This document shows, piece after piece, positions 1-64,000 of a DNA stretch of 64,000 nucleotides. The DNA lies in contig DASRFG010000023.1 of NCBI GenBank assembly GCA_035651655.1, positions 372,001-436,000 on the forward strand, written 5' to 3'. The position numbers were made by a program, and so were the translations under genes. The notes beneath the pieces were generated by a model that was not told the origin of the DNA, made no database searches, and worked only from the letters and a program-made list of their open reading frames with translations. Source of the stretch: Terriglobales bacterium. GTDB lineage: Bacteria; Acidobacteriota; Terriglobia; Terriglobales; Acidobacteriaceae. The number at the start of each line of letters is the position of its first letter. Position 1 is the stretch's first letter.

Positions 1-2
1 AA

Positions 3-197
3 CACAAAGATTTCCAGTGCGGCCACTGCAAATCTTTGATTCCACAGCGGGAGGAGTCAGCTATCCACGTCCATTGCGAGAATCTAATTCCCATTGCTCT
101 TTGCAGATTCCATGGTGCCCACCCATTGCACAAGAATCGTTACTCCGACCTCCGTAATGTTGACCCTCGCGGAAAACGGATTACTGTCGAACAATGA
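3..197 (+). CDS. C-terminal fragment of a Cys-rich protein (5' end outside window)
   Basis: An open frame enters from the left edge and stops with TGA at 195-197, giving 64 visible residues. It contains CGHC near its start and later HVHC and further Cys and His residues, a pattern that resembles a zinc ribbon. The tail is basic (HKNRY, RGKR). I do not recognise the family. The start lies outside the window, so length and domain context are unknown. An open frame of this length can occur by chance, and the main support is the cluster of Cys/His pairs. Function is not assigned. Confidence 0.33.
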   Translation, partial: HKDFQCGHCKSLIPQREESAIHVHCENLIPIALCRFHGAHPLHKNRYSDLRNVDPRGKRITVEQ

Positions 198-532
198 AGT
201 CTCGGGCGAGCATCTTGATCGTGACCCTGTCGCTGCTCACAAGCTGTGCCAGCCGGTATACCTCGCGGGCGGCCCATTTTGTCCTACCCAGAAATTGCGT
301 CACCGAGATGCGTTTCGCAAAGAAATCCGTTTGTCGCCCCCGTGTTGATGGATGGTTTGACTGCGACGGCTTGGTGGTCCAGGCGGCCTGCGTTAAGAAG
401 GCGGAAGACGCTATCAGGTGATCGGATTCAGAGAAGCTGGATTAATCTGGCCGAGCGCATGACTCAGTTCCGTCCGATTGCATCTATAATCGGGGTCACT
501 GCTGGCCAATTCACCTCAGGGAAAGCCCCTTG
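198..532. other. Intergenic region without a recognisable gene
   Basis: About 335 bases. Short open frames on both strands overlap each other here, but none has a convincing ribosome binding site or protein-like composition. No strong hairpin with a T tract is visible. It probably holds the promoter of the small receiver gene that follows. Confidence 0.4.
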
Positions 533-886
533 ATGTCCGTTCGTAAACGTATTCTGCTGGTCGCTCCGAACCCAGACCTCTTGCACAGCCGCATTCTCGA
601 GTCGGCCGGCTATGAAGTTGCGAGCGCAAGCAGTGTTTCTGAGGCCAGGAGAGTCTGGAAGCCGGGCAACTACGCCTTGGTGATCATCACGGCCAATCCG
701 GAATCCGCTGAGGCGCTGGAGTTTTGCGAAGAGCTTAAGCTCGCCTACCCACCGCAATCGGTTGCTTTGCTTACCGGCTGGTATACCTATCTGCCCAAAG
801 ACAGTTGCCCGGATGCTGCTATCTCCCGGGTGGATGGGCCCGAGCATTTTTTGGCACGCGTGGGCGAATTGGTCGCAACCGCCTGA
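533..886 (+). CDS. Degenerate receiver-domain protein (no phosphoacceptor Asp)
   Basis: A 117-residue protein with the outline of a response-regulator receiver domain: beta-1 as RILLVAPNPD, then helix 1 and a GYEVASASS strand. The third strand reads YALVIITANPE, where the phosphorylated Asp of a true receiver is replaced. The acidic pair after beta-1 is also mostly missing, so it is unlikely to be phosphorylated in the usual way. I chose ATG 533 over the TTG one codon earlier; an AGGGAAAG stretch lies just upstream. It stands alone with no kinase or output domain nearby. A similar Asp-less protein lies at 34935-35276. Role unknown, perhaps a binding or scaffold module. Confidence 0.7.
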   Translation: MSVRKRILLVAPNPDLLHSRILESAGYEVASASSVSEARRVWKPGNYALVIITANPESAEALEFCEELKLAYPPQSVALLTGWYTYLPKDSCPDAAISRVDGPEHFLARVGELVATA

Positions 887-977
887 CCACGGCCACACTC
901 CTGCCCAATTCCTGGTCGTCATGCGGACAGCGCGGAAGTAAAGAAGTGTGTTCGCATGTACGATTGAGCACGGGCCG

Positions 978-1964
978 ATGACCTTCCGCTTAAGTAAAGT
1001 TGCGCTACTTTTGGTTTGCACGTTTCTCTTCTCAGGGGAGCAGGCGGCTTTTCGCTCGACAGCTCCATTTGGAGAGTGGAAGCGGCTGGTCCAGGGACCG
1101 ATTCTGGCGCCGCAAGGCAGCGGTTTCGAAGCAGCGGGCGTGTTCAATCCTGCCGTACTTGAAGAAGGTGGGCGATTCCTGATGCTCTACCGCGCGCAGG
1201 ACAAGAACGGGAGCTCAAGTCTGGGCTATGCCAGCAGCTTCGACGGCGTTCATTTCTCGCGCCGTTCGCGTCCTGTGCTCGTACCTGAAAGCGCGTACGA
1301 GAGAGGCGGTGGCGTGGAAGACCCGAGGCTGATCAAAATTGGCGACACTTACTACTTAACCTATACCGGATATAACAAACACGATGCTCACCTTTGCCTG
1401 GCTACTTCGACGGACCTGATTCATTGGCGTCGCCGTGGAATTCTCTTACCCGCCTACAAGGGCCGCTGGAATATCGGGTGGACCAAGTCGGGCGCGATTC
1501 TCCGGGAGAAAATCCGCGGCAAATATTGGATGTATTACCTGGGAACCGCTCGCGACAAAACCGACCAGATGGGCGTCGCCTATTCATCTGACCTCGTGCA
1601 TTGGACGGATGCTCTCGATCGTCCGGTCTTGCCGCGCCGTCCCGGCCGGTTCGATTCGCGAGTAGTAGAACCGGGGCCTCCCCCCATCGTGACTGACGAC
1701 GGCATTTTTCTTATCTATAACGGCGCTGACGACCACCTGGTTTACCGCACTGGGTGGGTCGTGTTCGATAAACGAGACCCACGAATAGTACTGGCGCGGT
1801 CTGACCAGCCCCTCTTTCAACCCGAGCTGCAATGGGAGAAGATTGGCCAAGTGCCGAACGTCGTGTTTGTCGAAGGACTTGTCCGGGAAAAGGATCGCTG
1901 GCTGTTTTACTACGGTGCTGCCGATCAGTATGTCGGCGTGGCGACCGCTACCTATCGCCCATAA
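978..1964 (+). CDS. Secreted GH130-like beta-propeller glycoside phosphorylase/hydrolase
   Basis: A 328-residue protein with an N-terminal signal peptide (Arg/Lys, then a hydrophobic stretch to about residue 24). The body shows repeated beta-propeller strands and the signature of the GH130 / DUF377 family: FNPAV near residue 57, EDPR with candidate catalytic Asp115, YYLTYTGY, EPGPPP and FVEGL. Known members are mannosyl-glycan phosphorylases or hydrolases acting on beta-mannosides; the substrate and mechanism of this one cannot be told from sequence. A signal peptide suggests a periplasmic or extracellular site, where a hydrolytic role would be easier to explain than phosphorolysis. A GTG at 948 is in frame, but ATG 978 gives the better signal peptide. 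Confidence 0.82.
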   Translation: MTFRLSKVALLLVCTFLFSGEQAAFRSTAPFGEWKRLVQGPILAPQGSGFEAAGVFNPAVLEEGGRFLMLYRAQDKNGSSSLGYASSFDGVHFSRRSRPVLVPESAYERGGGVEDPRLIKIGDTYYLTYTGYNKHDAHLCLATSTDLIHWRRRGILLPAYKGRWNIGWTKSGAILREKIRGKYWMYYLGTARDKTDQMGVAYSSDLVHWTDALDRPVLPRRPGRFDSRVVEPGPPPIVTDDGIFLIYNGADDHLVYRTGWVVFDKRDPRIVLARSDQPLFQPELQWEKIGQVPNVVFVEGLVREKDRWLFYYGAADQYVGVATATYRP

Positions 1965-2056
1965 TTCCCGCCGTTCTGTTATTCGCAAACTAGGCTTGTG
2001 ATCTTTTCTGATTTCGGAGTATCTTGTGTCCGCCTCGAAAAGCCTGCACTCTCGTT

Positions 2057-2281
2057 ATGTGTCCCTCCACTGCCTACAAATACGGCGGAAAACACAACCT
2101 CAATTGCAAATGCCCGATGTGTGGTGAGGATGGGGGAAAGCACACCTTGGGATGTGTGTGCCCTTCCTGTGGCGAAGTTGGGGGAACGCACATCCAACAG
2201 TGCCGTTGTGCATTTTGCAACAGCTGGTCTGGCGCCCATAATCGGTGGTGCCGGTGTCCAAAATGCGGCGAGACCGGCTGA
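2057..2281 (+). CDS. Tiny protein of four 16-residue Cys/His repeats (putative metal binder)
   Basis: A 74-residue protein made of a nine-residue leader, four tandem 16-residue units and a final Gly. Each unit follows [GS]G-x-H-x3-C-x-C-x2-C with the three Cys and the His invariant in all four units, so every unit supplies one complete His-Cys3 set for a metal such as zinc. Three units have Gly or Asn after the last Cys within a CPxCGE-type turn. I do not recognise a named family. ATG 2057 follows an in-frame TTG at 2024; the shorter form starts just before the repeats. No strong Shine-Dalgarno sequence is seen. No neighbour clearly points to a function. Nucleic-acid binding or metal storage are guesses. 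Confidence 0.72.
   Translation: MCPSTAYKYGGKHNLNCKCPMCGEDGGKHTLGCVCPSCGEVGGTHIQQCRCAFCNSWSGAHNRWCRCPKCGETG
2084..2275 (+). repeat. Four tandem 48-bp coding repeats (16 residues each)
   Basis: Units at 2084-2131, 2132-2179, 2180-2227 and 2228-2275. The encoded units keep GxH-x3-CxCxxC without a single insertion or deletion. The nucleotide sequences have diverged more than the ligand positions, which suggests selection on the protein rather than a recent duplication. Confidence 0.85.
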
Positions 2282-2382
2282 AGATTGCTCATTTCGCAGC
2301 GTTGGCAGCGCTGCTTCCAGATGGCGGTCAGCTGAGTCAAACGTTATTCATTTAGGCCATAATGCTGGCGGAGGATCGCATG

Positions 2383-3636
2383 ATGCTTCTTCGCCGCTTA
2401 ATCCTGCTGGCCTGCCTAAGCACACTTTGCGTTTTGGCCGCTCATTCACAAACTGCTGGCCCGCAGGGCGCTTCGAAACCTAAGGTCCGCACCATCGCTG
2501 CATTTGTAAAAGTAGATGCTGCGAACTACGAAGGCCAGGTACGCGATGCGCTCGCCATGCTGCGCAACGCTCAACGTGCGTACGAGCAACACGGTTACCA
2601 AGTAGAGACTGTTCGCATCATCACACAGCCATTTCCGCAAATTATTCGTGGGCTCAGTGAGGAGCAGGCAATGGCCTTCTTCAGGGGATTCGATCAGCTC
2701 GCCAAGCGAGAATCATTTTTGCCGAACATCGGCCCGGCGATGTTGAGCGACTCTGATCCACAAGCCAATGCCGACCTGATGGCTCGGGTTCTTGCGCAAA
2801 CTGAGCAGCTCAATGCCAGCCTGGTGGTCGCGGGAGAGGACGGGATCCACTGGAATGCAGTTCGCGCGGCAGCGCGCGCGTTGAAATATCTTTCTGAGCA
2901 CAGTCCGCACAGCCAGGCGACCTTTCGTTTTGCCACAACTGCCATGTTGGCGCCCTATGGTCCGTTCTTTCCCGGTTCGTATCACACCGGCGCCGGACAT
3001 CAGTTCGCAGTGGGTCTTGAGGCCGCCAATGTGGTGCAGGATGTCTTTGCGGCCCATCCCGGGAATTTTGAAGCCGCCGCCCAAGCTCTTACCGCCGAAC
3101 TGACCCGCTACGATGTGGAATGCGAGCAGATCGCACGCCAAGTTGAAACCCGCTCCGGCTGGACCTACATGGGACTTGACCCTACACCCGCTCCTCTGGG
3201 GACGGTCTCAATGGGCGAAGCCATCGAAAAATTAACCGGCGCGAAGTTCGGCTCCAGCGGGACGATGACAGCAGCCGCTACGATTACGCGTGCGGTAAAG
3301 GCCGTGCCGGTTAAGCAGGTAGGATACGCGGGATTAATGGTTCCGGTGCTTGAAGACACAGTCCTGGCACAGCGTTGGACCGAAAGCACCTACAGCATTG
3401 ATTCCCTGTTGGCATACTCCGCGGTTTGCGGAACCGGCCTGGACACGGTGCCGCTGCCAGGCGATGTAACCGAAGAGCAGTTAGCACGCATTTTCGGCGA
3501 TATGGCTTCGCTCGCGTACAAGTGGAAGAAGCCGCTCTCTGCGCGGCTACAACCGGTGGCGGGAAAGAAGGCGGGAGACAAGACTGAATTCGATGACCCC
3601 CGCCTTGCCAATGCGGTTTTGCAGAAACTGCCCTAG
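2383..3636 (+). CDS. DUF711 / UPF0210 family protein with signal peptide
   Basis: A 417-residue protein with a clear N-terminal signal peptide (LLRRLILLACLSTLCVLAAHSQ). The rest matches the DUF711/UPF0210 family: MGLDPTPAPLGTVSMGEAIE, VGYAGLMVPVLEDTVLAQR and VCGTGLDTVPLPGD, plus a conserved end with ARLQPVAGKKAG. The biochemical activity of this family is not known to me. Family members I know of have no export signal, so export to the periplasm is notable here. GGAGG at 2370-2374 sits eight bases before ATG 2383, which favours it over ATG 2380 or 2362. It converges with the NTF2-like gene, only ten bases apart. Confidence 0.85.
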   Translation: MLLRRLILLACLSTLCVLAAHSQTAGPQGASKPKVRTIAAFVKVDAANYEGQVRDALAMLRNAQRAYEQHGYQVETVRIITQPFPQIIRGLSEEQAMAFFRGFDQLAKRESFLPNIGPAMLSDSDPQANADLMARVLAQTEQLNASLVVAGEDGIHWNAVRAAARALKYLSEHSPHSQATFRFATTAMLAPYGPFFPGSYHTGAGHQFAVGLEAANVVQDVFAAHPGNFEAAAQALTAELTRYDVECEQIARQVETRSGWTYMGLDPTPAPLGTVSMGEAIEKLTGAKFGSSGTMTAAATITRAVKAVPVKQVGYAGLMVPVLEDTVLAQRWTESTYSIDSLLAYSAVCGTGLDTVPLPGDVTEEQLARIFGDMASLAYKWKKPLSARLQPVAGKKAGDKTEFDDPRLANAVLQKLP

Positions 3637-3646
3637 ACGAGAATGG

Positions 3647-4153
3647 CTAAGACGCAACCCGGGTCTGCTGGAAGAGTACAGCCTGCCAGCGACCATTCTT
3701 CTTCACATAAACACGGCTAAACACTAGCTGGCCGCTTATGTCTTTTCCGCCCATGGTGCCTTTCACGTCGGACTTGCCGGTCACCACCGCGGTGTTCCCA
3801 TAGACTCGCACTTTCAAGTCAGAGAGTTCGTTGGAAGTGATTTTTATGTCGCCGGATTTTATAGCATTCATGGTTTGCGACTTATCCATCTCTTGGCCAA
3901 ATGCATTGATCAGGGTGTAGTCGTCAGCGGTCAATTTATCAAGCGTTGCAACGTCGGCCTTTTTGACCGCCTCCACGCGGTCCATTTCTAGCTTCTTGAT
4001 TTGATCTTCCACGCTACCCTTACGGGATGCGCTCTTCTTGCTCGATTTGTCTTTGTCCGTGTCGCCTTTGGGCTCGTCCTGAGCAAACGCCGGACCCATC
4101 AACGTCGCCATGGAAAAAAATGCGGCCAGCAGGAAAGCACTGATACGTTTCAT
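3647..4153 (-). CDS. Secreted DUF4440 / NTF2-like protein
   Basis: A 168-residue protein. MKRISAFLLAAFFSMATLMG through AFA is a signal peptide. A Lys/Ser/Asp-rich linker follows, then a domain of about 110 residues with the SnoaL/NTF2-like layout of DUF4440: DQIKKLEMDRVEAVKKADVATLDKL, DDYTLINAFGQ, a VRVYGNTAVVTGKSDVKG strand pair and FSRVYVKKNGRWQAV. Such domains form a cone-shaped pocket for small ligands or enzyme activity; no catalytic residues can be assigned. A strong GAGGAG site lies upstream of the ATG at 4153, which rules against the longer frame. Probably monocistronic; the cytochrome c gene lies upstream on the same strand. Confidence 0.8.
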   Translation of the reverse strand: MKRISAFLLAAFFSMATLMGPAFAQDEPKGDTDKDKSSKKSASRKGSVEDQIKKLEMDRVEAVKKADVATLDKLTADDYTLINAFGQEMDKSQTMNAIKSGDIKITSNELSDLKVRVYGNTAVVTGKSDVKGTMGGKDISGQLVFSRVYVKKNGRWQAVLFQQTRVAS

Positions 4154-4278
4154 GAAATGCTCCTCTTTCTTTCGCATTGAATTGACAAGTTCCGAGGGGC
4201 CTAAGGGGAGCCAGCTTAGGTCTCAGCATCACAGATTGTCAAATGAACCGCAGTGTAAGGTGTAAGTCCCTGAGCTTC

Positions 4279-4875
4279 TCAATGCGGAGCGGGGACCACG
4301 CGTGTCCGTGGCCGCACAGGAACGCGTGCGGGAGCGGGTGGCACCGCTGCAGGCGCACTCGCCGTCTCGGGTTGCATGAGCACTGCCTGCACCGAGGGCG
4401 GTAGCTTGTCTGCATTTGCCAACAGTATGCTGACCTCCCACATCTGGGCGGTTGATAAGGTGGGTTTGTATGCTGGCATGCCGGTGAGGCGAATGCCGTT
4501 AGCGACCTTCCAATAGCTCTCGCCCGGAGGATCGTCGGTCACACCTTTGCCCCGCAACAGTTCAGGAGGCTTGGGATATTCGCCTTTGGCGATGGGCGGG
4601 GGAGACATTTCATAAGGTAGGCCATGGCACATGGCGCAATGCTTGCGATAAATCTGCGCCCCGGCAAGGTAGTTTGATTCGTTGGCCTCAATCGGAACAT
4701 CCCTGGGCATCTCTTTGTCCACCCGTGCATGCAGCGCCTTTTTTGCCAGCATTGTTTCAAAAGCCGGGGCTTGAGCCGAGGTCTCTACCGGCACCATACC
4801 CGTCGCGAAATACACATATATACCCACAGGTATGGCGAGCAAGCCGATAATCAAACCAACCATGAAAGGTCGCAC
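4279..4875 (-). CDS. Membrane-anchored mono-haem cytochrome c
   Basis: A 198-residue protein with one N-terminal membrane helix (residues about 5-27) that likely serves as an uncleaved anchor. A single haem-c motif CAMCH lies at residues 80-84 and a probable distal Met in RLTGMPAYKP. The domain resembles class I cytochromes c of the cbb3/alternative complex type. The last 35 residues are Ala/Pro/Arg-rich. GGGAGG lies five bases before a GTG at 4875, which I prefer to the GTG at 4893. It probably carries electrons on the periplasmic face; its partner oxidase or reductase is not in the window. Confidence 0.82.
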   Translation of the reverse strand: MRPFMVGLIIGLLAIPVGIYVYFATGMVPVETSAQAPAFETMLAKKALHARVDKEMPRDVPIEANESNYLAGAQIYRKHCAMCHGLPYEMSPPPIAKGEYPKPPELLRGKGVTDDPPGESYWKVANGIRLTGMPAYKPTLSTAQMWEVSILLANADKLPPSVQAVLMQPETASAPAAVPPAPARVPVRPRTRVVPAPH

Positions 4876-5060
4876 GATAGCCTCCCGATGCACTCCATGT
4901 TTGTCTTAGAAGCTTGGGTTGATGCTACACCAGGGAACTCTGGTTTGCGTGAGATTGCCCCTAACCGCGCATCAAGCAAAATACTATTGTGCGGCGCTGG
5001 CATAGAAACCATTGCGGGTCAGAGCGGGTGTCTTTACTTGGAAGGCGCGTCGGTGAAGCT

Positions 5061-5231
5061 CTAGGCTGCGGCAGCTTGTTTGCTGCGTTGCGCGTCTGAG
5101 CAGCGGCTAAATTTAATGGGCGAGGTATGAACAGTGAGCGACAGTATGCGCCTTTCTTCAGGCGTCAGCGGTCTGCCCAGGTGCCGCTCCATTTCGGCCA
5201 TTTGCTCGTCGCTAAGGGTCGGAACAGCCAT
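5061..5231 (-). CDS. Small hypothetical protein
   Basis: A 56-residue product starting MAVPTLSDEQMAEMERHLGR, followed by PLTPEERRILSL. The first half is acidic and helical, the tail is Ala/Gln/Lys-rich. The composition looks protein-like, but the ribosome binding site is weak and I recognise no family. The open frame extends to 5297. It lies between the cytochrome c gene and hemQ. It may be a real small protein or a chance frame. Confidence 0.35.
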   Translation of the reverse strand: MAVPTLSDEQMAEMERHLGRPLTPEERRILSLTVHTSPIKFSRCSDAQRSKQAAAA

Positions 5232-5404
5232 AAACGGTTGGTTGGATGCTGCGAGCACCTCACAAGTTGTCAACGAACGTGACAGCGTTGCCGGCAAATC
5301 ATGAGCGCCTGCGCCGTGGACAACTTGCTCAGGTTGTAATTCGTGTAACGGCTTAAAGACCGATATCTAAGGCTTTCCACGATAGAATAGGCGCCAGGAA
5401 TTCT

Positions 5405-6298
5405 ATGTCGGCAAGCAGCAAAATTCAGCCCACGGCTGCGCGCGCAACTGTCGTACGCAGCGAAGTGCCACCGGTCCCTCTCACCATTGAAGGTTCCAGC
5501 GTGCTGCATCAGATGTTTCGTTTCCGCTGGACGGGGTGGCGGCAGCTCGCGCCAAAAGAAAAGTCGGAGATCGAGCGCGAGGCCCGTCTTGCGCTGGAGC
5601 AGATGGAGCCCAGGCAAAGCGCCCTCTATTCCCTGCTCGGCCACAAGGGCGACCTGATCTTCGTACATTTTCGCAACTCATTTGACGAGCTCAAACAGGC
5701 GGAATTGGAGCTGGCGCGGTTGCGGCTCAGCGATTATCTGGAGGCCACGAGCTCGTATCTGTCAGTCGTCGAATTAGGCTTGTACGACTCGTCGGTGAAG
5801 CTCTACCAGCAGCTCGCGGATCAAGGTCTCGCGCCTCACTCCGAGGAATGGAATAAAGAAGTAGACCAAATGCTGGCCCGGCAGCGCGAGTCCATGCGGC
5901 CGCGGCTTTATCCCGAGATGCCGCCGAACCGCTACCTGTGCTTCTATCCCATGGATCGTCGCCGGGGAGAAGACAAGAACTGGTACACCCTGCCCATCGA
6001 GGAACGGCAGCGACAGATGCACGAACACGGCATGGTGGGCCGCCGCTACGCCGGCGAGGTGAAGCAGATCATCACCGGATCAATTGGATTCGACGATTGG
6101 GAGTGGGGCGTTGACTTATTCGCCGATAATCCACTCGTCTTCAAAAAGCTGATCTACGAAATGCGCTTCGATGAGGTCAGCGCAGTGTACGCTCTGTTTG
6201 GCCAGTTCTACGTAGGACTGCGCTGTGCGGCCGCGGACCTGGGGAAATTGCTCTCCGGCGACCTACCCGAACACAGCCAAAAACAACCCATGGCATAG
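5405..6298 (+). CDS. hemQ: HemQ/ChdC-type coproheme decarboxylase
   Basis: A 297-residue protein of the chlorite-dismutase-like superfamily, HemQ branch. It converts coproheme III to protoheme b with hydrogen peroxide, the last step of the coproporphyrin-dependent haem pathway. The C-terminal half carries the family hallmarks: CFYPMDRRR with the presumed radical Tyr181, KNWYTLPIEERQRQ, MHEHGMVGRRYAG with the presumed proximal His208, QIITGSIGFDDWEWG and MRFDEVSAVYALFG. The N-terminal 30 residues are a variable extension. AGGA lies five bases before the ATG, and TAGAAT at 5383-5388 could be a -10 box. No other haem gene is adjacent. It converges with the gene at 6335-6670. Confidence 0.93.
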   Translation: MSASSKIQPTAARATVVRSEVPPVPLTIEGSSVLHQMFRFRWTGWRQLAPKEKSEIEREARLALEQMEPRQSALYSLLGHKGDLIFVHFRNSFDELKQAELELARLRLSDYLEATSSYLSVVELGLYDSSVKLYQQLADQGLAPHSEEWNKEVDQMLARQRESMRPRLYPEMPPNRYLCFYPMDRRRGEDKNWYTLPIEERQRQMHEHGMVGRRYAGEVKQIITGSIGFDDWEWGVDLFADNPLVFKKLIYEMRFDEVSAVYALFGQFYVGLRCAAADLGKLLSGDLPEHSQKQPMA

Positions 6299-6334
6299 CT
6301 GCGCAAAGGTATCGTCTTTGAGCGTGTGCGCTTG

Positions 6335-6670
6335 CTATGCAGAGCGACCCCTAAGCGACGCGTTCTTCTTTTTCGTTCCACGTTTAGCCGCAAACCGAAA
6401 CTCGTGCTGGCCCATGTCCACGCGCCTTCCGCGGAAGGCCACACCTTCTGATTGCAAGCGCAGTCGCTGTTCCAGCCCGGATTCTCCGCGCAACTTGATC
6501 TCGCCTCCCGCACCTACTACTCGATGCCAGGGCAGACCGTGCGCCGAATGCAAAGCCCACACCACCTGCCGCGCCGCTCCCGGAAAACCGGCTGCGCGGG
6601 CGATTCCGCCGTAGGTGCAAACCATTCCCCGCGGGACCTTTGCAATGGCTGCCAATATGCGCTTATGCAT
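6335..6670 (-). CDS. atl: Alkyltransferase-like protein (ATL), MGMT family without the active Cys
   Basis: A 111-residue protein equal to the DNA-binding domain of O6-alkylguanine-DNA alkyltransferases. It has the helix-turn-helix with ARQVVWAL, containing the arginine finger, but where MGMT proteins read PCHRV this one reads PWHRVV, with Trp48 in place of the alkyl-accepting Cys. That is the mark of ATL proteins, which bind alkylated guanine, do not repair it directly, and hand the lesion to nucleotide excision repair. The C-terminal tail is Arg/Lys-rich. It is followed after 16 bases by the EamA-like gene reading the same way from upstream. Confidence 0.9.
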   Translation of the reverse strand: MHKRILAAIAKVPRGMVCTYGGIARAAGFPGAARQVVWALHSAHGLPWHRVVGAGGEIKLRGESGLEQRLRLQSEGVAFRGRRVDMGQHEFRFAAKRGTKKKNASLRGRSA

Positions 6671-6686
6671 AATTCACCAAGTAAGA

Positions 6687-7115
6687 TTAGCGCTGCATTA
6701 TCAGCATCAGGCCGGCGATGCACAGCCCAATTCCCAAAACGTTTTTGCCGCTCAGGTGCTCGCGGAAGAACAACAGCCCCACGCCAACCAGCAGAAGCGC
6801 AGCCATGGCATTTGCAATCGTCGCCACCAGACTGATCTTCCATCCCACGCGATACGCCAGCAATACGCCGAGCTCGATTCCGATGATGGCGATGCCCACG
6901 GCAAAGCTTCCCCAATTCAGATACTTGAACGAAGAAGTCATTGGTGAATCGCCGGGATAAAAAGGAACAATCAACAACGAGACCACCAGCGCGGTGGCGT
7001 AATTCACCATCAGCGACAGCATGGGATTCACTTGTGCCGGAATGGACTTCTGCGCAATGTGATAGAGAGTGGTGGCTACCACCACGATGATGATGGGGGC
7101 GTAGAACCTTAACAT
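6687..7115 (-). CDS. Small EamA/DMT-type membrane protein
   Basis: About 142 residues from ATG 7115 (MLRFYAPIIIVVVATTLYH). There are four to five hydrophobic helices: residues about 4-20, 32-50, 65-85, 92-112 and 118-137. The last half, with VATIANAMAALLLVGVGLLFF and LGIGLCIAGLMLI, resembles half of a drug/metabolite transporter (EamA) protein. At this length it would need to dimerise, as small DMT proteins do. Substrate unknown. The longer open frame to 7184 adds a non-hydrophobic leader and is less likely. It ends 16 bases before the ATL gene, so the two are probably co-transcribed. Confidence 0.75.
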   Translation of the reverse strand: MLRFYAPIIIVVVATTLYHIAQKSIPAQVNPMLSLMVNYATALVVSLLIVPFYPGDSPMTSSFKYLNWGSFAVGIAIIGIELGVLLAYRVGWKISLVATIANAMAALLLVGVGLLFFREHLSGKNVLGIGLCIAGLMLIMQR

Positions 7116-7172
7116 TCGTTTTAGCCTTTGACTAATCGGTGAGGAGCTTACGTCGAGAATATGGATGATGCA

Positions 7173-7190
7173 CGCACCTTGCAAGGTGCG
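7173..7190. promoter_or_regulatory. Perfect 18-bp palindrome, candidate operator
   Basis: CGCACCTTGCAAGGTGCG is a perfect palindrome 58 bases upstream of the chosen start of the EamA-like gene and about 100 bases downstream of the STAS gene stop. It has no T tract, so it does not look like a terminator. A dimeric regulator site is possible; no regulator is identified. Confidence 0.35.
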
Positions 7191-7286
7191 ATCTCGTGGT
7201 CAAAGGAAACGGCCATAAGAAGGTGAGGTTGAGGACTGCGGACGGCAATTTCCTTCGCCAAGCTGCAGTCCCCAAAGGAAAATGAC

Positions 7287-7643
7287 CTAGGCGACGGCGA
7301 CTTTACGAAACGACTGCACAGCCTTTTCTACGCTGTCAAAAACCTCAAAGACCGTTAGTAATTTCGTGACCTGCAGCAGGTCGCCTACCCTCTTGGTTAA
7401 GCTAGCCAGTTTTACATCCCCGCCGGCGTTGCGGGCGGTGGTGTAAAGGGCAACCAGGGTGCCCAGTCCACCGCTATCAATGTAGTTGACGTCATTCAGG
7501 TTAAGGACGATCTGCTTGGTATCAGTCAGTAATCGTTTCACGGTTTCCCGCAGGGCAGCGGCTTCGTCGCCAAACACGATGCGGCCGACGCAATCCACTA
7601 CCGTGACGCCATCCAACACCCGGGTACTCATTTTGAGCTGCAT
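7287..7643 (-). CDS. STAS-domain anti-sigma-factor antagonist
   Basis: A 118-residue protein of the SpoIIAA/RsbV type. It consists of a single STAS domain with the expected order: a beta strand with VTVVDCVGRI, the IVLNLNDVNYIDSGGLGTL core with the phosphorylatable Ser57, and a C-terminal helix. Family members bind a serine-kinase anti-sigma factor when unphosphorylated and so release a sigma factor. No kinase or phosphatase partner is in the neighbourhood. A GGGAGG site precedes ATG 7643, so the longer open frame to 7697 is rejected. Confidence 0.9.
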   Translation of the reverse strand: MQLKMSTRVLDGVTVVDCVGRIVFGDEAAALRETVKRLLTDTKQIVLNLNDVNYIDSGGLGTLVALYTTARNAGGDVKLASLTKRVGDLLQVTKLLTVFEVFDSVEKAVQSFRKVAVA

Positions 7644-7806
7644 AGGAAATCCCTCCCAACAAGCGCAGCCCGCAAGGTTAACGCCAGAGACGGGCATCCG
7701 GCAAGGGGGAAATTAGGCTTACCGCAGCTCTGACCCTAGTTTCAACAGCCAATTTCGACAAGGTTTTCGCTACCCGAAGCAGCGCTCAGGCCGCTCCGGC
7801 CTCACG

Positions 7807-7812
7807 TATAAT
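7807..7812 (+). promoter_or_regulatory. -10 box of dnaX, predicted near-leaderless transcript
   Basis: A perfect TATAAT lies 13 bases before the dnaX ATG. A transcript starting about seven bases downstream would have almost no leader, and no Shine-Dalgarno sequence is present before the ATG. The -35 region is not recognisable. Confidence 0.5.
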
Positions 7813-7825
7813 CAGATTCTCCGCT

Positions 7826-9655
7826 ATGAGTTACCAGGTCCTCGCGCGTAAGTACCGTCCACAACGTTTTTCGGATGTCATTGGGCAGGAGCACGTTACG
7901 CGTACTCTGAAGAATGCCATTTCCCAGGAGCGGATCGCCCACGGCTACATCTTCAGCGGCCATCGCGGGATCGGCAAAACTACCGTGGCGCGCATCCTGG
8001 CCATGGCCCTGAATTGCCGCTCGGCCGACAAACCGGTCTCTGAGCCTTGCGGAGTTTGCGAATCCTGCACGGAAATTCGTGCCGGGAATTCGGTTGACGT
8101 CATCGAAATTGACGCCGCCACCAACCGCGGTATTGACGAGATCAGGGAGCTGCGCGATGCAGCACGCTATCGCCCGGCGCGGGACCGCTACAAGATCTGG
8201 ATCCTGGATGAAGCCCACCAGATTACGGATGCCGCTTTCAATGCGCTTCTGAAAACGTTGGAAGAGCCGCCGGGGCATGTGGTTTTCATGCTGGCGACCA
8301 CCGAACCTGAGGACATACCGCAGACCATCCGCTCGCGCTGCCAGCACTTCAGCTTTCATGCAGTTCGATTTGACGACATTCTGAGCCAACTTCGGGAAAT
8401 TACCGGGCGGGAAAAAATCCAGTATGAGCCGGATGCTCTGGCGCTGCTGGCAGAAGCCGGCGACGGTTCGATGCGCGATGCTCTTTCAATCCTCGACCAG
8501 GCTATTGCCTGTTGTGGCGATACTTTAACTGCAGACACTGTACGTCAACTTGTCGGCAGCGTTCCCTCCGCGAGCTTGGAACAAGTAATGCAAGCGGTGG
8601 AACGGGGATCGAGCGAAGAAGTGCTGCGCCTTGCTGACAAGCTGATCACCGAGGGGCAGAATCCCACTCACTTTGCCCGCCAGCTGGTTAAGTTTTTACG
8701 CAACGCGATTGTGGCCAAGGTGGCCGGTAAGGATTCTGAACTGTTGCAGATTTCAAGTGATGAGCGAGCGCGGGTATCGCGTGTGGCAGAAATGTTTGGC
8801 GAGGAAGACCTCGCCCGTTTCCTGCAAATTATGCTGCGTACTCACGGCGAGCTGGGATACAAGCAGGAACAGCGGCTGCATCTTGAGTTGGGACTGCTGA
8901 AAATGGCGCACGCGCAGCGGCTGCTGCCCATCGAACAAGTGCTGAGCGAAGCGGGTTCGGCCGCGGCGACTCCCGTCCGCTCATCGATTACAGCTTCTTT
9001 GCCGTCACAAAGTACAGTGCCAGCCGCGGAAAGGCCTGGCAGAGTTTCGCCATTTGCGGCTGATAGTGCTCGCAAAGGTGAAGGTCCGAGATCAAGGATG
9101 GAGAGCGATTCTGCCACGGAAGCGGCCTACAGCCCCTTTTCAGCTAGCGGCTCTGGAGCAGCAGTTGTGATGGGGGCGGCAGCTCCGGCCATTGCCACGG
9201 AGAAAGAGCCGCAAGAACGCATTGGCCCACAGGCAGTTCCAGAGCCAGCGGCGGCAGGCGCCGATGACAAGTTGCGCCAGGCGGTATTGACCGATCTGGA
9301 AAAGGGCGGCCATCGCATGCTGGCATCCATGCTGGATGATGGTGACTGGCAAATTCAAGGCAATGAGCTCACCATCAAGGCTGCAGCTTCCGAGGTGGTG
9401 GTGGAGATGGCTTTTGGGGCTGCGCCGAAAAAGATTGCGGTCGCAGCCGCCAGCAACGCCGCCGGACGCCCAATGAGAGTGCGAGTGGTTGGCGGCGGTG
9501 CGGGCAACGGCAACGCTCGTGCGCGTTCCAATAATACGCAGTCTAGTGGCGGTGAGGGCCGCAGCCGGGCGGTGAATGATCCAGTAGTGCGTCGCATGCA
9601 GGAAAAATTCGGCGCCGAAATCCGCACCATTATTGATCACCGCGACAAGCGCTGA
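7826..9655 (+). CDS. dnaX: DNA polymerase III subunit gamma/tau
   Basis: A 609-residue clamp-loader ATPase. Domain I has Walker A GHRGIGKTT (45-53), a zinc module with C64 and CGVCESC (75-81), Walker B WILDEAH (126-132) and the sensor motif RSRCQHF. Domain III follows to about residue 370. Residues about 380-500 are a low-complexity Ala/Ser/Pro linker, and the end is a small folded region. The protein loads the sliding clamp and bridges it to the polymerase. I see no convincing programmed-frameshift site at the domain III/linker border, so a separate short gamma form is not predicted. It is followed by ybaB and recR, the usual order. Confidence 0.95.
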   Translation: MSYQVLARKYRPQRFSDVIGQEHVTRTLKNAISQERIAHGYIFSGHRGIGKTTVARILAMALNCRSADKPVSEPCGVCESCTEIRAGNSVDVIEIDAATNRGIDEIRELRDAARYRPARDRYKIWILDEAHQITDAAFNALLKTLEEPPGHVVFMLATTEPEDIPQTIRSRCQHFSFHAVRFDDILSQLREITGREKIQYEPDALALLAEAGDGSMRDALSILDQAIACCGDTLTADTVRQLVGSVPSASLEQVMQAVERGSSEEVLRLADKLITEGQNPTHFARQLVKFLRNAIVAKVAGKDSELLQISSDERARVSRVAEMFGEEDLARFLQIMLRTHGELGYKQEQRLHLELGLLKMAHAQRLLPIEQVLSEAGSAAATPVRSSITASLPSQSTVPAAERPGRVSPFAADSARKGEGPRSRMESDSATEAAYSPFSASGSGAAVVMGAAAPAIATEKEPQERIGPQAVPEPAAAGADDKLRQAVLTDLEKGGHRMLASMLDDGDWQIQGNELTIKAAASEVVVEMAFGAAPKKIAVAAASNAAGRPMRVRVVGGGAGNGNARARSNNTQSSGGEGRSRAVNDPVVRRMQEKFGAEIRTIIDHRDKR

Positions 9656-9664
9656 TGTTTTTAT

Positions 9665-9694
9665 GGAGGCGCCTGCGGGCGGGCGTCTCCTTTT
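9665..9694 (+). terminator. Rho-independent terminator after dnaX
   Basis: A nine-bp stem (9665-9673 with 9682-9690, one G-T pair), an eight-base loop, then TTTT. It begins ten bases after the dnaX stop. It may reduce read-through into ybaB. Confidence 0.7.
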
Positions 9695-9710
9695 CATAAC
9701 ACGAGGAATT

Positions 9711-10022
9711 ATGGCGGGATTCAATCTGCAAGAAGTAATGTCAGCGGCCAAACGGCATTACGACCAGCTGCAAAAAAAGATGGAAGAGACGGTCGTAGAG
9801 GCCTCGGCTGGCGGCGGCACCGTCAGTGTAAGGATGAACGGACGCAAGCAGGTGCTGAACCTGACCATTGATCCAGAGGCGGTGAAGTCCGGGGACGTGG
9901 AAATGCTTCAGGACCTGGTGACTGCCGCGGTCAACGAAGCCGGCCGGAAGGTGGATGAAACTATGCAATCCACGGTTGGTGGCATGCTAGGCGGAATGGG
10001 GATCCCTGGAATGAATTTGTAA
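9711..10022 (+). CDS. ybaB: YbaB/EbfC family nucleoid-associated protein
   Basis: A 103-residue DNA-binding protein of the YbaB/EbfC family. It opens with MAGFNLQEVMSAAKRHYDQLQKKM, has the conserved VEASAGGGTVSVRMNGRKQV strand region and DLVTAAVNEAGRKVDETM helix, and ends in a Gly/Met-rich tail. The family forms tweezer-like dimers that coat DNA. GAGGAATT directly precedes ATG 9711; the in-frame start at 9633 overlaps dnaX and its terminator and is not used. Its place between dnaX and recR is conserved widely in bacteria. Confidence 0.93.
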   Translation: MAGFNLQEVMSAAKRHYDQLQKKMEETVVEASAGGGTVSVRMNGRKQVLNLTIDPEAVKSGDVEMLQDLVTAAVNEAGRKVDETMQSTVGGMLGGMGIPGMNL

Positions 10023-10083
10023 CTGAATAATTTTTAGTCTGGTACATCATCCGATAACACATTTCCCGATTTCACTTTTTCCT

Positions 10084-10683
10084 ATGTCCAAATTTGCCGA
10101 GCCGATGTCGCGGCTGATTGACGAATTCAAGAAGCTGCCAGGAATTGGCAGTAAAACCGCGCAACGGCTTGCGTTCTACGTGCTGCGCTCAAGCGACGAT
10201 GACGCCGAAGCTCTGGCGGCGGCGGTTCGCGATGTTAAGGCCAGGTTGCGCCTGTGCTCCGTCTGCAACAACATCACTGATGTTGATCCCTGCGCCTACT
10301 GTGCCAGCGCAACCCGCAACCAGCGCCAGGTTTGCGTGGTGGAGGAACCCACCAATATCGCTGCGATCGAGAAGACCCGCCATTTCAATGGCGGTTACCA
10401 CGTGCTGCATGGGTCGATCTCGCCGCTGCATGGCGTCGGGCCTGACCAACTCCGCCTTGCCAATCTGACCCGCCGAGTCGAAGCCGGCCAAGTGGATGAG
10501 GTGATCATCGCCACCAATCCCACGGTCGAAGGCGAAGCCACCGCGGTTTATATTGCGCAGTTGTTAAGGCGGCCCGGCGTAAAGGTGACCCGCATCGCAA
10601 TGGGCATTCCTGTGGGCAGCGACATCGAGTACACCGACGAGGTCACTATGCTCAAGGCCATGGAAGGGCGACGGGAAGTGTAG
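10084..10683 (+). CDS. recR: Recombination mediator RecR
   Basis: A 199-residue protein. The N-terminal helix-hairpin-helix region includes [17 protein letters not shown] Cys4 zinc finger follows (CSVCNN and CAYC, residues about 58-75), then a Toprim domain with [14 protein letters not shown] and [14 protein letters not shown], and the C-terminal [22 protein letters not shown]. RecR works with RecO (and RecF) to load RecA on gapped DNA. The start has no clear Shine-Dalgarno sequence. Length and motifs are typical. Confidence 0.96.
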
Positions 10684-10807
10684 CCCGTGCGGCAGGCATC
10701 ACTCATTTCCTAATTTGTGCAAAAGATTTAGCACACCCAACTGCGACAAAATCCCAGGCCGTTCTTACCTGATCGGCTCATCAACAACTTACGAAGGCAG
10801 TACCTAA

Positions 10808-10953
10808 GACAGCTGTAAGGGCCACCCGTGGCCCGTTACGTGCAACTGTCTACGCGTCCGTTTCCTCGCTCTCTGATTTGGGCGTCGCGCGGCGATGTAA
10901 CCGCATCCTCACACGACAATCCCAGAACCGGGCCAACCAGCCCGGTTTTTTTT
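10808..10953 (+). ncRNA. Candidate structured RNA ending in a terminator
   Basis: The 271-base gap after recR has no good open frame but holds a long interrupted hairpin: 10808-10812 pairs with 10846-10850, 10815-10818 with 10836-10839, and 10819-10825 with 10828-10834. Pairing between about 10854-10859 and a GGGCGT segment downstream is also possible, followed by a strong intrinsic terminator. This is what a small RNA gene would look like. I could not match it to 6S, SRP or tmRNA by eye. It could also be only the recR 3' end with an extra hairpin. The 5' end is unknown. Confidence 0.35.
10926..10953 (+). terminator. Rho-independent terminator
   Basis: AACCGGGC and GCCCGGTT form an eight-bp stem around the loop CAACCA, followed by a run of eight T (two of which take part in the stem). 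It lies just beyond the stop of the opposing receiver gene and ends plus-strand transcription from recR or from the candidate RNA. Confidence 0.8.
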
Positions 10954-10954
10954 C

Positions 10955-11329
10955 TTATTGTCCCAGCTTCGCGAGCAGATCCTGAGGGTGTACCGGTTTG
11001 GCGAGTATCTCAAACTCGTGGCCTTGAGCGCGGGCTGTCTCCAGCAAATCTGCGGTAGCCGCCTGCCCGGAAAAGAGAAGTATTTTGCAGCCAGGAACGG
11101 AATGACGTACCTCGATGGCTACATCAATGCCTGTTATCGGCTCATTTTTGAAGATCACATCGCTGATCAGAAGATTGGGACGAAGCTTTCGCGCGCGGTC
11201 AATGGCATCCTGCCCGCTATAAAGGGGCAAAGCCTCGAAGCCATTCTGGTTCAGGATGATGGCAAGGGTATCCGCAATCACCCGTTCGTCGTCAACCACC
11301 AGGACCTTGGGTTTGACCCGGTTGTTCAT
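10955..11329 (-). CDS. Stand-alone response-regulator receiver protein
   Basis: A 124-residue CheY-like protein. It keeps all key receiver residues: Asp13/Asp14 in VLVVDDERV, the phosphoacceptor Asp57 in LLISDVIF, the Ser in ILLFSGQ and the Lys in ILAKPVHP. No output domain follows, so it must signal by protein contact. No histidine kinase is near. The open frame extends far upstream to 11506, but ATG 11329 is the start of the domain. A similar layout of small receivers scattered through the genome is seen elsewhere in this window, though the other two lack the Asp. Confidence 0.9.
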   Translation of the reverse strand: MNNRVKPKVLVVDDERVIADTLAIILNQNGFEALPLYSGQDAIDRARKLRPNLLISDVIFKNEPITGIDVAIEVRHSVPGCKILLFSGQAATADLLETARAQGHEFEILAKPVHPQDLLAKLGQ

Positions 11330-11580
11330 GCTTACGATCCCTTTCCTAGGCGAACGAACATTATATCGGGAGCGGCAGATTTTGAGGGTGGGCTTAGCTG
11401 TTGGAATTGAGAATTCTGGGCGGATTGAAGCGCGCTCTCCCCCCGAGGGTGTTATGTCAAGCGTGTCCAACCGTGGCACCTCGCAATTACCTTCGTAATG
11501 ATGCACTTACCGGCATATGGCCTTAGGCTTAAGGCAGCGAGGGGTGTCCCATCATTACTGATACTAATGCGGATAGCCGA

Positions 11581-14160
11581 ATGGCGGCAGCGCGGGTCTT
11601 CGTCCACAGCCTTAACATCTTGGTTAAGTATGTTCGGCTGTATGGCTTTGACCATAAGCGCACGAACAGCCAGTTCCGCATTGCTTGGCAGGAACTGCAA
11701 TCCTCATTACCCACGAATGGAAAATCTGGATTTCTGCTAGGAGTCTCCGGAGACAAGCTATTGCTGGACGGAATTCCACTGGAGAGCGGCCAGGCGGAGC
11801 AGAGCTTTGCGCGACTGCTCTCTGCAGCGGGTCTTGCCAGCCTGCATTTCTCCTCAGGCGTCAAAGTTAACGATTTCTCACGGTTAGTACGCGCGTTTGC
11901 TACCGGTGGCTCCAAGGCGGAAGCTGTCGCGGAGCAGATCAAGGCGGCGCTCGGAGACGAAAGCGAGAGCACGATCAAGGTCAACGAGGTACGGTTCGTA
12001 GCCCACGACCCAGCAGCGGGAGAGATCCCGCTTGCCGCGCAGATCGCCGCTCAAAATCTGGGACCGGAATTCAAGGAGTGGCTGAGCGATCCACAGAAGT
12101 TGATTCAGTTAATTACCGCCGCGGAAGGCGCCAAGGGGCCCGAAGGCGTAGGCGCGGGACAAAGCGGACAAGCCTTCGCCCCGGCAGTCGCTCCTTTACA
12201 AGAGCACGAAGTGGTTCAGGGCATCCGCCTCCTAACTAAGTTTGGAGAGCTTTCGCAGGAAGGGCAGGATGGTAAGTCAGAAACTTCGGGCGCAGCGGAC
12301 CCGCAACTTAAAGCTGCACTGCGTGACATGCTTGACAAAGCAGCCGCTCAAACCCCCGGAGGCACGGCCCCGGATTCGGTACTGCTGATGAAGGCTGCCG
12401 AGCACCTTGCCATACGCTTTGCGCTCGAGCGCTTCCAGCGCGGCGACGTGCGGGTGAATGCCGTGCACGAGATGCTCGAGCGGATGAGCAAGCAGATGGA
12501 GGCTTTGCGCAAGGTTTTGCGCGTCCACGAAGAGAAAATGAGCCGCGCCGGCATGCTGGTGGAATCGCATGCCGATATCCTGGACCGGCAATTCTGGGCA
12601 GAAGTTCCGGAGTCGGGCAAACGCAGCGTGTTGATGTCTCCCGACGCGCCCTGTGTTCCCGCGCGAAACGTGCGTTCCTACGTAGAGGACCTGATGCAGC
12701 GCCCGGACCAGGAGACTGCGATCCAGGTTTTGAGAAATTATTGCGAGTGCGTGGCCAGCCGCGATTTGGAATCTCGCTGCAAGACAGCGACCGGCCTTAG
12801 CCAGTTGGCCGATGTCTACAACGCCGTTGGCGGGGATGTGCTGGCTTATGCCATTCGCCGGGTTTCCGACCAGCTGCGGGAAGAAAACGAACTGGAAGCT
12901 CAGAGCTTGCTGAGTGCTGCTTTCGTTCGCCTGAGCCAGGAGGCGAGCACACGACGCAATTTTACTGCCGTGCGCCAAGTTCTCTCCTCCATGCAAGAGG
13001 TCGAACAAAAACGGCCGGTTCTGGCCCAGGACCTGCGCCCACGCGTAGGTGTGGAAAATCGCCTGGCCGAATTCATCGAAGAAGCGCTTCGCCTGCCGCA
13101 AATACCGGCAGACTTGCTGGAAGTTCTACGGCACGCGCCCAGTTCAGCCGCGGAACAGATTGCCGAGCGCTTCTCGCGTTGCAATCACCGGCAAGAATGC
13201 GACCGCATGGTGGAGCTGATCGAACAGGTGGGCGAGCAGGCGAGCACACATCTGCGCCAGCTCTTGCGCATGGGACCGGTCCGACAAGCAGCCGCGAGCG
13301 TTGGCATACTGAGCCGCATCAACCACTCTGCAGTTCTGGAATTGCTCCCCGCCCGCATGCGCGAGTGGAATCGGCTGTATCACGACATCATCGTGCGTCA
13401 GATCTCGCTGAGCAACGCGCCCCAGCGCGGCCAAATTCTGATGGAGTTGCTGGACGTGCTGGAACCGCTAGTCCTGCCCCAGGCGTTGGATGAAATCGGT
13501 TTTAGCGGGGACCGCTCATTAGCCCCTGCGCTCATCGTGCTGGCTGGCGAGGGCACCACGGAATCGCGCTCACCTTTTATCCGGCTTAAAGCGATCGAAG
13601 CTTTAGGACGCTTGCGCGACCATAGCGCGCTTCCCCTGCTGTGCAACTTGATCGAAGCCAAGAAGATGTGGAAATGGATCCATCCCCGCGAATTACGAGT
13701 CGCCGCAGCCCAGGCTTTATTGAAGATCGAACCCAGCTGTGGCCCGGACCTGCTTAAAGAATGTGGTTTTACTGCCGACGATCTTGAACTCTTGCCGCTG
13801 GATGCCCAAGAATCAAGCTGGGCGCGGCAGCGGCGTTATGAGCGAATTGTGCCCGAGCGCACCGTGGCGGGCGTGGCCAGCAGTTCATGGGGACGTTCGG
13901 ACCTGGTGATCCGGCAATTAAGCATGGGCGGTGGACTGGCTGATAAAGACGATAGCTTACGCCTGGGATCCGAGGCCAGCCTGGACCTGCAACTCGGCCT
14001 TCGCCATGTTCGCAGCCAAGTGATGTTGCGACGTGCTCGTCAAGGCGAAATCAGCTTCGAAATTGTGGACATGGAACTGGACGAACGTTCGAAGCTGCGC
14101 CGCCTGCTCTCAGACCAACTGCACCGCATGGTTCCGGCAATACCAGCGATCCTCAATTAG
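11581..14160 (+). CDS. Large HEAT-like repeat protein with C-terminal PilZ-like domain
   Basis: An 859-residue cytoplasmic protein without signal peptide or membrane helix. Residues 1-130 form a mixed domain (MAAARVFVHSLNILVKYVRL). A charged linker and a long helical middle follow, with HEAT-type repeats near residues 540-740 (for example RLKAIEALGRLRDHSALPLL). Residues about 750-855 resemble a PilZ domain: RRYERIVPER supplies an RxxxR-like motif and IRQLSMGGGL the (D/N)xSxxG-like motif. PilZ domains bind cyclic di-GMP; the second motif lacks the usual first acidic or Asn residue, so binding is uncertain. A stop codon at 11530 limits the frame, so ATG 11581 is the only good start. Function unknown, possibly surface behaviour signalling. 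Confidence 0.78.
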   Translation: MAAARVFVHSLNILVKYVRLYGFDHKRTNSQFRIAWQELQSSLPTNGKSGFLLGVSGDKLLLDGIPLESGQAEQSFARLLSAAGLASLHFSSGVKVNDFSRLVRAFATGGSKAEAVAEQIKAALGDESESTIKVNEVRFVAHDPAAGEIPLAAQIAAQNLGPEFKEWLSDPQKLIQLITAAEGAKGPEGVGAGQSGQAFAPAVAPLQEHEVVQGIRLLTKFGELSQEGQDGKSETSGAADPQLKAALRDMLDKAAAQTPGGTAPDSVLLMKAAEHLAIRFALERFQRGDVRVNAVHEMLERMSKQMEALRKVLRVHEEKMSRAGMLVESHADILDRQFWAEVPESGKRSVLMSPDAPCVPARNVRSYVEDLMQRPDQETAIQVLRNYCECVASRDLESRCKTATGLSQLADVYNAVGGDVLAYAIRRVSDQLREENELEAQSLLSAAFVRLSQEASTRRNFTAVRQVLSSMQEVEQKRPVLAQDLRPRVGVENRLAEFIEEALRLPQIPADLLEVLRHAPSSAAEQIAERFSRCNHRQECDRMVELIEQVGEQASTHLRQLLRMGPVRQAAASVGILSRINHSAVLELLPARMREWNRLYHDIIVRQISLSNAPQRGQILMELLDVLEPLVLPQALDEIGFSGDRSLAPALIVLAGEGTTESRSPFIRLKAIEALGRLRDHSALPLLCNLIEAKKMWKWIHPRELRVAAAQALLKIEPSCGPDLLKECGFTADDLELLPLDAQESSWARQRRYERIVPERTVAGVASSSWGRSDLVIRQLSMGGGLADKDDSLRLGSEASLDLQLGLRHVRSQVMLRRARQGEISFEIVDMELDERSKLRRLLSDQLHRMVPAIPAILN

Positions 14161-14164
14161 GAAA

Positions 14165-14191
14165 GCCTCTGCCCCGCACCGGAGCAGAGGC
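14165..14191. terminator. Hairpin between convergent genes, possible terminator
   Basis: GCCTCTGC (14165-14172) pairs perfectly with GCAGAGGC (14184-14191). On the minus strand TTTC follows, so it may end the long nuo/atp transcript after atpE; on the plus strand there is no T tract. Confidence 0.42.
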
Positions 14192-14204
14192 AACCAGCTT
14201 GTCG

Positions 14205-14507
14205 CTATTTCACTTTCGCAAAAATGATAACCAGGGTGTAAAGGGCGAGCGATTCGATCAGCGCCAATCCCAAAATTAAGGCGAGCTGTATGCCGGGTCG
14301 TGCCGCAGGATTACGCCCCAGCGCTTCCGCAGATGCCGCCGTGGCCTTCGCCTGGCCTAATCCGCACAAGCCAGAAGCAATGGCCATGGAAAAGCCTGCG
14401 GTGATCGCGACCCAATTGGTGGGAGAAGACGCCCCACCCTGGGCATAAGCTGGCGCAACCAGAAACAACGCGGAAAGCGCCAGGAATAAGTAACTCAAAG
14501 TACGCAT
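14205..14507 (-). CDS. atpE: ATP synthase Fo subunit c
   Basis: A 100-residue proteolipid. A signal-peptide-like leader (LFLALSALFLVAPAYA) precedes the usual two-helix hairpin. Helix 1 holds GLCGLGQAKATAASAEALG with Gln52, the loop reads GRNPAARP, and helix 2 holds LIESLALYTLVI with the ion-binding Glu85, Ser86 and Tyr90. It forms the rotating ring of the ATP synthase membrane motor. The Gln plus Glu-Ser plus Tyr set resembles the ligand set of sodium-binding rings, but other positions differ. It is last in the nuo-atp run, after a 173-base spacer rich in inverted words. Confidence 0.94.
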   Translation of the reverse strand: MRTLSYLFLALSALFLVAPAYAQGGASSPTNWVAITAGFSMAIASGLCGLGQAKATAASAEALGRNPAARPGIQLALILGLALIESLALYTLVIIFAKVK

Positions 14508-14587
14508 GGTGGTTTTCCCTTCGTATGAATTGCCGTCAGTGGGTGGTTGACGTCATCCTCGTACAGACGCCCTCACGCTGATGGCTT

Positions 14588-14681
14588 GAACAACAGTGAT
14601 CAGTTGCCAGTGCTCAATTGCCAGTTCCCACCGGTCGGTTGTCAGTGCCGAGAACTGAGAACTGGCAACTGAGAATTGTTC
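14588..14681. repeat. Imperfect inverted repeat of AGTT/AACT-type words in the atpB-atpE spacer
   Basis: CAGTTGCCAGT at 14601-14611 is perfectly complementary to ACTGGCAACTG at 14661-14671. The flanks GAACAA and TTGTTC also pair (14588-14593 with 14676-14681). The words CAGTTGCCAGT, CAATTGCCAGTT, GAACTGAGAACTGG recur in variant forms. It could fold as a long imperfect hairpin in the transcript. It ends at the atpB stop codon. Confidence 0.75.
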
Positions 14682-15412
14682 TAATGCTCCTCCGCCACCG
14701 CTCCCGCCAGATACACCGTGGTCAGCAGCACAAAGATATAAGCCTGGAGCAACGAAACTCCAATGTGCAACCCGAGAAAGAGCGCCGGAACCAGGACCGG
14801 AACCAGTGAAAAGAACACGAGCGTCACCATATCGCCGGCAAACATGTTTGCATAAAGACGAATGGTGAGTGAGAGCACGCGCGCGAGGTGACTGATGATC
14901 TCGATGGGTATCATCAGCGGCGCAAGCGCCAGCATTGGCCCGGCAAAATGTTTGAAGTAGGCAAGTCCTTGCCGCTTCACACCCTGGACGTGATAGTAGA
15001 AAAAAGCGACAAGGGCACATCCCAGAGGGACTGTGGGTACCGCGGTTGGGGACTCGAATCCAGGTATAAGACCGAGGAGGTTGGAAATCAGAATGAAGAG
15101 TCCCAGCGCAACCAGAAAGCCGGTGAAACCTTCGCTATGGTGGCCGATGATCTCGCTGCTCTGATTAGTGACGAAATCCTCGGTGCCTTCAACGATGTGC
15201 TGAAGCGCGCGGGGTTGATCAACGGAAAGTCGGCTCCGTACCAGCAAAAAAAATGCTAAAAGGAACAGCACTACCAGGAGCTGCATGGCGACCGCGTTGC
15301 TGATGGGCGCCTGAGGGTACTCAGGATGTATGCCGATGGCATTTAGCAGGGCGTCCACCGGCCCCGCGAATAGCCGATTGAGAATTTCAGTAAACCAAAG
15401 TTGCTCTGGCAT
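14681..15412 (-). CDS. atpB: ATP synthase Fo subunit a
   Basis: A 243-residue membrane protein with about five to six helices. The essential Arg185 lies in SLTIRLYANM in the penultimate conserved helix, facing the c ring. GLIPGFESPTA marks the conserved middle loop and the C-terminal helix has LLQAYIFVLLTTVYL. It forms the two ion half-channels of the motor. It sits between atpI and atpE, 45 bases after atpI. The F1 genes and subunit b are not in the window. Confidence 0.96.
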   Translation of the reverse strand: MPEQLWFTEILNRLFAGPVDALLNAIGIHPEYPQAPISNAVAMQLLVVLFLLAFFLLVRSRLSVDQPRALQHIVEGTEDFVTNQSSEIIGHHSEGFTGFLVALGLFILISNLLGLIPGFESPTAVPTVPLGCALVAFFYYHVQGVKRQGLAYFKHFAGPMLALAPLMIPIEIISHLARVLSLTIRLYANMFAGDMVTLVFFSLVPVLVPALFLGLHIGVSLLQAYIFVLLTTVYLAGAVAEEH

Positions 15413-15457
15413 GAGGAAAAAATCTGAGCTGTGGCTGAACTCGCACAGCTAATTTGA

Positions 15458-15889
15458 TCACAAGCCGCTACGCAGAGTCACATAGAGCTCGTACCCTGCC
15501 TCGCATCCAATCGCCAAAACAGGCAAAAATAAACCCGCGAGCAGCCCATAAAGACTCGCGCGGGATATTTGGAATATAACATAGCCCCCGAGCCCCATAA
15601 AAAAGTAACGCAGCAGGAAACGCGTCACCACTCCGCTGCCTGAAACCCGCTCGCCGGAGGCAGTGGCCCGGTCGGCCAGCCCGCTGACCACGCGCTTGAG
15701 CCAATAGAAATTAACGTAGGCAATCAGGCACCCGCCGGCAAACCCGAGCGCCACCCGGCCGCCAAATCGAAGCCAACACGCCAGGCTAAGCACAGTTCCG
15801 AGAAGAAGCATGAAACGTCGAATGCGTTCAAGCGCCCCGTCGTAGAAGGTCTCGGCAGCATCGGTAGCAGTAGACGTCATTAAGTACAT
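15458..15889 (-). CDS. atpI: ATP synthase subunit I (AtpI) family protein
   Basis: A 143-residue protein with four hydrophobic helices (residues about 25-42, 45-63, 90-108 and 111-135) and the layout of the ATP synthase I chain family: helix pair, Arg/Gly-rich loop, helix pair. These proteins assist assembly of the c ring or magnesium supply. Two nearby ATGs (15889 and 15880) are possible starts. It is preceded by atpZ and followed by atpB. Confidence 0.78.
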   Translation of the reverse strand: MYLMTSTATDAAETFYDGALERIRRFMLLLGTVLSLACWLRFGGRVALGFAGGCLIAYVNFYWLKRVVSGLADRATASGERVSGSGVVTRFLLRYFFMGLGGYVIFQISRASLYGLLAGLFLPVLAIGCEAGYELYVTLRSGL

Positions 15890-15990
15890 GATAGGGGAAG
15901 AGCGCCGGTCGTGAATGGCTGCGTCGCCGCCCCCGGCTGCCCGGGCGACCTTTGCTCGCCAGCAGAGGCGAGGGCGACGGTGCCCACGGG

Positions 15991-16239
15991 TTACTGCTTC
16001 TCTGACGAGATGACCGTGCGGATCAACTCAACAAATCCAGCGGCAATACCCAGCAGCAGCCCAGCGAGGTATAGCCAGCCGGTGTGGAGCCAGTGGTCGA
16101 GCGCTACGCCTATCAGCCATCCCACGAATGTGGCCGCCGGCAGGACGAACGCCAACTGGCTATAGCGTGCAAGCTGCAGCCAAAAATTTCGGTCTCCCTG
16201 TTTGTTATCCCGCTCTTCGAGTTTTGGATTTTCCGGCAT
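15991..16239 (-). CDS. atpZ: AtpZ/AtpI-type ATP synthase accessory protein
   Basis: An 82-residue protein starting MPENPKLEERDNKQGD, with a hydrophilic leader and two helices (LARYSQLAFVLPAATFVGW and WLYLAGLLLGIAAGFVELI). This is the pattern of the AtpZ family found at the head of atp operons. It lies 25 bases after nuoN, so the atp genes appear to be transcribed from the nuo promoter. The longer frame to 16284 would overlap nuoN. Confidence 0.82.
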   Translation of the reverse strand: MPENPKLEERDNKQGDRNFWLQLARYSQLAFVLPAATFVGWLIGVALDHWLHTGWLYLAGLLLGIAAGFVELIRTVISSEKQ

Positions 16240-16264
16240 GGAGCGAGGTTCGCGACGGCCCACC

Positions 16265-17797
16265 TCAGCGAAACAGCGCCGCAAGCGGCGTTGGCTGAGC
16301 TATATTGAGCGACCACTCCGCCACCCGAATGAAGAAGTCCGGAAACAGGCCAATTCCGACTGTAGCAAAAGCCGTGACCCAGATCGCTGTGCTCATCGCC
16401 GGGCTGAGCGAGAGCGGCCGCGAGTCTACCGGCTTGCGCATCAGCATGGCATTGGCAATGCGCATGTAGTAGTACAGCCCGAATACCGCGTACAGCACAG
16501 CCAATGCGGCCAGCTTGTAGTGGCCGGTCTCAATCAGGCTGAGAAAGATGAAGTACTTCCCGTAAAAGCCTGCCAGTGGCGGAATTCCGGCCAGCGAGAG
16601 CAGGAAGATCAGCATCAGGATGGCTTCCGCAGGAGCGCGTGTCATCAGGCCCGCGATGTCATCAATTTCGTCGCCGATTACATCGCGACGTCGTAATGAG
16701 GTGATCACCGCAAACGCGCCCAGGTTCATGAAGGTATACACCAGCAGGTACACCAGGATGCCCTTGATTCCGGTCGCGCTCGGCGTTGTGGGCGAGCCGG
16801 CGAGAAGCCCCAGGAGCATGTAGCCAACATGAGCAATCGATGAGTAAGCCAGCAGGCGCTTGAGATTATTCTGGGTAAGCGCGGCCAGGTTGGCGCCGGT
16901 CATGGTTGCAATGGCAACGAACATCAGCAGCGGCACGTAAATCGGCCGCATAGCATAGAGGCCGCTCAAGAGGATCCTCAGCAGCATCGCCCAGCCTGCC
17001 GACTTCACGGCCACGGACATGAATCCGGTAACGCTGGTGGGCGCGCCTTCATAAGCGTCCGGCGCCCACTGATGGAAGGGAATGGCGGCAATCTTGAACA
17101 GAAGTCCCGTTATGGTGGTGACGAGCGCTATGATGGCGATAGGATCGTGCGGATTCTCCCGCATGTGCGTCTGTAACCGCTCGCCGATCTGCTGCAGGTT
17201 GGTGCTTCCCGTGAGGCCATAGAAAAGAGATAGGCCGTAGGCAAAAATTCCGGATGAGAAGGCCCCTAACAGCAGATACTTCAGCGCCGCCTCATTGGAG
17301 CGCCGATCGCCGCGTAGGAATCCCACCAGCACGTAAGTGGAAATGGCCATCAGCTCCAGGCCGATAAAGATCAGCACGATGTCATATCCCGCTGCCATGC
17401 ACATCATGCCGATCACGGAAAACAGGATCAGAGCATAGAACTCGCCGTGGTTCTCGCGTTCTACCTCTAGATAGTGGGCCGACATGAGGATGGCGATTGC
17501 CGCCCCGCCCAGGAACAAATAGAAAAAGTAGATAGCGAAACGGTCTACCATCAATGACCCGATGAAGCCGGTATAACTCAACACGCCTTGACCGGCCCGC
17601 ATGTAGGCCAGGTGAATGCGGAGGACTGCTGCAGTGGAGAAACCCAAACCAATCATAGCGGTCCAGGCATTCGCCGACTTCCATTCTTTGGGCAACATCA
17701 GATCAATCAGGAGAATGCTCAGCGCAAAAAGGGCGAGCAGGATCATCGGCAGCGCCAACAGATAGTCGCCCGTCGAAAACCACTGCGCGATCGGCAC
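16265..17797 (-). CDS. nuoN: NADH-quinone oxidoreductase subunit N
   Basis: A 510-residue antiporter-like subunit of complex I with about 14 helices. Conserved stretches include VGFLRGDRRSNEAALKYLLLG, the pumping-helix Lys in IAAIPFHQWAPDAYEGAP, and LKRLLAYSSIAHVGYML. It forms one of three proton channels in the membrane arm. The GTG start at 17797 shares its G with the TAG stop of nuoM, a one-base overlap that implies coupled translation. Confidence 0.97.
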   Translation of the reverse strand: MPIAQWFSTGDYLLALPMILLALFALSILLIDLMLPKEWKSANAWTAMIGLGFSTAAVLRIHLAYMRAGQGVLSYTGFIGSLMVDRFAIYFFYLFLGGAAIAILMSAHYLEVERENHGEFYALILFSVIGMMCMAAGYDIVLIFIGLELMAISTYVLVGFLRGDRRSNEAALKYLLLGAFSSGIFAYGLSLFYGLTGSTNLQQIGERLQTHMRENPHDPIAIIALVTTITGLLFKIAAIPFHQWAPDAYEGAPTSVTGFMSVAVKSAGWAMLLRILLSGLYAMRPIYVPLLMFVAIATMTGANLAALTQNNLKRLLAYSSIAHVGYMLLGLLAGSPTTPSATGIKGILVYLLVYTFMNLGAFAVITSLRRRDVIGDEIDDIAGLMTRAPAEAILMLIFLLSLAGIPPLAGFYGKYFIFLSLIETGHYKLAALAVLYAVFGLYYYMRIANAMLMRKPVDSRPLSLSPAMSTAIWVTAFATVGIGLFPDFFIRVAEWSLNIAQPTPLAALFR

Positions 17798-19512
17798 TAG
17801 CGATTCCCTTCTACTTCAGCTGCAGTTTGGGTGTCATCCGTCGCCGGAGAACTCATCCGCGCCTGGGTTGGCTTTCCTCGCCGCGCTGCGGCCGGGACAG
17901 CCGGCGGCACAGCGGGAGCAGTCACGGCAGGAGCGTTTAGAGCCGGAGGCATGGGAGTATTGCGAGATTCCGCCGCCTTCGCCTGCACCGGAGCGGTCCC
18001 CGGATATCCTGGCCGCACTGTCTGCACCAGTTGATTCACTGGTTGTTCAAGAATCTGAAAGAACGGCTTGGGATAAAGGCCAATCCAGAACGCGGCCAGT
18101 ACCAGCGGCGCGAAATAGAAGAGCTCACGTGGAGTCAGGTCGCGCAGCTTTTCATTTTTTGGGTTGGTGACCTGTCCAAAGAAGACTCGCTGGTAAAGCC
18201 ACAGTAAATACGCCGCGGCCAGAATCACTCCCAGAACCGACCATGCTGCCCAGGCACGATTTTCCGTAAACGCACCCTGCAGAATTGTGAACTCGCCGAT
18301 AAACCCGTTCAGCAGCGGCAGGCCCATGGAGGAGAGAAACATGATCATAGTGATGGCAGCGTAGACCGGCATTACGTTTGAAATCCCACCGTACTCGGAA
18401 ATCTCTCGGGTATGACGCCGCTCGTACAGAATGCCAACGATCAAGAAGAGCGCTCCCGTCGAAATGCCGTGGTTGATCTGCTGCAGCACTGAGCCGCTCA
18501 GACCCAGCGGATTCAGCGCGAAAATTCCCAAAGTGCAAAATCCCAGGTGGCTGACTGACGAATATGCCACCAGTTTCTTCATGTCCTTCTGCATCAGCGA
18601 AACCAGCGCGCCATAGATGATGCCGACGATCGAGAGCCCGATCATCCAGGCGCGCACCTTAGGATGAGTCACAACACTGGGAAAGAACGGTAGTGAAAAC
18701 CGGATAAAGCCGTACGTCCCCATTTTCAGCAGTACTCCCGCCAGGATCACCGAGCCTGCTGTAGGCGCCTCCACGTGCGCATCTGGAAGCCATGTGTGGA
18801 AGGGGAACATCGGCACCTTGATGGCAAAGCCCACAAAGAATGCCAGGAAAAGCCAGATTGCGAAATGGAACGGAATCTGCGGCGCGGTTTTATAGAGCTC
18901 GGGAATGCTGAAGGTGTACACGCCGGTGATGGTGTGGTGGTTAAAATATAGGAACAGAATTGCCAGCAGCATCAGGACCGAACCGAGCAGCGTGTACAAG
19001 AAGAACTTGATGGCGGCGTAGAGTTTGCGCGGCCCGCCCCAGATACCAATCAGCAGGTACATCGGTACCAGCATGGCTTCCCAGAAGACGAAGAACAGGA
19101 AGAAGTCGAGCGCCATAAAGACACCCAGCATGCCGGTCTGCAATATTAGAAACCAGACGTAATATTCTTTGACGCGCTCCTCGATCGCCGTCCACGAAGA
19201 GAAAATTGATATCCATCCCAATAATGTCGTGAGCATGATCAGCAGGAAGGAAATGCCGTCAATACCCAGGTAAAATCCGGCACCGATGGATGGTATCCAG
19301 TTGTTGGGCGCGCCCTCTACGAACTTCCATCCCGGCTCGAATCGCTGTGCCCAGAACCAGGGCACCAGCGGCAGCGAAACCAGGAATCCAGCCAGAGCAA
19401 AGAGGTTTGCGATCCAGCGAATGGCGGTCTTGTTCGCGCTGGGAACCAGTAACAGGAGAAACGCGCCCACCAGCGGGGTAAACAAGATGATCGAAAGAAT
19501 GTGATTTTGCAT
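17797..19512 (-). CDS. nuoM: NADH-quinone oxidoreductase subunit M
   Basis: A 571-residue antiporter-like subunit of complex I. It shows FFVFWEAMLVPMYLLIGIWGG with the conserved Glu, the channel motif AIKVPMFPFHTWLPDAHVEAPTAGSV, and MKKLVAYSSVSHLGFC. About 14 membrane helices, followed by an unusual C-terminal tail of roughly 70 residues rich in Ala, Pro and Thr that is predicted to be disordered. It follows nuoL after a 99-base spacer of repeated words. Confidence 0.97.
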   Translation of the reverse strand: MQNHILSIILFTPLVGAFLLLLVPSANKTAIRWIANLFALAGFLVSLPLVPWFWAQRFEPGWKFVEGAPNNWIPSIGAGFYLGIDGISFLLIMLTTLLGWISIFSSWTAIEERVKEYYVWFLILQTGMLGVFMALDFFLFFVFWEAMLVPMYLLIGIWGGPRKLYAAIKFFLYTLLGSVLMLLAILFLYFNHHTITGVYTFSIPELYKTAPQIPFHFAIWLFLAFFVGFAIKVPMFPFHTWLPDAHVEAPTAGSVILAGVLLKMGTYGFIRFSLPFFPSVVTHPKVRAWMIGLSIVGIIYGALVSLMQKDMKKLVAYSSVSHLGFCTLGIFALNPLGLSGSVLQQINHGISTGALFLIVGILYERRHTREISEYGGISNVMPVYAAITMIMFLSSMGLPLLNGFIGEFTILQGAFTENRAWAAWSVLGVILAAAYLLWLYQRVFFGQVTNPKNEKLRDLTPRELFYFAPLVLAAFWIGLYPKPFFQILEQPVNQLVQTVRPGYPGTAPVQAKAAESRNTPMPPALNAPAVTAPAVPPAVPAAARRGKPTQARMSSPATDDTQTAAEVEGNR

Positions 19513-19520
19513 GTTTAGAA

Positions 19521-19611
19521 TCAGTTCTCAGTACCTAGTACTCAGTACCCTGTACCCAGTAACCTCGCGGGCGTGCCGCTCTCCATAAGTACTGAATACT
19601 GAGTACTGAGC
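19521..19611. repeat. Inverted AGTAC-type words in the nuoL-nuoM spacer
   Basis: AGTACTCAGTA at 19537-19547 is complementary to TACTGAGTACT at 19597-19607. Around them variants of CAGTACC/CAGTTCTCAGTACC recur at least four times on the left arm. The spacer is a short-word, self-complementary filler like those at 14588-14681 and 21742-21891. Confidence 0.75.
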
Positions 19612-21741
19612 CTATCTGACCGTGTACCACGCGATAAATCCCACCAGTCCAATTACCATCACGAACGCGTACCACTGCACCAAGCCCCACTGCACGAGGC
19701 GCGCGGGATACGAAAGCATGCGCGAGAGAATCGCCGGGCCGTTTACCAAAACACCATCGATGACATACTTATCCCAAAGGGTCGAGAGAATTGCGAAAGC
19801 GCGTGTCGTCCATCCCGCGCCATTCACCGTGCCGTCAATCACGTATTTGTCGAATTCTGACGAAGCCTCGCCCAAACCCATGACGCCTAACCGCACGCCC
19901 CCAAGTTTGCGGCGGCCGGTAAATAGATAGTCGTAGCCCTCATCCACGAAATACTTGTTGTAGAGGACCTGATATATCGGCGGCGCGGCATTCGCAATCG
20001 GCTCGCCGTAACCGCGGTCCGCCTGGCGATAAGCCTTCCACGCCAGAGCCCAGCCACCAGCGGCCACTCCCAACGACAAAAACATCAGAAGATACTCAGC
20101 GCCGCTGGTGTGCTCTTCTTCTTTTAATCCGGCGGTCACCTGAGCGCTTTCGCCTTCGGCGGTCATGACTCGCGCTGTCGGCGAAAACACCGGCTTCAGA
20201 AACTCGGCAAACCGGTCTGAGCCGCCCAAGCTGTGCGGCCATCCCAGGAATCCCGCAAATAGCGAGAAGAACGCCAGGATCATCAGCGGCACAGTCATTG
20301 ATCGCGGCGACTCGTGGATGTGGTGCTCGACCTCGTGCTCCATGCGCGGACGGCCATGGAAGGTCAGGAACATCAGCCGGAACATGTAGAACGCTGTCAT
20401 AGCCGCGGTAAACCAGCCAATGACCCACAAGAGGTGGTAAGCGTTCTTATCACGCGTCCACGCCTGCCACAGGATCTCGTCTTTCGAGAAGAAGCCGGCA
20501 AACGGGAAGATGCCGGCAATTGCCAGCGTGGCAATGAACATTGTCCAGTGTGTGACCGGAATGCGCTTATGCAGATCGCCCATGTTGCGCATGTCCTGCT
20601 CGCCACTCATGGCGTGTATCACCGAGCCGGCGCCCAGGAATAACAACGCCTTGAAGAAGGCGTGGGTAAATACGTGGAACACGCCGGCCGCGAATGCGCC
20701 CACGCCGAGCGCCAGGAACATGTATCCCAGCTGCGACACCGTGGAATAAGCCAGCACGCGCTTGATGTCGTTCTGCACCAAGCCTATGGAGGCGGCGAAA
20801 ACCGCGGTCAGCGCGCCGACGATGGCCACGACTTTCATCGACTCCGGCGCCAGAACAAATAGCGCATTCGAGCGCGCCACCATGTACACGCCTGCGGTCA
20901 CCATGGTGGCGGCGTGGATCAGCGCGGAGACCGGCGTTGGCCCTTCCATGGCATCCGGCAACCAGACATAAAGCGGCAGCTGTGCCGACTTGCCGCAGGC
21001 GCCCACGAAAAGCAAAAGCGTAGCGGCGGTGATCACGCCATCGCCGATCGCAAACTGGCCGCTGCGGGCAAGGGCTGTCACGGTGGTGAATCGCACCGAG
21101 CCGAAATACCAGGCGATGGTGAACATGCCGAGAAGGAAGCCGGCGTCGCCGATGCGGTTAACGATAAAGGCTTTGTTGGCGGCTGTGCTGGCGGAATGGC
21201 GGTGAAAGAAAAATCCAATCAGCAAGTAAGAGCAGAGACCCACACCTTCCCAGCCAACGAACAGGACGGCGTAGTTGTTCCCCAGAATGAGAGTGAGCAT
21301 GGAGAACATGAATAGATTCAGGTAGCCGAAGAAGCGATAATAGCCGCCTTCATGCGTCATGTAGCCGACCGAATAAATATGGATCAGCATTCCAACGCCG
21401 GTCACAAACAGCAGCCAAATAGAAGAGAGCTGGTCGAGCAGGAATCCAGCTTCGGCCTTAAACTCGGCCGGGCGGCCGTCGCGCATCGCGTACGTGAGGT
21501 GGCCGGTGTCGCTGCCCAGCCAGGTGTACATCACTTTTTCGAAGGGAGCACCGTTGTGGTTCTGCGCAAAGCTGGTGTATTGCCAGACGGCACCGCAAGC
21601 CAGAAGGAACGCGATCACTACCGCGCCCACGCAGATAGTGCTGACCACTGGCTTGGGCAGTTTCCAGCCGAAGAAAAACATCAGCGCGGCGCCGAGCGCC
21701 GGCACCAGCGGAATGATCCAGATGTGTTCCAGAAAGAACAT
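19612..21741 (-). CDS. nuoL: NADH-quinone oxidoreductase subunit L
   Basis: A 709-residue subunit of complex I, the distal antiporter-like protein with the long lateral helix at its C-terminus. Typical stretches: FVGWEGVGLCSYLLIGF, the channel motif SAQLPLYVWLPDAMEGPTPVSALIHAATMVTAGVY (residues about 250-285) and IKRVLAYSTVSQLGYMF. The C-terminal part has the amphipathic segment and final anchor helix. It lies 150 bases after nuoK. Confidence 0.97.
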   Translation of the reverse strand: MFFLEHIWIIPLVPALGAALMFFFGWKLPKPVVSTICVGAVVIAFLLACGAVWQYTSFAQNHNGAPFEKVMYTWLGSDTGHLTYAMRDGRPAEFKAEAGFLLDQLSSIWLLFVTGVGMLIHIYSVGYMTHEGGYYRFFGYLNLFMFSMLTLILGNNYAVLFVGWEGVGLCSYLLIGFFFHRHSASTAANKAFIVNRIGDAGFLLGMFTIAWYFGSVRFTTVTALARSGQFAIGDGVITAATLLLFVGACGKSAQLPLYVWLPDAMEGPTPVSALIHAATMVTAGVYMVARSNALFVLAPESMKVVAIVGALTAVFAASIGLVQNDIKRVLAYSTVSQLGYMFLALGVGAFAAGVFHVFTHAFFKALLFLGAGSVIHAMSGEQDMRNMGDLHKRIPVTHWTMFIATLAIAGIFPFAGFFSKDEILWQAWTRDKNAYHLLWVIGWFTAAMTAFYMFRLMFLTFHGRPRMEHEVEHHIHESPRSMTVPLMILAFFSLFAGFLGWPHSLGGSDRFAEFLKPVFSPTARVMTAEGESAQVTAGLKEEEHTSGAEYLLMFLSLGVAAGGWALAWKAYRQADRGYGEPIANAAPPIYQVLYNKYFVDEGYDYLFTGRRKLGGVRLGVMGLGEASSEFDKYVIDGTVNGAGWTTRAFAILSTLWDKYVIDGVLVNGPAILSRMLSYPARLVQWGLVQWYAFVMVIGLVGFIAWYTVR

Positions 21742-21891
21742 TTAGACCCAGTTTTCAGTTTCTAGTTCGATTGTTAGTTCTTAGCCGCCAGCTTCAAGTT
21801 CTTAGTTTCTAGTTCTGAGCTGCAAACGGCCATTCAGAGCCTGCTCGAAACTTGCAACTAAAACCCTGAACCGGAAACTTGAACCTGCCTT
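21742..21891. repeat. Word-repeat spacer between nuoK and nuoL
   Basis: AGTTTCTAGTTC occurs twice exactly (21757-21768 and 21804-21815). TTCAAGTT at 21793-21800 is complementary to AACTTGAA at 21876-21883. The left half is rich in AGTT words and the right half in AACT words, so the spacer can fold on itself. No gene is present. Confidence 0.7.
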
Positions 21892-22197
21892 CTACCACTT
21901 GAGCAAATTCACCTGGTCCACATTTACCGTTTCTTTGTTGCGGAAGAAAGCAATCAAAATGCCCAGGCCGACCGCCGCCTCTGCCGCGGCGTCAGTAATT
22001 ACGAAAATTGCAAACACCTGCCCGTGCAGACCATACAACCGGGAGAATGCCACCAGGTTCAGGTTTACCGCATTCAAGATCAGCTCAATGGACATCAACA
22101 CGATCACCACGTTGCGCCGCGTGAGCACACCAATCGTGCCCAGCACGAAGAGCGCTGCAGCGGTGATCAAGTAGTGCAATGTTGTGATCGGTACCAT
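21892..22197 (-). CDS. nuoK: NADH-quinone oxidoreductase subunit K
   Basis: A 101-residue subunit of complex I with three helices. It carries the conserved Glu in [20 protein letters not shown] and a second Glu in [16 protein letters not shown], both part of the proton path next to subunits J and N. Length is typical. It follows nuoJ after 26 bases. Confidence 0.96.
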
Positions 22198-22223
22198 AAA
22201 TCAGTTGCCAGTGGCCGGTGCTC

Positions 22224-22733
22224 TCAGATTCTCTTTTTGGCCATCACCACCGCGCCGATAATTGCCACCAGCAGCAGCAGCGATGCAATCTCAAACGGCA
22301 GCATGTAATTGCCGTACAGCCATACCGCAACTTGCTGTGTATTCAATTGTTCCGGCAGCTCCATCATGCGGTCCGGAAAAACCGACTGGCTACGAGTGAA
22401 GGCAAACACAAACAACACCCCCAGCGCGGTAGTCGCCACAATTCCCACCAGCCACTGCTTATTAAATTGCGCCTCTCGTTGCGATTTCTCGATGCTGACC
22501 AGCATGATCACGAACAGGAACAGCACCATAATGCCGCCGGCATAAAGGATCACCTGCACGCCAGCAACAAAGGGGGCATAAAGCATCAGGTAGAGTCCCG
22601 CCAGCGCCAGCAAGGTAAAAATCAGCGCCAGGGCGGAGTGCACCGGATTCTTGCGCGTAATCACCAGAATCCCGCTGATGATCGCCAGGCCGGAAAGAAA
22701 ATAAAAAAAGAAAGTAGTGGCCACCGGCGTCAT
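22224..22733 (-). CDS. nuoJ: NADH-quinone oxidoreductase subunit J
   Basis: About 169 residues with five membrane helices. FFFYFLSGLAIISGILVITRKNPVHSAL and LYAPFVAGVQVILYAGGIMVLFLFVIML contain the pi-bulge region and Tyr conserved in the family. The ATG at 22733 overlaps the nuoH TGA as ATGA, so the longer open frame to 22799 is not used. In most operons nuoI stands between H and J; here it is absent. Confidence 0.95.
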   Translation of the reverse strand: MTPVATTFFFYFLSGLAIISGILVITRKNPVHSALALIFTLLALAGLYLMLYAPFVAGVQVILYAGGIMVLFLFVIMLVSIEKSQREAQFNKQWLVGIVATTALGVLFVFAFTRSQSVFPDRMMELPEQLNTQQVAVWLYGNYMLPFEIASLLLLVAIIGAVVMAKKRI

Positions 22734-24055
22734 GCCAGCACCCCCACAATGGCGGTCAGGACCAGCACGCCCAACCCGAGAGGCAGCATGACCTTCCACC
22801 CCAGCTTCATGAGCTGGTCAAAGCGATAGCGAGGAAAAGTGCCGCGATACCAGATATAGAGGTACATGAAGACGGACACCTTGGCGACAAACCAGTAAAT
22901 ATCCTGAACGCGATCGCGCACCGGCGGGGCCAGCAGCAACAGTCCGATCGCGCCCAGCAGCGCGCCAAAGGCAGCCAGGCCTGCTGTCTGGATTTTGAAC
23001 AGCGGGTGTTTGGGCATGCGCTTGGTACCGATAAATGCGAACAGAGCAAGGGCAAAAAATGTAAGCGCCGGCACTAGCGAAAATGCGAGATCCAATGCGC
23101 CGCCGAGCGGTTTGGGCTGCTCCCAAAATCCCGGGATCGTCACCTGCGGCCCGTGCCAACTAGAGAACGGCCTCAACCATCCTCCCAGCCATAGTGTGAC
23201 CGCAATTGATGAGACCGCAATCATGGCCGCGTACTCCGCAAGAAAGAAGAGCGACCAGCGGAAACCACTGTACTCGGTGTGGAATCCGGCGACCAGCTCA
23301 GACTCGGCCTCGGGCAGGTCAAACGGAGCACGGTTCGTCTCCGCAACCATCGCCACCGCAAAGACGAAGAGGGCGATCAGCCCCAAGGGAAAAAACTTAA
23401 AGACGAACCATGCGCCTTGGGCCTGCTGCGCCTGCACAATTCCGATCATGCTCAACGTGCCTACGCCATTCGCACTGGTGCCAGCGTTATACAGTCCCCA
23501 GCCGTTGAACGAGGTCATCAGGATCGCCGATACCACGGCTAGTCCCATGGCAATTTCGTAGGAAACCATTTGCGCACTGGAACGCAGCGAACCCATCAGC
23601 GGGTAATGCGAGTTGGACGCCCAGCCCGCCATGATGATCCCGAGCACGCCGAGAGATGACACTCCCAGCATGAACAGCACGCCGATGTTCATGTCCGTGA
23701 CGGCGTGCGTCGGCCCGAAGGGGATCACAATAAAGACGGTGAACGCGGTGATCACCACCGTCACCGGCGCCAGCCAGAACACAATCTTGTCGGCCTGGTC
23801 GGGCATGATGTCTTCTTTAATAAGGAGCTTCAACGCGTCAGCGATCGGCTGCAACAATCCATGGGGGCCCACCCGCATGGGACCGAGGCGCACTTGCATG
23901 TGCGCCAGCACCTTGCGCTCCAGCCAGTTCATGGCGATGACGGCAACAGAGATCCCGAGAAAGATGAGCAGGATGTAGATCAGGGCCCAAATGTAGTTCC
24001 CTGCTTGCCCAGGTGTGACATTCGAGTTGAGGTAGCTGGTGATGTACTCCAGCAT
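22730..24055 (-). CDS. nuoH: NADH-quinone oxidoreductase subunit H
   Basis: A 441-residue subunit of complex I that forms the quinone-access channel with subunits B and D. Conserved: NWLERKVLAHMQVRLGPMRVGPHGLLQPIADALKLL in the first cytoplasmic loop and NRAPFDLPEAESELVAGFHTEYSGFRW with its acidic cluster. The protein is longer than the roughly 325-residue E. coli form because of an inserted segment after the GGWLRPF region. The start ATG overlaps the nuoD TGA by one base (TGATG). Confidence 0.96.
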   Translation of the reverse strand: MLEYITSYLNSNVTPGQAGNYIWALIYILLIFLGISVAVIAMNWLERKVLAHMQVRLGPMRVGPHGLLQPIADALKLLIKEDIMPDQADKIVFWLAPVTVVITAFTVFIVIPFGPTHAVTDMNIGVLFMLGVSSLGVLGIIMAGWASNSHYPLMGSLRSSAQMVSYEIAMGLAVVSAILMTSFNGWGLYNAGTSANGVGTLSMIGIVQAQQAQGAWFVFKFFPLGLIALFVFAVAMVAETNRAPFDLPEAESELVAGFHTEYSGFRWSLFFLAEYAAMIAVSSIAVTLWLGGWLRPFSSWHGPQVTIPGFWEQPKPLGGALDLAFSLVPALTFFALALFAFIGTKRMPKHPLFKIQTAGLAAFGALLGAIGLLLLAPPVRDRVQDIYWFVAKVSVFMYLYIWYRGTFPRYRFDQLMKLGWKVMLPLGLGVLVLTAIVGVLA

Positions 24056-25218
24056 CAGCGATCCACCTCGCCCAGGACAATGTCGATGGTGCCGATCACA
24101 GCGACGACGTCGGCGACCATCTGTCCTTGTACCATCTTCTCCAGCGCCTGCAGGTTCACAAATGAAGGCGGCCGAACCCGCACCCGATAAGGCTGCGTGG
24201 AACCGTCACTCACGATAAAGTAGCCGAGCTCGCCTTTGGGTGACTCAATAGAGTGGTAAATCTCTCCCACCGGGGGCTTCATCACCTTGGGAATCTTGGC
24301 CATGATCGGCCCTTCTGGAATCCTGTCCACAGCTTGGCTGACTATGCGCAATGACTGTCGCATCTCGGCGATCCGCACCAGGTACCGGTCGTAGGTATCG
24401 CCATTCGTGCCAATGGGAATATCGAACTCAAGCTCACTGTAGGCGGCGTAAGGCATGGCTTTGCGGATGTCCCACTGAATGCCGCTGGCACGCAGCACCG
24501 GCCCGGTGACGCCCAAGTCAATGCAATCTTTGCCCGAAATTACACCCACGCCGCGAGTGCGCTCCAGCCAAATACGATTCGTAGTAAGCAGTTCCTCGTA
24601 CTCGTCAATCTTTGGAGTTACGAAATCAACAAACTTTTTCACCTCGCGCTCAAAACCCTCGTATGTTTCGTAGAGGCAGCCGCCGATGCGGAAGGCGTGC
24701 GTCGTCAGCCTGGCGCCACAGTATTTCTCAAAAATCTTCAGGATCTCTTCGCGGTCACGAAATGTGTAAAACAATGGCGTGATGGCACCGATATCAAGGG
24801 CATGGGTTCCCAGCCAGAGCATGTGGCTCGCAAGCCGGTTGAGCTCGGTGAGGATGACGCGAATGTACCGCGCCCGCGGCGGCGCTTCTACGTTCAGCAG
24901 CTTTTCGACGGCTTCGCAATATCCCAGCCCGTTCGAGACCGCGGCCACGTAGTCCATCCGGTCCACGTAGGGGTTGAACATGGTGTAGGTGCGGTGCTCG
25001 GCAATCTTCTCCACCCCGCGATGCAGGTAGCCAATCACGCACTCGGTACCGCGAACTTTTTCACCATCCAGCTTGAGGATGACGCGCAGCACACCATGGG
25101 TGGAAGGGTGCTGCGGCCCCATGTTCAAAATAAGCTCGTTGGCGTCGAGAAAAGTATGCTCGGCGGCTTCGCCGAGTTCCAGGTGGGAAGGAGGTGTGGT
25201 GGAGGGGGAGTCGCTCAT
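24055..25218 (-). CDS. nuoD: NADH-quinone oxidoreductase subunit D (49 kDa)
   Basis: A 387-residue protein of the peripheral arm, related to the large subunit of NiFe hydrogenases but without metal ligands. It shows [15 protein letters not shown] with the His loop at the quinone site, [16 protein letters not shown] with the Tyr, and [14 protein letters not shown]. It would form the quinone pocket together with NuoB, which is not encoded here. ATG 25218 overlaps the nuoC TGA as ATGA. The longer frame upstream lies within nuoC and is rejected. Confidence 0.96.
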
Positions 25219-25793
25219 TGCCCGCTCTCGATACCCAAGTTGATCTTTACCCATTCCTGGTCCTGCTGGATGATTCCGTAATCTTTGCGGAGCGGATATC
25301 CTTTCCAGCCCTCCGGCAGCAGAATGCGACGCAGATCGGGGTGGCCATCGAAGGTGATTCCGAACATGTCGAACACTTCCCTCTCCAGCCAGTTGGCCGC
25401 ACTCCAGATGGTGACCACACTGGGCGCGCTCTCGCTTTCGGTGATTTGGGTTTTTACCCGAATGCGCTGGTTGCGCGCGAAAGAATAAAGAATCCATACC
25501 ACGTCGAATTGCTGCTCGCGCTGCGGGTAGTGAACTGCAGTGACGTCCACCAGATAATCAAACTCATCTTCGTCTCGCAGGGCGAGCAGGACGTCATAAG
25601 CGATAGTCCGCTCGACGACTATGTAATCTTGTCCGAGGTAGGTGCTTGCCTCGTGAATACCCGACACGTGGCGCTGCTTCAGCCTCGTCACAAGTTCTGA
25701 ATTCCACGGCACTGGGACTGGCCCAGTGGGCTTGGGAGGCGCAGCAGCCGCAGGCGGCGGGGAAGGGACATTGCCCTTAGGTTCGTCAGGCAT
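25215..25793 (-). CDS. nuoC: NADH-quinone oxidoreductase subunit C (30 kDa)
   Basis: A 192-residue soluble subunit of the peripheral arm. It starts with a 30-residue Pro/Ala-rich leader, then the family core with [13 protein letters not shown] and the signature [39 protein letters not shown]. It is not fused to NuoD. The gap to nuoA is only 102 bases, so nuoB, which normally stands here, is missing from the cluster. Confidence 0.96.
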
Positions 25794-25895
25794 ACCGGTG
25801 CCGATTTGCTGGGTTCAAGCGGCTGAGACTCGACGAAAAGTACCCTAACTTTTAGCAGCGTAAGTGGCCAAGTGTCAACGGACAGACTGATCGGC

Positions 25896-26252
25896 TTACA
25901 CCCACTCGAGCGCGCCCTTCTTCCAAATCCAGATATAACCGACCACCAGGATGCCGATGAAGATGCCCATCTCCAGGAGGCCGAACTTGCCTAGAGCTTT
26001 GTTCAGCACTGCCCAAGGCAGCAAGAAGATGGTTTCCACGTCGAAGATCACGAACAGGATGGCCACAATATAAAAACGAACGGTATAACGGCCACGGGCG
26101 TTGTCCACCGGATCAATGCCACACTCGTAAGGCATGAGCTTGGCTTTCTCCGGATTCTCCGGCCGGACAAGCTTGGCGATGACCAGAGTCACCGCGGGTA
26201 TGGCGAAGGCAACCACAATAAATATGAAGATCGGAACGTAATTCGAGGGCAT
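25896..26252 (-). CDS. nuoA: NADH-quinone oxidoreductase subunit A
   Basis: A 118-residue membrane subunit with three helices. The conserved loop KLMPYECGIDPVDNARGRYTVRFYIVAILFVIFDVETIFLLPWA is intact, including the Cys and Glu/Asp residues near the quinone channel. It is the first gene of the long minus-strand run, so its upstream region (to 26420) should hold the promoter of the whole nuo-atp transcript, back-to-back with lysS. Confidence 0.96.
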   Translation of the reverse strand: MPSNYVPIFIFIVVAFAIPAVTLVIAKLVRPENPEKAKLMPYECGIDPVDNARGRYTVRFYIVAILFVIFDVETIFLLPWAVLNKALGKFGLLEMGIFIGILVVGYIWIWKKGALEWV

Positions 26253-26406
26253 AGGTTACGGGTCTCTGCCGCTTAATTCAGAGCAGCCCACTATACCGCC
26301 TATCGGGCGCGAGATTCAACGTGCGCGCCAAAATGGTGTAGCGCGCGCACTCCTGCCCGCGAACATCTGGCAGACAAGAGTGTCCGCCCTACAAATGCAA
26401 TCCATT

Positions 26407-26412
26407 TATAAT
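26407..26412 (+). promoter_or_regulatory. -10 box of lysS, predicted leaderless transcript
   Basis: A perfect TATAAT lies eight bases before the lysS GTG. Transcription would start within about two bases of the start codon, and no Shine-Dalgarno sequence exists. A -35 box is not recognisable. Confidence 0.5.
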
Positions 26413-26420
26413 CCCCTCCC

Positions 26421-27986
26421 GTGGCACTCGACGAAAAAATCTACGAACTGCGCAGGCAGAAGCTGCAACAGATCGAAGCCCTGGGGCAGGAAGCTTATCC
26501 GCGCAAGTTCGAGTTCACGCAGACCATTCCACAAATCCTGAAGCAATACGGGACAACCACCGCAGAGGAACTTGAAAAACAACGCGTGGATGCAAGTGTT
26601 GCTGGCCGCATCATGGCGATACGTCTGATGGGCAAGGCAGGCTTCGCCCACTTGCAGCAAGGCGGAGAGCGGCTGCAGATCTACGTCAAGAAAGATGCGG
26701 TAGGCGAGAAGGGTTTCGAGCTATACAAGCTGCTCGATCTCGGCGACCACATCGGGGTGCGGGGATACCTGTTCCGAACCCGTACGGGCGAGCTCAGCAT
26801 CCATGTGGACGAAATTACATTCTTGGCGAAGGACCTGTTGCCCCTGCCGGAGAAATGGCACGGACTCACGGATGTCGAGTTGCGCTATCGCCAGCGCTAC
26901 CTCGATCTGATCATGAACTCGGAGGTGCGTGAGGTATTCCTGAAGCGTAGCAAGCTGGTGCAATCTTTGCGACGAACGCTTGAGTCGCGCGGCTACGTAG
27001 AAGTGGAAACACCGATGATGCAGCCCATTGCGGGCGGCGCGGTGGCCAAGCCCTTCGTCACTCATCACAACACGCTCGATCTGGACCTGTACCTGCGCAT
27101 CGCGCCCGAGCTCTACCTGAAGCGGCTGACTGTCGGCGGCCTGGATCGGGTCTACGAGATCAACCGCAATTTTCGCAATGAGGGCCTGGGCTGGCGCTGG
27201 AATCCCGAGTTCACCATGCTGGAATTCTATGAAGCTTACGCCGACTACCGTGTGGTGATGCAGTTCACCGAAGAGTTGATCGAGCAAGCGGCGCGCGATG
27301 TGACCGGCGGGACCAAGGTCAATTTCGGCGATTCGGAACTGGATTTCGACCGCTCGCGCTGGCAGCGGCTTACCATGCGCGAGGCGATTATCAAGTATTG
27401 GCCGGAAGCGGCCGGGGCCAAGCCTCAGGTTGCGGATTTTGCAAAGTCCGAAAACGTCGCTGCTATGGTACAGCGTTTTAATTCAGTCCACACTCACATG
27501 GCCTATGATCCCGCTGCGCCACTCGGCAGAACTATTGCCGACCTTTTTGAAGCGGTGGCAGAGGAGCACCTCGTCCAGCCGACCACGATTTACGAATTCC
27601 CTGCCGCCATATCGCCCCTCTCCAAGAACAAAGCCGATGAACCGGAGTGGGTGGAACGTTTCGAGATTTTCGCCGGCGGCATGGAGATCGCCAATGGCTT
27701 CAGCGAGCTGAACGATCCCGAGGAGCAGCGCCGCCGCTTTGACCAACAACTGCGGGAGCGAGAGCGCGGCGACGAGGAAGCTCACCGCATGGACGAGGAT
27801 TACATACGCGCCCTCTCCTTCGGACTTCCTCCCACGGGTGGCGTTGGACTCGGCGTTGACCGCCTGACCATGTTGCTGACGAACTCGCCAACCATCCGAG
27901 ATGTGATTTTGTTCCCTCTGCTCCGCCCGGAGCAGCAGGAAGAGGCAGAGCAGGCGGTGTCGTCCAAGACAGAGAAGAGTGGGTAG
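26421..27986 (+). CDS. lysS: Lysyl-tRNA synthetase, class II
   Basis: A 521-residue enzyme that charges tRNA-Lys. The N-terminal OB fold spans residues about 55-160 ([20 protein letters not shown]). The catalytic core has motif 1 around [15 protein letters not shown], motif 2 [19 protein letters not shown] and motif 3 [26 protein letters not shown]. In motif 2 the usual His before NPEFT is Trp, and the loop before it is changed. It starts with GTG. Length is typical, so the gene appears intact. Confidence 0.95.
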
Positions 27987-28225
27987 ATTCCAGAACTGAA
28001 GTTTGGGAAGAGTGGTACGCACTCCTGGCGTCTATAAATTGCGTAGGCACAGGCGCCCTCGCCCGTGCTGGCGAGCGCAGCTCGACCGTAAATCTCGCCC
28101 CCCAAATGGGCCTATCCAGGCAAATCCATTGGTCGTAAGTGACTTCGGGTTGAATGACCCCAGGACTAGTCCCCGAGTAACTCCTTAGAATGATTACCAA
28201 TGGCTGGTTTTCACAGCCTGCTGGT

Positions 28226-28255
28226 TTGACCCCGCCATCCTCAAGCTCTTAATAT
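28226..28255 (+). promoter_or_regulatory. Sigma-70-type promoter of tig
   Basis: TTGACC at 28226-28231 and TAATAT at 28250-28255 with an 18-base spacer. Predicted transcription start near 28262, giving a leader of about 13 bases that contains the GGAG at 28263-28266. It probably drives tig and, by read-through, the clp genes. Confidence 0.55.
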
Positions 28256-28274
28256 TCAAAGTGGAGCGAACATT

Positions 28275-29546
28275 TTGGCCAGTTCAACCGAAGCAAACGA
28301 CAGCTGCAAACGGGAAATTGAAGTTGAAGTTCCGGCCGATGTTGTCACTCGACAGACTGAGACCCTGATCCAGAAATATCAGAAATTGGCTCGCCTTCCC
28401 GGTTTCCGTCGTGGCCACGTGCCTGCCACCATCATCCGCCAGCGTTTTGCTGAAGACCTGAAGAGCGAAGTGGTTGAGGCCCTTGTGCCGCAATACTTCC
28501 GCCAGGAGACACAGAAGCAGGGACTGCATCCGGTATCTCAGCCTCGGGTGACGGACCTTCATATCCAGGAGGGCGAGCCGCTGCGTTTCAAAGCAAGCTT
28601 TGAAGTGCTGCCCGAACTAGAAGTCTCCGGCTACAAGGAGATGAGGGTCGAAAAACCGGATGTGGCGGTTTCCGACGAAGAAGTTGAAACCGCGCTGAAC
28701 AATGTTCGCGAGCAGCAGGCCAGTTTTACTCCGGTTGAGGGTCGTCCGCTGGAGGAAGGCGACTTTGCTCAGGTGTCGTTCGACGGCGTGCCTAAAGAAT
28801 CCGACGCTAAACCCATGCATGTAGATGATGTGCTGGTGGAAATCGGTGGCGGTAGCACGGTGAAAGAGTTTTCAGAGAATCTGCGCGGTGCTTCTGCGGG
28901 TGAACAACGTTCCTTCGAGGTCTCATATCCACAGGATTTTGGGGACGAGCGCCTGGCCGGCAAAACTTTTACCTACAACGTCACGGTACAAGGAATAAAG
29001 AAGAAGAACCTTCCCGAGCTGAACGACGAGTTCGCTAAGCAAGTAGGCGAGTTCGCCAGCGTTGATGAGCTCAGGCAGAAGATTCGGGAGCGCCTGGAGG
29101 CCGACAAGAAACATAGCGCCGAGCACGAGGCCAAGGAAAAGCTGGTTGATGAGCTGGTCCGCCGCCACGAATTTCAAGTTCCAGAAGCCTTAGTGGAACG
29201 GCAGATTGACGTGAGGCTCGATCGCGGGCTGCGGGCCCTGGCGGCGCAGGGGATGCGCACCGAGGACATGAAGAAGATGGATTTTGCCCGGCTGCGGGCC
29301 GGTCAAAGGGATCGGGCGCTCAGCGAGGTAAAGGCGTCTTTGTTGCTGGAGAGGATCGCGGAGGCCGAGCACATAGAGGTCATCGATGCGGAAGTTGACG
29401 CGGAACTAGAGGCCATCGCACGTCAGGCAAAACAACCGGTAGAGAGCGTGCGAGCACGTTTGACACGTGATGGGGCCCTCGATAGAATCCGAATTAGACT
29501 CCGCAACGAGAAGACCCTCGAATTTCTATATCGTCAGTCCGCCTGA
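28275..29546 (+). CDS. tig: Trigger factor
   Basis: A 423-residue ribosome-bound chaperone. The N-terminal ribosome-binding domain has GFRRGHVP, matching the GFRxGxxP signature. The FKBP-like prolyl isomerase domain covers residues about 155-235 (EEGDFAQVSFDG) and the helical C-terminal arms follow. It starts with TTG, eight bases after GGAG; no ATG is available near. It heads the protein-quality cluster tig-clpP-clpX-lon. Confidence 0.95.
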   Translation: MASSTEANDSCKREIEVEVPADVVTRQTETLIQKYQKLARLPGFRRGHVPATIIRQRFAEDLKSEVVEALVPQYFRQETQKQGLHPVSQPRVTDLHIQEGEPLRFKASFEVLPELEVSGYKEMRVEKPDVAVSDEEVETALNNVREQQASFTPVEGRPLEEGDFAQVSFDGVPKESDAKPMHVDDVLVEIGGGSTVKEFSENLRGASAGEQRSFEVSYPQDFGDERLAGKTFTYNVTVQGIKKKNLPELNDEFAKQVGEFASVDELRQKIRERLEADKKHSAEHEAKEKLVDELVRRHEFQVPEALVERQIDVRLDRGLRALAAQGMRTEDMKKMDFARLRAGQRDRALSEVKASLLLERIAEAEHIEVIDAEVDAELEAIARQAKQPVESVRARLTRDGALDRIRIRLRNEKTLEFLYRQSA

Positions 29547-29563
29547 AAAAGGGGCGGGCTTTT
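29537..29563 (+). terminator. Weak terminator overlapping the tig stop codon
   Basis: GTCCGCC (29537-29543) pairs with GGCGGGC (29553-29559) with one G-T pair, followed by TTTT. The tig TGA lies in the loop, so translating ribosomes would melt it. It may set the ratio of tig to clpP transcripts. Confidence 0.5.
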
Positions 29564-29616
29564 GAATTTTCCCCCAACTTGCCCGGATGTGCTGGGCAGA
29601 AGTGTGGAAGGTGCAA

Positions 29617-30219
29617 GTGAAAGACCCACAAATGATGTTAGTGCCCATGGTCATCGAGCAGACCGGGCGAGGCGAGCGCGCTTATGACATCTATTCCCGC
29701 CTGCTGCGGGACAATATTATTTTTATTGGCACGCCGATTGATGACAATGTCGCGAACCTGGTGATCGCGCAGATGCTGTTTTTGGCGCAGGAGGACCCGG
29801 AAAAGGACGTGCAACTCTACATCAACTCCCCGGGAGGCTCGATCACCGCGGGCATGGCTATTTACGACACTATGCAGTACATCAAGAATGACGTGATGAC
29901 CTTGTGTGTGGGGCAGGCAGCGAGTATGGCAGCCCTGTTGCTCTCTGCCGGATCGCCCAAGAAACGCCTCGCACTACCCAACTCACGCATTCTGATCCAT
30001 CAGCCGTCGATGGGGGGTCTCTCAGGGCAGGCAACCGATATTGATATTCACGCTCGCGAGATCCTGCGTATGCGTGAGATTACCAACCAGTTGCTGGCAA
30101 AACACACTGGTCAGAAGCTGGACAAGGTGGAGAAGGATGTTGAGCGCGACTTCATCATGAATGCGCAGCAGGGTAAAGAGTATGGAATCATAGACGATAT
30201 CATTTACAAGACCAGATAA
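29617..30219 (+). CDS. clpP: ATP-dependent Clp protease proteolytic subunit
   Basis: A 200-residue serine peptidase that forms the 14-mer chamber used by ClpX. The triad is visible: Ser in [14 protein letters not shown] (about residue 103), His in [11 protein letters not shown] (about 128) and Asp in VERDFIM (about 177). I chose GTG 29617 because GGAAGG lies five bases upstream; the family core begins at [20 protein letters not shown]. An ATG at 29632 is an alternative, and the frame is open to 29587. clpX follows after 114 bases. Confidence 0.95.
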
Positions 30220-30333
30220 GAGTTAAGATCGGTTCTCCGAGGGGCTTCTCGGTTGAGGTCTCAAGGCGAACCAAGCACTTTCCGGACTGGCTGATATCGT
30301 TAACCGGAGAGCTGCCAGGGAGGCAAGAAGTAC

Positions 30334-31605
30334 GTGAAAACCAGGTCGGGTTCCGACGAGATTTTGCGCTGCTCGTTCTGCCACAAGTCGCAGGATGCTG
30401 TGGCCAAGCTGATTTCATCGCCCAGTGACTATCCCCGGGCGTATATATGCGACGAGTGTGTGGCGGTGTGCAACTCCATCCTGGAAGACGACCGCACTGA
30501 GACCCATGCGGCTGCTGCCAGCCCCAATCACCTGCCCAAGCCGCAAGAGGTGAAGGCGTTTCTGGATCAGTACGTGATTGGCCAGGAACAGACCAAGAAG
30601 AAGCTGGCGGTCGCGGTTTACAACCACTACAAACGCATCTATATGAATCGCCAGCGCAACAGTGAAGTTGAGCTGGCCAAGTCGAATATCCTGCTGATAG
30701 GGCCCACCGGTACCGGTAAGACCCTGCTCGCTCAAACATTAGCCAAGATGTTGGACGTGCCGTTCGCCATCGTGGACGCCACTACCCTGACCGAAGCCGG
30801 GTACGTGGGCGAGGATGTGGAAAACATCATCCTTAAGTTGCTGCAGGCGGCAGATGGCGATGTAGGCCGTGCCCAGACAGGAATCATCTACATAGATGAG
30901 GTGGACAAGATTGGGCGCAAGGACGAGAACCCCTCGATAACCCGCGATGTGTCTGGAGAGGGTGTGCAACAGGCCCTGCTCAAGATCTTGGAAGGAACCA
31001 TAGCCAATGTTCCTCCTCAGGGTGGCCGCAAGCACCCCCATCAGGAATTCACACCGGTGGATACCACGAATATTCTGTTTATCTGCGGCGGGGCTTTCGT
31101 GGGCCTGGAAAAGATTATCGGCCGAAGGGCCGGCAAGAAGGCTATGGGATTCAAGAGTGACCAGGAGCCTGAGCCCGAGATAGCGCCAGCCAAACGGGAT
31201 ACCGAGTTACTCACCCAGACCCAGCCACAGGACCTGATCAAGTTCGGCCTGATTCCCGAATTTGTGGGCCGCATGCCTGTTGTGGGCGTACTCGACAACC
31301 TGGATGAGGAAGCTCTAATCGAAATTCTTACCAAGCCCAAGAACGCGATCGTGAAGCAGTATCAGCGGCTGTTCGAGTTCGAGAATGTGCGACTCCGGTT
31401 CAGTGACGACGCTTTGCGGGCCATCTCTCGGGAAGCCATGAACCGCAAAGTCGGGGCCCGTGGCTTGCGTATGATATTAGAAGAATTAATGTTGGAGTTG
31501 ATGTACCATCTGCCCGGTCAGAAACGAGTGAAGGATTTCGAAGTTACACGTGAGATGGTGGAGAAACGCGATGTCTCCATTGCCATGATGGAAAAGGCAG
31601 GGTAG
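30334..31605 (+). CDS. clpX: ATP-dependent Clp protease ATPase subunit ClpX
   Basis: A 423-residue AAA+ unfoldase. The N-terminal zinc-binding domain has CSFC and CDEC (Cys13, 16, 39, 42). Walker A GPTGTGKT is at residues 123-130, Walker [11 protein letters not shown] follows, and the pore loop GYVGEDVE and IGF-type loop for ClpP docking lies near AMGFKSD. GTG start with GGGAGG upstream. It unfolds tagged substrates and feeds them into ClpP encoded just before it. Confidence 0.97.
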
Positions 31606-31629
31606 CTGAGCAGCATCTAAGACCCTAGA

Positions 31630-34056
31630 ATGAAAGGATCCGAACCCAAGGTGACGACCAGCCGCGAGAAGTTTGAGAGCAGAAAGCTACCCATGATGCC
31701 CATTCGGGACGTGGTCATCTTCCCGTACATGATGACCCCGTTCGTGGTGGGCCGCGAGTCCAGCGTCCGCGCCTTAGAAGAGGCGCTTGCGGCCGACAAG
31801 AAGATCTTTCTTGCTACCCAGCACGATGCCAGCGTAGACGAGCCCAAAGCGAATGAGATTTACCAGGTAGGGACGGTCGTCAATATCGTACAGAGCCTCA
31901 AGCTTCCTGACGGCAATATCAAAGTGCTGGTAGAGGGCATCGAGCGCGGCAAAATCCTACAAATCACCGACACTGAAGGTTACATGCAGGCCAGCGTCCG
32001 CCTGGCGCGTTACACCGCCGAGGTTAATCCGCAGATGGAAACTGGCATGCAGCGGGTCACCTCCCTCTTCGAGCAGTATGTGAAGCTCTGCCAGTCACTG
32101 AATTACGAAACCATGATCGCAGCGGTGCGCATGGAAGATCCGGCCAAGCTGACGGATACCATCGCCGCCAACCTTCAGCTCTCTATCGAGGAAAAGCAGG
32201 AGCTTCTGGAGATTTTCGATCCCGCCGAGCGCCTGAACCGCATTGCCGATGTGCTGGACATCGAGATCGAAAAACTGAACATGGACCGCACCATCCAATC
32301 GCGCGTAAAGCGGCAGATGGAGCGGGCGCAAAAAGAGTACTACCTGAACGAGAAGATTAAGGCCATCCAGAAGGAATTAGGCCGGGGCGAGAAGAGCGAG
32401 TTTGACGAGCTCAAGAAGAAAGTTGATGCCGCCGGGATGCCCAAGGAAGTTCACGACAAGGCGCTTCAGGAGCTCAAGAAACTGGAAGCCATGCCCCCTA
32501 TGTCGGCCGAGTCCACGGTCTCGCGTAATTACCTGGATTGGCTGCTGGCAGTGCCATGGAAGAAGCGCTCCAAAGAAATTCGCAACATTTCGCGTGCCGA
32601 GAAAGTGCTCAACGAAGATCATTATGGTCTGGAGAAAATCAAAGAACGCATCCTTGAGTTTCTCGCCGTCCGGCAACTGGTCAAGAATCCCAAGGGATCG
32701 ATTTTGTGCTTTGTTGGACCTCCGGGAGTAGGCAAGACGTCCCTGGGAATGTCCATCGCCAAGGCCACGGGACGGAAGTTCGTGCGCATGTCTCTGGGTG
32801 GAGTACGCGATGAAGCTGAAATCCGTGGTCATCGCCGCACCTACATTGGCGCCTTACCAGGTCAGATTATTCAGATGATGAAGAAGGCGGGTACGAAGAA
32901 CCCGGTCTTCATGCTGGACGAAGTGGACAAGATGTCCATGGACTTCCGCGGCGACCCCTCGTCGGCGCTGCTGGAGGTACTCGACCCGGAACAGAATTTC
33001 ATGTTCGTGGACCATTATCTCGATGTGGAATACGATCTTTCCCAGGTCTTCTTCATCGCTACCGCCAACGTCATGCATACGATTCCGCCAGCCCTTCAGG
33101 ATCGTATGGAGGTGTTGCGGCTGCACGGTTACACCGAACCAGAGAAAATGGAGATCGCCAAGCAGTTCCTGGTTCGCAAGCAGCGCGAGCAGGCCGGATT
33201 GACGGAAAAGAACATCACCTTCACGGACGACGCTCTTACCAACGTGATTCGTCACTATACCCGCGAAGCCGGTGTGCGCAATCTGGAGCGCGAAATCGGC
33301 AACATCGGCCGCAAAGTGGCCCGCAAAGTAGTGAAAGAGGGTCTCGACTACCGCATCAGCATTGATGGCGACAATGTAGGGGACTTCCTCGGGGTCGCCA
33401 AGTTCCGCGACACCGCGGTCCACGAGCGCAACGAAGTCGGACTAGTGAATGGGCTCGCTTGGACCGAAGTGGGCGGTTCCATCCTTAGCACCGAAGTGAC
33501 GGTAGTTGATGGCAAGGGCAAGCTTCTGCTCACCGGCAAATTAGGCGACGTAATGCAAGAGTCGGCCCAGGCCGCCATGTCGTACATTCGCTCGCGTGCC
33601 GCCCGTCTCGGACTGCCCCGCGAGTTCTACCGCAACCTCGACATTCACGTGCACGTCCCTGAAGGCGCCATCCCCAAGGATGGGCCATCGGCCGGCATCA
33701 CCATCGCTACCGCAATTGCCAGTGCGCTCAGCGGTATCCCAGTGCGGCGCGATCTGGCCATGACCGGGGAAATTACGCTGCGCGGCAAAGTTCTTCCTAT
33801 CGGCGGCTTGAAAGAAAAGTTGCTGGCAGCACATCGCGCCGGGTTGTTTGAAGTCCTTCTTCCCAAGGACAACGAAAAAGACCTGCCGGATGTACCCGAA
33901 AACCTGCGCAAGGCCATGAAGCTCAAGTTTGTGGATGCCATGGACCAAGTCCTGCAGCTGGCTCTGGAGCGGCCACTACCAGAAATTGGGGTTACCGGGG
34001 ATCAGACCATGGCGCCGATTCCGCCTGAGCCGCCAAGTACGACCGCCCACCAGTAA
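31630..34056 (+). CDS. lon: ATP-dependent protease Lon
   Basis: An 808-residue protease of the LonA type. Residues about 20-215 are the substrate-binding LON domain ([16 protein letters not shown]), followed by a coiled coil. The AAA+ module has Walker [10 protein letters not shown] near residue 363. The proteolytic domain carries the Ser-Lys dyad, with Ser in [11 protein letters not shown] near residue 686. It starts 24 bases after clpX and is probably in the same transcript. The C-terminal 30 residues are Pro-rich and variable. Confidence 0.97.
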
Positions 34057-34064
34057 GCAGCAGG

Positions 34065-34088
34065 GGCCCGCAAAAAGCGGGCCTTTTT
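34065..34088 (+). terminator. Rho-independent terminator after lon
   Basis: A perfect seven-bp stem GGCCCGC/GCGGGCC around an AAAAA loop, then TTTTT (34084-34088). It overlaps the stop codon of the convergent methyltransferase gene. Confidence 0.9.
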
Positions 34089-34836
34089 ACTTCTGCGACA
34101 AATAATAGAGATCGTACCCAGGGTGATTGTCGGGCGAGGGTGGACGCACTTGCACGCCATCAAAGAAGCGAATGTTGCGGAACCCCGCAGCTTTGAGTTC
34201 GCGCCGAATTTCCGCGTCCGACCACCAGATGTGCGGTATGCGCTCTTTGTGGCGGCGCCAGAACGTGCCCATAGGTATGAACCAGTCCAGGGTCACCGTC
34301 CCGATGCCACGGCGCTTGTCCAACTGGCCGCGAAGTACGCAAAGGAACTCGGGCGACTCGAAACAGTGTGCCATCTCCGGCAATGGCGCAAAGGCAAGCT
34401 CGCTGTTCAGATCAAAGTAGAAGAATCCGCCAGGATTCAGCGCTCGCCAAACGGAATGGAAAACACGCCCCAACTCGCTTTTCCGGGTCAGATGATTGAT
34501 CGCTGCAAACTCGCATGTCACCAGGTCCACTGGCTGAGGCAACCGAAAATTTCGCATGTCCCCGTGCAGTACGCGCCCGGATAGGCCATTTTTTCGCAGC
34601 CGATCCCGTGCCACTGCGCACATCCCCGAGGAAACATCTACGGCGTAAACTTTTTTCCCCCTCTGCGCAAAGTCCACAGCGGTGGCGCCGGTCCCGCAGC
34701 CCAAGTCACAAACAGACTGCAGCTTGGGCAGAATTTTGCCTAGGATCTTCTGCCTGGCGTGGCGGTTCATCTCCGGCACCCCAGGCATCAGTTGATCATA
34801 GAAGCGCGCCAAGAGAGCGTAGGGTCGGGAGACCAT
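34087..34836 (-). CDS. Class I SAM-dependent methyltransferase
   Basis: A 249-residue cytoplasmic protein with the Rossmann-type methyltransferase fold. Motif I is VCDLGCGTGATAVDFA (residues about 41-56), motif II KVYAVDVSSGMCAVAR, then VLHGDMRNFRLPQPVDLVTC and the post-motif LNPGGFFYFDLNS. The variable C-terminal part, with TLDWFIPMGTFWRRHKERI, probably binds the acceptor. The acceptor is not known. The gene is convergent with lon and shares its terminator. Confidence 0.87.
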   Translation of the reverse strand: MVSRPYALLARFYDQLMPGVPEMNRHARQKILGKILPKLQSVCDLGCGTGATAVDFAQRGKKVYAVDVSSGMCAVARDRLRKNGLSGRVLHGDMRNFRLPQPVDLVTCEFAAINHLTRKSELGRVFHSVWRALNPGGFFYFDLNSELAFAPLPEMAHCFESPEFLCVLRGQLDKRRGIGTVTLDWFIPMGTFWRRHKERIPHIWWSDAEIRRELKAAGFRNIRFFDGVQVRPPSPDNHPGYDLYYLSQK

Positions 34837-34934
34837 CTGAGTGCCTATCTCCGGAGTCCAGCGCCGCTGCGGCGCGTGGTTTCACGTTGCTATAAGACTG
34901 GATCAGTGCCTTCAAGGCTTACGCGTTACCTGAA

Positions 34935-35276
34935 TCAGGCGACTGCCTGGCTTACGGTATTCACCCATTGTTCGGGCTCGTAAGGGTCGGCACAAAAATC
35001 GGCCAGCTGGAAGCGTTCTGAGTTGGCGGACTGCAAAGCGACGATGCGCGCGTGAGGCATGTTGACCTTCACCCATGCCAGCATGGCTTCTATTTCCTGG
35101 CGGGGCGCGGCATGGCCCACTATTACTGCGTCAAAATCTAAGGGAGGCTGGAGCGCAAACACCTCCCGGCTGCCTTGCACGGAGATCACCGTATAGCCCG
35201 CCTGCTCAAGCACCATGCGCCGGAGCTCCAGCATGTTGGCGCTGTACACGATTGATAAGACTTTCTTTCGACTCAT
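34935..35276 (-). CDS. Degenerate receiver-domain protein (no phosphoacceptor Asp)
   Basis: A 113-residue protein with a receiver-like layout: KKVLSIVYSANMLELRRMVLEQAGYTVISVQ, then FDAVIVGHAAPRQEIEAML and ARIVALQS. The site where Asp is expected reads VIVGHAAP, and the acidic pair after beta-1 is replaced by Ser/Ala, so phosphorylation is unlikely. It resembles the small protein at 533-886 in size and style. No partner kinase is near. Function unknown. Confidence 0.7.
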   Translation of the reverse strand: MSRKKVLSIVYSANMLELRRMVLEQAGYTVISVQGSREVFALQPPLDFDAVIVGHAAPRQEIEAMLAWVKVNMPHARIVALQSANSERFQLADFCADPYEPEQWVNTVSQAVA

Positions 35277-35803
35277 GTTCTGCTACTCAGAATTGTATCC
35301 CACCATGCAAGGGGGTTCCCCTACACCCCATTCCCAAGAGGACGGTGCATCGTTACGGCAACCCCCATTATGCCGCTTGCTTGGGCACATCTTGCTGCGG
35401 TGGCGCCGGCGTGTCGGTCTTATCTGTCTTGAGCGCCTGGTCCGCCCAACGCAAATAACGCTGCACGTCCGCAGTGTTTTCCCCAAAGGTTTGGATCTGC
35501 ATCATTCCTTTGTCCAGTGGTGTGAGCTCTACGCCGGCATCGAGTTGGGGCGAAGCCGTCGGAGACGGTTTGGGAGGGTTGATCTTGCGGCTAATTCTAG
35601 ATTTCACACTTCGCCCCCGGGACTTCGGCCAGTTCTTGTCAACTTTGATGACTATAGAGGGCGAGTGGTGTTGCCCGCGTCTGAGAATTTTTTTTGCCCG
35701 ATTCCTTGGTACCTTTTTGCACAGGGAGTTAGGCAAACTTACGGAAACTTGTACGCGGCATTGCGAGGAGTGGGTTGAAGGTTAGCTCTCGACAACTAAG
35801 CTG
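35277..35803. other. Region with only one weak gene candidate
   Basis: Between the receiver-like gene and guaA. Overlapping open frames exist on both strands, none with a recognisable domain. The best candidate is the small minus-strand gene at 35368-35505. The promoter of the receiver-like gene should lie just above 35276. No terminator with a clear T tract is seen. Confidence 0.4.
35368..35505 (-). CDS. Very small hypothetical protein
   Basis: About 45 residues, starting MMQIQTFGENTADVQRYLRW, then a Lys/Thr/Pro/Gln-rich tail. AAAGGA lies just before the two ATGs, a fair ribosome binding site. The same frame is open up to 35736 with a very basic N-terminal part (KKVPRNRAKKILRRG). I recognise no family. 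It may be a real small protein or a chance frame. Confidence 0.35.
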   Translation of the reverse strand: MMQIQTFGENTADVQRYLRWADQALKTDKTDTPAPPQQDVPKQAA

Positions 35804-37354
35804 CTACTCCCACTCAATCGTGCCTGGCGGTTTGGAGGTAATGTCGTAAACCACGCGGTTGATACCTTTGACTTCGTTCACCAATCGGCTGGAGATGGTC
35901 TTCAGGACTTCATGCGGGAGCGGCACCCAGTCGGCAGTCATGCCATCTTCGGAGTGTACCGCACGGATCGCGCAAGTGTATGCGTATGTTCGTTGATCGC
36001 CCATGACGCCCACAGACATCACCGGTAGGAGCACCGCGAAAGATTGCCAGATCTTATGGTAGAGTCCGGCGTTTTTAATCTCCGTGACAACAATGTCGTC
36101 GGCCTCCTGAAGAATAGCAATACGCTCCGGGGTAACTTCGCCGACAATGCGCACGGCCAAACCTGGCCCGGGGAATGGCTGCCGCTGAAGGATTTCCTCT
36201 GGCATGCCAAGATCGCGGCCGATTTTGCGGACTTCATCCTTAAACAAATCCTTTAAAGGTTCGATAAGTTTGAGCTTCATCTTCTCCGGCAGGCCGCCGA
36301 CGTTGTGATGGGTCTTGATGGTCTGCGAGGGCCCGCGCACGGACCGGGATTCGATCACATCTGGATAAAGCGTTCCTTGAACTAAGAACTCTACGTGGCT
36401 GTGTTCATGCCTGATGCGGTCAGCTTCCTCGTCGAAGACTGCGATAAATTCGTTGCCGATGATGCGCCGCTTTTTCTCCGGATCGGTCACCCCCGCCAGC
36501 TTGGAGAGGAAACGCTCGGAGGCATCCACCGCAACCAAGTGCAGCCCAAGCTTGTCACGCAGGTTCTGCTGTACCTTTTGAAACTCGTTCTTGCGCAGCA
36601 CCCCATTGTTGACGAAAACGCAGGTGAGTCGGTCGCCTATAGCCCGGTGTACCAGTGTGGCCGCCACCGAGGAATCAACCCCTCCGGACAGAGCGCAGAT
36701 GGCGCGACCTGTGGGGCCCACCCTCTTGCGGACTTCTTCGATGCTGTCCTCTATAAAGCGCTGCCCTGTCCAGGTCGGCTGGGCAGCACAAATGTTGAGC
36801 GCGAAATTGCGCAGGATCTCGTTTCCCAGACGGGTGTGGTGTACCTCCGGGTGGAATTGCACAGCCCACCATTTCTGCTCTGGATTTTCGATTGCCGCCA
36901 CCGCATTGGGGGACTTCGCCGTCAGATGGAAGCCCGCGGGCAATTCGACGGCTTCATCGCCGTGCGACATCCAGACGGCCATCGCTTTGGGCAGTCCCTC
37001 AAAGAGTCGCGAGCCATTCTGCAGTTCCACATTGGCATGGCCATACTCGCGCTTAGCCGCGGGCCGCACCTTACCTCCCAGCTTGTGAACCATGTATTGC
37101 AGCCCATAACAGATGCCCAGCACCGGCACACCCATGCTGAAGACACGTTGATCGGCGGCGGGTGCGTCTTGGTCATACACGGACGAGGGGCCGCCGGAGA
37201 GAATAATTCCTGCAGGCGAGTAACGGCGAATCTCTTCTAGCGAAGAATTACAGGGAAGAACCACCGAAAAAATATTTTGTTCGCGGATGCGGCGCGCAAT
37301 CAGTTGCGAGTATTGGGCTCCGAAATCAAGGACGACAATAGAGTGGGCTTCCAC
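35804..37354 (-). CDS. guaA: GMP synthase (glutamine-hydrolysing)
   Basis: A 516-residue enzyme that converts XMP to GMP. The N-terminal class I amidotransferase has [18 protein letters not shown], the nucleophile Cys in [11 protein letters not shown] and the His/Glu pair around FHPEVHHT. The ATP pyrophosphatase domain has the P-loop [14 protein letters not shown], and the C-terminal dimerisation domain ends [15 protein letters not shown]. The frame is open to 37549, but GTG 37354 gives the normal family length and start. It is divergent from glpX. Confidence 0.96.
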
Positions 37355-37547
37355 AATCAAATATCTCAAATGGGATACTCCAGTGTAAAGCAGAAAAGTG
37401 GATTGCTGTCGTCGGAATTCTGCATTTTGCCGCCGAACGCGTGGCCCAGGGGGCAGAGCTGCTCGCCTTGACCAGGGTGCATCCAAAGGCGCATGATGCG
37501 CGATGCTTTGCGCCAATCGGCGGAGCATACTAGCAGTGGAGGCAATC

Positions 37548-38588
37548 ATGGCTACTCAGGTAACAACTAACCCGAAGGCGCTCGCCAAGAGCTATGGTCA
37601 CAATCTGGAGAGCGACCTGGCCCTGGAATTCCTGCGCGTGGTGGAAAAGGCCGCAATTGCTTCCGCCCGGACCATGGGAAAAGGAGATCGCCATCTTTCG
37701 GACCAGGTTGCGGTTGAGGCCATGCGAAAGACCATGGATACGGTGCCGATGCGCGGCACCATCGTTATCGGCGAGGGCGAGCGCGATGAAGCCCCCATGC
37801 TCTATATCGGCGAAAATGTTGGGGCTGAGTTTCCCGGAGGGTTTGGCGTCCCGGAAGTGGATATTGCGGTGGATCCGCTGGAGGGCACGAACTTATGTGC
37901 GACCGGCCAGCCGGGGGCAATTACGGTGCTGGCGGCTTCTGAGCGGGGCGGGCTGCTGAATGCTCCTGACTGCTACATGGACAAGATTGTGGTCGGACCC
38001 TCTTGTCATGGTGCTGTGGACCTGGATGCGCCGGTTAAAGAGAATCTTCAGAGTATTGCCAAGCGACTCAACCGAGATGTTGATGATCTGGTGGTCGTGG
38101 TACTCGACCGGCCTCGCCACGAGAAACTGATTTCCGATATTCGCGCGGCGGGCGCGCGCATCCGCTTGATCGGCGATGGCGACCTCTCGGCGGGTATTGC
38201 TGCCGCGGTGATCGGGACTGGCGTCCACGTCGTAATGGGCTCTGGTGGTGCACCCGAAGGCGTGCTTACGGCTGCGGCCTTGCGTTGTTTGAACGGCTAC
38301 ATGCTGGGGCGGTTGATCATTAACACGCCGGAACTTGAGGCACGCATCGCCAAGATGGGCATCAAGGACAAGAACAAAATCTACAAAGCCGAAGAGCTGG
38401 CTCCTGGAAAGCAGATCATCTTCGCTGCCACCGGCGTGACTGACGGTTCGCTGATGCGCGGAGTGCGCTTCTTTGGAGAGGGCACGCGAACGTCGTCATT
38501 GATCGTCACCAAGGCTACGGGGAAAGTACGGTTTGTAGACAGCATTCACCTGGAGAATAAGCCGGACATCAAAATCAGGTTCGCTTAG
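37548..38588 (+). CDS. glpX: Class II fructose-1,6-bisphosphatase
   Basis: A 346-residue enzyme of the GlpX type, acting in gluconeogenesis. Metal-binding residues are visible in [17 protein letters not shown] and [17 protein letters not shown], with [15 protein letters not shown] and [17 protein letters not shown] further on. ATG 37548 is preceded by GGAGG, so the in-frame upstream start at 37503 is not used. The gene is divergent from guaA, with about 190 bases of shared control region. Confidence 0.96.
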
Positions 38589-38680
38589 ATCATCCTCAGC
38601 GGCTAGAGCAGCTCTGCCGATAGCGTGCCCGCGGCGTGGTTGACGCCTCGTCTTTTTCCAACACGTCTATTCCAAAGCGT

Positions 38681-39907
38681 CTATTTGGGGATCTCCGGCA
38701 TGGGCGGCCATTCCTGCGATGCGCCATTAAACACGGCCACGGTTTGCTCCAGCCGTTTCGTCCCATCATGAATTGCGATCTTGTGGGGTTTCCCAGGCTC
38801 GTAGCCAGTCCAAAGCGAGACACCTGCGTAGGCCCCATCCTTTCGCAAAATGTAGTAGACCATGTCCACAAAACGCAGCCGGGTCATGTCATTGTTGTAA
38901 TTGCGAACAATGCGCTTGAGCGCGTCCATGCCGGCATCAAACGGCGACATCCCATGGCGCATGTTCTCGATAATGGTGTGCGCACCGGCGACTTTAATGT
39001 TTTCTTCCCCACTGCCGGTCGCGCCCGCAGAGCCCACGTCCTGGTCGGTATAGCAGCCCGCGCCTATGATGGGCGAGTCGCCACAGCGTCCCGGAAGCTT
39101 CCAAGAGAGGCCGCTGGTTGTGGTGGTGCCGGACATTTCACCTTTCTCGTTTAATGCGGAGCAATGGATCGTGCCGGTTGGCGGGAACAAGACTTGCCGG
39201 ATCGCACGCATGCGATGGTCGGGCGCAATGCCCAACTCTGCAGCGATCTGCTCCAGCTTCTGTATCTTTTGCTGAATCGCGGAGATCGGCGGAGCCGACC
39301 AGGAAGCCGCCTGCTTTTGCTCCGGTGGCCGCCAGCGCCGATCCGCCAAGCCTGGGCCCCACCAGTCGCGCTCTGAATTAAACTCTTTCCATAGCAGCCA
39401 GGTTTTCCGCGAAGGCTCCGTGAGCAGGTTCTCGCGAGGAAATCCCAGCGCGACTGCAAACTTCTGCGCGCCCTCGCCCACGAGCATCACGTGGCCGGTG
39501 TGCTCCATCACGCCGCGCGCGACCAGCGAAACATTCTTGATTTCGCGGACTCCGCCCACCGACCCAGCACGTCGCGTCGGCCCGTGCATGCAGCATGAGT
39601 CGAGCTCAACCACACCTTCTTCGTTCGGCAGGCCGCCCAGGCCGACGCTCTGATCGTTGGGGTCGTCTTCGGGCCCCTTCACTACGCGCAATGCGGCTTC
39701 CAGCGTGTCGCCGCCGCTGCTGAGGATCTTGTATCCATCGTCGAGGTAGTTAAATCCGTTGGCGGCGCAGACCAACACTGGCTTTTTCGCGACCTTCTGG
39801 GCGCCGGCAGCCGAGGGCTGACCCTTTGCGATTTGTTTGGCTTCAGCGCTGAGAGCAACGGCTCCTAATGCAGTGGTGGCAATGAAATCCCGTCGCGAGA
39901 TGGACAT
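38681..39907 (-). CDS. Tat-exported N-terminal-nucleophile asparaginase family enzyme
   Basis: A 408-residue protein of the asparaginase_2 / aspartylglucosaminidase family. The N-terminus SRRDFIATTALGAVAL is a twin-arginine signal. Conserved stretches: SSGGDTLEAAL, SVGLGGLPNEEGVVELDSCCMHG, and GTIHCSAL where Thr246 would become the nucleophile after self-cleavage, followed by PGRCGDSPIIGAGCYTD. Relatives cleave N4-glycosyl-asparagine or isoaspartyl bonds; the substrate here is unknown. Export suggests a periplasmic role, perhaps in glycopeptide or isopeptide turnover. Confidence 0.88.
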   Translation of the reverse strand: MSISRRDFIATTALGAVALSAEAKQIAKGQPSAAGAQKVAKKPVLVCAANGFNYLDDGYKILSSGGDTLEAALRVVKGPEDDPNDQSVGLGGLPNEEGVVELDSCCMHGPTRRAGSVGGVREIKNVSLVARGVMEHTGHVMLVGEGAQKFAVALGFPRENLLTEPSRKTWLLWKEFNSERDWWGPGLADRRWRPPEQKQAASWSAPPISAIQQKIQKLEQIAAELGIAPDHRMRAIRQVLFPPTGTIHCSALNEKGEMSGTTTTSGLSWKLPGRCGDSPIIGAGCYTDQDVGSAGATGSGEENIKVAGAHTIIENMRHGMSPFDAGMDALKRIVRNYNNDMTRLRFVDMVYYILRKDGAYAGVSLWTGYEPGKPHKIAIHDGTKRLEQTVAVFNGASQEWPPMPEIPK

Positions 39908-40021
39908 GAGCCCTCCTGAGCGGAAAACGCAGAAGCATATCAGGGCGAATGGGAAGTCGCCAGTGGGGCGGGTTCAGTTGGAGGTTTCCAGTGCGGTTTT
40001 CGCTGGAGCGCGAGTGCTTTT

Positions 40022-41188
40022 TCAATCGCCGGCTTGTTTCAGATTAGTGTTTTGGTCGGCGCGGAAGCGTAACAACGCCGCGATGTGGCCGACTTTCTCG
40101 AACTCCGGGTCCTGTTCAACGTAGATGATCCCGATGCGATTGCGCACCGCCTTGCCGACCAGGGCATCGGAAATGTCGCTCAATTCGCTGGTTGGATGGT
40201 CGCAGATCGCGCAATTGGGCCCGGGATGGAAATCGAGATGCCCGCAATTGGTACACTCGGAACCGGGCGCTTGGAATTTATCACCCAACAACAGGGTCTG
40301 CACTTCTCCCATCTCCAGTGAGTTCAACACATGCCGCAATCCGACCGCGCCGCGCCCATCGCGACGGGCTTCGCCAATCGCCTCGCGGATCGCGGCTTCG
40401 CGATAGGTGTTACGGTGATCAGTAAAGACTTCGCTGGCCCGATCCCGTACTTCCTCAAGCGTCGCGGTTGCAGTATCTGCGGCAAAGCGTCCTACCAGAT
40501 GCTCACGGACATACGGATGCAGATGCGGTTCGATCTCCGGCCAGGTCTCGTCACGGCAGCCAATGATGAAGTTCTCGCATGTCCCAATGTCGTATAGCGC
40601 CTTCAATCGCTCAGCAACGTTCTTGAAGTGATGCATGGCCTCGTGCTCCACATGGCGTTCGATGTGGCCGGCGTCGTACCCTGCGAACCCGTCACTACGT
40701 CTGCGAGGCAGGTTGTCCTTGATGTCTTTACGTTCTTCGATCTCATCCGACGACAGTTCAAAGAATCGCGCCAGTTGGCGGTCCACCAAGGCCACGCATG
40801 CATGCGAAAGATTGCTGAGCACCCGCGCTAGCGGCCGCAGATGGAAGCGCCGGTTCAGGGCAAGGCTGCTCCCCGAAAGCAGGGGCGGGAGATCGAACTC
40901 GCGCCAGAATCCCTGCTCAGAAGATGCAAATACCGCCTTCGCATGGGAATGATCGTTCTGCAGTGCTTCCGCAACCTGGATAATTCGGTCCAGATCGGCG
41001 CGCGCACAACGGTGTTTACCGTCCTTCCCTGCCTCGCGGAGCGCGTTCTGCACTAGGTCCTTCGCCAGTATGGCCTCTTCACGGTGCGATTTGTTTTGCG
41101 GTGTTTGCGGCTGAAAGTAGAAACTAAGAGCGCAACCTTGCTTTGACTCAAACTGTGCCAACTCACGGATGTCTTCGCGACGGATCAT
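40022..41188 (-). CDS. Bacterial eRF1-like protein (baeRF family) with zinc ribbon
   Basis: A 388-residue cytoplasmic protein. The N-terminal part (LSFYFQPQTP, an Arg/Lys/Asp-rich helix region) and the middle part (HACVALVDRQLARFFEL through DGFAGYDAGHIERHVEHEAMHHFKNVAERL) fit the baeRF relatives of archaeal/eukaryotic peptide-release factor 1. The C-terminal part is an eL30/eRF1-type domain with an inserted zinc ribbon CTNC-x10-CAIC (Cys312, 315, 326, 329). No GGQ tripeptide is present, so peptide release is not expected. GGAG and AAGG precede the ATG. It follows the HPF-sigma gene after 24 bases. Likely acts on ribosomes; this is inference. Confidence 0.72.
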   Translation of the reverse strand: MIRREDIRELAQFESKQGCALSFYFQPQTPQNKSHREEAILAKDLVQNALREAGKDGKHRCARADLDRIIQVAEALQNDHSHAKAVFASSEQGFWREFDLPPLLSGSSLALNRRFHLRPLARVLSNLSHACVALVDRQLARFFELSSDEIEERKDIKDNLPRRRSDGFAGYDAGHIERHVEHEAMHHFKNVAERLKALYDIGTCENFIIGCRDETWPEIEPHLHPYVREHLVGRFAADTATATLEEVRDRASEVFTDHRNTYREAAIREAIGEARRDGRGAVGLRHVLNSLEMGEVQTLLLGDKFQAPGSECTNCGHLDFHPGPNCAICDHPTSELSDISDALVGKAVRNRIGIIYVEQDPEFEKVGHIAALLRFRADQNTNLKQAGD

Positions 41189-41212
41189 TCCTTATCTCCG
41201 AATGGACGGATG

Positions 41213-42262
41213 CTATGCAATCTTGGAGTGCTGCAGCAACAAATCTTTGAACTCGTTGGGGATAGGTAGCGATTTCTTCAGGTGCTCGCGAGCGGCAAGA
41301 ATAGAAGCACGCACTTCTTCCGGCTTGCGGTCTGTAATGGCAGCAATCTCGTCCACGGTGAAACCCTCGATGGCATAGAGAATAAATGCTTCCCGGTCCG
41401 GGGGAGCTGCGCTCAAGAGGGCCGATTCCACCAATGTAATCATCTCGTCAGAGGCGGCCACATCTTCGGGGGTAGCGATCCGCGGATCGGGGATGACATC
41501 TTCTGCCAGTAGCTGCTCATCGGGCTGGTGAAATTCCAATAATGGCTCGTCACTCGCGAGGATGTTCTGGGACCGCAGAGAGTGCTCAAGGGGAACATCT
41601 TCCGATCCGTCTCTGGTTCGGCGAGAAAGGCGATCAATGGCGCGGATCGCCAACCGGTAAAGCCATGGCTCGAGCGCCAGCCGCTCCGGTTTTTCAATGC
41701 CCTCTCCCAGAGCGTCAGCTATGGCTTCATCAATAACTTCCTCTACCTTGAGTGAATCCGGCCGCAGCTGGCCAGCACTCTCCCGATAACGCAATTCGCG
41801 CTCGACAAAGCTCTTCAGATTGTCGAGATTAACGTCAATGTAGCTCCTGATGTCCTCTGGCGAAACCATCGGCGGCTGAACCGCCGCTACCGTCTGCTCA
41901 AATGGCACTTCCGGCTCGCGCCGGCTACGTTCCTCGCGCCCGCGCCAACGAGGAAACTTATGATGGCTGCGGAGATGGTCCTTGTGCTTGGTGAGCTGCT
42001 GGAGCAGGTCGTCGAACGCCGACTTCAGGGCTGCCGTCGCTACTGGGGCACTCTGCTGGACCGCCATTTGGCCCGAAGGCAAGCGCAGGTTGAGCGAAAC
42101 AATAAAACCCTCGCGGACAGAGTTGTGCTCTATGACTCCCTTCAAGTGCACGAGCTCGGGGCGGAACACCTGCAATCTTTTCTGCAGCTTCTCGACGTGG
42201 TGATTAATTTCTTTTTCGATATCGGGAGTCTTATTAACCTTGTAACTGACGTGGACGTTCAT
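41213..42262 (-). CDS. HPF/RaiA-like ribosome-hibernation domain fused to ECF-like sigma regions
   Basis: A 349-residue protein from ATG 42262 (GAGG upstream). Residues 1-105 look like the S30AE/HPF domain: MNVHVSYKVNKTPDIEKEI, a KLQKRL helix end, then paired strands and AVQQSAPVATAALKSAFDDL followed by the basic KHKDHLRSHHK. Residues 106-137 are a charged linker. Residues 138-218 resemble sigma region 2 (VEEVIDEAIADAL ... EPWLYRLAIRAIDRLSRR). Residues 275-332 resemble sigma region 4 with a helix-turn-helix (FTVDEIAAITDRKPEEVRAS). HPF domains bind the 30S decoding site in stationary phase; ECF sigma factors recruit RNA polymerase. One reading frame covers both with no stop or shift. Activity of either half is inferred. 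Confidence 0.8.
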   Translation of the reverse strand: MNVHVSYKVNKTPDIEKEINHHVEKLQKRLQVFRPELVHLKGVIEHNSVREGFIVSLNLRLPSGQMAVQQSAPVATAALKSAFDDLLQQLTKHKDHLRSHHKFPRWRGREERSRREPEVPFEQTVAAVQPPMVSPEDIRSYIDVNLDNLKSFVERELRYRESAGQLRPDSLKVEEVIDEAIADALGEGIEKPERLALEPWLYRLAIRAIDRLSRRTRDGSEDVPLEHSLRSQNILASDEPLLEFHQPDEQLLAEDVIPDPRIATPEDVAASDEMITLVESALLSAAPPDREAFILYAIEGFTVDEIAAITDRKPEEVRASILAAREHLKKSLPIPNEFKDLLLQHSKIA

Positions 42263-42430
42263 GCAGCCTCGAAGACGGGTGGAGGACCCGTGTTGCTGAA
42301 GTCCCTGCAATTGGGATTTTACACCTGTCTCTGTAGAAGCGCGTAAGAAGTCACAAGTTGCTTTTCGGAGCTGGGATAGAGTGCTAAATCGGGAGCGCAG
42401 GGAAAAAAGCGGGGTGGTTAATAGATTGCT

Positions 42431-43594
42431 CTAGACGGCAACCGTCACCGAGGTCTCTGTCCGCTCCACCGGCCTATACAGAGTGTCGCGCTCCACGGGA
42501 GTACGCCCGGCTTCGCGAATCAGACGAATCAGATCTTGGCGGCGCAGGCCTTGCGGCGTAGTGGCGCCAGCGTCGTGATAGATCTTCTCCTCGATCACGG
42601 TGCCATCGAGATCGTCGGCGCCAAATCGCAGCGAGATCTGCGCTATCCGCGGGGTCAGCATCTGCCAGTAGGCCTTGATGTGGGGGAAGTTGTCGAGCAC
42701 CAAGCGGCCGATAGCAATTTGGCGGATGTCGAGCATTCCGGTTGTCGCGGGCAGATGCTCAAGTGCGGTATTGGGAGGATGGAATGCCAGAGGAATGAAG
42801 GTTTGGAATCCTCCAGTGTCATCCTGCAGAGCACGCAGTTTCAGCAAGTGGTCAACCCGGTCTTCGTCGTTTTCCACGTGCCCATAGAGCATGGTGGCGT
42901 TGGACCGCAACCCCAGCTGGTGTGCTGTTCGCGCAGTTTCCAGCCACTGGTCGCCATCAATCTTGTGGTCGCAGATAATGTGGCGAATGCGGTCGGCGAA
43001 GATCTCAGCGCCACCCCCGGGGAGTGAATCCACGCCCGCTGTCTTCAATTGCTGCAGCGTTTCGCGGATAGAGAGCTTGGCGCGCTTGGCAAGGTAGGCA
43101 ACCTCCACCATCGTGAAGGCTTTCAGGTGAACGTTGGGAAAGCGCTGCTTGAGGCCAGACACCAGATCGAGAAAATACTGGAACGGCAGGTCGGGATGGA
43201 GCCCACCGACGATGTGAAATTCTGTTACCGCCTCGCTATAGCCGGAAGCGGCCGTCTGCCAGGCTTCCTCGAGCGCCATGGTGTAGGCGCCTGGCGCGTC
43301 TTTCTTGCGGCCAAAGGCGCACAAACGGCATGCCGCCACACATACGTTCGTAGGATTGATATGGCGGTTAACGTTGAAGTAAGTATGGTCGCCGTGCAAT
43401 CGCTCACGCACGTGATTGGCTAGCCAACCAATGGCCAAAATGTCGGAAGAACGATACAGCGTGAGCGCGTCGTCACTATCGAGCCGCTGGCGATTGAGCA
43501 CTTTTTCCGCGATGGAATTCAGCCGCGGATCGTCAGTCTGAAAGGCGTGTGCCGGAAGCGCTTGCGCAGGAGCCACGCAACTATGATATCGCAC
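42431..43594 (-). CDS. mqnE: Aminofutalosine synthase (radical SAM), menaquinone biosynthesis
   Basis: A 387-residue radical SAM enzyme. The cluster motif is C-x3-C-x2-C (Cys85, 89, 92) in NVCVAACRLCAF. VTEFHIVGGLHPDLPF, LKAFTMVEVAYLAKRAKLS and DSLPGGGAEIFADRIRHIIC match MqnE rather than MqnC, whose corresponding stretch differs. MqnE joins chorismate-derived enolpyruvylbenzoate with SAM to form aminofutalosine, the first committed step of the futalosine route. GTG start. It follows the prenyltransferase gene after 18 bases, in the same transcript. Confidence 0.9.
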   Translation of the reverse strand: MRYHSCVAPAQALPAHAFQTDDPRLNSIAEKVLNRQRLDSDDALTLYRSSDILAIGWLANHVRERLHGDHTYFNVNRHINPTNVCVAACRLCAFGRKKDAPGAYTMALEEAWQTAASGYSEAVTEFHIVGGLHPDLPFQYFLDLVSGLKQRFPNVHLKAFTMVEVAYLAKRAKLSIRETLQQLKTAGVDSLPGGGAEIFADRIRHIICDHKIDGDQWLETARTAHQLGLRSNATMLYGHVENDEDRVDHLLKLRALQDDTGGFQTFIPLAFHPPNTALEHLPATTGMLDIRQIAIGRLVLDNFPHIKAYWQMLTPRIAQISLRFGADDLDGTVIEEKIYHDAGATTPQGLRRQDLIRLIREAGRTPVERDTLYRPVERTETSVTVAV

Positions 43595-43612
43595 GGCAGG
43601 TCCTAGGCACAG

Positions 43613-44476
43613 CTAGCGCCGGCGTAGCACGTCCGCGGCAATGAAAAGGAAGAACACCACCGAGATCGCGCCATTCATGGTGAAGAACGCAGCATTCAGC
43701 TTGCTGAGGTCATCCGAAGAAACCAGCGAGTGCTCGTAGCCGAGCAACAGACCAACAGCGATGACGCCTAGAGCCGCAACCACCCCCAGATGAAAAGCCC
43801 AGATCAGCGCCACCAATAACAACAGCATTGCAAAGTGAAACAGTCGCGCCAGCAGGAGAGCGCGGCGGATTCCCACATAGCGAGGAATTGAGTGCAGCCC
43901 ATGGCGCAGATCGAAATCGTAATCCTGGCAGGCGTAGAGCACGTCGAAACCGCCTACCCAGAAGGTCACAGCTGCGGTAAGCAACAGAATTCTAGGATCG
44001 AGCGAGTTGCGTACCGCAATCCAGGCCGCGGCCGGCGCAATTCCCAGGGCGAACCCGAGCACCAAGTGCGACCAGCGGGTGAAGCGCTTGGTATAGGAAT
44101 ACAAAAGCAGCACCGCCAGCGCCACCGGTGAGAGCAGTAGCGCCAGGCGGTTGAGTTGCGACGCGGCTACCACGAAGACGGTACAGGAGAGCAGCACAAA
44201 TCCGCTCACGAAACCGCGAGAGAGAGTGCCTGCCGGCAAAGCGCGAGTCTGGGTGCGCGGATTAATGGAATCGAGATTAGCGTCAGCCAAGCGATTGAAT
44301 GCCATGGCTGCTGAGCGCGCCGCTACCATGGCGACCACAATCCAGCCGAGTTGCCGGCCGGCCGGCCATCCCCTTGCCGCCAGCATTGCCCCGCACAACG
44401 CAAATGGAAGCGCAAACACCGAGTGCTCCCACTTGATCATCTCCAGTGTGGTTCGCAGATTCCGAAAGGCGGGCAC
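43613..44476 (-). CDS. mqnP: UbiA-family prenyltransferase, probably menaquinone pathway (MqnP)
   Basis: A 287-residue membrane enzyme with eight to nine helices. The two prenyl-diphosphate-Mg sites are present: NRLADANLD (NxxxDxxxD type) and CQDYDFD in the later loop. [16 protein letters not shown] at the N-terminus is typical of the 4-hydroxybenzoate prenyltransferase-like group. Next to mqnE it probably adds the isoprenoid tail to the futalosine-pathway naphthoate intermediate. It is the upstream gene of the mqnP-mqnE pair. Confidence 0.87.
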
Positions 44477-44533
44477 AAGAAGATTCTAATTTATTGAGCG
44501 GTAAATGCGATCCGCGCGAGCAAGTGGCGATCG

Positions 44534-45082
44534 CTAGCGCTGGCTGGCTTCCCCCGCCAGCACTTTAGCATTGAAAGCAGCGGATTTGTTGCGTGGCACA
44601 GTTAATGATTTCCATTGGGCGCTTTGAAAATGTTTGCACAGAAACACAATCTGCCCGACATGATAGGCATAATGGGCGATCTGGCGGTTAATGGCTTGCA
44701 TCACCGAATGTGCCTCGCCGCGGATGGTGATCTTGCGACCCAAATCCGCATCCGAGAGTGGCCGTAGCGCTGCAAAGAGCAAGCCCCAACCCTCTGCCCA
44801 GAGTTTCATAACGTCTTCACGAGTTGCTGGCGGATCTACAAACTCGCTGTCGCGGTTGCGGTCCGGCTTCTCTCCATCACTGTTGAGAAAGTCTGTCCAG
44901 CGTGATCGCATGTTCCCGACCATGTGCTTCACTATGATCGCGATGGAATTCATCTCATTGTCTTGCACTGCGAACAACTGTTCGTCGGTGATCTGCTCCA
45001 TGGCCCGCTCGGCGAGTTTCTTGTAATACCCGAAAACGGCAAACGAATCCTCGAGATACGAGGTTGTGAAGGTGTGAGGCAT
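44534..45082 (-). CDS. DinB-like / DUF1572 protein
   Basis: A 182-residue helical protein of the DinB/YfiT-like superfamily, DUF1572 branch. It has an MNSIAIIVKHMVGNMRSRW helix, with one His of the usual metal triad, and QIAHYAYHVGQIVFLCKH with two more. The family forms four-helix bundles, often with a nickel or zinc site, and includes thiol transferases; the substrate here is unknown. It lies 57 bases upstream of mqnP on the same strand, and the BON terminator separates it from the gene before. Confidence 0.82.
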   Translation of the reverse strand: MPHTFTTSYLEDSFAVFGYYKKLAERAMEQITDEQLFAVQDNEMNSIAIIVKHMVGNMRSRWTDFLNSDGEKPDRNRDSEFVDPPATREDVMKLWAEGWGLLFAALRPLSDADLGRKITIRGEAHSVMQAINRQIAHYAYHVGQIVFLCKHFQSAQWKSLTVPRNKSAAFNAKVLAGEASQR

Positions 45083-45096
45083 TTGAAGATGGTAGC

Positions 45097-45129
45097 AAAA
45101 AAGGGCACGGCAGAGTGTGCCGTGCCCTT
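45097..45129 (-). terminator. Rho-independent terminator of the BON-domain gene
   Basis: A perfect 12-bp stem (45101-45112 with 45118-45129) around a five-base loop. Read on the minus strand it is followed by TTTTTT. It ends transcription of the gene at 45145-45954. Confidence 0.93.
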
Positions 45130-45144
45130 GATCGAATCGCCGCC

Positions 45145-45954
45145 TTACTTCTGTTTGTTTTCTCCCGCAACTACCAGTTTGTCATCCACGCTGAAGACGC
45201 CGGGCACAGATTTGGCCTGGGTCTCGGCGATTTGTTTGTCCATCTGGCTATCCACCACGCCATAGAGCGTTACATGTCCGTTCTCAACCACAATGCGAAT
45301 TGGAGCCTGTGGATCCATGGCGTACCTCTGCAGGGCCGGGTGGCCGTAAATGGCTTGGGCCAGCCGGATGCGCAAGTCGTCATCGAAGGGTGATGTCGGT
45401 TGCACCGTGATGTTGTCAATCACACCCTTTACCCCGGGTGTGGTCTCGATAATCGCCAGCGCGGAATCGCGGCTGGGATAATCGTGCACCGAACCGCTCA
45501 CGGTCACGATTCCGTTCTGAACGTCAATGGATAAAGCGTTATAGGCGACCCCGTACCCGACGCGATCGTAGCGCAACCTTTCCGCCAGTTTTTTTCGCAA
45601 GTCGTCGTCGGAAACATTGCTCTGCACCTGGATTTCGTCTCGAACGCCCTGTACGTGGTCAATACTGTGGGCCTTCTTCTCGGCGTCCAGTTTGTCAATC
45701 AGCCGGTTAACATTCCCGGTGAGGGTGACTACACCGTCCTCGACCGTGGCGTGAACTCCCTGAAATTGGCTACGACCTTGGAGGTACTTGTTGATATCAC
45801 TTTGGATCTGCTGATCGTATTTTCCACCCCCGGTGCTCCTGGCATCTTGAGTGTTACCCATCGCGGGTGTGCTGTTCGTGCTCTGTGCCAGCAAGGGCAG
45901 CGCCATCGCGCCAACCAGCAGCAACAAAAGCCAATATCGCTTTCTCCGCATCAT
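45145..45954 (-). CDS. Periplasmic protein with three BON domains
   Basis: A 269-residue protein. The signal peptide is RRKRYWLLLLLVGAMALPLLAQ. After a Ser/Thr/Gly-rich linker come three BON domains of about 65 residues, each with the pattern beta-VEDGVVTLTGNV-helix-VQGVRDEIQV: residues about 50-112, 116-186 and 193-262. BON domains bind phospholipid or peptidoglycan-linked surfaces and occur in OsmY-like envelope stress proteins. It is transcribed alone, with a strong terminator. Its role is likely envelope support or stress response. Confidence 0.87.
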   Translation of the reverse strand: MMRRKRYWLLLLLVGAMALPLLAQSTNSTPAMGNTQDARSTGGGKYDQQIQSDINKYLQGRSQFQGVHATVEDGVVTLTGNVNRLIDKLDAEKKAHSIDHVQGVRDEIQVQSNVSDDDLRKKLAERLRYDRVGYGVAYNALSIDVQNGIVTVSGSVHDYPSRDSALAIIETTPGVKGVIDNITVQPTSPFDDDLRIRLAQAIYGHPALQRYAMDPQAPIRIVVENGHVTLYGVVDSQMDKQIAETQAKSVPGVFSVDDKLVVAGENKQK

Positions 45955-46063
45955 TGTCTTTCCTCCTAGCTAACTATGAACCGATAGACTAGATGTGAAT
46001 GTGAGCTCAAACGTTTTCTGAAGAAACAACAGAAGTGCGTGAAAGCCAAACGAGAATCGCCGG

Positions 46064-46732
46064 TCACCATCCCGAGGGAAAACCTTGTGACCCCACCAGC
46101 GGGACAAAGCGGCAGCCCTCCGTTGCAGTCACCACAGGCGAGCCGTTCTGCTTGCGGACAAGCTGCAGTTCCTGGGCTTGTGAATTGCCCACGGGCACCA
46201 CCATGCGGCCGTCTTCGCGTAATTGGGACAAAAGAGCAGGCGGCACATGGGGCGAAGCTGCGGAAACAATAATGGCATCGAAGGGCGCGAAAGCCTCCAG
46301 CCCCTGGCTGCCATCTCCAATCTGGAGAGTAACGTTGGCGTACCCTAGCTGCGTCAAGGTTGAGCGAGCCACACCGGCGAGGGACGCGTGTCGTTCGATG
46401 GTGAAGACCCGTGAAGCAATTTCAGCCAACAGCGCCGTCTGATACCCGGACCCTGTTCCCACTTCCAACACGGTGTGAACTGGCCTAAGGGCTAGCATCT
46501 GAAGCATGACGGCCACGATATAAGGTTGGGAGATGGTCTGCCCCTCGCCGATCGGAATGGGATGGTCTCCATATGCCTGGTCGCGATACTTGGGAGGGAG
46601 AAATTCGTGTCGAGGAACTTTCTGCATCGCAGCCAACACTTGCGGATCGCGAATGCCGCGACTGACCAACTGCTCCTCGCACATGCGCAGGCGCTGTTCG
46701 GCAAATGGATCGGATTGGCCGTTTCCGGACAT
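46064..46732 (-). CDS. pcm: Protein-L-isoaspartate O-methyltransferase
   Basis: A 222-residue repair enzyme that methylates isoaspartyl residues in damaged proteins. It shows VPRHEFLPPKYRDQAYGDHPIPIGEGQTISQPYIVA with the substrate site, motif I VLEVGTGSGYQTALLAEI and DAIIVSAASPHVPPALLSQL. Length and motifs are typical. It lies 74 bases after tamB on the same strand and may be the last gene of that operon. Confidence 0.94.
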   Translation of the reverse strand: MSGNGQSDPFAEQRLRMCEEQLVSRGIRDPQVLAAMQKVPRHEFLPPKYRDQAYGDHPIPIGEGQTISQPYIVAVMLQMLALRPVHTVLEVGTGSGYQTALLAEIASRVFTIERHASLAGVARSTLTQLGYANVTLQIGDGSQGLEAFAPFDAIIVSAASPHVPPALLSQLREDGRMVVPVGNSQAQELQLVRKQNGSPVVTATEGCRFVPLVGSQGFPSGW

Positions 46733-46806
46733 CAGCTCAGGTTCCGCCTTACTTTCCGGTTTTCGCCAGATGCTGGCAAGTGAAGGGCCGAGCCCACCTT
46801 TTCTGG

Positions 46807-49800
46807 TTACTTCTTCCGCTGCCGGATCCGCACATCGAAGCTGACCACGCCGTTCTGATCGCGGAGACCGATCACGGATATACTCCGTGTAAGCCAGAAC
46901 TCTGCCTGGACTACTTGTTGCGAGGTCTGGGAGACGTTCGTGATGTAGGTTACGGTCAGATTATTCGACACCTGCTGCTCTATTGTGACCCGCGTACCGG
47001 TGGCGTTGTTCTCGACCCCTGCCTCTGGATCTACCTTGATTCGGCCCACCCCAAACAGCTTCTCCAGACGATTGCTGCTGCTCGGGGCGAGAGCTTCGCC
47101 AAGAATCGCGCTGGAGGCGCTTTGGGTGAAATTGGTGCCGGGCTGCTGTTGTATGGCGGTGTCCTCGCGGGTACGTCCCATGGCGATCAGCGCAATAATG
47201 TCAGCCGGGGGCAGTGGTGGATCGGAACTGTAGGTCATGCTCAACTTGTCGGGCGGTCCGTGGAAACCAAGAGTGATGTCGTAGTCGCGGACACGGGATG
47301 TAGCCTGCAGGTCGAGCACTGGCTGGATCCTGACCGGATTCGCGAAAGTGATGTCACCCCGCTCCATGTGGTACTTCGTGCCATTGAAGGAAATGTCACC
47401 CTGCGCAATATTGACGCGGCCCAGAACAACCGGGGTAGCTGCGGTTCCTCGCACTCGCAGGTCAGCATCCCCGGAAAGCTTCGCCGAGGCAGTTTGCACC
47501 TCCAGTTGCGGCGCGGTGGTGATATGCACGTCAATTTTCAGGTTATTGAGCGGTGACTTGGGATTAGAAGTAACTGCCGCTTCCTTCACACGCGCCAGGT
47601 ACTGAGCGAAATCAAAGTCCCGGTTTACCGCAAAACGCGTGACCAGGATGTTGCCCGAGAGGAGCGAACCCGAAGGCGATCCACTCAGACGCAAGTCAAG
47701 ATCGGCGGTGGAACTCATGCCAGGCGGATAGCGAAGCCGAATATCGTTCCCCTTGGCTGTGAGGTCGAAGTTGATCTTATTGTTGTAAGCGACAAAACCT
47801 CCCAGATTGAGCATGCCGCCACCGGTGCGGGCACTGAGGGAGCGGATCTGTAAACGATCTTCATTGAACGCCAGGGTCCCGTTGATTTCATTGAAGCCAC
47901 TGGGCAAGTCAATGTAGGAAATGGCGCCGTTCTGAATGCTTACCTGTCCGTGCGGGTGCGGCTCATCCATGGTTCCGTCAAGCCGCACTCGAACCATCAT
48001 GAGACCTGAAGAGAGGTAATTCGGATTCAGGGTTTGAATAATGGTCAGGTTAACCTGGCCGTCTGCCCGCAGATCAACCTTGCGTTCGCCGCTGAATTGA
48101 GCCGACCCGGAAGCAGTAACGTCTGTACCGTTACCGACCAGGTGAAGACTTTCCAAGGTAAGTGTGCGCTGTTCCAATGCAAAGCGGAACGGTCCACTGT
48201 TCTGTAGCTTAACGTTTTCCACATCAGAGGAGAATTGGTCAACGTTCCCCTTCATAGTTAAATCGCGGAAACGGCGTAGGGAGCCCCTCAGCGTTATCGT
48301 GCCCACGGTAGAAGAGTGACCGGTAATGCGGCCTTTCAGGTAAGCATGCAGCAAGGGATCAATATCGAGTCGGCTAAAGTTGAGAGTGAGGTTGGCGGGA
48401 AAATCGTCGCGCAGTCTGACATCACCATCCACGTTGAGAGTTGCGTGTTCGAAGTTGGATCGGGCAGCCAGATGAAGGTTTGCACCATGAGTGACTGCGT
48501 CCGCTCTAAAGTCGCCTTCGGACTCACCGTCCAACAACACGTTGTGCAGGTCCAAGCTTGCGTTCACCACTGGGGCCTGGGGAGTACCCGTGCCTTGTGC
48601 GGAAAAGCCCAACTCGCCTTCCACGCTCAGCCGTGTGGTCTGGAGTTGCCGGATCTTCGCGAGGTCGAACTTCGACCCTTGCAGGTTGAAGCGGAATCCA
48701 TTGGTTTTTAGGCTATACGCCGCGTTCCCGACCACGCTGGCCGGCGCGCGACGCAGAACAATATCATTCACCTGCGCCTCGCCGTTTGCGAAAAGTAAAT
48801 CAGCGGTGAGGGAGTCCACGGGCTCGCCCGCGATGGTGGCATTGCTGATCCTGAGTTGGCCGTTGCCATGTGGATCGAGCAGTGTGCCAGAAGCGTTGAG
48901 CGAAAGATTAACCACCCCCGTCACAGGATAGTTGTATCCGGCGAGCGACTCCAGGTTCTCCAAGCTGGAATTATGAACGGCCAAGCGGGCGGAGAATGTG
49001 TTGCCGATAGTGAACAGGAAATTGTGGAGAGCGGCACTGATGTCGAACTCGGCCTGGTCCCTACCACGCCGCAGCACTCCACGTCTCACACTCACCGCCA
49101 TTGGGGAAACCGTCAGATCGGTGGAGAGCAGGTCCCAGTGCACCCGCTTGAGGGTCGCTGGTGCGGGAACCGTATGCGGGGGCACTACGCTCTCAAAATT
49201 CGTGGCTTGCAAATGTCCGGCCAGAATTGGCTCCGCGCTATTTCCACTGGCAATCCCTTGGAAAGTGGCCGGTCCGTGCAACAAGAAAGGAAGATGTTGT
49301 CCCCGCACAGCTGCAATGGCTTGCCATTCGGCAAGATCACTAGTCGTCGCTGTGAGTTTTAAGTGGGCAGCAGAAGGGTCCAGGGTACCGCTTGCCGATA
49401 AGCGGCTGGCCGGAGTACTAAGCGTAAGTTGGGAGAGCTCGAGAACCTGTGCTGCCGCGTGATAGTTTGCCCGTAAACCGCCTCCCACCGGCAGCTGTGC
49501 AGGCGTCGGATGCGCCGAAGGAGCGAAGCTCAAGTTCATAGTCGCGTCTGCATATTGCGGTGAGCGGTGCCAGGAAACTTTTACCCCGCCGGAAGCACTG
49601 CCCGCGAGATTGAGGTTTTTAAATGCCAATGTGGGCGTAGAGAACACATCTGCTAAGCCTTCCAGGGACAATCCTCCGAGTTGCAGGCTGGCACTGCCCT
49701 GTTGTTCGAGGGCCGCGGCCTTGCTTTGTGCCGCCACCGAGGAACGCAGCGCTGCAGATTTCTCGTGGAGGGTTGCACCGGAGCGCCAATTCACCACTTG

Positions 49801-50871
49801 CGCATCGCCCGTTATGCTTCCTCCCATTGTCCGCCCGTGAATGGCGGAAACGGTTAACCGGTCGTTGTCGAGGGAGTAATCCGCAGCGGCGCTACTGAGG
49901 TGAACGTGGGCGGGAAGGATGGCGTAGTCGACATCACGCACCAGTACTCTGCCCGCACTAGCATACTGGCCCCCACTGTAGGAGAAAGTACCGTTGAGAT
50001 CCAGGACTCCGCCGCGGAATTGCGGAGCGCGCATCAGCGTGCCCAACTCGGCAAGGTTGAGGTTCCCACTGAGGGCGGCCTTCAACGTGGGTTGACGAAA
50101 ATTTCCTATACTGCCGTTGCCGACTAGCCGGGAACTTCCCGAGGCCCATCGAATGCTCTTCAGTTCTGCTCTCGAGGCCCACAGACTGAACTCCGCGTGT
50201 ACCACCGACGCAAATGGCCGCCAGTTGCGCAACTTTGTGTCGAGCTTGCCAATATGAATACTGCCGTCATAGCGGTTGCCCAGAATGCTGTAATCCATGG
50301 CGGCGGTTAGATCGCCGGCAGTGAAATCGAATGGGATTTGACGATCGTTTACCAGCAATATTCCGTCGCGTAAATCGAGACGGGAGATAGCAAGTTCGAA
50401 GAGATGCTCGGCGGGACCTTTAGTTTGTGAACTGAATTTGGGAGTCGGCTGGTTGGTAGAGCCATCTGGATACGTGATCACATGGATTACAGGGTGTTCA
50501 AAGCCGACATGACCAAGGCCCAGGTCGCCGCCAAAGAAGGAAATAATCTTCAGACGCACCAGGACGAGATCGGCATGAATAAAGGGGATTTCCCCATGGG
50601 CCTCGCGGCCATGGATCGTCAAGTCCCGAGCCACAAATTGCAATTTGGAAAGGTTCCAGTGAAACGCAGAAAGCTCAACCTGGCCGCCGGTGATGCGCTC
50701 CAGTTCGGCTACTACCTTCTTCCTTACCAGAGAATTGAATTCCGCACTGGTCAGGTACCAGGCGGTGCCGACGAACAGAAAAACAAGGCCCATGCCCAGC
50801 AAGGCCAGCACCAGAGTCCGGGTGCGGGAACGTCTGGGCAGCTCCGGCGCCTCGACTTCGCCGGGGATCAT
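46807..50871 (-). CDS. tamB: TamB-like translocation and assembly module protein
   Basis: A 1354-residue protein of the AsmA/TamB superfamily. A single N-terminal helix (TLVLALLGMGLVFLFVGTAWYL, residues about 20-41) anchors it in the inner membrane. The long middle is a beta-rich groove of repeating strands, and the last 300 residues match the TamB (DUF490) C-terminal domain, with FANPVRIQPVLDLQATSRVRDYDI and DPPLPPADIIALIAMG. It spans the periplasm and is thought to move phospholipid or help barrel insertion. Its ATG overlaps the stop of the SurA-like gene as ATGA. Confidence 0.92.
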   Translation of the reverse strand: MIPGEVEAPELPRRSRTRTLVLALLGMGLVFLFVGTAWYLTSAEFNSLVRKKVVAELERITGGQVELSAFHWNLSKLQFVARDLTIHGREAHGEIPFIHADLVLVRLKIISFFGGDLGLGHVGFEHPVIHVITYPDGSTNQPTPKFSSQTKGPAEHLFELAISRLDLRDGILLVNDRQIPFDFTAGDLTAAMDYSILGNRYDGSIHIGKLDTKLRNWRPFASVVHAEFSLWASRAELKSIRWASGSSRLVGNGSIGNFRQPTLKAALSGNLNLAELGTLMRAPQFRGGVLDLNGTFSYSGGQYASAGRVLVRDVDYAILPAHVHLSSAAADYSLDNDRLTVSAIHGRTMGGSITGDAQVVNWRSGATLHEKSAALRSSVAAQSKAAALEQQGSASLQLGGLSLEGLADVFSTPTLAFKNLNLAGSASGGVKVSWHRSPQYADATMNLSFAPSAHPTPAQLPVGGGLRANYHAAAQVLELSQLTLSTPASRLSASGTLDPSAAHLKLTATTSDLAEWQAIAAVRGQHLPFLLHGPATFQGIASGNSAEPILAGHLQATNFESVVPPHTVPAPATLKRVHWDLLSTDLTVSPMAVSVRRGVLRRGRDQAEFDISAALHNFLFTIGNTFSARLAVHNSSLENLESLAGYNYPVTGVVNLSLNASGTLLDPHGNGQLRISNATIAGEPVDSLTADLLFANGEAQVNDIVLRRAPASVVGNAAYSLKTNGFRFNLQGSKFDLAKIRQLQTTRLSVEGELGFSAQGTGTPQAPVVNASLDLHNVLLDGESEGDFRADAVTHGANLHLAARSNFEHATLNVDGDVRLRDDFPANLTLNFSRLDIDPLLHAYLKGRITGHSSTVGTITLRGSLRRFRDLTMKGNVDQFSSDVENVKLQNSGPFRFALEQRTLTLESLHLVGNGTDVTASGSAQFSGERKVDLRADGQVNLTIIQTLNPNYLSSGLMMVRVRLDGTMDEPHPHGQVSIQNGAISYIDLPSGFNEINGTLAFNEDRLQIRSLSARTGGGMLNLGGFVAYNNKINFDLTAKGNDIRLRYPPGMSSTADLDLRLSGSPSGSLLSGNILVTRFAVNRDFDFAQYLARVKEAAVTSNPKSPLNNLKIDVHITTAPQLEVQTASAKLSGDADLRVRGTAATPVVLGRVNIAQGDISFNGTKYHMERGDITFANPVRIQPVLDLQATSRVRDYDITLGFHGPPDKLSMTYSSDPPLPPADIIALIAMGRTREDTAIQQQPGTNFTQSASSAILGEALAPSSSNRLEKLFGVGRIKVDPEAGVENNATGTRVTIEQQVSNNLTVTYITNVSQTSQQVVQAEFWLTRSISVIGLRDQNGVVSFDVRIRQRKK

Positions 50872-51548
50872 CGCACGGCAACTCCCTCCTCAAGTGCACT
50901 GGGCACACGGATACGGCCCTGTTGCCGCAGGTCGCGTATCCATGCATTCAGAAGCTCGTCCATGCGCTGTTGTGCCAGCAGATCCCTTATCCTGGGGGAA
51001 GCCTCTGCAAGAGGTACTTCGTGCACCCCCGATTTCCGCAACTGTGGCAGGAGTTTCTCGCGGTAATAAGCCTCAATGCTATCTCGATCCACATGCACAT
51101 TGGGACGCAGCCTGCTCTCCACGAGGTGGGTGAGATCAAACTGCAGCCTGATGTGCTGCCGCAACACTGGTTCGCTAAGCGCGTATTTTGCAAGATCTGC
51201 ATTCCACGCTGACCCGTCCTGAGCGCCCAAGTAGGTCTTGCGAATCTCTCGCAGACGTTCTTCTATTTGCTGAGCGGGAACCTGTTCCTGTTCGGAATCC
51301 TTCAACTGCTCCCGCAGCAGTTCCTGATCAATCATGCGGTCCAAAGTGGCTTTTCTGTCCTGAGGAGTAAAGCTATCCAGCGAACGGTGATTGACGAATG
51401 CCTCGTATCGGACAGCTTCATCCCAATCGCTTTGTAGAATCGGGTGACCATTGACGGTGGCCACAATGCGCTCCACAACCTGGCCGGCGAAGGTTGGCGC
51501 AGCAGTCACCAGAAGAGCCAGTGCGATTTGGAAGAAGCGCGTGCGCAT
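50868..51548 (-). CDS. SurA-like periplasmic chaperone without PPIase domain
   Basis: A 226-residue protein with a signal peptide (MRTRFFQIALALLVTAAPTFA). It matches the N-terminal chaperone domain of SurA: VERIVATVNGHPILQSDWDEAVRYEAF, LDRMIDQELLREQL and a C-terminal helix returning to the core. The parvulin isomerase domain of E. coli SurA is absent, so it should act as a holding chaperone for outer-membrane proteins. ATG 51548 shares one base with the preceding TAA (TAATG), and its own TGA overlaps tamB. This tight coupling points to one assembly pathway. Confidence 0.85.
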   Translation of the reverse strand: MRTRFFQIALALLVTAAPTFAGQVVERIVATVNGHPILQSDWDEAVRYEAFVNHRSLDSFTPQDRKATLDRMIDQELLREQLKDSEQEQVPAQQIEERLREIRKTYLGAQDGSAWNADLAKYALSEPVLRQHIRLQFDLTHLVESRLRPNVHVDRDSIEAYYREKLLPQLRKSGVHEVPLAEASPRIRDLLAQQRMDELLNAWIRDLRQQGRIRVPSALEEGVAVR

Positions 51549-54500
51549 TAAAACGTCTGCCCAATACTGAAGTAAAAATTGAAGTGCGATGCGGTTCCGA
51601 CACGGGGCAGCACACATGTGCCTCCCCCAATATTGATCAGCGGGGGCTTACACGCCGGGCCCGTCACAACCTGTCCAGGGGACAACTTGCCAATGGGAAA
51701 CACCGGCGGATTCAGGTTGTACCCGAGATCAAACCGGAGGGGGCCAATCGGCGTCTTGTAACGGATTCCCGCACCCAGGGCTTGAGAGATGTAATCGAAG
51801 TTGCAGGTTGTCCCCGAGGAGAGATTGCAACCACTTCTGTCCTGCCGAAACCGACCCAATCCTTTCAACATACCATCCGCGGTTGTAAAGACATTCCCGG
51901 CATCGTGGAAGATTGCGAAGCTGAGGTTATTCTCCAAATAGGGCAGGGAGACCGGCGGGGTACGAAGCTCCAGGTTATTTATGAACACCGCGTTTCCGCC
52001 CAAAGGTTCGCCGCTGGCTGCGTCGCGCGGCCCTGCCTGATTCAGGCCGAAGCCACGGTGGGAATTACCGCCGCCCGCCAGGAAGCGTTCGGGCAAGGGT
52101 ATCACGTCGCAGGTAGGATTGTTGACCGCCGGGTTACCGGCAAGGTTCTCGCACGAAGGGTTGTTGCCGGGAAGATTCTGCACCGAGAGGTTCTTGCCAA
52201 ACAGGTTCTCGATGCCAATGCGGGTGGAGCGTGCAAATACCCATTGCTGAGTGCCACGCTTGTTTTTCTTGAAAGGAAAATATGTAGAGTTCTGTATTAG
52301 CACGCGGCTGAAATTAGCCTGTGAACCGAAGAAGCTTGCAGCCACCCCGGTATCAAAGGTGGTGTAGTTGCCTTTGTGGGTCTCAATTGGGTTGTCACGC
52401 TTATCGCGGATATAGGTGAACGTCGGCATTCCTACCCGTACCGGTTGTGAAAGGAGCGGAATAAGATTGGACGAGACCACCAGGTTTGTGGCCTGAACAC
52501 GGCGGTAAGTAAAGCCGTAAAGCAAGGTGGAAATTCTGCTCGCGCTTTGGGAAACCTGCACCGAACCCTCCAACCGCTTGGAAGTAAAAGTAAGAACGTC
52601 GAAGGTGTTGTCGTAAAGCGCGGTGAAGATCAACCGCAAGCTGGGATCGTTCAACAACCGGGGCGCATCATAACGGACCAAGGCGCGCTGCTGCAGATTA
52701 CCGAAGTGTGACTTGAAAGAGATAGTGTGGTCGCGGCCCCGAAAATTCAAACGAGTGATGGCAAACTCGACGCGAGGACTGGCTCCGGTTTTGCCCTGAG
52801 GATTGTTGGCCCCGGCGGGCTGGCCAGATTGGACTTCCAGGCCGACGCCGTACTGAAACGTATAGCGCTTGCTCTCCTGTACCCGCATTAGAACATTTTT
52901 GTCCCGCGCTTCGCCGTCCGGATTCTGCACAGCAGTATCCACCTGATTGAAGATCCCGAGTTCGTAAAGCTTCTGCTGCGATTCGTACATGTCTTGCTGG
53001 CTGATGGGATCTCCGTGACGGACTGTGATGTCGCGTTCAACCACGTAGGGCCGGGTGTGCTCCAGACCGTCCACCAAAACTCGATTCACAAAAAACTGCT
53101 GGCCCTCTTTGATGGTGTAGGAGACATTCACCTGATTGGGCTGGACGGGAGATGGAACAGCACTGAATTGAAACACCGCATTGGGAAAGCCTCGGTTGAA
53201 GTACTCACTGAGCACGGCTTCGCGGTCCTGCGATACTTTGAAGTCCGAGTAAGGCTGTCCCACTGTGTTTTGAATTCGTTCCATGAGCTGATCTGTAGGG
53301 ATGGTGTTGTTCCCCGCGATTTGCAATGCAGCTACGATGGTCTGCGGGCCTTCATCAATCTGAAAAGTAACCGCGATGCGGCCCTCTTCTCCTTTGTAGT
53401 TATCCTCCACACGGGGATTAACCTTTACCTGCCGAAAGCCATTGTCCTGGTATAGGCCCTCTATCCTGCTTACATCGTTCGCGAGCAGGGCCTGGCTAAA
53501 GATCCCGCGAGAGAACACACGTCCTGCAGGCTGGATCTGCATGCGCTCGCGGATCAGGTCGTCTGGAAAACTGCGGTTTCCGGCAATTACAAGATCAGCA
53601 AGCCTGTGCCGGATTCCCTTTTCCACGATGTAAGTCACAGCCAGGTGATTGTGTCCGGGATCGGGATCGGTGCGGACATTGACCTCAACATCAAAATAAC
53701 CCTGGGCCTGGAAATAGTCGCGCAGGTTGCGCCGGCCCTCGTTCAATAAGTCTTCATCCACAGCATCTTCTTCGTATACCGGAATGTATTTCTTCAGTAC
53801 TCCGCGACGAACGCGTGCGCCTTGCACAGTGATGTCAACCGTGGGGCCGGGCTGGATGAGCAGAACGTAGCTTACGGCGTTGCTCTGCGGCTGGAACTGC
53901 TGGCTAGTGACCGAGACCTGGGCTTCCAGAAAATTCTTCTTCTGGTATCGCTTGCGTAGCCGGCGCAAGGCATTGTTGACGACCTGCGAACTGACCGGGT
54001 CCCCGGGATGAATATGCGCGATTTCGAGAAGCTCGGAATGGCTATACAAAGGGCTTCCCTTCACCGTAATCTCAGCCACATGTGCCTGCACCCCGGACTT
54101 CACGTAAAGGGTGATGTTTACCTGCTGGGTCGCGGGATCCGGTTCCAATCCCTCGCGGATGGTAGCCCCATAGTATCCGTTCTCCTGCAGGAGCAGGCGC
54201 ATGCGATCAATGCCGCTGTGTAGCTTCTCGCGGGTAAAAAGCTCTCCCAACTGGAGCTTGCAGGCGTTCACCAGCTGAGCGCTGGTCATGTTGTGGGGGA
54301 CACCCTCCACATTGACCAAACCCACGAAGTAGTTTTCTGTGGCAACGAATACAAGGGAGAGCTGATTCTGTGTGTCGCGGTCAGCCAGAACCTGCACATC
54401 AGCAAAGCGACCGGTGGAAAACAGCGCCAGCACACTGTTGCGGACCTTGGCTGGATCCAATGGCTGATCAGGCTTCTGTAGAAGCAGTGCGCGGACATGC

Positions 54501-54763
54501 TCAAGATCATCTTTTTCAAAGCCTTGAAATTCAATATTACGTACGATCATTCCTTCATATTCGCGGACCGCATCCAGCGGGGGCAACGGCTCTGTGACCG
54601 AGGTTGAGTCTTGGGCTACGCTCGCGCCCGGCTGTTGTCCGGAAGGGCGAAGGACGGACGAAGTGTCGGAGGAGAAATCATCCTGCCGTGCCCGGGCGGG
54701 CATAACCACGGTGATCGCCAGGAAGCTCAGCGCTGCCAGTGTTCTGACGAGGGATGCCGTCAA
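51548..54763 (-). CDS. bamA: BamA-like Omp85 protein with about seven POTRA domains
   Basis: A protein of about 1071 residues. I chose TTG 54763, six bases after AAGGAG, which gives a signal peptide (LVRTLAALSFLAITVVMPARA); the open frame runs to 54877. Seven POTRA-type units can be traced by their opening strands: IVRNIEFQGF, FVGLVNVEGV, HVAEITVKGS, VDITVQGARV, RLADLVIAGN, VAALQIAGN and FVNRVLVDGL. The barrel follows from about residue 620, with the Omp85 lid-loop motif in NSHRGFGLNQAG and a C-terminal Phe. E. coli BamA has five POTRA units. It inserts outer-membrane proteins. A second Omp85 gene is not in the window, so it could instead be TamA-like. Confidence 0.9.
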   Translation of the reverse strand: MTASLVRTLAALSFLAITVVMPARARQDDFSSDTSSVLRPSGQQPGASVAQDSTSVTEPLPPLDAVREYEGMIVRNIEFQGFEKDDLEHVRALLLQKPDQPLDPAKVRNSVLALFSTGRFADVQVLADRDTQNQLSLVFVATENYFVGLVNVEGVPHNMTSAQLVNACKLQLGELFTREKLHSGIDRMRLLLQENGYYGATIREGLEPDPATQQVNITLYVKSGVQAHVAEITVKGSPLYSHSELLEIAHIHPGDPVSSQVVNNALRRLRKRYQKKNFLEAQVSVTSQQFQPQSNAVSYVLLIQPGPTVDITVQGARVRRGVLKKYIPVYEEDAVDEDLLNEGRRNLRDYFQAQGYFDVEVNVRTDPDPGHNHLAVTYIVEKGIRHRLADLVIAGNRSFPDDLIRERMQIQPAGRVFSRGIFSQALLANDVSRIEGLYQDNGFRQVKVNPRVEDNYKGEEGRIAVTFQIDEGPQTIVAALQIAGNNTIPTDQLMERIQNTVGQPYSDFKVSQDREAVLSEYFNRGFPNAVFQFSAVPSPVQPNQVNVSYTIKEGQQFFVNRVLVDGLEHTRPYVVERDITVRHGDPISQQDMYESQQKLYELGIFNQVDTAVQNPDGEARDKNVLMRVQESKRYTFQYGVGLEVQSGQPAGANNPQGKTGASPRVEFAITRLNFRGRDHTISFKSHFGNLQQRALVRYDAPRLLNDPSLRLIFTALYDNTFDVLTFTSKRLEGSVQVSQSASRISTLLYGFTYRRVQATNLVVSSNLIPLLSQPVRVGMPTFTYIRDKRDNPIETHKGNYTTFDTGVAASFFGSQANFSRVLIQNSTYFPFKKNKRGTQQWVFARSTRIGIENLFGKNLSVQNLPGNNPSCENLAGNPAVNNPTCDVIPLPERFLAGGGNSHRGFGLNQAGPRDAASGEPLGGNAVFINNLELRTPPVSLPYLENNLSFAIFHDAGNVFTTADGMLKGLGRFRQDRSGCNLSSGTTCNFDYISQALGAGIRYKTPIGPLRFDLGYNLNPPVFPIGKLSPGQVVTGPACKPPLINIGGGTCVLPRVGTASHFNFYFSIGQTF

Positions 54764-54914
54764 ACAGACTCCTTGACCCTTGGTTCGTTCCGGGCCCTGA
54801 CTGATGTAAGTTTCGCTAGTCGGATGAAAGTACCCGCCGGAATTGTTGTACTCCCAATTTCCCACAACCGGGTACAAACCGCCATAGCTGCGACCCAGCG
54901 GAAGTTCCTAGCCC

Positions 54915-54920
54915 TATAAT
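54915..54920 (+). promoter_or_regulatory. -10 box of the E1-like gene
   Basis: A perfect TATAAT, 37 bases before the ATG at 54958. It is part of the palindrome CTATAATAG and can read as TATTAT on the other strand, toward bamA. No clear -35 box is seen on either strand. Confidence 0.45.
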
Positions 54921-54957
54921 AGCGGCTGGGAAATCCACCTTTAGCGGGAGTTTGGTC

Positions 54958-55989
54958 ATGTCCTTCGAGGATAGGTACTCGCGTCAAATCCTCTTCCAGG
55001 GCATTGGCGCGGAAGGCCAACGCCAACTGGCAGCCTCCCGGGTCGTCATCGTGGGCTGCGGAGCAACTGGCTCCGCGGTGGCGGCGCTATTGGCGCGTTC
55101 TGGGGTGGGCACGCTCCGCATCATTGACCGCGACTATGTAGAACCCAGCAACCTGCAGCGCCAGACCTTGTTCGATGAATCCGATGCGGCTGATTCCCTG
55201 CCTAAGGCCACGGCAGCAGCCAGAAAAATTAGCGGTTTCAATTCGCAGATCGTCGTCGAGCCGCAGGTTGCTGACCTCACTCCCAGCAACATCGAGACCT
55301 TGCTCTCCGCCATGCATCTGGTCCTCGATGGCACGGACAACTTCGAAACCCGGTACCTGATCAATGACTTTGCCGTCAAGGCCGGTCTCCCGTGGATTTA
55401 TGCCGCGGCAGTGGGCAGCTACGGCGCGACCATGAATATTGTGCCGGGTGAAACTGCTTGTCTGGCCTGTGTTTTTCCTGATCCTCCCCAAGGAACGCTT
55501 GAGACCTGCGACACGGCGGGCATTCTGAATACCGTCGTGAACATGGTGGCTTCGATTCAAGCCACGGAAGCCCTGAAGCTGTTACTTCGGCACAAGAAAC
55601 CGGACGCCCAAAGGACCCTGCGGCGAACTCTCTTGTCATTCGACCTCTGGTCCAATCAGCGCTCAGAAATCGGTGCCGGCCAGCCGGTTCCGGGCTGCCG
55701 CGTCTGCGTTGGCAGAGAGTTCGTCCATCTCGCCGGCGAGCACCGGCCGCATATCACCCTTTGCGGACGTAACTCTGTACAGATTCATGAGCACGAGCGG
55801 GACGTGAATTTTGTCGAAATGAGCGCAAGGCTCACTCCCCATGGGACCGTCCGCCACACCGAGTTTGTCCTGAAATTTTGGCGGGAACCCTATGAAATGA
55901 CGCTCTTTCGGGATGGCCGGGCCATCATCAAGGGAACCACGGACACCAAAGTAGCCAGAAGTTTATATGCCCGCTTTGTAGGAACTTAG
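54958..55989 (+). CDS. ThiF/MoeB-family E1-like adenylyltransferase
   Basis: A 343-residue enzyme. RYSRQILFQGIGAEGQRQL opens the fold; the nucleotide site is IVGCGATGSA (31-40), with IIDRDYVEPSNLQRQTLF next. Two CxxC pairs, CLAC and CRVC, form the zinc site, and CDTAGIL holds the possible thioester Cys. Residues about 255-343 form an extra C-terminal domain known from ThiF/MoeB proteins of several phyla. It adenylates the C-terminus of a ubiquitin-like sulfur carrier such as ThiS or MoaD for thiamine or molybdopterin synthesis. No carrier gene is near, so the pathway cannot be decided. ATG is preceded by GGGAG. Confidence 0.9.
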   Translation: MSFEDRYSRQILFQGIGAEGQRQLAASRVVIVGCGATGSAVAALLARSGVGTLRIIDRDYVEPSNLQRQTLFDESDAADSLPKATAAARKISGFNSQIVVEPQVADLTPSNIETLLSAMHLVLDGTDNFETRYLINDFAVKAGLPWIYAAAVGSYGATMNIVPGETACLACVFPDPPQGTLETCDTAGILNTVVNMVASIQATEALKLLLRHKKPDAQRTLRRTLLSFDLWSNQRSEIGAGQPVPGCRVCVGREFVHLAGEHRPHITLCGRNSVQIHEHERDVNFVEMSARLTPHGTVRHTEFVLKFWREPYEMTLFRDGRAIIKGTTDTKVARSLYARFVGT

Positions 55990-56052
55990 CTGACTTTTGG
56001 CATCTATTGGTTTAAGATTCGCGTCGCAACGAAAGTGGGTTAGGAGGAGAGT

Positions 56053-56664
56053 ATGCGTGGCAAGGCTCTGGGTAGGGTTCTGACAGTTTCACTAGTGGGA
56101 ATATTGCAGCTTATTCTGTTGAGTCTCTTTTTGAGTGCGCTTTCTGAAACTCCGGCGCAAGCCCAAACCTGGGTCTCCAATACCGGCTTTGCCAGTAATC
56201 GCATGATCTGGAACATGCCTAATGCACCCCTGATTGGCACGCCCGTAGTGGATTGGGCAACCCCGGCTTCGCCTTCTCCGGCAGGCGCCACGAGCGCGAC
56301 GCCGGGCTTGGCCGTAGGGGCGAGCAACGCTACCGTCGTTGACCTCGGCGTGGTGAGCACCGCTATCATGACGCCACCCGTAACGCTGCCGGTTTCGGTG
56401 GCAGGCGTGCCTGCGGTAGGCACGGTGGAAAATACGTCAAGCGCGCCAGAAGGGCAGACATTGGCGCAAGCGAGAGGTCCCGCCCTTGACTTTGGGATTG
56501 GAAGCTTTAACGACGCCTACAACTTCCCGTCGTTGAACGGCCGCAGCCTCGCTGAGGTGGCGAGAGAGATTCGCCAGGAGGTGAAACAGCATCCCGCCCA
56601 CAAGGTCTACACCAACGACGACATCGCACGACTGAAGCAGCCCACGAACGCCATGAATCGCTAA
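56053..56664 (+). CDS. Unknown secreted protein, Ala/Pro/Thr-rich
   Basis: A 203-residue protein with a strong GGAGG site and a signal peptide ending AQAQ (hydrophobic stretch RVLTVSLVGILQLILLSLFL). Residues about 60-140 are low-complexity, rich in Ala, Val, Pro, Ser and Thr. The last 65 residues look folded: ALDFGIGSFNDAYNFPSLNG, SLAEVAREIRQEVKQHPAH, then VYTNDDIARL. I recognise no family. The helical end with KVYTNDDI-type text resembles the tail of other uncharacterised proteins of this kind of bacterium, but this is only an impression. No partner gene is evident. Confidence 0.72.
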   Translation: MRGKALGRVLTVSLVGILQLILLSLFLSALSETPAQAQTWVSNTGFASNRMIWNMPNAPLIGTPVVDWATPASPSPAGATSATPGLAVGASNATVVDLGVVSTAIMTPPVTLPVSVAGVPAVGTVENTSSAPEGQTLAQARGPALDFGIGSFNDAYNFPSLNGRSLAEVAREIRQEVKQHPAHKVYTNDDIARLKQPTNAMNR

Positions 56665-56793
56665 GACTCTTAGCTCGAGAGGGCGCGGCTTGGCGCTGCG
56701 CCCCACTCACGTTTCCACAGAAGACAAACCGGCCGCCATTCTTTTCCTGCTAAACTCTCCGCGAGCCAGAATGTTCCCCACGAGAACAGAAAT

Positions 56794-58239
56794 TTGAAAT
56801 CGCCAGCCACCCCTCCAGACGTGAAGTCACAATTACGTCGGGAGATGGGACTCTGGGACGTCTTGCTGTTTAACATCGCCGGCGTGCTCGGGCCGAGGTG
56901 GATCGCCGCCGCAGCCCACAACGGGACCTCCTCAGTAAGCCTGTGGATGCTGGCGGCGCTGCTGTTTTTTGTTCCAACTGCATTCATCATCGTAGAGCTT
57001 TCGACCCGCTATCCGCACGAAGGTGGAATCTACGTCTGGACCAAAGAGGCATTTGGAGATTTTCACGGCTTTGTATCCGGTTGGTGCTACTGGATCTACA
57101 CCTTCTTCTATTTTCCGGGACTGCTGCTGGCCAGCGTAGCCATGTCCGTCTACATCGGCGGTCCCAAATATGCCTGGCTGGCGGACAATCGCGCTTACGA
57201 AGTCGGCGCGTCTTTTGGCTTGCTTTCAATTGCGGTGGTCCTCAACCTGATTGGCCTTAACATTGGCAAGTGGCTGCAGAACGCTGGCGGCGTGGGTACT
57301 TATGTTCCGCTGGTGATGCTGGTCTGCGTGGCGGCTGTCTTAGCCTCGCGATTCGGCTCGGTGACTCACTTCACCTGGCACAACGTGCTTCCTCACTGGG
57401 ATTGGGATACGGTGGGATTCTGGTCACAGATGGCATTCGCATTCAGCGGTATGGAGCTGGTTTGCTCCATGACCGAGGAAATCAAGAATCCACAGCGCAC
57501 TCTGCCGCGCGCCACGCTTGGCTCAGGGGCGGCGATCGCCACCATCTACATTGTGGCCACCATCGCGGTGCTCACCATTGTGCCGGCAAACGAAGTTAAT
57601 GTTCAGAACGGCGTCTTCCAGGCGGTCGGCCGGGGTTCTGCGTTACTGGGCGTCGCCGCCTTGGGCATGATCGCTGCCATGCTGGTGAGCCTGGGCAATG
57701 CCGGAGGCGTAGGCGCAACCGTGGCAGGAATTTCGCGCATTCCATTTGTGGTTGGCATTGATTGCTATTTGCCCAAAGCTTTCGGGAAAATCCATCCCCG
57801 CTGGCGCACACCCTATGTTGCCATTCTTGCGCAAGGATTAATTTCGGGCGCGATCCTGCTGGTATCGCAAATCTCGGAAAGCATTCGCGGCGCTTATCTG
57901 GTGCTGGTGAATGCGACCATTATCATTAATTTTATTCCGTTCCTCTATATGTACACGGCTGCCATCCGGCTGGCCTACCGTCCTGACCGGAAGACCAACA
58001 CCGGCGCGGTACTCATCCCCGGCGGAAAACTGGGGGTTTGGGTCGCGGGCGTATTGGGTTTCGCAGTGACCGCGCTCTCCATTGTGCTTTCTCTGATCCC
58101 CACACTGGATGTTAAGGACAAGGTTCTATTCGAGTTCAAAGTGATCGGCGGCAGCGCCGTCGCGATCGGCATTGGATTGCTGCTCTATTGGCGGGGAGCG
58201 AGAAACAAACGGAGGAACTCCACGCTGGGCGTGCGCTGA
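56794..58239 (+). CDS. APC-family amino-acid permease
   Basis: A 481-residue transporter with about 12 helices. MGLWDVLLFNIAGVLGPRWIAAAAHNG is the first APC helix with its unwound Gly segment, FSGMELVCSMTEEIKNPQRTLPRA is the conserved helix 6 region and loop, and GGVGATVAGISRIPFVVGIDCYLPKAFGKIHPRWRTPY is the loop typical of the family. TTG start at 56794; a GTG at 56821 is an alternative. Substrate cannot be told. It converges with the EVE gene five bases away. Confidence 0.9.
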   Translation: MKSPATPPDVKSQLRREMGLWDVLLFNIAGVLGPRWIAAAAHNGTSSVSLWMLAALLFFVPTAFIIVELSTRYPHEGGIYVWTKEAFGDFHGFVSGWCYWIYTFFYFPGLLLASVAMSVYIGGPKYAWLADNRAYEVGASFGLLSIAVVLNLIGLNIGKWLQNAGGVGTYVPLVMLVCVAAVLASRFGSVTHFTWHNVLPHWDWDTVGFWSQMAFAFSGMELVCSMTEEIKNPQRTLPRATLGSGAAIATIYIVATIAVLTIVPANEVNVQNGVFQAVGRGSALLGVAALGMIAAMLVSLGNAGGVGATVAGISRIPFVVGIDCYLPKAFGKIHPRWRTPYVAILAQGLISGAILLVSQISESIRGAYLVLVNATIIINFIPFLYMYTAAIRLAYRPDRKTNTGAVLIPGGKLGVWVAGVLGFAVTALSIVLSLIPTLDVKDKVLFEFKVIGGSAVAIGIGLLLYWRGARNKRRNSTLGVR

Positions 58240-58243
58240 AAAC

Positions 58244-58621
58244 TCAGGAGCGATTCAGAAAGCGGTACTGTGCATCAGTAAGCGGCACCACCGATAATCG
58301 TCCCTGACGCAGGAGCGGTGAGGTTTCAAACAGCTTGTCGGCTTTGATTTCCGCCAATGTGGTCGGCTTGAGTTTCTTCCCTGCTTTGATCGTGACTTGC
58401 GGATTTTTGGGATCGCCGGCGTCCACTTTCACTACCGTAGCTGTCCCGACGGTCTGGCGCTCGTCGCCGGTGTGGTAAATCACCAGCTCTTCTCCCGGGG
58501 TCATCTGGCGCAGGTTCTTTACGGCAACCGGGTTGGTGACGCCGTCCCATATAGTGGTTTTATCGCGCTCAAGATCAGAAAACGAATATACCGAAGCCTC
58601 AGTTTTTAAGAGATATGGCAT
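58244..58621 (-). CDS. EVE-domain protein (PUA-like fold)
   Basis: A 125-residue single-domain protein. MPYLLKTEASVYSFSDLERD, TIWDGVTNPVAVKNLRQM, EELVIYHTGDERQTVGTA and the C-terminal LSVVPLTDAQYRFL fit the EVE domain. EVE proteins bind nucleic acid and some read modified bases, such as 5-methylcytosine derivatives. ATG 58621 is preceded by GGGGA. It lies 15 bases after the esterase gene and is probably co-transcribed with it, which does not suggest a clear shared role. Confidence 0.9.
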   Translation of the reverse strand: MPYLLKTEASVYSFSDLERDKTTIWDGVTNPVAVKNLRQMTPGEELVIYHTGDERQTVGTATVVKVDAGDPKNPQVTIKAGKKLKPTTLAEIKADKLFETSPLLRQGRLSVVPLTDAQYRFLNRS

Positions 58622-58636
58622 CGTGTCCCCATTCAT

Positions 58637-60382
58637 TCACTTGTAGTGCCACGCCGCGGTGTTTTCGCCTTTGGGCGCATGGGTCGCGACGTGGGCTGCC
58701 ATCATGCGCGCCAGTTCTGCGTCAGTCATTGGCTGCCAACCATGTCCTTTCATGGGCCGACCGTATTTGACTGACCCTGCGTAATAAGGATTCCTGGTTG
58801 TTTTGAGGAAGTCCTCCATTCTGTACACAGCCAGATTCAGGTAGTAGTTGTCCATATCGCCCACGTAAATGTGGATCTTACCTACAAGTTGTGGCCCGAT
58901 TTTCGACCAGTTCCGCTCGGTGTAATCGCGCAAATCATAGCCGTGATCACGCATGTAGTCTGCGACACTGTGATCAATTTTCCCAGTCAGCTTATCGAAC
59001 AGCGGTTGCGGATAGCCATCCTGACCTACCGGCCCGTACACCGCCTCCCATGCTTCTAGTTGTTGACCCGAGCGGCCATGGCTGCCGAGCACAGATTCGA
59101 ACTGACTCATCTGCCGTACGGTAGTATCCACCTGCCCTTCTACGCTGCGTTGCAGGGGCCGTTCTGGAATCGGCGGATCGTATCCCGGAGCTAGAAAAGC
59201 GCTGTCATCGCTGTAGATATTCACCAGTTGATAGCGTTGGAAGTCAATTGGATCGGGGTACAGAGTCCAGGTCCCACCGAAAAAATTCGGGTGCAGCACT
59301 TGCAGAGCCAGTGACTCCCATCCTCCGGTAGAGCCTCCGGTAAGCACTCGGGCGTAAGGCTGGCGCGACATCCGGAAGTGATCTTCCAGATAAGGGACCA
59401 ACTCGGTGAGCAGTGCATCACCATATGGCCCATTGTTGGCTGAGTTCACGGCATAGGAATCATCGAAATATGGCGTCGGGTGCTGAAAGGTGACGGCGAT
59501 CATGCGCGGAAAATTGGAGGAGTTCCACTGCTTTCCGAAATCGTAGCCGCTCACCCACTGGGCATTGTTGTGCTCCAGGAATTGACGCAAGCCGCTCTCG
59601 TCCGAGCTTTGTTCCGAGTAGTGGAATGGCGCTTCCAGGCCAAAGTGGCCCTGGATGTAAATCACCGGATAGCGAACGTCAGGATGCGAGTCGTAGCCCT
59701 GGGGGAGAAGCACAGTCGCCCCCATGAAAATCGGTCGCCCCCAGAACTGACTGAGCAACTTGCTCTGAATCTTTACGCGCTTAACTTTTGCCGAGTCCGC
59801 TGGCGCCTCCAGTGGTGGAATTATGTGGTCCGCGCTCAACTTAATGTCGTAACCTTTCGCGGGATCAAGGTGCACTTTTTGTACTTCGCTATAAAAATTC
59901 CCCGGGGAAGTGTTGAACTGCTGGCCTTCCCAGTGGTCCATGTGCGCCCATATGGTGTGACCGTCGGCGCGATGGAATTCCGTGTAAACGTTGATCAGGG
60001 CTTCCACGTAGTAGTCGCCTGGCTCAATCTCGCCCAGGCTTTTGAACGGAAAGCCCAGCGTATTCGGAGTGATTACGGCCGGTTGTCCAGGTTGAAGTTG
60101 CTCGATGTCAGCGCCAAAAAATGGCACGTGGGCGTTCCAATCTCCTACCTGCAAACGCGGCTCGGGGGTCTCCTTTCGCGCCACGATGACGAATACTCTT
60201 CCAGTCACGGGTTTACTGCTGACAGCGGCCGGAAAGGAGATTTCGAACCTTGGTTCTGGATTGGCTTGCGATTGGGCAGCAGAATAGGCGGCAAAGACAG
60301 CTAACCATACAAACAAGGCACCGATAAAGGAGGGGGTAGTCCGGCGCCAGTTTTCAGCTTCTGTGAGTGTGGCTGGAGGCAT
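58637..60382 (-). CDS. Secreted esterase-like alpha/beta hydrolase
   Basis: A 581-residue protein with an N-terminal signal-like helix (PSFIGALFVWLAVFAAYSAAQSQ). Residues about 45-200 form a beta-rich domain (FEISFPAAVSSKPVTGRVFVI). The catalytic part resembles the putative-esterase (esterase D) family: YPVIYIQGHFGLEAPFHY, MIAVTFQHPTPYFDDSYAVNS and the nucleophile elbow TGGSTGGW with Ser351. YVGDMDNYYLN and a His near MKGHGWQPM may complete the triad. Substrate unknown. It lies 39 bases after the flavin reductase gene on the same strand. Confidence 0.82.
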   Translation of the reverse strand: MPPATLTEAENWRRTTPSFIGALFVWLAVFAAYSAAQSQANPEPRFEISFPAAVSSKPVTGRVFVIVARKETPEPRLQVGDWNAHVPFFGADIEQLQPGQPAVITPNTLGFPFKSLGEIEPGDYYVEALINVYTEFHRADGHTIWAHMDHWEGQQFNTSPGNFYSEVQKVHLDPAKGYDIKLSADHIIPPLEAPADSAKVKRVKIQSKLLSQFWGRPIFMGATVLLPQGYDSHPDVRYPVIYIQGHFGLEAPFHYSEQSSDESGLRQFLEHNNAQWVSGYDFGKQWNSSNFPRMIAVTFQHPTPYFDDSYAVNSANNGPYGDALLTELVPYLEDHFRMSRQPYARVLTGGSTGGWESLALQVLHPNFFGGTWTLYPDPIDFQRYQLVNIYSDDSAFLAPGYDPPIPERPLQRSVEGQVDTTVRQMSQFESVLGSHGRSGQQLEAWEAVYGPVGQDGYPQPLFDKLTGKIDHSVADYMRDHGYDLRDYTERNWSKIGPQLVGKIHIYVGDMDNYYLNLAVYRMEDFLKTTRNPYYAGSVKYGRPMKGHGWQPMTDAELARMMAAHVATHAPKGENTAAWHYK

Positions 60383-60421
60383 GGCCGCCGCATTGTACAG
60401 CAGGCAAGTCGGAAGATGCGG

Positions 60422-60901
60422 TTACCCGGCGTATTGCCAGGGTGAGTCAGCCACCGTGAGCGGCCGGACGTCATCCTTGAACCCGGCTTCGACCACTTCC
60501 ATGATGACCATGGCATGGTCGCCCCCGCTATCCACGATCTCGCGGACCTGGCACTCTACATATGCGGGCATGTTCTTCAGAACGGGAGCAGAGGTCTTTC
60601 CTGCGATGAACGTCTCGCCGTTGATGCTGCCGTCGGCGACTTTGGAGGGAGAAAAGAACTTCTGCGCGATTGCTTCCTGGCCGCTGTCCAGCACGTGTAC
60701 CACGGCAACACGGCTCTCCGAGACACATTGAAAAAGGCTGCTATCCTTACGAATTGCGGCCATCAATAGCGGCGGCTTGAAAGATGCCTGCGAGATCCAG
60801 GTGACCGTTCCCGCAGCATAGCGCTGCTTGCCTCCCGATGTCATGATGTACATGCCGTAGGAAAACAAGCGAAGGGCCTTGCGTTTCTTTACTGCATCCA
60901 T
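60422..60901 (-). CDS. Flavin-reductase-like FMN-binding protein
   Basis: A 159-residue split-barrel protein of the flavin reductase domain family. RLFSYGMYIMTSGGKQRYAAGTVTWISQASFKPPLLMAAI is the classic N-terminal stretch of the FMN-binding fold, where short-chain reductases read TxxxDG-type text. SESRVAVVHVLDSGQEAIAQKFF and CQVREIVDSGGDHAMVIMEV follow. It probably passes electrons from NAD(P)H to FMN or acts as a small flavoprotein oxidoreductase. Its ATG abuts the rhodanese TAA with no gap, so the pair is translationally coupled. Confidence 0.88.
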   Translation of the reverse strand: MDAVKKRKALRLFSYGMYIMTSGGKQRYAAGTVTWISQASFKPPLLMAAIRKDSSLFQCVSESRVAVVHVLDSGQEAIAQKFFSPSKVADGSINGETFIAGKTSAPVLKNMPAYVECQVREIVDSGGDHAMVIMEVVEAGFKDDVRPLTVADSPWQYAG

Positions 60902-61342
60902 TTAGCTGCTGCCCGCCTTGTTCAAGTGCTCGTAGCGGTCTTCCGCCCCGCTCTCACGGCTTACCGGAAGACCACGCGGCGACCACCCGGGAAAGGTCAG
61001 CCGCCCGCCCTCGTCGGTCTCACCGCCAAAACCTCCGCGCATATCTACCACATTCTTGAAACCGGCCTCTTGTAGCATCTCGGCGGCTTTTAGAGAGCGT
61101 CCGCCTTTCTGGCAGCCGACAATGAGCTTGGCATCTTTGCCGAAATTCCCTTCCACCACAGCGACGAACTCCGGATTTAACTGCATCCGTCCCATCATCG
61201 GCTCCATCAGCGGAATGTTTTTTGAGCCAGGCACATGGCCGGCATCGAACTCCTGAACCGTACGCACATCCAGGTAAATGTAATCGCGATTGCTATCGAG
61301 TAATTCTTTTGCTTGCTCCGGTGTAATGCGTTTCACAGCCAT
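60902..61342 (-). CDS. Rhodanese-domain protein
   Basis: A 146-residue single rhodanese domain. It has YIYLDVRTVQEFDAGHVPGSKNIPL, the active-site loop VGCQKGGRS with the catalytic Cys, and VVDMRGGFGG. The C-terminal 35 residues (from FPGWSPRGLPVS) are an extension. It transfers sulfane sulfur or reduces it. The GAGG before ATG 61342 decides the start. Its coupling to a flavin reductase suggests a joint sulfur- or redox-related job. Confidence 0.92.
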   Translation of the reverse strand: MAVKRITPEQAKELLDSNRDYIYLDVRTVQEFDAGHVPGSKNIPLMEPMMGRMQLNPEFVAVVEGNFGKDAKLIVGCQKGGRSLKAAEMLQEAGFKNVVDMRGGFGGETDEGGRLTFPGWSPRGLPVSRESGAEDRYEHLNKAGSS

Positions 61343-61482
61343 GTTGCACCTCACCGCTTATGAATCCGTCGTGCCGGTCCCAGTCGCCGCAATGGCAGCT
61401 GTTTGGGCCGCCCTAGAAGCTACACTTCTCACGCCCGCGGGGCAACTCCAGCCCGGTGAGCGCTCCTGCCTGAAGAGTCTCT

Positions 61483-62610
61483 TTAGAAAGAGACGCGTGA
61501 ACCCGCTGGCCGTCGCGGCGCAAAAGGATGAGAAGTGATCTGTTGGTCGAAGCTCGGCTGCCACCTTCCCGGGATGGCTGTCCCACACCCGGGACATGCT
61601 CCTTCGGGCGTCAGATGATATCCCAAAATCAAATAACCATAGCGCTCAATCAACGGCTTGCCGCAGTTGTGACAGCGCGTATTCTCCAGGTCGCCAACCT
61701 CACCGGGGAGATTGCCCGGGTAGATATACCGCAGGCCCGCTTGCCTGCCTATGTCAACCGCCCGCAACAGGTCTTCGGGACGCGTATTTCGGGTATCGGT
61801 CATCTTGTAGTCGGAATGGAATGCGGTCACGTGCCAGGGAATCTGCGGCGAAACCCCTGCCACAAACTCCGTAAGCCGCTTCAATTCGTCGGCGGAGTCA
61901 TTAAATCCTGGGATCAGCAGGGTCACGATCTCCAGCCAAAAGTCCATTTCGTGCAGCCGCCGAATTGTCTCCAGGATCGGCCCAATACGTCCGCCGAGCT
62001 CGTGGTAATGGCGGTCGTCGAAGCTTTTTAGATCAACTTTGTACAGATCCACCCAGGGCCGCAGGTACTCAAGCACCTGCGGGGTGCCGTTTCCGTTGGA
62101 GACGAAGCCTGTCATCAACCCGGCCGAGCGGACTTGTTTAAATATTTCGACGGCCCACTCGGAGGTGATCAGCGGCTCGTTATAGGTGCTGACCACCACC
62201 TTGGCGCCGTGCCTGCGCGCTTCATCCACTAGGGCTTCAGGCGTCACCTGCAGCGGAGCACTGACCGCATTGGGATCGCGCAGCGCCTGCGACGTTACCC
62301 AATTCTGACAGTATCCGCAGTGCAGGTCGCAACCCAGCATGCCAAAGCTATAGGCCAACGCTCCTGGGATGGCATGAAAGAACGGCTTCTTCTCAATCGG
62401 ATCGCACTGCACACAGCCCACATAGCCCCAAGGGACGTACAGTGTCCCACCCCGGTTGAACCTGACTTTGCACACCCCCGGCTGGCCGTCAGGAATTGGG
62501 CAGCAGTGCCCACAGGAGTAGCAGCGCACTCGGTTACGGTCGAGCGTTTCGCACAGCTCGGAGGCCCCCTCGTGCACCTTTTCGTTGACGATTTCCTTGA
62601 GTGTGGCCAT
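61483..62610 (-). CDS. amrS: AmmeMemoRadiSam-type radical SAM enzyme
   Basis: A 375-residue pyruvate-formate-lyase-activator-like radical SAM protein. The cluster motif is C-x3-C-x2-C (Cys94, 98, 101) in GCDLHCGYCQNW. It is preceded by a Cys-rich N-terminal region (CYSCGHCCPIPDGQPGVC) and followed by a second metal region near the C-terminus (CHNC and CPGC). These extra Cys pairs and the text VSTYNEPLITSEWAVEIF mark the AmrS group, usually found with AMMECR1 and Memo proteins. Neither partner is seen in this window. Target unknown. The gap to the rhodanese gene is 140 bases. Confidence 0.88.
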   Translation of the reverse strand: MATLKEIVNEKVHEGASELCETLDRNRVRCYSCGHCCPIPDGQPGVCKVRFNRGGTLYVPWGYVGCVQCDPIEKKPFFHAIPGALAYSFGMLGCDLHCGYCQNWVTSQALRDPNAVSAPLQVTPEALVDEARRHGAKVVVSTYNEPLITSEWAVEIFKQVRSAGLMTGFVSNGNGTPQVLEYLRPWVDLYKVDLKSFDDRHYHELGGRIGPILETIRRLHEMDFWLEIVTLLIPGFNDSADELKRLTEFVAGVSPQIPWHVTAFHSDYKMTDTRNTRPEDLLRAVDIGRQAGLRYIYPGNLPGEVGDLENTRCHNCGKPLIERYGYLILGYHLTPEGACPGCGTAIPGRWQPSFDQQITSHPFAPRRPAGSRVSF

Positions 62611-62711
62611 GGGCAGGACTGGCGATGTCTACATTTTACCGCTTTCGCTGAATGGGAATCGGGTTACGAAGTTGTAATGTGTGGGCCTACGTTACGGCTT
62701 TCCACCGGCGC

Positions 62712-64000
62712 TCACCAGGAATAGTGCACGCTATAAGTGATCGTCTGTTCCTTGTCAGGTGCAATCGTGACCGGGAATTCCGCCGTCTGCGAGTCCTTCT
62801 TCACGTGCTTATGGGATTCCTCGATAATTTCCCAATTCAAGGCGCGGTAAAGATGCTCAACTACGCGGACCTCGACCGGCTCGGTTTTGTGATTGCGCAG
62901 CTTGATCTCGAATGATTCATCGAGGGTATTCTTGTTTGTGTCGATGTGGTACGAGACGCGGCGGCGCTCGCCCGCACGATCAAATGCATTGCCCGTGTAA
63001 ATGCGGATGGTCTCGTCTTTGGGGGTGTGATCAATCACGTTTTCACCGGTGAACTCGAGATGGCCGTCGGTGTCCCGCCGGTAAAAACGCAGCCTGCCCT
63101 TGGGCAGCGGCATGCCCAGGTGATTGACTTTGGAGTTGACCAACTCCTGCATCACCCAGATCTTCGGGTTTGATTGCGTGCCGTATTCTCGGTCCTGGCG
63201 AATCTGCTCGAGCGCCCAATACTGGTAGCGTTGGGGATCAATCTTCACGCCGTCATAGACATAGACTCGCTTCGAGGCGACCCCTGATGCGCGCACGAAC
63301 TCCACCTGTTTGGTTTCGTGGTCGTGCAAGGTCGTAGGACGTTCCAGAGTGTATAGGTGATATTCGTCGAAAGATTTCTCGGAAACAGGAGGCCGCATTG
63401 CGCCGGCTGAAACCTCAGCGTTGAAAACATAGACGGCATCCGCACTTCTTTGCCCGGGTTGAAGCTTCATCACATCTCCAGCCATCAGCTTTATGGAGGC
63501 GTCCTCGAATGTCTTCCCACTCTGGTTGTCCATGGTGACCCAGCCAATCATGTCCAGCACATCACCTTTCACCGGCGCGATTACGTTGTAATCTGCTTGC
63601 CAATTCATGCCGCCGGTCACGTAGGAAAGCTCAGCGCTGAATTTGCCTGGCTTGTCGGTCTGAAGCTGCCAATTCAGAGTGGGCTTAAGAATGGTGTCGT
63701 TGGTGAGAGCTGGAAAGAGTGGAAGCCCGGGTAAACCAAAACGAATTTTGCCATCAACTTCTACAATGGGAACCCCGGTGCCCTGGGCGTACGCCATTTG
63801 CGTGGCATAGTATTGCTGTCCATATTGCTGGAGCGCGGCATAGTGCGGTACGTAGCCACTGCGAATGATGCGCCCTTTCACGATTTCTGTCTGGTCTCGC
63901 TCCTGCACTTTAAAATCCAGAGTCTTGCCTTCATACAAAGACAGGAGCAATTCCTGCGACACGGGATCGGAGCGGTAATTCTGTTCCAGGATTTGCAACG
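62712..64000 (-). CDS. DUF4139-domain protein, 5' part outside window
   Basis: At least 428 residues; the N-terminus, and any signal peptide, lie beyond the right edge. The visible part is mostly beta strand and matches DUF4139: WQADYNVIAPVKGDVLDMIGWVTMDNQSGKTFEDASIKLMAGDV in the middle and the C-terminal WEIIEESHKHVKKDSQTAEFPVTIAPDKEQTITYSVHY. Relatives are secreted or surface beta-sandwich proteins of unknown function. It reads in the same direction as amrS, 101 bases before it. An internal TTG at 63998 is unlikely to be the real start. Confidence 0.85.
   Translation of the reverse strand, partial: LQILEQNYRSDPVSQELLLSLYEGKTLDFKVQERDQTEIVKGRIIRSGYVPHYAALQQYGQQYYATQMAYAQGTGVPIVEVDGKIRFGLPGLPLFPALTNDTILKPTLNWQLQTDKPGKFSAELSYVTGGMNWQADYNVIAPVKGDVLDMIGWVTMDNQSGKTFEDASIKLMAGDVMKLQPGQRSADAVYVFNAEVSAGAMRPPVSEKSFDEYHLYTLERPTTLHDHETKQVEFVRASGVASKRVYVYDGVKIDPQRYQYWALEQIRQDREYGTQSNPKIWVMQELVNSKVNHLGMPLPKGRLRFYRRDTDGHLEFTGENVIDHTPKDETIRIYTGNAFDRAGERRRVSYHIDTNKNTLDESFEIKLRNHKTEPVEVRVVEHLYRALNWEIIEESHKHVKKDSQTAEFPVTIAPDKEQTITYSVHYSW

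Follow-up and report, generated by a model that had tools for sequence, protein, structure and literature searches.

The window analysed here is a 64,000-nucleotide stretch of DNA from a Terriglobales bacterium, and the gene under study lies on its reverse strand (Table 1). One uninterrupted frame, from an ATG at 42262 to a TAG stop, encodes a 349-residue protein in which an S30AE/HPF domain is followed by helices resembling sigma factor regions 2 and 4. The initial annotation had proposed that the two kinds of domain share this frame, and Pfam bears this out, with S30AE matching residues 8-97 (E 1.1e-6, 29.7 bits, above the cut-off of 23.7) and Sigma70_r4_2 matching residues 287-328 (E 1.3e-7, 31.6 bits against a cut-off of 25.7).

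Table 1. The fusion gene, the parts of its product and the neighbouring genes (positions in the window).
Feature	Position	Strand	Residues	Basis or remark
HPF-sigma-mimic fusion gene	41213..42262	-	349 aa	one uninterrupted frame
S30AE/HPF domain	41951..42262	-	1-104	Pfam; profile against PDB
Linker	41867..41950	-	105-132	least conserved segment, mean pairwise identity 0.31
Sigma region 2-like helices	41609..41866	-	133-218	model; column comparison
Acidic linker	41474..41608	-	219-263	net charge -9; region 2-like and region 4-like parts on either side
Sigma region 4-like helices	41267..41473	-	264-332	Pfam; PDB profile; column comparison
baeRF family 10 / Balon-like gene, downstream of the fusion	40022..41188	-	388 aa	profiles; linkage
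Radical-SAM protein with CofH/MqnC C-terminal region, upstream neighbour	42431..43594	-		

Relatives were collected from 150 genomes of the order, 89 of which gave some match at E<=0.001. A strong collinear match over both halves was found in 53 genomes, 40 of one family (f1) and 13 of another (f2); in the remaining matching genomes the matches were ordinary sigma factors. The conservation of the fusion among homologues, which the initial annotation had left to be established, is thus settled. We extracted 60 family proteins including that of the window, and 54 of them entered the alignment, at identities to the window's protein from 70% down to 30%. Left out were L008, which has a frame break inside its sigma half (6001-7008), and five sequences close to rows that were kept (L019, L027, L028, L035, and L043). 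Dropped earlier were L005 (ambiguous base), L009 (cut), L025 (near a contig end), the own-genome repeats, and 12 second copies of loci. An ATG stands at the aligned first residue in 59 of 59 extracted relatives. Across the phylum, a profile of the 54 members detected the family in at least 24 of 396 genomes from 10 families, which is an undercount because just 5 candidates per genome were scored; 3 of the 24 matches cover one part of the profile only. When 10 distant members were scanned at E<=0.01, Sigma70_r4_2 was found in all 10 and S30AE in 9, the Pfam scan giving no S30AE match for L112. Two genomes carry two copies each, G486 (L103 and L112) and G025 (L064 and L065). The S30AE/HPF domain and the sigma-fold domain therefore form one protein, and the fusion is real and conserved.

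The S30AE domain was recognised at E<=0.01 in 49 of the 54 aligned members. The match of the window's protein to the NCBIfam HPF/YfiA equivalog TIGR00741 (E 6e-5, 23.4 bits) falls below the cut-off of 40.9, so the protein has an S30AE domain but is not an HPF equivalog. A 15-row profile of the HPF half retrieved HPF/YfiA chains from the PDB (4v8h, E 1.4e-5; 6h4n, E 2.2e-4), and the final helix of this half, DDLLQQLTKHKDHLRSHH, resembles that of the HPF chain in 4v8h. Residues 1-110 carry a net charge of +7 in the window's protein and of +7.7 on average across members. The predicted models of the HPF half are of low confidence, and their matches were general ferredoxin-like folds, with no HPF among the 50 entries listed. 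When the genome's own long HPF was scored with the HPF-half profiles, it reached 13.7 bits with the acidobacterial and 5.4 bits with the proteobacterial version, low values that mark the HPF half as divergent; proteobacterial members do not retain Lys94 of the HPF signature. That long HPF (S30AE plus S30AE_C; L078:4614-5231, contig C31) is a gene separate from the fusion, and its flanks were read by eye as rpoN and rapZ. Like HPF/RaiA factors, long HPF included, the fusion protein has a basic N-terminal S30AE domain ending in an HPF-like helix, whereas its tail is a sigma-fold domain in place of the S30AE_C of long HPF. Hibernation factors act on ribosomes. By analogy with the S30AE/HPF family, the fusion protein may be expected to bind ribosomes as well.

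In the C-terminal half, the initial annotation had read sigma regions 2 and 4. Region 4 stood in the profile search, as given above, and region 2 did not (Sigma70_r2, E 0.069, 13.4 bits, below the cut-off of 24). The NCBIfam sigma70-ECF model matched residues 149-332 (E 5.5e-11) at 42.4 bits, marginally below its cut-off of 42.9. The stretch that had been singled out as region 2, EPWLYRLAIRAIDRLSRR, comprises residues 198-215 and lies in the correct place for that region. An AlphaFold2 model was built from a 7-sequence alignment (mean pLDDT 55.6, about 60-85 in the sigma-like helices). Compared by VIA-align, its residues 133-336 matched RpoE:NepR 5uxx best (Z 13.9, 149 residues, rmsd 4.3), then PhyR-SL:NepR 2lfw (Z 12.1), SigG1 (11.5), CnrH (11.4), and PhyR (11.3), where gaps below 1 count as ties and helical folds may reach such Z through arrangement alone. 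In this model the folds of regions 2 and 4 are present in ECF order. In the PDB profile search with the whole sigma half, the alignment to SigG1 (7qh5) runs through both regions. Used by itself as query, the region 2 piece retrieved one weakly matching PDB chain, an RNA polymerase beta' (E 0.049), which was taken as chance. The region 4-like part has an EGF motif and an altered recognition helix (KPEEVRASILAAR). With respect to ECF sigma factors, the fusion thus keeps regions 2 and 4 in fold and order and differs by lost signature residues, described below, and by its N-terminal ribosome domain. ECF sigma factors with fused domains exist, for example ECF41.

PhyR, which consists of a sigma-like domain and a receiver, binds NepR in the general stress response of alphaproteobacteria as an anti-sigma decoy and is switched by phosphorylation. 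The Pfam family PhyR_sigma-like matched residues 286-326 of the window's protein (E 3.7e-8, 33.5 bits against a cut-off of 27) and 50 of the 54 aligned members. Searched against the PDB, the region 4 piece found PhyR 9cb6 first (E 3.8e-5) and three further PhyR chains, followed by sigma-E region 4 (E 0.012). The 54-row profile placed sigma-E (1.8e-11) ahead of PhyR (1e-8), and the whole sigma half matched the two alike (sigma-E 3.3e-4, PhyR 4.1e-4). The Pfam scan of the window's protein found no receiver domain, so the fusion is not a PhyR, and PhyR_sigma2 was not among the matches. The sigma-like domain, a predicted fold like that of PhyR-SL:NepR, and a region 4 piece nearest to PhyR chains are shared with PhyR; PhyR carries a receiver, whereas the fusion has an N-terminal HPF domain and lacks a recognised NepR-type partner. 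Judged from these profile matches, the sigma-like domain of PhyR is the nearest named kind to the sigma half. We regard the likeness in profile and predicted fold as real, yet as no proof of a common function.

We compared the sigma half with 32 sigma factor controls at positions which we take to serve core binding, promoter melting, and -35 recognition. The controls comprised 15 of the 26 region-4 matches of the own genome, picked by eye after the fusion, LuxR-type, and other proteins had been dropped, and 17 best scorers from members of the order, chosen after 12 primary sigma factors and one repeat had been dropped. Gln178 in region 2.2, presumably a core contact, is found in 0 of 54 members against 29 of the 32 controls, and Asn207 in region 2.3 in 3/54 against 27/32; the window's protein has Asp178 and Arg207. 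Further losses, which include basic residues of the -35 helix, concern R/K at 214 (15/54 against 29/32), T/N at 316 (4/54 against 27/32), R/Q at 320 (0/54 against 22/32), and R/K at 323 (10/54 against 29/32), in a comparison whose controls lean to consensus because they were selected by eye and as best scorers. Position 178 is Asp in all 18 distant acidobacterial rows and in 13 of 14 proteobacterial rows, the other being Gly. Phe301 of the EGF motif is present in 54/54 members in the order and 12/18 distant acidobacterial rows and is not kept in Proteobacteria. The net charge of the sigma half averages -15.3 (-23 to -4) in members against +1.1 (-6 to 12) in controls, related sequences being treated as independent in the charge as in the column statistics; in proteobacterial fusions it ranges from -13 to -29. 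dN/dS, calculated for 22 pairs more than 72% identical, was mostly 0.02-0.25 and at highest 0.45 in the HPF, region 2-like, and region 4-like parts (8 of 66 values undefined). All three parts are under purifying selection. Since the signature is lost and the sequence is nevertheless constrained, it seems that selection maintains the sigma half for a purpose that is not promoter recognition.

The start of the 388-residue Balon-like gene lies 24 nt past the stop of the fusion. Its product matches baeRF_family10 (E 5.8e-18) and has two CxxC pairs; GGQ and NIKS motifs are absent from it, and its match to the NCBIfam MSMEG_1130 family (E 3e-13) scores 49.4 bits, below the cut-off of 480. Among the 150 genomes, 38 gave a baeRF match at E<=1e-20, and 31 of these have a close orthologue (E<1e-100). 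The fusion is present in 31 of these 31 genomes, and in 30 the close orthologue lies directly downstream on the same strand, at most 85 nt from the aligned end of the fusion. The other 7 genomes have weaker baeRF matches and are without a strong fusion match. Conversely, 9 of the 40 fusion-bearing f1 genomes lack the close orthologue (in one of them the locus is at a contig edge), and the 13 fusion-bearing f2 genomes gave no baeRF match at E<=1e-20. In G486, one fusion copy (L103) has a baeRF gene about 300 nt downstream, and the other is beside a STAS gene. The link to ribosome hibernation that the initial annotation drew from the S30AE domain is strengthened by this adjacent gene. Passages of PMC6514570 and PMC10901736 report linkage of baeRF/Balon and HPF genes, and a figure legend of the latter lists 'alternative sigma70 factors' in Balon operons. 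The pairing of a hibernation factor gene with a baeRF gene described in such passages recurs at the window locus, whereas the HPF type and the sigma type are joined here in one protein, an arrangement that the same passages (PMC10901736, PMC6514570) do not mention.

Neighbours were clustered in 42 loci, in 6 of which the automatic gene picture missed the fusion, which was placed from a separate read. The radical-SAM gene lies upstream of or near the fusion in many f1 loci and is probably a merely positional neighbour. An N(4)-glycosylasparaginase-type gene, named by eye (38681-39907 of the window, reverse strand), is also near the fusion in many f1 loci. In other acidobacterial families the neighbours include a YhaM-like exonuclease, an aminotransferase, a TrmJ-like methyltransferase, and a lytic transglycosylase. 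No anti-sigma gene was recognised among 18 scanned proteins of recurring or nearby neighbour families, which include the long HPF and a baeRF. STAS frames occur 80 and 39 nt from the fusion frame in family f62 (L112:4396-4758 and L117:4599-4997) and 2.7-3.7 kb downstream of it in three f2 loci (L060, L061, and L063). A STAS neighbour, of anti-anti-sigma type, is a lead only.

Outside Acidobacteriota, plasmid records were searched, as were E. coli genomes for near matches of orf11 (see below). With the whole protein as query, tblastn against 72,556 plasmid records hit 26, 20 of them at >=80% coverage and all below 60% identity, from Burkholderia, Paraburkholderia, Cupriavidus, Paracoccus, Shinella, Methylorubrum, Roseomonas, and other hosts. 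Those plasmid copies that carry an annotation are named sigma-70 factor, sigma-28, FliA, sigma-factor-like HTH protein, or hypothetical protein. Our results suggest that the labels 'sigma-70 factor', 'FliA', and 'sigma-28' are wrong for several of these genes, which would not be sigma factors. In five plasmid loci an AAA ATPase gene, the fusion, and HdeD follow each other (with one intervening gene in Roseomonas), and in Sphingobium the fusion sits ahead of HdeD. Burkholderia and one Paraburkholderia have Hsp20 genes on one side of the fusion and GroESL-DnaK on the other. The fusion is thus tightly linked to the Balon-like gene in most of the window's family and to chaperone and protease genes in Proteobacteria. 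In Phenylobacterium zucineum the relative is shorter and has no HPF half; on a plasmid of this species, the sigma-half relative (L183:5573-6567) follows a DUF5335 gene, the ends overlapping, in a region that also has Lon, TrxC, Hsp20, and a 'host attachment' gene. On the plasmid of Cupriavidus sp. P-10 the sigma-like half is annotated as two genes (L181:5986-6699), next to a transposase gene.

A 381-residue 'hypothetical protein' is encoded between HdeD (DUF308 / hdeD-GI) and trx-GI on a Pseudomonas fragi plasmid and an E. coli plasmid. By the gene order given in PMC8290217, it is orf11 of the heat-tolerance island tLST. Against a profile of 11 other proteobacterial members, orf11 scored 168 bits over positions 1-334. 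Its HPF half alone scored 39.7 and 40.5 bits in the two copies; on the proteobacterial profile the best of the 32 sigma controls reached 42 bits, carried by the sigma part. The acidobacterial full-length profile gave 67 bits over 36-330, the acidobacterial HPF-half profile 12.7 and 12.2 bits for the two copies, and the sigma-half profile 51.7 and 38.5 bits, where true sigma factors reach up to 49. The Pfam S30AE match is weak (E 0.06), and membership rests on the full-length profiles and on tblastn matches between orf11 and further fusion proteins. The 13 proteobacterial rows group together (97/96) when 43 proteins are placed in a tree, and within this group the two tLST copies sit on a long branch (1.35) beside four Burkholderiales copies (98/92). 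By these comparisons, orf11 appears to be a full-length divergent relative, homologous over both halves. With P. fragi orf11 as query, tblastn found 301 plasmid records at E<=1e-10, 279 at >=60% identity and 263 with matches spanning >=80% of the protein, and among 5,426 E. coli genomes a near DNA match occurs in 15, extending over most of the gene in 4. According to PMC5383660, orf11 is disrupted in LHR2. In PMC8407380, heat or chlorine resistance of E. coli MG1655 fell on deletion of one or other of seven named genes; orf11 does not belong to the seven, and its deletion left lipid oxidation unchanged. The divergent orf11 copy may be without a partner in E. coli MG1655.

What, then, is the sigma half for? 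Our leading reading, which we put forward tentatively, is that of a hibernation-type factor whose sigma mimic tail binds a sigma-linked partner, perhaps under the control of the ribosome. The HPF half would occupy the 30S decoding channel of idle ribosomes, and the Balon-like protein, where present, would act together with it. More speculatively still, the sigma-like half might bind a protein that otherwise holds a sigma factor, as a decoy in the manner of PhyR, and the availability of the decoy might be set by whether the HPF half is on or off the ribosome. When ribosomes idle, a stress sigma factor would thereby be set free, and the fusion itself would never start transcription. NepR/PhyR is an alphaproteobacterial system, so the acidobacterial partner would be some other protein. 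A switch acting on a sigma partner would be the most likely use of the sigma half; in its full form, in which the HPF domain senses idle ribosomes and so shows or hides a PhyR-like sigma decoy, we consider it unlikely.

The strongest competitor, somewhat unlikely in our estimate, is that the sigma fold was co-opted solely as a protein-protein module with no link to the sigma network, either to dimerise 70S ribosomes, a role that the C-terminal domain plays in long HPF, or as a docking site for the Balon-like protein or for chaperones. The acidic, conserved sigma half with its lost signature would suit such a tail, other tails exist, as the S30AE_C of the genome's long HPF illustrates, and the neighbours are hibernation and proteostasis genes, not recognised anti-sigma genes. 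This reading accounts less well for the retention of the two-domain sigma arrangement, which is more than one helical bundle, and for the PhyR likeness of region 4 by itself. Improbable, by comparison, is a tether to RNA polymerase, in which the sigma-like half would contact the core without initiating and would hold idle polymerase on hibernating ribosomes or block sigma exchange. Regions 2 and 4 retain their fold and the order of their helices, and Trp200 (54/54 members), Glu175, and Glu179 (51/54 each) are conserved, all of which a tether would explain, but the region 2.2 Gln found in 29 of 32 controls occurs in none of the 54 members, 18 distant acidobacterial rows, or 14 proteobacterial rows.

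The initial annotation had suggested that the protein could be a true ECF sigma factor which the ribosome sequesters, or releases, by way of the HPF half. Region 4 does exceed the Pfam cut-off, the window's protein comes close to the ECF superfamily cut-off, the Shinella plasmid member passes it at 51 bits, and databases label several plasmid members sigma factors. Against this, the family-wide loss of signature residues and the strong negative charge make active sigma function unlikely; the sigma half probably does not work as a sigma factor, and we regard this reading as very improbable. Finally, a chance or assembly artefact, such as a frameshift or misassembly joining two genes, is ruled out for practical purposes by collinear homologues, which occur within the order, in other families of Acidobacteriota, and on plasmids of Proteobacteria; nothing at the window speaks for it, the one frame break seen being that of the relative L008.

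We found no description of an HPF-sigma fusion in the open-access literature. The module occurs in at least 10 acidobacterial families and moves with stress islands, including tLST as orf11, and the family gives this gene of a heat- and chlorine-tolerance island its first domain identity. A copy is also present in Methylorubrum extorquens AM1, a model of the PhyR response, which makes the switch idea directly testable. As its relatives are spread over many soil bacteria and include a gene of a transferable heat-tolerance island, the fusion may connect sleeping ribosomes with stress signalling. Conserved and equipped with both domains, such a protein could wire ribosome idling directly to transcription control, and, if the switch is true, translational dormancy would be read out straight into a stress response.
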